Assembly (NCBI GenBank): GCA_946482075.1
Contig: CAMLQG010000043.1
Coordinates: forward strand, 1 to 25,742
DNA from: an uncultured Erythrobacteraceae bacterium
Lineage (GTDB): Bacteria > Pseudomonadota > Alphaproteobacteria > Sphingomonadales > Sphingomonadaceae
Direction: 5' to 3'
DNA length: 25,742 nt
Numbering within the stretch: position 1 is the first letter of the stretch; the number at the start of each line of letters is the position of its first letter. Shown here in pieces: positions 1 through 25,742 of the stretch. Below the pieces are notes generated by a model, which ran no database searches, had not been told where the DNA came from, and was given only the letters and a program-made list of their open reading frames with translations. The translations under genes and the position numbers were made by a program.

Positions 1-850
1 GGGCCGACATCTCCGACGGCACGATGACCGTCTTCTGCTGCGGGCTGCGGGCCAGCTCGGCGAACGCCTCCACGTATTTCTGGGCCACGAAGTAGTTGAT
101 GGCGTTGACGTCGCCGGCGGCGATGGCGTTCGACACCATCTCGGTCGCCTTGGCTTCGGCCTCGGCCTCGCGCTCGCGGGCCTCGGCGTCGCGGAAAGCG
201 GCTTCGCGGCGGCCTTCGGCCTGGAGGATCGCGCCCTGCTTCTCGCCTTCGGCCCGCAGGATCTCCGACGCGCGCGAACCTTCGGCCTCGAGGATCTGCG
301 CGCGCTTCTCGCGCTCCGCCTTCATCTGGCGGGCCATGGCGTTGGAAATGTCGGCCGGCGGGCGGATGTCCTTGATCTCCACGCGGGTGATCTTCACGCC
401 CCAGGGCGACGTCGCATGATCGACGACCGACAGCAGCTTCGCGTTGATCTCGTCGCGCTTGGACAGCGTCTCGTCGAGGTCCATCGAACCCATCACCGTG
501 CGCAGATTGGTGGTGGTGAGCTGCATGATCGCGACATAGAGGTTGGAGACTTCGTAAGCCGCCTTGCCCGCATCCAGCACCTGGAAGAACACCACCGCGT
601 CCACGCCGACCATGGCATTGTCGCGCGTGATGATCTCCTGGCCCGGAATGTCGAGCACCTGCTCCATCATGTTCACCTTGTGGCCCACGCGGTCGATGAA
701 CGGGATGATGAGATGCAGGCCCGGCGTGGCGGCCAGCGTGTATTTGCCCAGCCGCTCGATCGTATAGACATAGCCCTGCCGGACGACGCGCACGCCCATC
801 AGCAGGAAGAATACGACCAGAATGACCAGCGCGAGAAGGAAACTGCCCAT
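1..850 (-). CDS. SPFH/Band 7 (stomatin/QmcA-like) membrane protein, 3'-truncated by window edge
   Basis: About 283 codons are visible from the ATG at 850; the C-terminus lies outside the window. The N-terminus is one hydrophobic segment ([19 protein letters not shown]) followed by [16 protein letters not shown], which is typical of the stomatin/paraslipin/QmcA branch of the SPFH family. The Band 7 domain continues through [21 protein letters not shown] and [14 protein letters not shown] long Ala/Glu/Arg-rich coiled coil ([19 protein letters not shown] and on) follows, as expected for flotillin-like oligomers. The start is supported by an AGGGGGAG ribosome binding site at 857-864. Family members are membrane-anchored scaffolds that form large rings and often sit beside an nfeD gene; whether nfeD follows here cannot be seen. 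The gene is divergent from the aldo/keto reductase. The family call is firm, the physiological role is not. Confidence 0.9.
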
Positions 851-930
851 TTCGAACTCCCCCTAAATGCAAAACCCATGTTACCCCTGCAGCCACGCGG
901 GGAAAGCGGAAAGTTGAGAGGCATTTGCAG

Positions 931-1938
931 ATGAACACATTACCAGGCGGCAAGCGCAGGACCATTGGCGGACGGGAGGCGAACCCGATCGGGCTCGGCT
1001 GCATGAGCCTGGCCTGGGCCTATGGCGTGCCGCCGGGCGCGGAGGAGGCGGCGGAACTGCTCAACCGCTCGCTCGATGCGGGCTACGACCATCTGGACAC
1101 CGCGCGGATCTATGGCCTGGGAGTGAGCGAACAGCTGATCGGCGATGCGCTGCATCGGCGGCGCGGCGAGTTCTACCTCGCGTCCAAGACCGGAATCATC
1201 GTGGATGGCGATGCACGGCGGATCGATTGCCGGCCCGAAGTGATCAAGGGCGCGCTGGAGGAAAGCCTGCGCCTGCTGCGCACCGATCACATCGATCTCT
1301 ATTATCTCCACCGGCGGGATTTCACGATCCCGATCGAGGAATCGGTCGGCGCGCTGGCCGACCTCGTGAAGGAAGGGAAGATCGGGGGGATCGGCCTGTC
1401 GGAAATGAGTGCCGACACGCTGCGCCGCGCCCATGCAGTCCATCCGATCACCGCGATGCAGAACGAATATTCGCTCTGGACCCGCAATGTGGAGATCGGC
1501 GTGCTGGAGGCCTGCAAGGAGCTGGACGTGGCGCTGGTCGCGTTCTCCCCGCTGGGTCGGGGGCCGCTAGCGGGCACGCCGGGCGATCCGGCCGATCTGC
1601 TCGACAGCGATATGCGCCACCGTTTCCCGCGCCTCAGTGCGGAAAACTGGCCGAAGAACCGCGCCGTGATCGCGCGCTTCAACGCGCTGGCGGCGGAAGC
1701 CGGGGTGGCTCCCGCGCAGCTGGCGATCGCCTGGGTGCTGTCGCGCGGGGACCATGTCCACACGATCCCCGGCACGGCGAGCGTGCCGCACATGGAAGAG
1801 AACGCGGCGACCATCGCGCTCGATATCGATGCCGCCATCCTGGAACGGGCCGGCGAGATCGTCAGCCCGCAGACGATTGCCGGCCCGCGCTATCCGCCGG
1901 AAATGCAGGTGACGATCGATACGGAGGAGTTTGCGTAA
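931..1938 (+). CDS. Aldo/keto reductase family oxidoreductase
   Basis: This 335-residue protein is an NADPH-dependent aldo/keto reductase (TIM barrel). The catalytic tetrad can be read directly: Asp56 and Tyr61 in HLDTARIYG, Lys86 in YLASKTG and His127 in LYYLHRRD. GLSEMSADTLRRA and the C-terminal cofactor-binding stretch HTIPGTASVPHMEENAA also fit the family. A TTG six bases upstream (925) is in frame, but GAGAGG at 916-921 lies nine bases before the ATG at 931 and only three before the TTG, so the ATG is preferred. The length is normal for the single-domain bacterial family. The substrate cannot be told from sequence; general carbonyl reduction is the safe reading. It stands alone, divergent from the SPFH gene and convergent with the dienelactone hydrolase gene across a palindromic repeat. 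Confidence 0.93.
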   Translation: MNTLPGGKRRTIGGREANPIGLGCMSLAWAYGVPPGAEEAAELLNRSLDAGYDHLDTARIYGLGVSEQLIGDALHRRRGEFYLASKTGIIVDGDARRIDCRPEVIKGALEESLRLLRTDHIDLYYLHRRDFTIPIEESVGALADLVKEGKIGGIGLSEMSADTLRRAHAVHPITAMQNEYSLWTRNVEIGVLEACKELDVALVAFSPLGRGPLAGTPGDPADLLDSDMRHRFPRLSAENWPKNRAVIARFNALAAEAGVAPAQLAIAWVLSRGDHVHTIPGTASVPHMEENAATIALDIDAAILERAGEIVSPQTIAGPRYPPEMQVTIDTEEFA

Positions 1939-1967
1939 ATCGCACGACCGCTCATGGTGAGGAGGGA

Positions 1968-2083
1968 CTGAGCTTGTCGAAGCCTGTCCTGAGCGGCTGG
2001 CTTGCCAGCCAGCCGAAGGGGCCCGTCTCGAACCACAGGTGCCGCGGGCCCTTCGAGACGCCGCTTCGACAAGCTCAGCGGCT
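1968..2083. repeat. Nested palindromic intergenic repeat (CTGAGCTTGTCGAAGC type)
   Basis: This lies between two convergent genes. The outer arms CTGAGCTTGTCGAAGC (1968-1983) and GCTTCGACAAGCTCAG (2063-2078) are exact reverse complements. Inside, CGTCTCGAA (2024-2032) pairs with TTCGAGACG (2052-2060), and GGCTGGC-TT-GCCAGCC (1995-2010) forms its own perfect hairpin. This is REP/BIME-like architecture. It could also act as a transcription stop for both flanking genes, although no T-run follows. Confidence 0.8.
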
Positions 2084-2114
2084 CCTCAGGATGAGCGGGT
2101 CTTAGCCTATTCTC

Positions 2115-2990
2115 CTAGAGCCTCCCGAGCAACGCCAGCATCCGTTCCCACGCCCGCTCCGCCTGCGCCTTGTCGTAAAGCGGCGTGTCCGGCACGGTCC
2201 AGCCATGATCGGCGGGATAGACCTCGATCTCGGCCGGGCGCTGCGCTTCATCCGCCGCCTTGCGAAGCGCGTCCTTGACGGTCGGTTCCTTCGCATCGTC
2301 GTTCTGGCCGATCGCGAAGAGGAACGACGCCCGCGTGTCCTTGAGCAGGAGATGCGGGCTGTCGGCCTCTCCCGTCACCAGCTTGCCGCCATGGAAAGAG
2401 GCGGCCGCTTTCACCCGTTGCGGAGCCACGGCGGCCGTGCGCACGGTGAAGGGCCCGCCCATGCAATAGCCGCTGGTGCCGATGCCGCGCTTCGTATCGA
2501 CCGCCCTCTGCTGGTCGAGCCAGGCAACGAAGGCCTTCGCATCGCTGGTGGTCACGGCGGGATTGATCTGCGCGATCATCGGCTTGAGCTTCGCCTGACC
2601 CGCTTCCGTGCGCCATTCGGCAAAGCTCCCCAGCACCGGCGCGGGCGCGCTGCGGTAATACTGATTGACGACCAGCACGGCATAGCCTGCGGAGGCAAGC
2701 CGGCGGGCCATGATCTTGAACGCGTCGCGCAGGCCCGCGATGTCCGGCCAGACGATCACCGCGGGATGGGCGCCGGTCGCCGGGTGGAGAAAATAGGCGT
2801 CCGCCTTGCCGTCCGGCGTGGCGATCTCCACGGTCCGCTCGGTGAGTGCGGCGTCGGCTTCCGCGCTTTCGGATGCCTTGGCGCAGCTGGCAAGAACGGC
2901 GGCCGTGCCCGCCATCGCGAATTGGCGGCGGGACAGGCCCAGCCGGGCGAGCGCCTTGTCCTCGGCGGTGGCGGTAAGTTCATCGCACAT
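2115..2990 (-). CDS. Dienelactone hydrolase family protein with Tat-type lipoprotein signal
   Basis: This 291-residue alpha/beta-hydrolase has the dienelactone hydrolase triad: the Cys176 nucleophile in SGYCMGG, Asp231 (QNDDAKE) and His262 (DHGW). The N-terminus reads LGLSRRQFAMAGTAAVLASC. It combines a twin-arginine motif (SRRQF), a short hydrophobic stretch and a lipobox-like LASC, so export by Tat and lipid anchoring are likely. The start is well supported: AGGAGG at 2997-3002 lies six bases before the ATG. The family hydrolyses lactones or esters, but the substrate is unknown here and many members are uncharacterised. It is transcribed towards the aldo/keto reductase and separated from it by a palindromic repeat. 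The next gene upstream on the same strand is the nitronate monooxygenase-like gene, 73 bases away. Confidence 0.88.
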   Translation of the reverse strand: MCDELTATAEDKALARLGLSRRQFAMAGTAAVLASCAKASESAEADAALTERTVEIATPDGKADAYFLHPATGAHPAVIVWPDIAGLRDAFKIMARRLASAGYAVLVVNQYYRSAPAPVLGSFAEWRTEAGQAKLKPMIAQINPAVTTSDAKAFVAWLDQQRAVDTKRGIGTSGYCMGGPFTVRTAAVAPQRVKAAASFHGGKLVTGEADSPHLLLKDTRASFLFAIGQNDDAKEPTVKDALRKAADEAQRPAEIEVYPADHGWTVPDTPLYDKAQAERAWERMLALLGRL

Positions 2991-3063
2991 GGCCGGCCTC
3001 CTGCTTCCTCGCAGGGAGGATAGCGGGAAGCATAAAACCTACAAGACAACCGTTGGTGATCGC

Positions 3064-4074
3064 TTACCGCCGCGCCAGCGCCGCTTCGCTTTCGGCCATC
3101 AGCGCAGCGATGATCTCGGCCACCGGCTCTTCCTTGTTGACCATGCCGACCGACTGGCCCGCCATCAGCGAGCCGTTCTCCACATCGCCGTCGATCACCG
3201 CGCGGCGCAGCGCGCCGGCCCAGTAATGCTCGATCTTGAGCTGCGCTTCGCCCATCTCGATGCCCTCCTTGTCGAGCAGGTTGGCGACCTCGATCTGCTT
3301 GGCGGTGAATTCCTCGGTGCCCTTGTTCTTCAAGGCGCGCACCGGGATCACCGGCAGGCGCGGATCGACCTGCACGCTAGCCACCGCATCGCGGGCATTG
3401 GCGCGGAAGAAAGCGGCCTTGAAGGCGGGATGGGCGATGGATTCGGACGCACAGGCGAAGCGGGTACCGAGCTGCACGCCCGCCGCGCCCATTTCGAGAT
3501 AGCCTGCGATCGCTTCGCCCCGGCCGATGCCGCCGGCGACGAACACCAGATGGTCTTCCGCCAGCTCGGGCAGGAATTCCTGCGCGAGCACGCTGGTCGC
3601 CACCGGGCCGATATGGCCGCCGGCTTCCATCCCTTCGATCACCATCGCATCCGCGCCCGAGCGCAGCAGCTTCTTGGCGAGCGCCAGCGTGGGGGCGAAG
3701 CAGATGACCTTGGCGCCGAACCCCTTGATGGCTTCCACGCTGCCCTTGGGGGGAATGCCTCCCGCCAGCACGACATGGCCCACGCCGTGCTTGCCGCAGA
3801 CCTCGATCAGCTCGAACAGCATCGGATGCATGGTGATCAGGTTCACGCCGAACGGCTTGTCGGTCAGCGCCTTGGTCCCGGCGATCTCGGCATCCAGCAA
3901 TTCGGGCGTCATCGCGCCGCAGGCGATCACGCCGAAGCCGCCGGCATTGCTGATCGCGGCGACGAGATGGCGCTCCGAAACCCAGCTCATCGCCCCGCAC
4001 AGGATCGCGTAGCGGCTGCCGAGGAAGGCGGCGCCGCGCTGCATGAGAGCGGAAGTGCGGGCGAATTCTGTCAT
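3064..4074 (-). CDS. Nitronate monooxygenase / 2-nitropropane dioxygenase family flavoprotein
   Basis: This 336-residue protein matches the FMN-dependent NMO/2-NPD TIM-barrel family. Visible hallmarks are YAILCGAMSWVSERHLVAAI and SNAGGFGVIACGAM at the N-terminus, DKPFGVNLITMHP, and the phosphate-binding stretches VIEGMEAGGHIGP, VFVAGGIGRGEAIAGYLEMG and AGVQLGTRFACASES. The family oxidises alkyl nitronates such as propionate 3-nitronate, but many bacterial members are annotated only by family and some act as enoyl-ACP reductases (FabK-like). I therefore give no symbol. The start is the ATG at 4074, where the conserved N-terminus begins; its ribosome binding site is weak. The aspartate kinase gene lies 107 bases upstream on the same strand. 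Confidence 0.9.
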   Translation of the reverse strand: MTEFARTSALMQRGAAFLGSRYAILCGAMSWVSERHLVAAISNAGGFGVIACGAMTPELLDAEIAGTKALTDKPFGVNLITMHPMLFELIEVCGKHGVGHVVLAGGIPPKGSVEAIKGFGAKVICFAPTLALAKKLLRSGADAMVIEGMEAGGHIGPVATSVLAQEFLPELAEDHLVFVAGGIGRGEAIAGYLEMGAAGVQLGTRFACASESIAHPAFKAAFFRANARDAVASVQVDPRLPVIPVRALKNKGTEEFTAKQIEVANLLDKEGIEMGEAQLKIEHYWAGALRRAVIDGDVENGSLMAGQSVGMVNKEEPVAEIIAALMAESEAALARR

Positions 4075-4181
4075 GGGAAGATCCGGATAGGCCTCGGGCG
4101 AGGCGATTGCGGCGCGTTTTGGCGGGGCGAAGCGCCGCTGGCAAGTTCCCTCTTCGTCATTCCCGCGAAGAAAAGATCCGC

Positions 4182-5450
4182 TCAGGCCGCCGTGTCCTGC
4201 GCGTCCAGCCCGTAGGCGGTGTGGAGCACGCGCACGGCGAGCTCCGTCTCGTCCGCATCGATCAGGACGGAAACCTTGATCTCGCTGGTGGAAATCGCCT
4301 GGATGTTGATCCCGCGATCGGCCAGCGCCTGGAACATGGTGGATGCGATGCCCGCATGGCTGCGCATGCCGACGCCGACGACGCTGATCTTGGCGACCTT
4401 CGGATCGGTCAGCATCCGGTTGTAGCCGATCGCATCCTTGCGCGCTTCGAGCAGCGCCTGGGCGCGGGCGAGGTCGGCCTGGGTGACGGTGAAAGTGACG
4501 TCCGTCTCGCCCTGTTCCTTGGCGACGTTCTGGATGATCATGTCGACATTGATGTTCGCTTCGGCGAGCGGGCCGAAGATATGCGCCACCGCGCCCGGCC
4601 GGTCGGCGATGCGGGTGAGCGTAACCTTGGCTTCGTTCTTGTCGGCAGCGATGCCGGTGATCAGCTGGCTTTCCATTTCCAATCCTTCCAATTCCTCGTC
4701 ACCCACGATCATCGTGCCGGGCAGCGTATCGGCGAGCGGCGCGTCGTCGTCGATGAAGGAGGACAGCACCTGCACGCGCACGCCTTCCTTCATCGCCAGG
4801 CTGACGGAGCGGGTCTGCAGAACCTTGGAGCCGACGCTCGCCAGTTCCAACATTTCCTCATAGGTGACATGCTTGAGCTTGCGTGCCTTGGCGACGATGC
4901 GCGGATCGGTGGTGTAGACCCCGTCCACATCGGTGTAGATGTCGCAGCGATCCGCCTTGACCGCGGCGGCGACCGCCACGGCCGAAGTGTCCGAACCGCC
5001 CCGGCCCAGCGTGGTCACCCGGTTCTCCGGCGAAAGGCCCTGGAAGCCCGGGATCACCGCGATCTCGCCCGCCGCCATCGAAGCGGCCAGCGCATCCGAA
5101 TTGATCGTGCCGATGCGCGCCTTGGCATAGGCATCGTCGCTATGGATCGGGAGCTGCCAGCCGAGCCAGCTGCGCGCCTTGCAGCCCATCGCCTGGAGCG
5201 TGAGCGCGAGCAGGCCCGACGTCACCTGCTCGCCGCTGGCAACGACCACGTCGTATTCGGCCGGATCGTAGAGCGGATTGGCTTCGCGACAGAAATTGAC
5301 CAGCCGGTCGGTCTCGCCCGCCATGGCGGACACCACCACCGCGACTTCATGCCCGGCTTCCTGGTGGCGGCGCACGATATTGGCGACACGGCGGATACGT
5401 TCCGTGCCGGCCATCGACGTGCCGCCGAATTTCATCACGATGCGGGCCAA
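4182..5450 (-). CDS. lysC: Aspartate kinase (aspartokinase)
   Basis: This 422-residue aspartate kinase catalyses ATP-dependent phosphorylation of L-aspartate, the first step to lysine, diaminopimelate, methionine and threonine. The amino-acid-kinase domain starts MARIVMKFGGTSMAG (KFGGTS at residues 7-12) and contains VVVASGEQVTSGLLA and VTTLGRGGSDTSAVAVA. The last third holds two ACT domains (ITGIAADKNEAKVTLTRIAD and KISVVGVGMRSHAGIASTMF), the usual site of feedback control by lysine and/or threonine. The start is TTG at 5450, chosen because the conserved N-terminus begins there and GGGAG lies about ten bases upstream. Length is typical of monofunctional aspartokinases. It is divergent from ubiG, with 54 bases between the starts. 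Confidence 0.97.
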   Translation of the reverse strand: MARIVMKFGGTSMAGTERIRRVANIVRRHQEAGHEVAVVVSAMAGETDRLVNFCREANPLYDPAEYDVVVASGEQVTSGLLALTLQAMGCKARSWLGWQLPIHSDDAYAKARIGTINSDALAASMAAGEIAVIPGFQGLSPENRVTTLGRGGSDTSAVAVAAAVKADRCDIYTDVDGVYTTDPRIVAKARKLKHVTYEEMLELASVGSKVLQTRSVSLAMKEGVRVQVLSSFIDDDAPLADTLPGTMIVGDEELEGLEMESQLITGIAADKNEAKVTLTRIADRPGAVAHIFGPLAEANINVDMIIQNVAKEQGETDVTFTVTQADLARAQALLEARKDAIGYNRMLTDPKVAKISVVGVGMRSHAGIASTMFQALADRGINIQAISTSEIKVSVLIDADETELAVRVLHTAYGLDAQDTAA

Positions 5451-5504
5451 GGCCTATATGCTCCCAAGCTGGAATCAGGTTTGGCGCGCTGTTAGGGATG
5501 TGAC

Positions 5505-6239
5505 ATGAGCAATGCAACCACGCCGGCGACCATTCGCCCCGAAGAGGCCGCCCATTTCGGCAAGCTTGCGGCGGATTGGTGGAATCCGAAAGGATCTTCC
5601 GCCATGCTGCACAAATTGAACCCGGTGCGCCTCGCCTTCATCCGCGAAGCGATCGACGCCCATTGGCAGGGCGATCCGAAGGCACTGAAGCCGCTTGCCG
5701 GCAGAAGCGCGATCGATGTCGGCTGCGGCGCGGGCCTGCTGGCCGAACCGCTCGCACGCCTGGGCGCGGCGGTGACGGGTGTGGATGCTGCGCAGGAGAA
5801 CATCGCCGCCGCCAGCGCCCATGCACAAGGGGCGGGGCTCGCGATCGACTATCGCCATGGCGAGCTTGCGGAACTGGGCTTCGGCCGGTTCGACCTCGTC
5901 ACCGCGATGGAAGTGATCGAGCATGTGGCGGACAAAGCGGCCTTCATTTCCGCACTGGCGCAGCGGCTGGCGCCCGGCGGGCTGATGGTGCTGTCCTGCC
6001 CCAACCGCACGGTGCGTTCGCGCCTGCTGCTGGTGGGGATGGCGGAAGCCGTGGGCGCGGTGCCCAAGGGCACGCATGACTGGAACGCCTTCGTCACGCC
6101 GGAGGAGTTGGGCGAGCTACTGGCCGAAGCGGGGCTGAGGATGGGGAACCCGCGCGGAATCGCCTTTTCACCGTCGAAAGGGTTGCACCTGTCCGACGAC
6201 AGATCGCTCAACTACATCGCGACGGCAACCGCGGCCTAG
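5505..6239 (+). CDS. ubiG: Ubiquinone biosynthesis O-methyltransferase UbiG
   Basis: This 244-residue class I SAM-dependent methyltransferase carries out the two O-methylations of ubiquinone biosynthesis. The N-terminus (EEAAHFGKLAADWWNPKG and KLNPVRLAFIREAID) is the UbiG signature. The SAM-binding motif I is IDVGCGAGLLAEPLARLGA, followed by VTGVDAAQENI. Motif II is DLVTAMEVIEHVADKAAF, and APGGLMVLSCPNRT completes the core. Length and N-terminus match the alphaproteobacterial family closely. It begins 54 bases from the divergent lysC start and ends facing the GGDEF-EAL gene across a perfect palindrome at 6269-6291. No other ubi gene lies in the window. Confidence 0.96.
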   Translation: MSNATTPATIRPEEAAHFGKLAADWWNPKGSSAMLHKLNPVRLAFIREAIDAHWQGDPKALKPLAGRSAIDVGCGAGLLAEPLARLGAAVTGVDAAQENIAAASAHAQGAGLAIDYRHGELAELGFGRFDLVTAMEVIEHVADKAAFISALAQRLAPGGLMVLSCPNRTVRSRLLLVGMAEAVGAVPKGTHDWNAFVTPEELGELLAEAGLRMGNPRGIAFSPSKGLHLSDDRSLNYIATATAA

Positions 6240-6268
6240 CTTCCTTCCGTTTTGCATCGAGACCGGCT

Positions 6269-6291
6269 GATCCTCCCCATCGGGGAGGATC
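6269..6291. terminator. Perfect palindrome between convergent genes, possible bidirectional terminator
   Basis: GATCCTCCCC (6269-6278) and GGGGAGGATC (6282-6291) form a perfect 10-bp stem with a 3-base loop. It sits between the stops of ubiG (6239) and the convergent GGDEF-EAL gene (6296). No strong T-run follows on either strand, so termination is inferred from position and stem strength. Confidence 0.5.
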
Positions 6292-6295
6292 GTTC

Positions 6296-8389
6296 TCAGG
6301 CCGCGTCGCGTTTGAGATTGGCCGAGGGAAGCCGTTCGGGCGGCTGGGCGCGGCCGAAGAGATAACCCTGCCCCTGCGCGCAGCCTTCGTCGCGCAGATA
6401 ATCGCGCGTATCCTCGCATTCGATGCCTTCGGCCGTGACGGTCATTCCCAGGCTCTGGCCCAGGCCGATGATCGCGCGGACCACGGCGCGCGAATTGCCC
6501 TCTTCCGCGAGGCTCAGGATGAACGACTTGTCGATCTTGATCTTGGTGAACGGGTAGGCGAGCAGGTAGCGTAGCGAGCTGTAGCCGGTGCCGAAATCAT
6601 CCATCGAGATCCCGACGCCCAGCGAACGCAGGCTGCGGATGAGCTGGGAAGAACGCGGCCCCTTGTCCATCAGCACTGCTTCGGTGATCTCCAGCTCCAG
6701 CCTTTCGGCCGGCAGGCCCGACGCGGCGAGCGCATGGGTCACCATGTTCAGCAGATTGCCGTTGCGGAACTGGATCGGCGAAACGTTGACCGACAGGCGG
6801 ATCGTCTCCGCCCACTCGGCCGCTTCCTTGCAGGCCGTCTGCAGCACGAACTGGCCGACCAGATCGATCAGGCCCATTTCCTCGGCCAGCGGGATGAATA
6901 TTTCGGGCGACACGTCGCCGCGCTGCGGGTGGTTCCAGCGCAGCAGCGCCTCGTAGCCTTCGATTTCGCCATTATCGAGATTGATCAGCGGCTGATAGTG
7001 GACGTTGAGCTGGCCCTTGTAGACCGCCTCGCGGAAATCGTTCTCCAGCCGCGATTTTTCCTGCGCGGCGATGTCCATCGCCAGTTCGAACCGGCGGCAG
7101 GAGCCGCGCTTCTCCGCCTTCGCGGCATAGAGCGCGAGATCGGCATAGCGCAGCAGCGTTTCCGGCTCACCGCTGTCGCGCGCGGACGAGGCTATGCCGA
7201 TCGTGGCGCCGATATGCAGCGAATGATCGCCGATGAAGAACGGGGTCGCGAGCGCGGTGACGATCGACCGCGCGACCAGCTCGACCTGATCGTCGCTCGA
7301 ATTGCGGAACAGGATCGCGAATTCGTCGCCGCCGATCCGGCACAGGAGCGATTGCGCCGGGATCAGGCCTTCCATGCGCCGCGCGGCCTCGGCCAGCAGC
7401 GCATCGCCGATCTGGTGGCCATAGGTATCGTTCACCTGCTTGAACTGATCGAGATCCACGAAAGCGATCGTCACGATTTCGCGGCCGGCCTTGGTGATCA
7501 TGAGATCGTGCAGCTTTTCGCGGCAATGGGCGCGATTGGCGAGGCCGGTAAGCTCGTCATGCCGCGCCATATGGGCCATGCGCGCTTCCACCCGGCGGCG
7601 TTCGGTCACGTCAAAGATCGAGACGATCGTGGAAAGCTCGCCGCCGATCACCGATTGCCGGGTGAAGAGCACCGATTCCAGGCGGGAACCGTCCTTCGTC
7701 CGCTGGTGCCAGAAACGGTCCTTCTCCGAACAATCGCTGGCCAGCACCCCGCGCGCGCTGCCCCAATCCTCGTCGGCGAAGAGCAGGCAGGCAGGCAGGC
7801 CCTCGATCTCGGCCTTGGTGTAGCCGAAATGCTCGGCTGCGGCATCGTTCGCCGCCCGGACCAGTTCGGATGCCGGATCATAGACCAGCAGCGGAACCGG
7901 ATTGCCTTCGAACAGCAGGCGGAAGGATTCCTCGCGCTGCTTCAGTTCGGTGATGTCCACCCGCAAGCCGATCGTGCCACCGCTGGGAAGCTTGCGTTCC
8001 TCGATCATGATGCAGCGGCCGTTGGACAGCCGCTGTTCGTGCCGGACGCCGGGATTTTCGAGCAGCGACAGGCGCTGCGTCAGCCATTCCTCCTCGCGAT
8101 CCTTGGCTTCGGGATAATCGCCGCGCGCCACGCCGATCCGCAACGTATCCGCGAGGCGTACGCCCGCTTCCAGCAGGTCGGCGGATTTGGCGTAGATTTC
8201 GGCATATTTCCGATTCCAGAGAATGTACCGGCCTTCTTCGTCCAGGAAAACGATTCCTTCGGGAAGAACCTCGATCGCTTCGCGCAGACGTTCTTCCGCA
8301 CGATGCGCAGCGGCTTCCGCCGCACGCAGCGTTTCCAATGAATTAGGATCGCCTGCCAGAACAGAAGTCGAACCAGCGAGATGTGACAT
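6296..8389 (-). CDS. PAS-PAS-GGDEF-EAL protein, cyclic-di-GMP diguanylate cyclase/phosphodiesterase
   Basis: This 697-residue protein has no membrane segment, so it is probably cytosolic. In order: a short helical N-terminus; PAS-1 (about 25-150, IEVLPEGIVFLDEEGRYILW); PAS-2 (about 155-275, ending IVSIFDVTERRRVEARMAHM); GGDEF (about 280-445, with RIGGDEF at 353-357); EAL (about 455-690). The GGDEF signature is intact. The Arg-x-x-Asp inhibitory site normally just before it is absent (IPAQ occupies the place). EAL motifs are complete: YEALLRW (Glu480), NVSPIQF, LELEITEAVLM, DDFGTGYSS, KIDKSF, AEGIE and QGYLFG. Both synthesis and hydrolysis of c-di-GMP are therefore possible, with the PAS domains as input. 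It is a monocistronic-looking gene, so targets cannot be inferred from context. Confidence 0.95.
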   Translation of the reverse strand: MSHLAGSTSVLAGDPNSLETLRAAEAAAHRAEERLREAIEVLPEGIVFLDEEGRYILWNRKYAEIYAKSADLLEAGVRLADTLRIGVARGDYPEAKDREEEWLTQRLSLLENPGVRHEQRLSNGRCIMIEERKLPSGGTIGLRVDITELKQREESFRLLFEGNPVPLLVYDPASELVRAANDAAAEHFGYTKAEIEGLPACLLFADEDWGSARGVLASDCSEKDRFWHQRTKDGSRLESVLFTRQSVIGGELSTIVSIFDVTERRRVEARMAHMARHDELTGLANRAHCREKLHDLMITKAGREIVTIAFVDLDQFKQVNDTYGHQIGDALLAEAARRMEGLIPAQSLLCRIGGDEFAILFRNSSDDQVELVARSIVTALATPFFIGDHSLHIGATIGIASSARDSGEPETLLRYADLALYAAKAEKRGSCRRFELAMDIAAQEKSRLENDFREAVYKGQLNVHYQPLINLDNGEIEGYEALLRWNHPQRGDVSPEIFIPLAEEMGLIDLVGQFVLQTACKEAAEWAETIRLSVNVSPIQFRNGNLLNMVTHALAASGLPAERLELEITEAVLMDKGPRSSQLIRSLRSLGVGISMDDFGTGYSSLRYLLAYPFTKIKIDKSFILSLAEEGNSRAVVRAIIGLGQSLGMTVTAEGIECEDTRDYLRDEGCAQGQGYLFGRAQPPERLPSANLKRDAA

Positions 8390-8485
8390 GAGCGACGCCC
8401 CCGATCTTTCAGCAGGCCGTCATAGGCGGAACTAAGTTAATATTTCGCTGCGTCGCAACATAAAGCCACAGGCACTAATTGAGGA

Positions 8486-8833
8486 TTACGCGAGCGCCCC
8501 GCTCCATTCCACCGGATCGAAGCCGACCAGCAAGCCGCCGCCATGTTCCAGCACCGGGCGCTTGATCGTGGAAGGATGCGCGACCATCAGCGCAACGGCG
8601 CGATCCGCGTCGAGCCCTTCCTTCTCCGCATCCGGCAGGCCGCGAAAGGTAGTGCCGCGCCGGTTGAGCACGATCTCCCAGCCCTTTTCCGCCACCCAGC
8701 GCTTCACTTTCGCAGGATCGGCGCCTTCCTTCTTGTAGTCATGGAAAACATAGGCGACGCCTTGCGCGTCGAGCCACTGGCGTGCCTTCTTGACCGTGTC
8801 GCAATTGGGAATGCCGTAGAATTCGACGCTCAT
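8486..8833 (-). CDS. ArsC/Spx family (YffB-like) reductase
   Basis: This 115-residue thioredoxin-fold protein of the ArsC/Spx superfamily starts MSVEFYGIPNCDTVKKARQW. A single N-terminal Cys11 is present and no CxxC. NRRGTTFRGLPDAEK and HPSTIKRPVLEHGGGLLVGF match the YffB-like branch, whose members are usually annotated as ArsC-family reductases of unknown substrate rather than true arsenate reductases. The reading frame is open much further upstream, but the start at 8833 is chosen because GAGGAG (8840-8845) lies six bases before it and the conserved N-terminus begins there. It starts 10 bases after the ruvC stop, so it is probably the last gene of a yebC-ruvC transcript. Confidence 0.9.
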   Translation of the reverse strand: MSVEFYGIPNCDTVKKARQWLDAQGVAYVFHDYKKEGADPAKVKRWVAEKGWEIVLNRRGTTFRGLPDAEKEGLDADRAVALMVAHPSTIKRPVLEHGGGLLVGFDPVEWSGALA

Positions 8834-8843
8834 CACTCGCTCC

Positions 8844-9314
8844 TCATTTCCCGCCGATATGGGCATCCGCGATCGCAACCGCCAGCGCATCGGCCGCATC
8901 CGCGCCGGCCACGAGCGCGCCGGGCAACAGTATCCTGAGCATCGCCTGAACCTGCTGCTTCTCCGCTCCGCCCGTGCCCACGACCGCCTTCTTGACCGCG
9001 CGGGCCGCGTGTTCCGCCACGGGCAGGCCGGCGCGCCCGCATGCCGCGAGCACCGCTCCGCGGGCCTGGGCGAGCTTGAGCGTGGATTGGGGATTCTTGT
9101 TGACGAAGATCTCCTCCACCGCCGCACGGTCCGGAGAGAATTGCGCGATCACGCCGGCCAGCCCGTCCTGCAGCGCGAGCAGCCGTTCGGGCAGCGGCGC
9201 GCGCGCATCGGTCGGCAATTCGCCATTGGCGACATGCGAAAGCCGCGATCCCTCCGCCCGGATCACGCCCCAGCCGGTGCAGCTGAGCGAGGGATCGAGG
9301 CCGAGGATGATCAT
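8844..9314 (-). CDS. ruvC: Crossover junction endodeoxyribonuclease RuvC
   Basis: This 156-residue Holliday-junction resolvase starts [18 protein letters not shown]. The four acidic catalytic residues of the RNase H-like fold can be placed: Asp7, Glu67 ([10 protein letters not shown]), Asp139 and Asp142 ([11 protein letters not shown]). [19 protein letters not shown] is the conserved DNA-contact segment. The open frame extends about 90 bases upstream, but the family starts at the ATG at 9314, 10 bases after the yebC stop. RuvC resolves junctions migrated by RuvAB in recombinational repair. ruvA and ruvB are not here; the gene after ruvC is the ArsC/Spx-like reductase. Confidence 0.96.
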
Positions 9315-9324
9315 CACGAAGGAA

Positions 9325-10065
9325 TCAGCCGAGCTTTTCCATGACTTCGTCGGACACGTCGTAATTGCCCCAAACGGTCTGGACGTCGTCGTCATCGTCC
9401 AGCACATCGATCAGCCTGAACAGCGTCTGCGCGTCGCTCTCGCCGACCTCGGCCTTGAGATTGGGCCGCCAGGCGAGCTTCACCGCTTCCGCTTCGCCCA
9501 GCACCTTTTCCAGTTCGCGCGCGACTTCGTGGAGCGATTCCACGCTGGTCCAGATCGAATGGCCTTCATCGCTCTCGACATCGTCGGCGCCGGCCTCGAT
9601 CGCGGCTTCGAGAACCTTGTCCTCGTCACCGGCGCTTTCGGGATACTCGATCAGGCCGAGCCGTTCGAAGCCATGGCTCACCGCGCCCGAAGCGCCAAGA
9701 TTGCCGCCATTCTTGGCGAAGGCCGTGCGGACATTGGTGGCAGTGCGGTTGCGATTGTCGGTCAGCGCCTCGACGATCAGGGCCACGCCCCCCGGACCGT
9801 AGCCTTCATAGCGCACTTCCTCGTAATTCTCGCCATCGCCCCTGGATGCCTTGTCGATCGCGCGCTGGATATTGTCCTTCGGCATCGACTGCGCCTTGGC
9901 CGCGTTCACGGCCGCGCGCAGGCGCGGGTTCATGTCCGGATCGGGCATGCCCATCTTGGCCGCCACGGTGATTTCGCGCGAAAGCTTGGAGAACTGTGCG
10001 GAGCGCTTCTTGTCCTGCGCGCCCTTGCGATGCATGATGTTCTTGAATTTGGAATGGCCTGCCAC
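9325..10065 (-). CDS. yebC: YebC/PmpR family protein (TACO1-like)
   Basis: This 246-residue protein starts [20 protein letters not shown], the invariant N-terminus of the family. It continues with the [28 protein letters not shown] and [13 protein letters not shown] signatures. The start is GTG at 10065, with AGGAG at 10072-10076 six bases before it. The longer open frame upstream lacks family similarity. Family members were first described as transcriptional regulators, and more recent work links bacterial YebC and mitochondrial TACO1 to translation of proline-rich stretches; which applies here is open. yebC next to ruvC is a common arrangement, and the 10-base gap supports co-transcription. 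Confidence 0.96.
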
Positions 10066-10163
10066 AGCCGGCTCCTGATCTGTTGTTTCGTGATTGGCGC
10101 GCTCTCTAACCGCCGTGCCGACCACTAGCAACCCGGAGCGGCGCAGGCGGAGAGGATTAGACC

Positions 10164-10574
10164 ATGCCGGTCGATTGCGTGGACCACGTCAATATCCGCA
10201 CGCCGGACCTGGCGGGCACTGTCGCCTTCTTCAGCGAAGTGCTGGGCATGACGCCGTCCGACGCGCCCGGCGCCGACCGGGCGGAGGCCTGCTGGATGCT
10301 GGATGCGGAGGGGCGCGCGGCGATCCATCTCGGCCGGCTCGAACTGCGCTATCCCACCGATCACTGGCAACCGCGCCGCGAGGCGACGGCGATCGACACG
10401 GGGCGGCTGCATCATGTCGCGCTTCGCTGCAGCAATTATGAGGAGGTTCGTTCACGCCTGACGGCGCGCGGTTGCACCATCAGCGAGAACGCGATGGATT
10501 CTATCGGCCTGAAGCAGATCTTCGTCACCGAGCCGAACAACATCCTGCTCGAACTCAATTTCTGGAACGGTTAA
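10164..10574 (+). CDS. VOC (glyoxalase/bleomycin resistance/dioxygenase) family protein
   Basis: This 136-residue protein shows the vicinal-oxygen-chelate fold: [25 protein letters not shown] at the start, split by the usual beta-alpha-beta-beta-beta layout, then [19 protein letters not shown] and [10 protein letters not shown] at the end. Likely metal ligands are His8, a His of RLHHVAL and the Glu of LLELNF, so the protein should bind a divalent metal. The substrate is unknown; small VOC proteins include lyases, isomerases, dioxygenases and resistance proteins. AGAGGA at 10151-10156 supports the start. It stands alone, divergent from yebC and followed by a palindromic repeat. Confidence 0.87.
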
Positions 10575-10581
10575 AAAAGCC

Positions 10582-10673
10582 GGTCATTGCGAACGGCCGA
10601 AGGCCGTGCGGCAATCCAGAGCAGTTACATCCGGCTCTGGATCGCCACGGGGCTTCGCCCCTCGCGAAGACGA
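10582..10673. repeat. Palindromic intergenic repeat, CATTGCGA/GCAATCCAGAGC family, copy 1
   Basis: Between the convergent VOC and alpha/beta hydrolase genes lies a REP-like unit. ATCCAGAGC (10614-10622) pairs with GCTCTGGAT (10634-10642). Two perfect small hairpins flank it: ACGGCC-GAA-GGCCGT (10593-10607) and GGGGC-TTC-GCCCC (10649-10661). GGTCATTGCGAA near the left end and CTCGCGAAGACG at the right end form the imperfect outer arms. The same core words recur in the element at 22778-22871. Confidence 0.75.
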
Positions 10674-10686
10674 AAAATGAGACCCC

Positions 10687-11562
10687 TCAGCGCTCCGCCG
10701 GCATGTGGCGCGCGAGGAAATCTAGCACCGCCGCGTTGAACGCATCGTTCTTGTCGCCCGCGACCATATGGCCTGCCTGCTCGACATCGGCCACTTCCAG
10801 CTGCGGCACCTGCGCGCGGAACGCCGCAATGCCTTCGTCACCGATCACGTCGCTCATCAGCCCTCGCACGACAAGGACCGGCAGCGTCGCATCGCGGCCC
10901 ATGATCTCGGCGGACTTGTTCATCGTCTCGTGGAACTGCTTCGGATTGGTCGGATCGAGGATGTAGGGGTCCCAATGCCAGTAGAGCCGGCCATCGTCGC
11001 GCAGGCGGAGATTCTTCATCAGCCCACTGGGATCGGACGGGCGCTTGCGTTCCGGATTGTAGCTCGCGACCGCATCCGCAGCCTCGTCCAGATTGGCGAA
11101 GCCGTTGGCGTTGCCCAGCATGAATTGGCGGATGCGCTGCACGCCTTCGGGTTCGACCTGCGGCACGATGTCGACCAGGATGACGGCGGCGGGATGAAGG
11201 CCCGTCGCCACCGCGTGGATCGCCGTGCCGCCACCCATCGAAGCGCCGACCAGCGCATAGGGCCGGTCGGTGTTTTCGAGCACGGTGGCAAGATCGGCCA
11301 CACGATCATCGAGCGTGTAGGCCTTCTCATCCGACCAGTCGCTTTCGCCATGGCCGCGCGCATCGAAATTGATGACGCGATAACCACGCGCGATCAGCGC
11401 CTTCATCGCGCCGGACCAGCTGTGCCGCGTCTGCCCGCCGCCATGCATCAGCACGACCACCGGCGCATCGACATGGCCGCCGATATCGGCGACCAGCGCC
11501 AGCCCATCGGCGGAACGAAACTGCGTTGTCGTCAGACTGTTCAAGGCAATCTGTCCTCTCAT
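10687..11562 (-). CDS. Alpha/beta hydrolase
   Basis: This alpha/beta-hydrolase of about 291 residues has the oxyanion-hole strand VVVLMHGGGQTRHSW, the nucleophile elbow LVGASMGGG (Ser) and the catalytic His in EQAGHMVAGD near the C-terminus. The acid is probably the Asp in RGLMSDVIGDEG. INFDARGHGESDW is typical of the epoxide hydrolase/haloperoxidase-like branch. The start is uncertain. The ATG at 11562 has AGGA touching it with no spacer. An in-frame TTG at 11544 has AGAGGA nine bases upstream and may be the true start, giving 285 residues. The long upstream extension of the frame is not supported. The substrate is unknown. Confidence 0.87.
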   Translation of the reverse strand: MRGQIALNSLTTTQFRSADGLALVADIGGHVDAPVVVLMHGGGQTRHSWSGAMKALIARGYRVINFDARGHGESDWSDEKAYTLDDRVADLATVLENTDRPYALVGASMGGGTAIHAVATGLHPAAVILVDIVPQVEPEGVQRIRQFMLGNANGFANLDEAADAVASYNPERKRPSDPSGLMKNLRLRDDGRLYWHWDPYILDPTNPKQFHETMNKSAEIMGRDATLPVLVVRGLMSDVIGDEGIAAFRAQVPQLEVADVEQAGHMVAGDKNDAFNAAVLDFLARHMPAER

Positions 11563-11629
11563 TCCTGCTTGGAAGGAATGGTAGGCACAGGACGCGGCGC
11601 GGTGCAAGTATGCTGGAGCGTCTATCTCG

Positions 11630-11866
11630 TCAGCCGATGCCCAGCGCCGCCTTGTAGGTATCCAGCACCATTTCCATCTCGCGCCGATCATCCGGCTTCA
11701 TCTTCCGCAGGCGGACGATCTGGCGCATGATCTTGGCATCGTAACCTACCGCCTTCGCTTCCGCGTAGACATCGCGGATGTCCTCGGAAATGCCCTTCTT
11801 CTCTTCCTCGAGGCGTTCGACGCGTTCGATCAGAAGGCGCAGGCGGTCGTCAGTGGTTTCGGCCAT
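11630..11866 (-). CDS. DUF2312 protein, GapR-like nucleoid-associated protein
   Basis: This 78-residue all-helical protein belongs to DUF2312: DDRLRLLIERVERLEEEKKG, then DIRDVYAEAKAVGYDAKIM, RQIVRLRKMKPDDRREME and LDTYKAALG. The N-terminal half is a coiled coil. The Caulobacter member GapR binds overtwisted, AT-rich DNA ahead of replication and transcription and stimulates topoisomerases; this protein has the same length and motif order, so a similar role is likely though not shown. The start is the ATG at 11866, with CGGAG (11874-11878) seven bases upstream. DUF1244 lies 120 bases upstream on the same strand. Confidence 0.92.
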   Translation of the reverse strand: MAETTDDRLRLLIERVERLEEEKKGISEDIRDVYAEAKAVGYDAKIMRQIVRLRKMKPDDRREMEMVLDTYKAALGIG

Positions 11867-11986
11867 CAATATGCTCCGGCAAGAATCGGGAAAGAATCGG
11901 AGGCGCTGATAGCGAGCCCTCCACACAGGGTGAAGGCTCCGTGCCGCCTTTCCACCGCTAAGTCGGCCAGGCCGGCATCTCGCCCG

Positions 11987-12298
11987 CTAATCCGCCCGGT
12001 TCCTGGCCACGCTTTCATCCATCCGGGCGATCTGCTCGGGCGTCGCCTCGGTCTGGAACCGCTCCTTCCATTCGGCCGCCGGCATGCCGTGGATGACTTC
12101 GCGCGCTTGCGCCTTGTCCAGCCCGGCGCCGGCATCGTTGATCCAGTCCGCCAGGCAGTTGCGACAGAAGCCCGCCAGCCCCATCAGCTCGATATTCTGG
12201 GCATCGTGCCGGTGGCGCAGATGACGCACGAGACGGCGGAACGCCGCCGCGGCGACATCGTCGGGCAAGGTGTCGATCGGATCGTGGGTTTCGCTCAT
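11987..12298 (-). CDS. DUF1244 family protein
   Basis: This 103-residue protein has the DUF1244 core: FRRLVRHLRHRHDAQNIELM, then GLAGFCRNCLADW with two conserved Cys, then VIHGMPAAEWKERFQTEA. The family is small, soluble and widespread in proteobacteria, and I know of no established biochemical function. The two cysteines four residues apart (CRNC) could bind metal or be redox active; this is inference. Start ATG at 12298, with AAGGGA about ten bases upstream. It is divergent from pyruvate kinase with a 74-base shared promoter region, and followed by the GapR-like gene. Confidence 0.9.
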   Translation of the reverse strand: MSETHDPIDTLPDDVAAAAFRRLVRHLRHRHDAQNIELMGLAGFCRNCLADWINDAGAGLDKAQAREVIHGMPAAEWKERFQTEATPEQIARMDESVARNRAD

Positions 12299-12358
12299 GC
12301 AGCATATTCCCTTGTCTTGTCACAAGGCTCTGCCATAGGTCGCGCCTCGTTCCAGTCC

Positions 12359-12364
12359 AAGGAG
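12359..12364 (+). promoter_or_regulatory. Ribosome binding site fixing the TTG start of pyruvate kinase
   Basis: AAGGAG lies eight bases before the TTG at 12373. An ATG at 12365 is out of frame and too close, so the TTG is the start. Confidence 0.7.
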
Positions 12365-12372
12365 AATGCGGC

Positions 12373-13827
12373 TTGGCCACGCTCGATCCCAGAGGTCGCA
12401 AGGTTAAGATCCTGGCAACAGTCGGTCCGGCCAGCCGGGAACCGGAGATGCTGCGCAAGCTGTTCATGGCGGGTGCGGATGCGTTCCGCGTGAATATGAG
12501 CCATGGCGACCATGAGACTCATGCGGCCACGATCCACGCGATCCGTGGATTGGAGAAGGAATTCAACCGGCCGATCGCCGTGCTCTGCGACCTGCAGGGT
12601 CCCAAGCTCCGGGTCGGCCAGTTCAGGGACGGCAAGGCGGTGATCCGCCATTCCGGCCATTTCACGCTCGATCGCAATCCCGAGCCGGGCGACGACAATC
12701 GCGTCTGCCTGCCGCATCCCGAACTGTTCGGCATTCTCCAGAAGGGCCAGCGCCTGCTGATCGATGACGGCAAGCTGCAGCTGCGCGTGCTTCGGGCGGA
12801 CGAGAACGAGATCCTGTGTTCCGCTGAAGTCGGCGGCGTGATTTCCGACCGCAAGGGAGTCAACATTCCCGATGCGTTGGTGCCGATCCCGGCGCTCACT
12901 CCCAAGGATCGCCGCGATCTCGCTTTCGCGATGGAACATGGCGCGGACTGGATCGGCCTCTCCTTCGTCCAGCGGCCCGAGGACGTGGCGGAAGCCCGGC
13001 GGCTGATGGGCGGCCAGGGCGCGCTCTGCGCCAAGATCGAAAAGCCTGCCGCCATCGTCCATCTGGACGAGATCCTGGAGCTGTCCGACGGCGTGATGGT
13101 GGCGCGCGGCGATCTCGGCGTCGAATTGCGACCCGAGGAAGTGCCCCCGCTGCAGAAGCGGATCATCGAACATGCCCGCAATGTCGGCAAGCCGGTGATC
13201 GTGGCGACGCAGATGCTGGAATCGATGATTTCCAGCCCCGCGCCTACGCGCGCCGAAGTGTCCGACGTGGCCAACGCCGTCTATGACGGGGCGGATGCGG
13301 TCATGCTGTCGGCCGAGACGGCGGCGGGCCAATGGCCGGAAGAAGCGGTGACGATCATGCACCGCATCGCCGGCGAGGTGGAGCGGGATTCCGGCTACAA
13401 GGCACGTGTCCATTTCGTTCACACCGTGCCCGATCCGACGACGGCCGACGCGCTCAGCCATGCCTGCATGACGATCGCCGAGACGGTCTCGATCGCTGCG
13501 ATCGTGGTCTTCACCGGTTCCGGCGCGAGCGCGCGGCGGGTGACGCGCGAACGGCCTTCTACGCCGGTCCTCGTGCTGACGCCATCGCTCACCACCGCGC
13601 GGCGCGTGGCGCTGCTCTGGGGCGCGCATGCGATCCCGACGCGGGATATCGGCAGCTTCGAAGAGATGATCGCCAAGGGCAAGCGCATGGCGCTGCGCCA
13701 TGGCTTCGGCGAAGCGGGATCGCGTCTGATTGCGCTGGCCGGCGTCCCGTTCGGCACGCCGGGCGCGACGAACCTGCTGCATGTGGTCACGCTGACGGGG
13801 AACGAGCTCGATCTCGGGGGGGAGTAG
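12373..13827 (+). CDS. pyk: Pyruvate kinase
   Basis: This 484-residue protein makes pyruvate and ATP from phosphoenolpyruvate and ADP at the end of glycolysis and the Entner-Doudoroff pathway. Hallmarks are KVKILATVGPASREPEMLRK, FRVNMSHGDHETH, CDLQGPKLRVG, the catalytic segment CAKIEKPAAI, VMVARGDLGVEL, VIVATQMLESMI and MLSAETAAGQWPEEAV. The B domain (about 75-165) and the C-terminal domain (about 345-484, FTGSGASARRVTRERPSTPV) are both present. The start is TTG at 12373 with a good ribosome binding site. Length matches type II bacterial enzymes. It stands alone, divergent from DUF1244 and facing gltX across a palindromic repeat. Confidence 0.97.
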   Translation: MATLDPRGRKVKILATVGPASREPEMLRKLFMAGADAFRVNMSHGDHETHAATIHAIRGLEKEFNRPIAVLCDLQGPKLRVGQFRDGKAVIRHSGHFTLDRNPEPGDDNRVCLPHPELFGILQKGQRLLIDDGKLQLRVLRADENEILCSAEVGGVISDRKGVNIPDALVPIPALTPKDRRDLAFAMEHGADWIGLSFVQRPEDVAEARRLMGGQGALCAKIEKPAAIVHLDEILELSDGVMVARGDLGVELRPEEVPPLQKRIIEHARNVGKPVIVATQMLESMISSPAPTRAEVSDVANAVYDGADAVMLSAETAAGQWPEEAVTIMHRIAGEVERDSGYKARVHFVHTVPDPTTADALSHACMTIAETVSIAAIVVFTGSGASARRVTRERPSTPVLVLTPSLTTARRVALLWGAHAIPTRDIGSFEEMIAKGKRMALRHGFGEAGSRLIALAGVPFGTPGATNLLHVVTLTGNELDLGGE

Positions 13828-13834
13828 GGCCATT

Positions 13835-13914
13835 CGTCATCCCAGCGAAGGCTGGGATCGCGTCGGGCAAGCACTGCCAGGTCGAGAACGATGCCAGCCT
13901 GCGCCGGCATGACG
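13835..13914. repeat. Palindromic intergenic repeat with GCGAAGGC hairpin
   Basis: The unit lies between convergent pyk and gltX. It has a perfect hairpin ATCCCAGC-GAAG-GCTGGGAT (13839-13858) and a second imperfect one around 13891-13910 (ATGCCAGC...GCCGGCAT). The ends CGTCAT (13835-13840) and ATGACG (13909-13914) are reverse complements. The first hairpin differs from those around the GIY-YIG remnant at 23198-23559 by one compensated base pair. Confidence 0.78.
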
Positions 13915-13922
13915 AGAAGGTA

Positions 13923-15254
13923 TCAGCCCCCCGCCGCCCGCTCCAGTCTGGCCCTGGCTTCGGTCTCGCCGATCAGCGGCAGCAGCGCGGCCATGTCCGG
14001 CCCGGAATCACGCGCCGTCAGCGCGAGACGCAGGGGATGGAACAGCGCCTTGCCCTTGCGGCCGGTGCTGTCCTTCAACGCGTTGACCAGCCCATGCCAG
14101 GGATCGTCGTTCCACACCAACGTTTGCGCCGCCTGGACAAGATAGGCTTTTGTCTCCGCGTCGAATTCCGGCGCGTCTATCGGGCCGGTCACGACCTGCC
14201 ACCATTCGGCAGCGCCAGATACGCAAGCGAGATTGGGCCGGATCGCCTCCCAGCCGGCTTCGTCCATCCCAGCCGGCAAGCGATCGCGCACGCGTCCGAA
14301 GGGCAGCTGGTGGACGATCGCAGCATTCAGGCGCTCCAGCTCCGTCTCGTCGAACCGGGCCGGCGCACGGCCGAAAGTGGCTAGATCGAAGCTCTCCACC
14401 AGCACGGCCGGGTCCGCGATCGGCTCCACCGGCTGCGATGTGCCGAGACGGGCCAGCAGGGCGATCAGCGCCTGAGGTTCCAGCCCCTGTTCGCGGAAGG
14501 CTTCCACGCCGAGCGACCCGAGACGCTTGGAGAGCTTGCCTTCGCTGCCCACCAGCAGCGCCTCATGCGCGAAGCGCGGCGGCGCGGCGTCCATGGCGGT
14601 GAACATCTGCAACTGGGTGGCGGTGTTGGAAACGTGATCCTCGCCGCGCAGCACGTCGGTCACGCCCATGTCGCGATCGTCGATCGCGGAAGGCAGCATG
14701 TAGAGCCAGGACCCGTCCGCCCGACGGATCACTGGATCGGAGAGCTGTGCCGGATCGAAATTCTGCGCCCCCCTGATGCCGTCTTCCCACGCGATCGGCT
14801 CATCCCGGTCGAGCTTGAAACGCCAATAGGGCGCCACACCTTCGGCCGCCTTCGCCGCATGGTCAGCCGCGGTCAGGTTCAGCGCCGCACGGTCGTAGAT
14901 CGGCGGCAGGCCGCGGCCCAACAGCACCTTGCGCTTGAGTTCGAGCTCCTGCGCGCTTTCATAGCAACGATATATCCGTCCGGCCTGCTCCAGCTCGCGG
15001 AACACCGTCGCATAGCGATCGAACCGCGCGGACTGACGTTCTTCCGCATCCGGTTCCAGCCCCAGCCAGGCGAGATCGGCCCGGATCGCCTCGACGAACC
15101 CCTCCCGGCTGCGTTCCTTGTCCGTGTCGTCGATCCGCAGCAGGAAGCGGCCGCCCGCTTTGCGCGCCAGCATCCAGTTGTGAAGCGCGGTGCGGATATT
15201 GCCGACATGGAGGTTGCCGGTCGGCGATGGCGCGAAACGCGTGACGGTGCTCAT
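13923..15254 (-). CDS. gltX: Glutamyl-tRNA synthetase (glutamate--tRNA ligase)
   Basis: This 443-residue class I synthetase charges tRNA with glutamate. The HIGH-type motif is in RFAPSPTGNLHVGNIRTALH and the KMSKS-type motif is KLSKRLG. FLLRIDDTDKERS and GEDHVSNTATQLQMFTAM are further family signatures, and the C-terminal anticodon-binding domain is present. It is somewhat shorter than the common 465-500 residue form. Many alphaproteobacteria carry two GluRS paralogues, one of them short and sometimes specialised for mischarging tRNA-Gln, later corrected by GatCAB. Which paralogue this is cannot be decided from the window. Start ATG at 15254; nadE is 64 bases upstream on the same strand and may be co-transcribed. 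Confidence 0.95.
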   Translation of the reverse strand: MSTVTRFAPSPTGNLHVGNIRTALHNWMLARKAGGRFLLRIDDTDKERSREGFVEAIRADLAWLGLEPDAEERQSARFDRYATVFRELEQAGRIYRCYESAQELELKRKVLLGRGLPPIYDRAALNLTAADHAAKAAEGVAPYWRFKLDRDEPIAWEDGIRGAQNFDPAQLSDPVIRRADGSWLYMLPSAIDDRDMGVTDVLRGEDHVSNTATQLQMFTAMDAAPPRFAHEALLVGSEGKLSKRLGSLGVEAFREQGLEPQALIALLARLGTSQPVEPIADPAVLVESFDLATFGRAPARFDETELERLNAAIVHQLPFGRVRDRLPAGMDEAGWEAIRPNLACVSGAAEWWQVVTGPIDAPEFDAETKAYLVQAAQTLVWNDDPWHGLVNALKDSTGRKGKALFHPLRLALTARDSGPDMAALLPLIGETEARARLERAAGG

Positions 15255-15318
15255 GATTTGCGCAACTAGCCGCTCGGGCTGCCGCTGTCATCGTCACGTT
15301 AAAGCCTATCCCCGTTGG

Positions 15319-16974
15319 TCACCCGCTCCTGAATCGGTGCGTGATCGGATAGCGCCGGTCGCGCCCGAAATTGCGCGCGCCGAGCTTCACCCCCGGCGGG
15401 GCCTGGCGGCGCTTGTATTCAGCGAGATGCAGCAGCCGCTCGATCCGGACGACGGTGTCGGGATCATGCCCTTCGGCGACCACCTGCTCCACGCTCTTCT
15501 CCTGCTCCACCAGGCCGAGCAGGATCGCATCCAGCACCGGATAGGGCGGCAGCGAATCCTCGTCCTTCTGGTCCGGCCGCAATTCCGCGCTGGGCGGCTT
15601 CACCAGGATGTTCTCGGGGATAACCGGTCCCTCCGGCCCCAGCCCGATCTTGGGCTTGTGCCTGTTGCGCCATTCCGAGATCGCGAAGACGGTCATCTTG
15701 TAGGCGTCCTTGAGCGGGTTATAGCCGCCCGCCATGTCGCCATAGATCGTGGCGTAGCCCACGCTCATCTCGCTCTTGTTGCCGGTCGTCAGCAGCATCG
15801 GGCCGAACTTGTTGCTCAAGGCCATCAGCGCCACGCCGCGGATGCGCGACTGGAGGTTCTCCTCCGTGATATCGACCTGCGTGTCGGCAAAGCTGTCGGA
15901 CAGCATCGCGTCGAACCCGTCCACCGCCGGCTGGATCGGGATCATGTCATGCTTGCAGCCGATCAGCTGCGCGCATTCCTCGGCATCGCGCAGGCTTTCC
16001 TCGCTGGTGAAGCGGCTGGGCAGCATCACGGCGGACACGCGATCCGGCCCCAGCGCATCGGCCGCGATCGCGGCGCAGACCGCACTGTCGATCCCCCCTG
16101 ACATGCCGAGCACCACGCCCGGAAAACCGTTCTTGTCGACATAGTCGCGCAAGGCCATGGTCATCGCGCAGTAGATGTCTTCCGGGTGATCGGCCAGCTG
16201 CTCGATCTCGCCCCGATCGCAGCGCCAGCCCTTGGCCGTCTTGGTCCAGTGAGTGGTGGTGACCTGTTCTTCCCAGTCGGTCATCTGGACAGCGAGCTTG
16301 CCGTCGCCATTGACCACGAAGCTCGCCCCGTCGAACACCAGTTCGTCCTGCCCGCCCACACGATTGAGATAGGCGAGTGGCAGGCCGGTATCCGCCGCAC
16401 GGCGCTTGGCCACGCCTTCGATGCGCAGCACGTCCTTCTCGATCTCGTAGGGGCTGCCGTTGACGCAGACGAACAGGCCCGCACCGAAATCGGCCAGATG
16501 GCGGCAGACTTCGGGATGCCAGATATCCTCGCAGATCGGCAGGCCCAGCATCGCGCCGCGGAAGATCACAGGTTCGGGCAGCGGCCCCGGCGTGAACAAG
16601 CGCTGTTCGTCGAACGTGCCGTAATTGGGAAGTTCATGCTTGAAGCGGGTTGCCGTCACTCGCCCGCCATCGAGCAGCGCCACGCCGTTGTGCAGCGCCC
16701 CGTCGCGCACGAAGACGCTGCCCACCAGCATCGCCGGGCCGCCGTCATTCGTCTGCTGGGCCAGCTGATCGAGCGCAGCCTGCGCACGTTCGATCAGCGA
16801 AGGCTTGAGGATGAGATCCTCCGCCGGATAGCCGATCAGCTGCATTTCCGGGAAAACGACGAGATCGCTGCTCCGTGAATCGTTGCGGACCGTCAGCATC
16901 TGCTTGGCGTTGCCGGCGATGTCTCCGACGTTCTGATTCAATTGAGCGAGAGTGATCGTGAGCGTATCGGCCAT
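15319..16974 (-). CDS. nadE: Glutamine-dependent NAD+ synthase
   Basis: This 551-residue two-domain enzyme makes NAD+ from deamido-NAD+, ATP and glutamine. The N-terminal nitrilase-fold glutaminase domain (about 1-260) has Glu43 (VVFPEMQLIGYP), a Lys in FKHELPNYGTFDEQRLF and the nucleophilic Cys in LPICEDIWHPE. The C-terminal synthetase domain (about 270-551) has the P-loop VVLGMSGGIDSAVCAAIA, LTTGNKSEMSVGYATIYGD and KPPSAELRPDQKDEDSLPPY. Both active sites look complete, so it can use glutamine directly. Start ATG at 16974 matches the conserved N-terminus, although no clear ribosome binding site is visible. Its upstream region is shared with the divergent PLP/ATP-grasp cluster. Confidence 0.96.
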   Translation of the reverse strand: MADTLTITLAQLNQNVGDIAGNAKQMLTVRNDSRSSDLVVFPEMQLIGYPAEDLILKPSLIERAQAALDQLAQQTNDGGPAMLVGSVFVRDGALHNGVALLDGGRVTATRFKHELPNYGTFDEQRLFTPGPLPEPVIFRGAMLGLPICEDIWHPEVCRHLADFGAGLFVCVNGSPYEIEKDVLRIEGVAKRRAADTGLPLAYLNRVGGQDELVFDGASFVVNGDGKLAVQMTDWEEQVTTTHWTKTAKGWRCDRGEIEQLADHPEDIYCAMTMALRDYVDKNGFPGVVLGMSGGIDSAVCAAIAADALGPDRVSAVMLPSRFTSEESLRDAEECAQLIGCKHDMIPIQPAVDGFDAMLSDSFADTQVDITEENLQSRIRGVALMALSNKFGPMLLTTGNKSEMSVGYATIYGDMAGGYNPLKDAYKMTVFAISEWRNRHKPKIGLGPEGPVIPENILVKPPSAELRPDQKDEDSLPPYPVLDAILLGLVEQEKSVEQVVAEGHDPDTVVRIERLLHLAEYKRRQAPPGVKLGARNFGRDRRYPITHRFRSG

Positions 16975-17208
16975 GGCATTTGTCTAGAGAGGGAAAAGCG
17001 CTCGGGCAATGGAGCCTGCGGCGAATGTTTGCGCGCAGACAAGCGATGCATCTCCGCGTGTGGAACAACCACCCGGCGGCGCCGGCACTCCGCGATTCCT
17101 GGAAATGGCGATCCGCAAGGCCCCATGGCGGGACGCTTCCTCCAAGGCCGATTATTTGCATCGAAAGGCGGCCTTCCCACGATGAGCCGCCCCTCTTCCG
17201 CGACGTTC

Positions 17209-17238
17209 CGTGCGGGTAACGGGAAGCCTCCCGGCACG
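17209..17238. other. Extended hairpin in the leader of the PLP/ATP-grasp cluster
   Basis: CGTGC (17209-17213) pairs with GCACG (17234-17238), and inside it CGGGA (17221 region) pairs with TCCCG (17229-17233), with a small asymmetric bulge. No T-run follows on the plus strand. It could be a leader RNA structure or an operator; function unknown. Confidence 0.4.
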
Positions 17239-17311
17239 CCACAAAATTGCCGCAAACCGACATCTATATCCACGTCAGCACGCTGTCTGTCAGAGACCCC
17301 TCAGCTGTCGA

Positions 17312-17316
17312 CGGAG
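17312..17316 (+). promoter_or_regulatory. Ribosome binding site of the 28-codon ORF
   Basis: CGGAG lies nine bases before the ATG at 17326, whereas the following PLP gene has no comparable site before its own ATG. Confidence 0.5.
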
Positions 17317-17325
17317 CATCCGGAC

Positions 17326-17412
17326 ATGGATTTGCCTTTGCGCGTTTTCCCCCTCGAAACGGCGCCTCCTGAATCGGCACCCTTTGGATCGGCGGCGGTG
17401 ATGCCTGGATGA
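17326..17412 (+). CDS. 28-residue ORF, translationally coupled to the PLP enzyme; possible leader or precursor peptide
   Basis: A short ORF (ATG 17326, TGA 17410-17412) encodes a Pro/Ala-rich peptide starting MDLPLRVFPLE and ending AAVMPG. No family is recognised. The case for translation is structural: a CGGAG site nine bases upstream, and a 4-base ATGA overlap in which its stop covers the start of the PLP-enzyme gene, which has no good ribosome binding site of its own. It could be a leader peptide that couples translation, or a small precursor substrate for the enzymes downstream. It has no Cys, Ser 17 and 22 and Thr 12 are the only hydroxyl residues, and there is no hydrophobic signal. Chance occurrence is possible for so short a frame. 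Confidence 0.45.
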   Translation: MDLPLRVFPLETAPPESAPFGSAAVMPG

Positions 17413-18827
17413 CGCTCAAGCTTCTGATGTCGCAAGGGGGTGACGAACGCATCACTCTCGATGTCAATTCGGGTCGCAACCGCTACGGATCGGCGCCCTG
17501 GCCGTCGCAGGACATCTGCTATGCCTCGTCCACGGCCAACAATCTTTCCGCGGGTGCGCTGGCCTATATCTCGAAGCTGAAGCCGATCCGCGGCGATGCG
17601 GCCGCCTATCGGGCCCGCCTGGAGGAAATGCGCGCCCGCATTCGCGCCGCCTACGGCCTGCCCGCCGGCGTCGACATCCTGTTTTCCCCTTCGGGCACCG
17701 ATCTCGAATTCGCCGCGCTGGCGATCGCATCCGGGCGTTTCGGCCGCCCGGTCCACAATATCCTGCTGGGCGGAAGCGAAGTGGGCAGCGGCTGCGAGCT
17801 GGCCGCGCAGGGGCGCTATTTCAACGAGACCACCGCGCGCGGCAGCTGCCGCCGCGGCGAACCGGTGGCGGGGCTGTGCGAATGCGGCCGCATGGTGCAG
17901 GTTTCCCTGCGCAAGGAATGCGGCGCATTGCGGCCGGAACAGGCTATCGTCGAGGAGATACTCGAACGTGCCGAGCTGGCGCTCGCAGGCGGCGCGAATC
18001 CGCTGATCCATGTTCTCCACGGTTCCAAGCTCGGTGCGCGCGTGCCGTCGCTCGGCGGGGTCGATCGCCTGCTCGCGCGGTTCGGCGGGCAAGCCGGCTT
18101 CGTCGTCGACGCCTGCCAGGCCAGGCTCGGCGGAGACGCGATCCGCGCCTATCTGGCACGCGGCGCAATGGTGATGCTTACCGGATCGAAATTCCTCGGC
18201 GGACCGCCGTTCAGCGGCATCCTGCTGGTCCCGCAGGGAGCCGCGCGCCCCGAAGCGGCGCTTCCCTCCGGCCTGGTGACGCTCTTCCGGCGGGCGGAAT
18301 GGCCTCTCGACTGGCCCGGCGCGGGCAGCCTGCCCGACGAGGCCAATGACGGCCTGGCCCTGCGCCTGGCGGCCGCGCTGTTCGAGCTTGAACGCTTCCT
18401 TGCGACCGACCCGGCCACGGTAGCCGCGATCATCGCGGCCTTCCGCCGGGTTACAGCCCGGTTCACCGGAGATGTCGGCGCGCGGATCATCCGCGGCCAT
18501 GGCGATCATGATGGCGATATCCTTGCCCAGACGCTCTGCGTCATCGACATGGCCGGTGTCGCGGGCGTGGACAGCTATGATCGCTGCACGATGTTCCATC
18601 GGGACCTGATGGACAGCGGCGTGAGGCTGGGCCAGCCCGTGAAGCATCCCGGCTGCGTGATCCGCCTGGCCCTGTCCATGCCCCAGATCGTGGAATTGTG
18701 CGAACTGGGTGCGCGCGAGGCGGAAGCCAGGCTGGATCTGGATTTCGAGATCATCGCCGCGCTGATCGCCAAGGAACCGCCTGCCAGAGAGCACCCCGCC
18801 AAGGAGCAGCCTGCTTGTCGGCAGTAA
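17409..18827 (+). CDS. Uncharacterised PLP-dependent fold-type-I enzyme (aminotransferase class V-like)
   Basis: This 472-residue protein has a fold-type-I PLP-enzyme core. LFSPSGTDLEFAALAIAS is the cofactor-phosphate region. FVVDACQARLG holds the cofactor-N1 Asp234. MLTGSKFLGGPPFSG holds the probable Schiff-base Lys261. The Asp-Lys spacing of 27 fits the class V/decarboxylase-like group. The N-terminus (NSGRNRYGSAPWPSQDICYA, then STANNLSAGAL) is unlike common aminotransferases. Several Cys (GSGCE, GLCECG, KECG) are unusual. The tail has a repeated KEPPA/KEQPA sequence from a 30-base direct duplication at 18767-18814. The reaction is unknown: transamination, desulfuration or decarboxylation are all possible. 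The gene overlaps the preceding 28-codon ORF by ATGA and the next gene by 13 bases, so the enzymes are surely co-expressed. Confidence 0.8.
   Translation: MTLKLLMSQGGDERITLDVNSGRNRYGSAPWPSQDICYASSTANNLSAGALAYISKLKPIRGDAAAYRARLEEMRARIRAAYGLPAGVDILFSPSGTDLEFAALAIASGRFGRPVHNILLGGSEVGSGCELAAQGRYFNETTARGSCRRGEPVAGLCECGRMVQVSLRKECGALRPEQAIVEEILERAELALAGGANPLIHVLHGSKLGARVPSLGGVDRLLARFGGQAGFVVDACQARLGGDAIRAYLARGAMVMLTGSKFLGGPPFSGILLVPQGAARPEAALPSGLVTLFRRAEWPLDWPGAGSLPDEANDGLALRLAAALFELERFLATDPATVAAIIAAFRRVTARFTGDVGARIIRGHGDHDGDILAQTLCVIDMAGVAGVDSYDRCTMFHRDLMDSGVRLGQPVKHPGCVIRLALSMPQIVELCELGAREAEARLDLDFEIIAALIAKEPPAREHPAKEQPACRQ
18767..18814 (+). repeat. 30-bp-period direct repeat at the end of the PLP gene
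   Basis: CGCCAAGGAACCGCCTGC (18767-18784) and CGCCAAGGAGCAGCCTGC (18797-18814) match at 16 of 18 positions. The second copy supplies the AAGGAG ribosome binding site of the ATP-grasp gene. Confidence 0.65.
18801..18806 (+). promoter_or_regulatory. Ribosome binding site fixing the TTG start of the ATP-grasp gene
   Basis: AAGGAG ends eight bases before the TTG at 18815. The ATG at 18827 would be 20 bases away, so the TTG start is preferred. Confidence 0.65.
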
Positions 18828-20056
18828 TGCATTTCCCGCTGCCTGCGGGGCTGCGGCGCGCGATTTCGGGGCCCGATCATCCGGTGGCGCTCTACTATGC
18901 CGGCATGGCCGCCCACCGGGGCATGGCCGCGCGCCTGTCCGCCCAGGCCGTGCGCGGGTTCCACGCGCTGGCCGCCATGGCGACGATGTCGCGTTATGCC
19001 GGCAGCGGCACGGGCTGGCGCGACCTGCCGACCTGCCTGCGTTTCGGCCTCCTCCCACGCGAACTCGCCTGGGCAAGCGACACCGGCATCGCGCCCTCGC
19101 TCGATCTCCTGCCCGCCCATGTGAAGAAGGGGATCGATCTTCTGCTCAATCCCAACGCCTTCCCGCTGGACGGCAATCTGCTGCTCGACAAGCGCCGCTT
19201 CGACACGGTCATGCGCGCAGCCGGCCTGCCTTTGCCGCAGACCTTCGGAGCGGATGATCTCCCTTCGGGGATTCCGGACTGGGCCCGCACGTCCGACGCG
19301 CTGATCTTCAAGCCCGGTTTCGCCAGCCAGGGGCGCGGCATGGTTCGGCTGGAACGGCGCCAAGGCGGATGGGCGGCGAGCAACCAGCCCGACACGCTGT
19401 TCGACCTTGCCGACTGGCTCCGCGCGCGCATGCGCACGGGCGACGTGGCGCAGCAGTTCCTCAGTCCCCATCCCGAGATGGAGACACGCTCGCCCGGCGC
19501 GCTGCCCACACTGCGCATCATCACCTGCCTCGACGAGCAGGACCGCCCGGAAGTGACTCACGCCATCGTCCGTTTTGGCAGCGGGGCTTCCTTCCTCGAC
19601 AATTTCCATCGCGGCGGCGTGGCGGCGATGGTCGACCTCGCGAGCGGCCGCACCGGCCGGGCGATGCAGCGCGACACGAAAGGCCGCTTCCACCCGATCG
19701 CAAGCCATCCCCGCACGGGCGAGGCGATGAACGGCTTCGCGCTGCCCCGGTTCGCCGAATGCCTGGCCGTGGCGCGTCATGCGCATGAAACGTTTCTCGG
19801 CAAGGTCGGCAAGGCGGTTTCCGTCGGCTGGGATGTCGCGCTGTCATCCGCCGGGCCGATGCTGATCGAAGGGAACTGGAATCCCGGCCTGCCAACGCTG
19901 CAATACATCGCCGGCAGCGGCCTCGGCGCGTCCCGCCTCGGGCAGCTGTGGTGCCATCATCTGAAGCAGGTGCCGCCGCAGCGCTGGAAGGCGCTCCCCG
20001 CGATTTCCTACAGCCGGTCGCCGATCAGGCAGGAACAGCGGCGCATCGGTGAATAG
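18815..20056 (+). CDS. ATP-grasp protein resembling the sugar-transfer-associated ATP-grasp family
   Basis: This 413-residue protein (TTG start) has an ATP-grasp C-terminal half. DALIFKPGFASQGRGMVRL carries an ATP-binding Lys166 and a glycine-rich loop. LPTLRIITCLDE is the substrate-facing strand with Arg. VGWDVALSSAGPMLIEGNWNPG contains the metal ligands Glu352 and Asn354. The layout resembles the sugar-transfer-associated ATP-grasp domain (alpha-L-glutamate ligase-related). The N-terminal about 100 residues (YYAGMAAHRGMAARLSAQAV and on) are helical and unassigned. ATP-grasp enzymes join a carboxylate to an amine or thiol through an acyl phosphate, so a ligation step on the product of the PLP enzyme is a reasonable inference. 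The substrate is unknown. The gene overlaps the PLP gene by 13 bases; the MFS gene starts 48 bases later. Confidence 0.8.
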   Translation: MSAVMHFPLPAGLRRAISGPDHPVALYYAGMAAHRGMAARLSAQAVRGFHALAAMATMSRYAGSGTGWRDLPTCLRFGLLPRELAWASDTGIAPSLDLLPAHVKKGIDLLLNPNAFPLDGNLLLDKRRFDTVMRAAGLPLPQTFGADDLPSGIPDWARTSDALIFKPGFASQGRGMVRLERRQGGWAASNQPDTLFDLADWLRARMRTGDVAQQFLSPHPEMETRSPGALPTLRIITCLDEQDRPEVTHAIVRFGSGASFLDNFHRGGVAAMVDLASGRTGRAMQRDTKGRFHPIASHPRTGEAMNGFALPRFAECLAVARHAHETFLGKVGKAVSVGWDVALSSAGPMLIEGNWNPGLPTLQYIAGSGLGASRLGQLWCHHLKQVPPQRWKALPAISYSRSPIRQEQRRIGE

Positions 20057-20104
20057 CGCCGCTGGGCAACTTGCCATTCGCCTGCGCGGCGTTATCCCAA
20101 GGGC

Positions 20105-21802
20105 ATGACGCAGCATCCCCCCGGCAGCTCGCAAACGGATGACGCGCCGCCAGGCAAAGCGAAGCGAGGCAAGCTTACCGCGCCGTTGACGGTGCCGATC
20201 TTTCGCCGGATCTGGATTTCCAGCCTGCTGTCCAATTTCGGCCTGCTGATCATCGGCGTCGCCGCTGCCTGGGAAATGACCCGGCTGAGCGGCGATCCGA
20301 CGATGGTCGCGCTGGTGCAGACCGCGATCATGTCGCCCTTCATGGTCTTCTCGCTGTTCGCCGGCGCGCTGGCGGACATCGTCGACCGGCGCAAGGTCAG
20401 CCTGTTCGCCCTGTTCTTCCCCGTCGCCGGCGCGATCGGGCTGGCGGTGCTCAGCCATCTCGAACTGGCCACGCCGGGGCTGCTCCTGCTGCTGTCCTTC
20501 ATCGTCGGCATGGGCCTCGCTCTGTTCAGCCCCGCCTGGCAGGCATCGGTGAGCGAGCAGGTATCGCCCGCCATGCTGCCCGCCGCGATCGCGCTGAACG
20601 GCATCAGCTTCAACATCGCACGCAGCATCGGCCCGGCGATAGGCGGCATCATGGTGGCAGCGGTCGGCGCCGTGGCGACGTTCGGGACGACCGCGGTGCT
20701 TTATGTCCCGCTGTTCACGGCCCTGTTCCTGTGGCGGCGCGAGCAGGAAGCATCGCGCCTGCCGCCGGAGAAGCTGCGCGCGGCGATCGTGGCGGGCATC
20801 CGCTACGCCTTCCATTCGCCCTATCTGCTGCGCGTCCTGGTGCGCGGCTTTACCGCCGCATTCGCGCTCGCCTCGCTCTACGCGCTGATGCCGCTCATCG
20901 CCAAGGACATCCTGCATGGCGGACCCGAGCTCTACGGCCTGCTCCTCGCCGGCTTCGGCGTGGGTTCCGTGGTCGGCGCGGCGATCGTCTCGAACCTGCA
21001 GGAACGGTTCGAACCGGAAACGATCATCCGCGGAGCGATGATCCTGATCGCCTTCGTGATCGTCTGCGTCAGCCTCAGCCCATGGGCCTGGCTCACGATC
21101 TTCGCGCTCGCTTTCGCAGGGATGGCGTGGATGATCGTGGCGACGCTCCTGAACGTGATGGTGCAGACCGGCGCGCCGCGATGGGTGACGGCGCGCGCGC
21201 TCGGCCTGTTCCAGACCACGGTCGCCGGCGGCCTGGCGCTGGGCAGCTGGAGCTGGGGCGAAGTCGCGTCGGAAGCCGGGCTGCAGATCTCGCTGGTCTG
21301 TTCCGCCGCGGCGATGATCGCTTTCCTGTTCCTGGGTCTCGCTCGCCCGCTCTCGCGCGAGCACAATCAGGCGAACACGCCCGCGGAACTGCGCCCCGAT
21401 CCCGAGATCACCCTGGCGATCACGGGCCGCAGCGGTCCGATCTCGATCGAGATCGAATATCGCATCGAACCGTCGGAGGCGCGCAGCTTCTACAAGCTGA
21501 TGGAAGAGCTGGGCCGCATCAAGCGGCGCAATGGGGCGCAGGCCTGGATGCTGGCGCGCGACCTGAACGATCCGGCGCTCTGGTCGGAACGCTATCAATA
21601 CGCCACCTGGGACGATTTCCTGCGCAACCGCAACCGCGCGACCGAGACCGAACGGCAGTTGCAGGTCCGGATCGTGGAAATGACCGTTGATGGCGAGATC
21701 AAGTCGCGCATGCTGCTCGATCGCCCGTCCGGCTCCGTCCGCTGGAACGAGGACGCGCCCGATTACGGACCCGACAAGATCCATTCCGCGACGATCGCCT
21801 GA
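20105..21802 (+). CDS. MFS_3 family (EntS-like) exporter with C-terminal dimeric alpha/beta-barrel-like domain
   Basis: This 565-residue protein has two parts. Residues about 25-420 form a 10-12-helix major facilitator of the MFS_3 type: PIFRRIWISSLLSNFGLLI, DVVALVQTAIM-like TM2 (MVALVQTAIMSPFMVFSLF), then ALADIVDRRKV as the signature loop between TM2 and TM3. NGISFNIARSIGPAIGG and VTARALGLFQTTVAGGLALG are further family motifs. EntS, which exports enterobactin, belongs here. Residues about 440-545 (ISIEIEYRIEPSEARSFYKL, then YQYATWDDFLRNRNRATE) look like an antibiotic-biosynthesis-monooxygenase-type ferredoxin fold on the cytosolic side, known in some family members. It is 48 bases after the ATP-grasp gene and probably exports the cluster's product. 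Its stop abuts that of the convergent DUF2478 gene. Confidence 0.87.
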   Translation: MTQHPPGSSQTDDAPPGKAKRGKLTAPLTVPIFRRIWISSLLSNFGLLIIGVAAAWEMTRLSGDPTMVALVQTAIMSPFMVFSLFAGALADIVDRRKVSLFALFFPVAGAIGLAVLSHLELATPGLLLLLSFIVGMGLALFSPAWQASVSEQVSPAMLPAAIALNGISFNIARSIGPAIGGIMVAAVGAVATFGTTAVLYVPLFTALFLWRREQEASRLPPEKLRAAIVAGIRYAFHSPYLLRVLVRGFTAAFALASLYALMPLIAKDILHGGPELYGLLLAGFGVGSVVGAAIVSNLQERFEPETIIRGAMILIAFVIVCVSLSPWAWLTIFALAFAGMAWMIVATLLNVMVQTGAPRWVTARALGLFQTTVAGGLALGSWSWGEVASEAGLQISLVCSAAAMIAFLFLGLARPLSREHNQANTPAELRPDPEITLAITGRSGPISIEIEYRIEPSEARSFYKLMEELGRIKRRNGAQAWMLARDLNDPALWSERYQYATWDDFLRNRNRATETERQLQVRIVEMTVDGEIKSRMLLDRPSGSVRWNEDAPDYGPDKIHSATIA

Positions 21803-22333
21803 TCAGCCCGCCGCGCGCAGGCCCGCCTGTTCGCGCATCTCGAGCCACCAGCCATCGATCGCATCGGCATCCGCATCGATCCGGGTGAAGAGCGGGCTGG
21901 CGAAGCGTTCCCACGCGTCGACATGCTTCCACGAGACCGAGGTCAGCACCGGCACGCGCGCCTGGATCGCCGCAGCATAGGCGGGAACCAGGCCCGAGCG
22001 GCTTTCGGCCTCCAGCTTGCCGAACTTGCTCAGCAGCACGAGTTCGCAGCCTGCCGCGATCTCGCGCTCGACCGCATCGCTCGCCGTGACGACCCCGCCG
22101 GGATCGAGCGCGCAGCCCTGCGCATGCGGCCCCAGTTCCTGGAACAGCGAATAGGTCCGGCCGTCGGTGATCGAACGCAGCGCGCCCGGCCCGCAGGCGC
22201 GCACGATGTCCGGCCGCGATTCCTCGGTGACGCCGACGATCCGGCACGAATTGCGCCAGCGTTCCACGAAATCGCGGAACAGCTGCTGGATATCGCTGCC
22301 CTTCTCGCCCCGCACGACCGCGATCTGCTTCAT
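21803..22333 (-). CDS. DUF2478 family protein (molybdenum-operon-type NTP-binding protein)
   Basis: This 176-residue protein matches DUF2478: [19 protein letters not shown] at the start, then [39 protein letters not shown] and [20 protein letters not shown], with [14 protein letters not shown] near the end. The family is usually annotated as a nucleoside-triphosphatase-like protein found near molybdate transport or molybdenum-cofactor genes, but it has no established activity, and no such genes are in this window. The open frame runs 111 bases further upstream; the ATG at 22333 is chosen because family resemblance starts there. Its TGA is immediately adjacent to the stop of the convergent MFS gene. 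It is divergent from ynfA-like. Confidence 0.83.
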
Positions 22334-22430
22334 GGCCTCGCCTTTCGCCTCCGGCTTCGGACGCCTACCGTACACGCGCTTTGCCGCGGCGGCCATTGCC
22401 GTCATGCGCCATGCCTGCGACAAGCCGCCC

Positions 22431-22754
22431 ATGGCTCCGCTCATCTATCTCGGCGCGGCGATCGCGGAAATCGCCGGCTGCTTCGCCTTCTGGGCCTGGC
22501 TCCGGCTCGGCAAGTCGCCGCTGTGGCTGATACCCGGCATCGCCTTGCTCTGCCTGTTCGCGTGGTTGCTGACGCTGGTCGATACCGAGAACGCCGGCCG
22601 CGCCTATGCCGCCTATGGCGGGATCTACATCCTCTCCGCGCTGCTGTGGCTGTGGGCGGCCGAAAGCGTGCGACCCGATCGCTGGGACGTGCTGGGCACC
22701 TCGATCTGCCTGGCGGGCGCGGCCGTGATCCTGTGGGGGCCGCGGGCGGGGTAG
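22431..22754 (+). CDS. YnfA family (UPF0060) small membrane protein
   Basis: This 107-residue protein has four predicted transmembrane helices: [60 protein letters not shown] and [18 protein letters not shown]. The signatures [17 protein letters not shown] and [12 protein letters not shown] are diagnostic of YnfA, a relative of small-multidrug-resistance proteins in which some members have been linked to efflux of quaternary cations. Length matches the about 108-residue E. coli protein when the start is the ATG at 22431. An in-frame ATG at 22404 is an alternative. No clear ribosome binding site is visible. It is divergent from the DUF2478 gene. Confidence 0.93.
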
Positions 22755-22777
22755 ATGGCGCGATTGCCCACCGAGCG

Positions 22778-22871
22778 CCGTCATTGCGAGGAGGTGCAGC
22801 CGACGCGGCAATCCAGAGCGAGGCGCGCAACGGCCCTGGATTGCTTCGGCCCGCCGGCTTCGCAATGACGG
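22778..22871. repeat. Palindromic intergenic repeat, CATTGCGA/GCAATCCAG family, copy 2
   Basis: Exact outer arms CCGTCATTGCGA (22778-22789) and TCGCAATGACGG (22860-22871) enclose exact inner arms GCAATCCAG (22808-22816) and CTGGATTGC (22836-22844). It shares GTCATTGCGA and CGGCAATCCAGAGC with the element at 10582-10673 and is the better preserved of the two. Confidence 0.82.
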
Positions 22872-23107
22872 GTTTGGTTGACACTTACGCCCCCGAAAGC
22901 GCCCCTCGATCCATCCCCTCATCGCTAGCCAAGCCCCAAGGAAATCCGGCCATTTGCGGCGTGAGACCGCCATTCGACGCGTGTGACTTTCCGCAGCCCA
23001 TGCGTCATTCCGGAGCGAAGGACGGGCAGAACGTTTGCGTAAGCGCTTCATCTGCAAGGTTAAGGCAGATTTGTCGCGTGTAGGAAAATGGTTTTTGCAC
23101 TCGTGAT

Positions 23108-23127
23108 CCTCTCCGCTCGCGGGGAGG
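23108..23127. repeat. Short GC-rich hairpin
   Basis: CCTCTCCGC (23108-23116) pairs with GCGGGGAGG (23119-23127) through a 9-bp stem with one G-T pair and a 2-base loop. It may be another dispersed repeat; function unknown. Confidence 0.45.
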
Positions 23128-23197
23128 TGGCAACCCGCAAATGATCCGATCGCTACGTGGACTTTCGACCCCAAAGCGGACGTTTCTTGGTCCCGTA

Positions 23198-23217
23198 ATG
23201 CCAGCGAAGGCTGGCAT
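23198..23217. repeat. Left hairpin flanking the GIY-YIG remnant
   Basis: ATGCCAGCGAAGGCTGGCAT is a perfect 8-bp stem with a GAAG loop. The identical 20-mer occurs in inverted orientation at 23540-23559, so the GIY-YIG gene lies inside a large inverted repeat. Confidence 0.85.
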
Positions 23218-23246
23218 CTGCCTGAGCTGGGCGATAGCTTCCGGCC

Positions 23247-23533
23247 ATGTCTGGCGGCTGGACCTATATTCTGACGAACAAGCCGCGCGGCGTCCTCTCG
23301 ATCGGCGTTACCAGCGACATCGGCACGCGGATGATGCAGCACCGGAGCGCGACGGGGGCGAGCTTCTGTCGCAGATATGGATTGAAGCGCCTCGTGCTGA
23401 CCGAACAACACACCTCGATCGCGGATGCCATTGCAAGGGAGAAGGCGCTGGAGGCAGGCAGCGGGCGTGGAAGATCCGCCTGATCGAAGATGCCCACCCC
23501 GAATGGGACGATCTTTTCGACCGCATCCTATGA
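23247..23533 (+). pseudogene. GIY-YIG nuclease (URI-type), frameshifted remnant
   Basis: The frame from the ATG at 23247 reads MSGGWTYILTNKPRGVLSIG, then VTSDIGTRMMQHRS and AIAREKALEA, which is the N-terminal two thirds of a small (about 95-residue) GIY-YIG domain, including the conserved Arg and the metal-binding Glu. It then runs out of register and stops at 23483. The missing C-terminus, RAWKIRLIEDAHPEWDDLFD, continues in another frame to the TGA at 23531-23533. Inserting one base between 23456 and 23457 (T, giving a Trp codon) restores the family sequence, so a single-base deletion is the simplest explanation. In addition, the Tyr of the YIG motif is Ser (SIG). The gene is probably inactive. 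It is enclosed by two inverted hairpins, and lies downstream of rpoC on the other strand. A sequencing error could explain the frameshift but not the Tyr change. Confidence 0.82.
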
Positions 23534-23539
23534 GGAGGG

Positions 23540-23559
23540 ATGCCAGCCTTCGCTGGCAT
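23540..23559. repeat. Right hairpin flanking the GIY-YIG remnant
   Basis: ATGCCAGCCTTCGCTGGCAT is the exact reverse complement of the left copy at 23198-23217. It begins six bases after the restored stop codon of the nuclease frame and is followed by GACGAGATTGGG, which resembles the end of the unit at 13835-13914 (ATGACGAGA). Confidence 0.85.
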
Positions 23560-23650
23560 GACGAGATTGGGACGGACGAGATGAGCAGCACGGCGCTTCC
23601 GCCCGAACTCGCTTTTCGGGCAGCCCGATCCGCAAATTCGATAACCCCAA

Positions 23651-23682
23651 ACAAAAACCCCGCCGGATCGCTCCGGCGGGGT
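23651..23682 (-). terminator. Rho-independent terminator of rpoC
   Basis: On the minus strand, ACCCCGCCGGA - GCGA - TCCGGCGGGGT forms a perfect 11-bp GC-rich stem with a 4-base loop (23657-23682), followed by TTTTTGTTT. It starts about 30 bases after the rpoC stop codon, the expected place for an operon terminator. Confidence 0.92.
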
Positions 23683-23712
23683 CTTCTGTTCAGCCCATGA
23701 GGCCGGGCGGGA

Positions 23713-25742
23713 TCACTCCTCGCCGGGCTCCAGGTAATCGCCCGCATCGGCGTCGAGGCCGTGAGTCTCGCCTTCGACCTTCGCCAGCGGATCGTCGCCG
23801 ATCGCCGCTTCCGGCCCCTGGGCGAGTTCCGCCCGATGCTCTTCCTCGGCCGTTTCCGGCGCGATCAGGGCTTCCTGCAGCTTGCGGTACTGCGCGCGCA
23901 GCGCCGCGTCGCGGCTGGAAGCGGCCACGCGCAGGCGGTTCATCGAAGCGCCGGTGCCGGCGGGAATCAGGCGCCCGACGATCACATTCTCCTTGAGACC
24001 GATCAGCGAGTCCTTCTTGCCCTCGACCGCCGCCTGCGTCAGCACGCGGGTGGTTTCCTGGAACGAGGCGGCGGAGATGAAGCTGCGCGTCTGCAGGCTG
24101 GCCTTGGTGATGCCCAGCAGCACCGGCTTGCCTTCCGCGAACTTCTGGCCCTTGGCGAGCTTCGCGTTGAACTCGTTCATCTCTTCCAGATCGACCTGTT
24201 CGCCCGGCAGCAGCGTGGTGTCGCCGCCATCGGTGATCTCGACCTTCTGCAGCATCTGGCGAACGATCACCTCGATGTGCTTGTCGTTGATCTTCACGCC
24301 CTGCAGTCGATAGACTTCCTGGATTTCCGCGACGAGATATTCGGCCAGAGCTTCCACGCCGAGCACTTCGAGAATGTCGTGCGGATCGGGCGAGCCGGCC
24401 ACCAGCTGGTCGCCGCGCTTCACATGGTCGCCTTCCTGGACGTCGATCACCTTCGCCTTGGGGATCAGATATTCGACCGCTTCGCCTTCCTCGGGAACGA
24501 TCGCGATCTTGCGCTTCGCCTTGTAATCGCGGACGAATTCGATCCGGCCGGAGATCTTGGCGATGATCGCGTTGTCCTTCGGCTTGCGCGCTTCGAACAG
24601 CTCGGCGACACGCGGCAGACCGCCGGTGATGTCGCGCGTCTTGGCGGCTTCGCGGCTGGCGCGGGCAAGGATGTCGCCCGCTTCGACCTGCTGGCCATCC
24701 TCGACCGAGAGCGTCGTGCCGGGCGCCATCATGTAGCGCGCGGCTTCCGTTTCGCCGCCCGCTTCGTTGAGCAGGGTGAGGCGCGGACGCAGGTCTTCCT
24801 TCTTGGAGCGGCCGGCGGAGCGATACTCGATGACGACGCGCTGGGCGATGCCCGTCGCTTCGTCGACCTGTTCCGTCATGGTCTTGCCGTCGAGCAGGTC
24901 CTGGTAGCGCACGATGCCCGGCTGTTCGGTGATCACCGGCAGCGTGAACGGATCCCACTCGGCCAGACGGTCGCCTTCCTTCACCTTCGCGCCGTTCTCG
25001 AACATCAGCACGGTGCCGTAGGGCACGCGATGGATCGCGCGCTCGCGGCCTTCCGCGTCGATCACCGCGATCTCGCCGCTGCGAGCCAGCGACAGCCGGC
25101 GGCCGCGCTTGTCGATGATGGTGGGGATGTCGCGATATTCGACCTTGCCGTCCGAGATCGATTCCAGATGCGAGGTTTCGTTCACCTGCGCCGCGCCGCC
25201 GATGTGGAACGTACGCATGGTGAGCTGGGTGCCCGGTTCGCCGATCGACTGGGCGGCGATGACGCCCACGGCTTCGCCGATATTCACCGGCGTACCGCGC
25301 GCGAGATCGCGGCCGTAGCAGGTGGCGCAGACGCCCTGTTCCGCTTCGCAGACCAGCGGCGAACGAATCTTGGCGGACTGCACGTCGGCGTCCTCGAGGA
25401 GCTTCACCATCGGCTCGTCGAGCAAGGTGCCGGTCTTCACCAGCACTTCGCCCGTCTTGGCGTCGATCAGATCCTCGGCCGTGGTGCGTCCCAGGATGCG
25501 CTCGGCCAGCGAGGCGATGACCGAGCCGCCCTGGATGATCGCGCGCATTTCCAGCGCGTTCTCGGTGCCGCAATCCTCTTCCACGATCACGCAGTCCTGC
25601 GACACGTCGACCAGACGGCGAGTCAGGTAGCCCGAGTTCGCCGTCTTGAGCGCGGTGTCGGCGAGACCCTTGCGGGCGCCGTGGGTGGAGTTGAAATATT
25701 CAAGGACGGTCAGGCCTTCCTTGAAGTTCGAGATGATCGGCG
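23713..25742 (-). CDS. rpoC: DNA-directed RNA polymerase subunit beta' (C-terminal half, 5'-truncated by window edge)
   Basis: About 676 codons of the beta' subunit are visible, from the start of the bridge helix to the stop at 23713. The window edge falls in [19 protein letters not shown], followed by the bridge helix [20 protein letters not shown]. The second zinc site is visible as the Cys in [10 protein letters not shown] plus the cluster [16 protein letters not shown]. The trigger loop region is [20 protein letters not shown]. The jaw region and the conserved end ([20 protein letters not shown], then [16 protein letters not shown]) are complete. The acidic tail ends DYLEPGEE. The gene is the catalytic core of transcription; rpoB would be expected upstream, beyond the right edge. 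An intrinsic terminator follows 30 bases downstream. Confidence 0.98.

What the first reader, a model, noticed from the sequence alone, without database searches (positions are those of the whole stretch)
17326..21802. Compact unit: short ORF, unusual PLP enzyme, ATP-grasp protein and MFS_3 exporter
Seen: four reading frames on one strand, with a 4-base overlap, a 13-base overlap and a 48-base gap. Known: PLP enzymes transform amino acids, ATP-grasp enzymes ligate carboxylates to amines, and MFS_3 includes siderophore exporters such as EntS. Inferred: a small system that makes or modifies an amino-acid-derived product and exports it. The PLP enzyme and ATP-grasp protein do not match a pathway I recognise, and there is no NRPS, PKS or glycosyltransferase beside them. 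This is the best candidate in the window for an undescribed system.
Basis: partly seen in the sequence, partly recalled or inferred. Interest (0 to 1): 0.75.

Follow-up and report, generated by a model that had tools for sequence, protein, structure and literature searches.

The report
PLP enzyme with swappable amide ligases
Three adjacent bacterial genes look like a compact make-and-export unit: an unclassified vitamin-B6 (PLP) enzyme overlaps the gene of a predicted amide-bond-forming ligase, its relatives elsewhere often sit beside other amide ligases, and the transporter's part is a guess.

Summary
The genes and spacings are real: PLP enzyme 17409-18827, ATP-grasp from TTG 18815 to 20056, MFS_3 20105-21802; the 28-codon ORF lacks coding support. 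The exact trio was seen nowhere else. The PLP enzyme belongs to a family without a matching Pfam or NCBIfam model. In Sphingomonadales it sits divergently beside a Ddl-like ATP-grasp (77 of 80 loci; 46 of 47 genomes). Distant relatives sit beside, or are fused to, a RimK-like ATP-grasp, usually with a PLP decarboxylase; 5 of 17 rhizobial plasmid loci read have it directly after an NRPS or adenylation-domain gene. The window's ATPgrasp_ST type lies within one gene of the same Ddl-like gene in 9 of 17 genomes with strong matches. So PLP enzyme plus amide ligase recurs, and the window is a divergent variant with another ligase. The exporter link rests on this window alone (0 of 20 MFS_3 loci with 1.5-kb flanks have a partner gene). 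Most likely it makes a small amide from an amino-acid-like amine; substrate and product are unknown. New variant of a known kind.

The parts
17326..17412 (+). 28-codon ORF overlapping the PLP start by ATGA; possible leader peptide or chance
   Evidence: Sequence; third-position G+C 0.55 against 0.81-0.91 for the other frames measured
17409..18827 (+). PLP enzyme, 472 aa, fold-type-I class V fold, no Pfam/NCBIfam match
18815..20056 (+). ATP-grasp ligase, PF14397 (ATPgrasp_ST), 413 aa from TTG 18815 (409 aa from ATG 18827), overlapping the PLP gene by 13 bases
20105..21802 (+). MFS_3 (PF05977) exporter-like protein, 565 aa, after a 48-base gap
15319..16974 (-). Flanking NAD synthase gene (not part of the unit)
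21803..22444 (-). Flanking DUF2478 gene, convergent (not part of the unit)

Best explanation
A small amidoligase unit. The PLP enzyme makes or reshapes an amine-bearing building block derived from an amino acid (transamination or epimerisation/racemisation are the likeliest chemistries). The ATP-grasp, whose gene overlaps it, activates a carboxylate as an acyl phosphate and joins it to that amine, giving a dipeptide-like amide. MFS_3 probably exports the product. Shown: gene order and overlap; predicted fold; conserved core residues; recurrent pairing of the PLP family with amide ligases, including gene fusion. Inferred: that the ligase forms an amide, that the PLP step comes first, that MFS_3 belongs to the pathway. 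Unknown: substrate and product.
For: (1) 77 of 80 PLP-family loci carry a Ddl-like ATP-grasp beside the PLP gene; of the 3 misses, L006 and L068 start near a contig edge and L073 does not. (2) In 396 Sphingomonadales-order genomes, 46 of 47 with the PLP gene also have the Ddl-like gene (118 of 396 overall), adjacent and divergent in all 46 by the listed coordinates (hypergeometric 1e-26, ignoring shared ancestry). (3) All 5 genomes examined with a distant PLP relative have a RimK-like ATP-grasp (3 of the 5 supplied the query alignment), adjacent in 4, with a PLP decarboxylase in the same 4. (4) Three database proteins of 935-975 aa fuse the PLP domain to that ATP-grasp domain. (5) That domain's model matches LysX/ArgX and Ddl among its best hits; one member hits Pfam Synapsin_C at E 1.2e-4, just under that family's cut-off. 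(6) 5 of 17 plasmid loci read have the PLP gene directly downstream of an NRPS or adenylation-domain gene, by a 4-base overlap in 4 and a 27-base gap in 1. (7) The window's ATPgrasp_ST type lies beside the same Ddl-like gene in 6, and one nucleotidyltransferase gene away in 3, of 17 genomes with strong matches. (8) The window PLP keeps 85 of 95 positions that are at least 95% conserved in 80 relatives; putative ATP/metal residues of the ATP-grasp are among the columns invariant in 20 rows.
Against: The window's combination (PLP + ATPgrasp_ST + MFS_3, no Ddl-like gene labelled in 25.7 kb) was seen once only. Among the 396 genomes the PLP gene (47) and a strong ATPgrasp_ST match (17) never co-occur; at the loose cut-off (E<=1e-3, 59 genomes) 11 co-occur, against about 7 expected. 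10 of 17 plasmid loci read had neither an NRPS nor the RimK-like ligase nearby, nor did L197 (ligase on another contig). 72 of 118 genomes with the Ddl-like gene lack the PLP gene. No tool result gives a substrate.
Confidence: 0.55

Rival explanations
1. The unit decorates a surface polymer or lipid-linked glycan with an amino-acid-derived group, rather than making a small released molecule; MFS_3 is then incidental or moves a precursor.
For: 25 of 80 PLP loci also carry a MobA-like nucleotidyltransferase and 15 of 80 a Wzx-like flippase (names); three Ddl/nucleotidyltransferase/ATPgrasp_ST gene runs are followed by a GT4 glycosyltransferase (L111-L113). PF14397 is named sugar-transfer associated.
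Against: None of these query families was labelled in the window; the wider family has NRPS and decarboxylase neighbours instead.
Confidence: 0.27
2. Only PLP and ATP-grasp form a unit; MFS_3 is an ordinary exporter that happens to lie downstream. (Overlaps with the best explanation, except for export.)
For: 41 of 396 genomes have strong MFS_3 homologues (E<=1e-110); 0 of 20 homologue loci with about 1.5-kb flanks have PLP, ATPgrasp_ST or Ddl-like genes. 5 of the 17 strong-ATPgrasp_ST genomes also have one, but at other places.
Against: Same strand, 48-base gap, no terminator-like site in the gap.
Confidence: 0.4
3. The window's PLP gene is a relic or has changed function: a fast-evolving copy that lost its Ddl-like partner and landed beside an unrelated ATP-grasp.
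For: End branch 2.04 against a median of 0.24 (quick tree, place unsure); 10 near-invariant positions changed, against at most 7 in other members that are not cut short or split.
Against: Intact 472-codon frame with coding pattern, putative PLP-site residues kept, 13-base overlap with the ligase gene; its ATP-grasp lies in a 51-row group (support 85) that holds all 9 Ddl-linked members.
Confidence: 0.12

Closest known systems
Predicted operons joining ATP-grasp peptide ligases with PLP enzymes (PMC2922099; abstract start and passages seen)
   Same: Small operons with amino-acid-modifying PLP enzymes and ATP-grasp ligases among their variants, proposed to make modified amino acids or peptides
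   Different: Those are built round a tRNA-synthetase-like or oxygenase-cupin protein, not seen here; whether the PLP family is the same was not tested
Sphingomonadales PLP - Ddl-like ATP-grasp locus (found here)
   Same: Same PLP family (39-50% identity in the 46 rows other than G224)
   Different: Divergent Ddl-like ligase, in part with a nucleotidyltransferase and flippase; the window has ATPgrasp_ST and MFS_3 instead and another chromosomal site
Decarboxylase - RimK-like ATP-grasp - PLP gene runs and PLP-ATP-grasp fusions in other Alphaproteobacteria and metagenomes (found here)
   Same: A related PLP domain joined to an ATP-grasp ligase
   Different: Another ATP-grasp family; extra PLP decarboxylase
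Class V aminotransferase fold (NifS, AGT, PhnW)
   Different: No sequence match to a solved member at a meaningful E-value

Membership tests
Fold-type-I class V PLP enzymes | Overall fold | tested here: met
Fold-type-I class V PLP enzymes | Schiff-base lysine, Asp to the pyridine N, phosphate-binding loop | tested here: inconclusive
   K261, D234-x-x-Q237 and S95-G96-T97 are invariant in 26 rows; their roles are assigned from recalled motifs, not from a superposition
Fold-type-I class V PLP enzymes | Match to a Pfam family of PLP enzymes | tested here: not met
   0 Pfam families at E<=0.1
Cysteine desulfurase (NifS/IscS) | Catalytic Cys on a C-terminal loop (recalled) | tested here: not met
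   C129 and C236 are the only Cys among the conserved positions; none in the C-terminal part
ATPgrasp_ST (PF14397) | Profile match above the gathering score | tested here: met
   134.4 bits, cut-off 31.4
ATPgrasp_ST (PF14397) | Putative ATP/metal residues kept | tested here: met
   K175, D349, E361, N363 (numbered from base 18788) invariant in 20 rows, window included; roles recalled
EntS siderophore exporter | NCBIfam equivalog score | tested here: not met
   117.5 bits against cut-off 324
Sphingomonadales PLP-Ddl locus | Ddl-like gene beside the PLP gene | tested here: not met
   None labelled in the 25.7-kb window; the rest of the genome is not held
PLP + amide ligase unit | Ligase and PLP activities on linked substrates | not testable with these tools
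   Needs biochemistry

The most novel reading that the evidence does not exclude
An undescribed PLP enzyme family serves as the general partner of amide ligases: the same PLP chemistry has been joined independently to Ddl-like, RimK-like and ATPgrasp_ST ligases and to NRPSs, acting directly on the ligase's product or acyl intermediate, and so yields a large uncharted class of amino-acid-derived metabolites in Alphaproteobacteria.
Probability: 0.25. Interest if true: 0.78.

Novelty: new variant of a known kind. Interest (0 to 1): 0.52.

Why it matters
It points to a PLP family with no Pfam or NCBIfam match, found in about one in eight of the Sphingomonadales-order genomes sampled (47 of 396), that keeps company with amide ligases of several kinds. 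That gives a concrete handle on the chemistry: related PLP enzymes can be tested with four different kinds of ligase partner. If it works as proposed, it opens a set of small biosynthetic loci that searches keyed on NRPS or PKS genes would be expected to overlook.

Tried and rejected
Considered and rejected: (a) that the trio is a conserved cassette: 0 of 80 PLP loci and 0 of 20 MFS_3 loci support it (MFS_3 flanks only about 1.5 kb). (b) Siderophore export by analogy with EntS: score far below the equivalog cut-off. (c) Cysteine desulfurase: no conserved C-terminal Cys. (d) Phosphonate biosynthesis, suggested by PhnW/PntC among the fold matches and a nucleotidyltransferase in relatives: not searched for, so neither supported nor excluded. 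(e) PLP and ATPgrasp_ST as strict alternatives: in five loci (L117, L120, L124, L125, L127) ATPgrasp_ST with the Ddl-like gene lies between rne and sdhB/zapE, where others, such as L014, have PLP with the Ddl-like gene. With strong matches only (E<1e-19, a cut-off set after seeing the list) the overlap is 0: hypergeometric 0.0003 among 118 Ddl genomes but only 0.11 among all 396; at E<=1e-3, 11 genomes have both. I treat it as suggestive, and the window breaks it.

Led nowhere: profile search of the PLP alignment against PDB sequences; profile comparison of the RimK-like family with the other ATP-grasps (no convincing match; the structural model decided it). Paper searches found 0 papers; others listed 5, 2 and 1 papers, none by title or abstract start on this system; only PMC2922099 was opened, passages only. 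The careful PLP tree did not finish; the quick tree is cited. In some searches my automatic frame choice picked shadow frames in L150; one search corrected it. Clusters C26 and C59 lie opposite the nucleotidyltransferase and rne genes, look like shadow frames and were dropped. In one search the last protein (22403-22754) was given in a length not divisible by three, so its empty result means nothing.
Full report
What is there. On the + strand lie three coding frames: 17409-18827 (472 aa), 18815-20056 (413 aa from a TTG) and 20105-21802 (565 aa). Third-position G+C is 0.81, 0.84 and 0.88, like the flanking genes. The 28-codon frame in front has a weak coding signal and stays unexplained. The flanks are an NAD synthase gene and a DUF2478 gene, both on the other strand. 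In a pattern scan of 16900-22000, whose counts barely exceed shuffles, the one promoter-like site lies inside the ATP-grasp gene and no terminator-like site lies between the genes.

Neighbours of the PLP family in Sphingomonadales. A scan of genome contigs gave 289 relatives, of which the best 80 are held. None of the 80 has the window's ATP-grasp type or MFS_3 in the DNA held, up to 8 kb each side. But 77 of 80 have a Ddl-like ATP-grasp next door; L006 and L068 begin near a contig edge, L073 is a real miss. 25 of 80 also have a MobA-like nucleotidyltransferase, 15 of 80 a Wzx-like flippase (names). In 396 genomes of the order, the PLP gene is in 47 and the Ddl-like gene in 118; 46 of the 47 have both, adjacent and divergent by the listed coordinates. 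These counts ignore shared ancestry, and some genomes are the same as those.

Neighbours of the ATP-grasp type. In the same 396 genomes 59 have a match at E<=1e-3 and 17 at E<1e-19 (the second cut-off was mine, set after seeing the list). 15 of the 17 have the Ddl-like gene; in 6 it is next door and in 3 a nucleotidyltransferase gene lies between. In five of these (L117, L120, L124, L125, L127) the two sit between rne and sdhB/zapE, the slot where other genomes have the PLP gene with the Ddl-like gene. None of the 20 regions fetched has the PLP gene. In a 77-row quick tree the window's ATP-grasp lies in a 51-row group (support 85) that holds all 9 Ddl-linked members; its nearest kin are metagenome proteins P0122-P0125. 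39 further Ddl-like regions (19, 20) contain no PLP gene; 24 of the 39 have a nucleotidyltransferase gene in the stretch printed, so Ddl-like plus nucleotidyltransferase occurs without the PLP enzyme.

The wider PLP family. In 385 genomes of the class, 6 have a match; two (G001, G036) belong to the order sampled before and four are distant (37-43%). With G224 that makes five distant cases. All five genomes carry a RimK-like ATP-grasp (E<1e-81; three of them supplied the query alignment), next to the PLP gene in four, and the same four have a decarboxylase there (Pyridoxal_deC by Pfam in L198-L200; by tblastn in L150). The ATP-grasp identity rests on a model (pLDDT 78.9) whose 50 listed matches are LysX/ArgX, Ddl and other ATP-grasp or ATP-grasp-like enzymes (TM-scores only 0.4-0.65) and on a Synapsin_C hit just under the cut-off for one member; Pfam found nothing for the three members scanned beyond one chance-level hit. 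Three database proteins of 935, 955 and 975 aa carry PLP domain and ATP-grasp domain in one chain. In annotated plasmids 33 records match the window's PLP protein, all of the genera Rhizobium, Sinorhizobium and Neorhizobium, and 35 match the fusion protein. I read 17 loci, picked by hand from the two lists (L209 and L210 only). Two have the RimK-like ligase and decarboxylase (L206, L211); five have the PLP gene directly after an NRPS or adenylation-domain gene (L207, L209, L210, L220, L221; 4-base overlap in four, 27-base gap in L210); ten have neither, and one of these ten has a D-alanine aminotransferase and a D-aminopeptidase gene beside it (L208).

Reading. A PLP enzyme that often travels with amide-bond-forming enzymes of several kinds, and is fused to one of them, most likely supplies or reshapes an amine for that ligase. 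The window holds a fast-evolving member (end branch 2.04, median 0.24; position unsure) that keeps 85 of 95 conserved positions and has an ATPgrasp_ST as partner. MFS_3 is common (41 of 396 genomes at E<=1e-110) and not linked in the 20 loci seen, so export is the weakest step. Transamination and racemisation are both compatible with the fold; the Ddl-like partner and the one D-amino-acid neighbourhood lean slightly to D-amino acids, which is inference.

Comparison with print. PMC2922099 (abstract start and passages) predicts operons in which ATP-grasp peptide ligases or PLP enzymes join other amino-acid-modifying genes, so the kind is known; the PLP family and these pairings were not found in seven paper searches of an open-licence library that lacks most subscription journals. 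Hence 'new variant of a known kind'.

Noticed in passing
L131-L170 (without L150), e.g. L159:5949-7768: A Ddl-like ATP-grasp plus MobA-like nucleotidyltransferase recurs in Sphingomonadales without the PLP gene (24 of 39 regions), in part between rne and sdhB; an uncharacterised locus of its own.
   Followed up: partly
L207:1-8485, L209, L210, L220, L221: NRPS or adenylation-domain genes on Sinorhizobium and Rhizobium plasmids run directly into a PLP-family gene, followed in several by a ParB-like protein, a SagB-type dehydrogenase or a phosphopantetheinyl transferase.
   Followed up: partly
L128:8559-13284 and L129:3908-13744: Groups of four and five ATPgrasp_ST paralogues in single loci.
   Followed up: no
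L210:12238-15380: A phosphocholine cytidylyltransferase family gene beside a protein with a weak SelA match and a GHMP kinase, downstream of the NRPS-PLP pair.
   Followed up: no
L208:4837-8419: D-aminopeptidase (dmpA) and D-alanine aminotransferase (dat) genes directly before a PLP-family gene in Neorhizobium.
   Followed up: no
L197:7608-9809: The PLP protein of G733 and several database relatives (673-732 aa) carry a long extra N-terminal region; no Pfam match of note in those scanned.
   Followed up: no
window 17326-17412: A 28-codon ORF with a GGAG nine bases before its ATG overlaps the PLP start by ATGA; possible leader peptide.
   Followed up: partly
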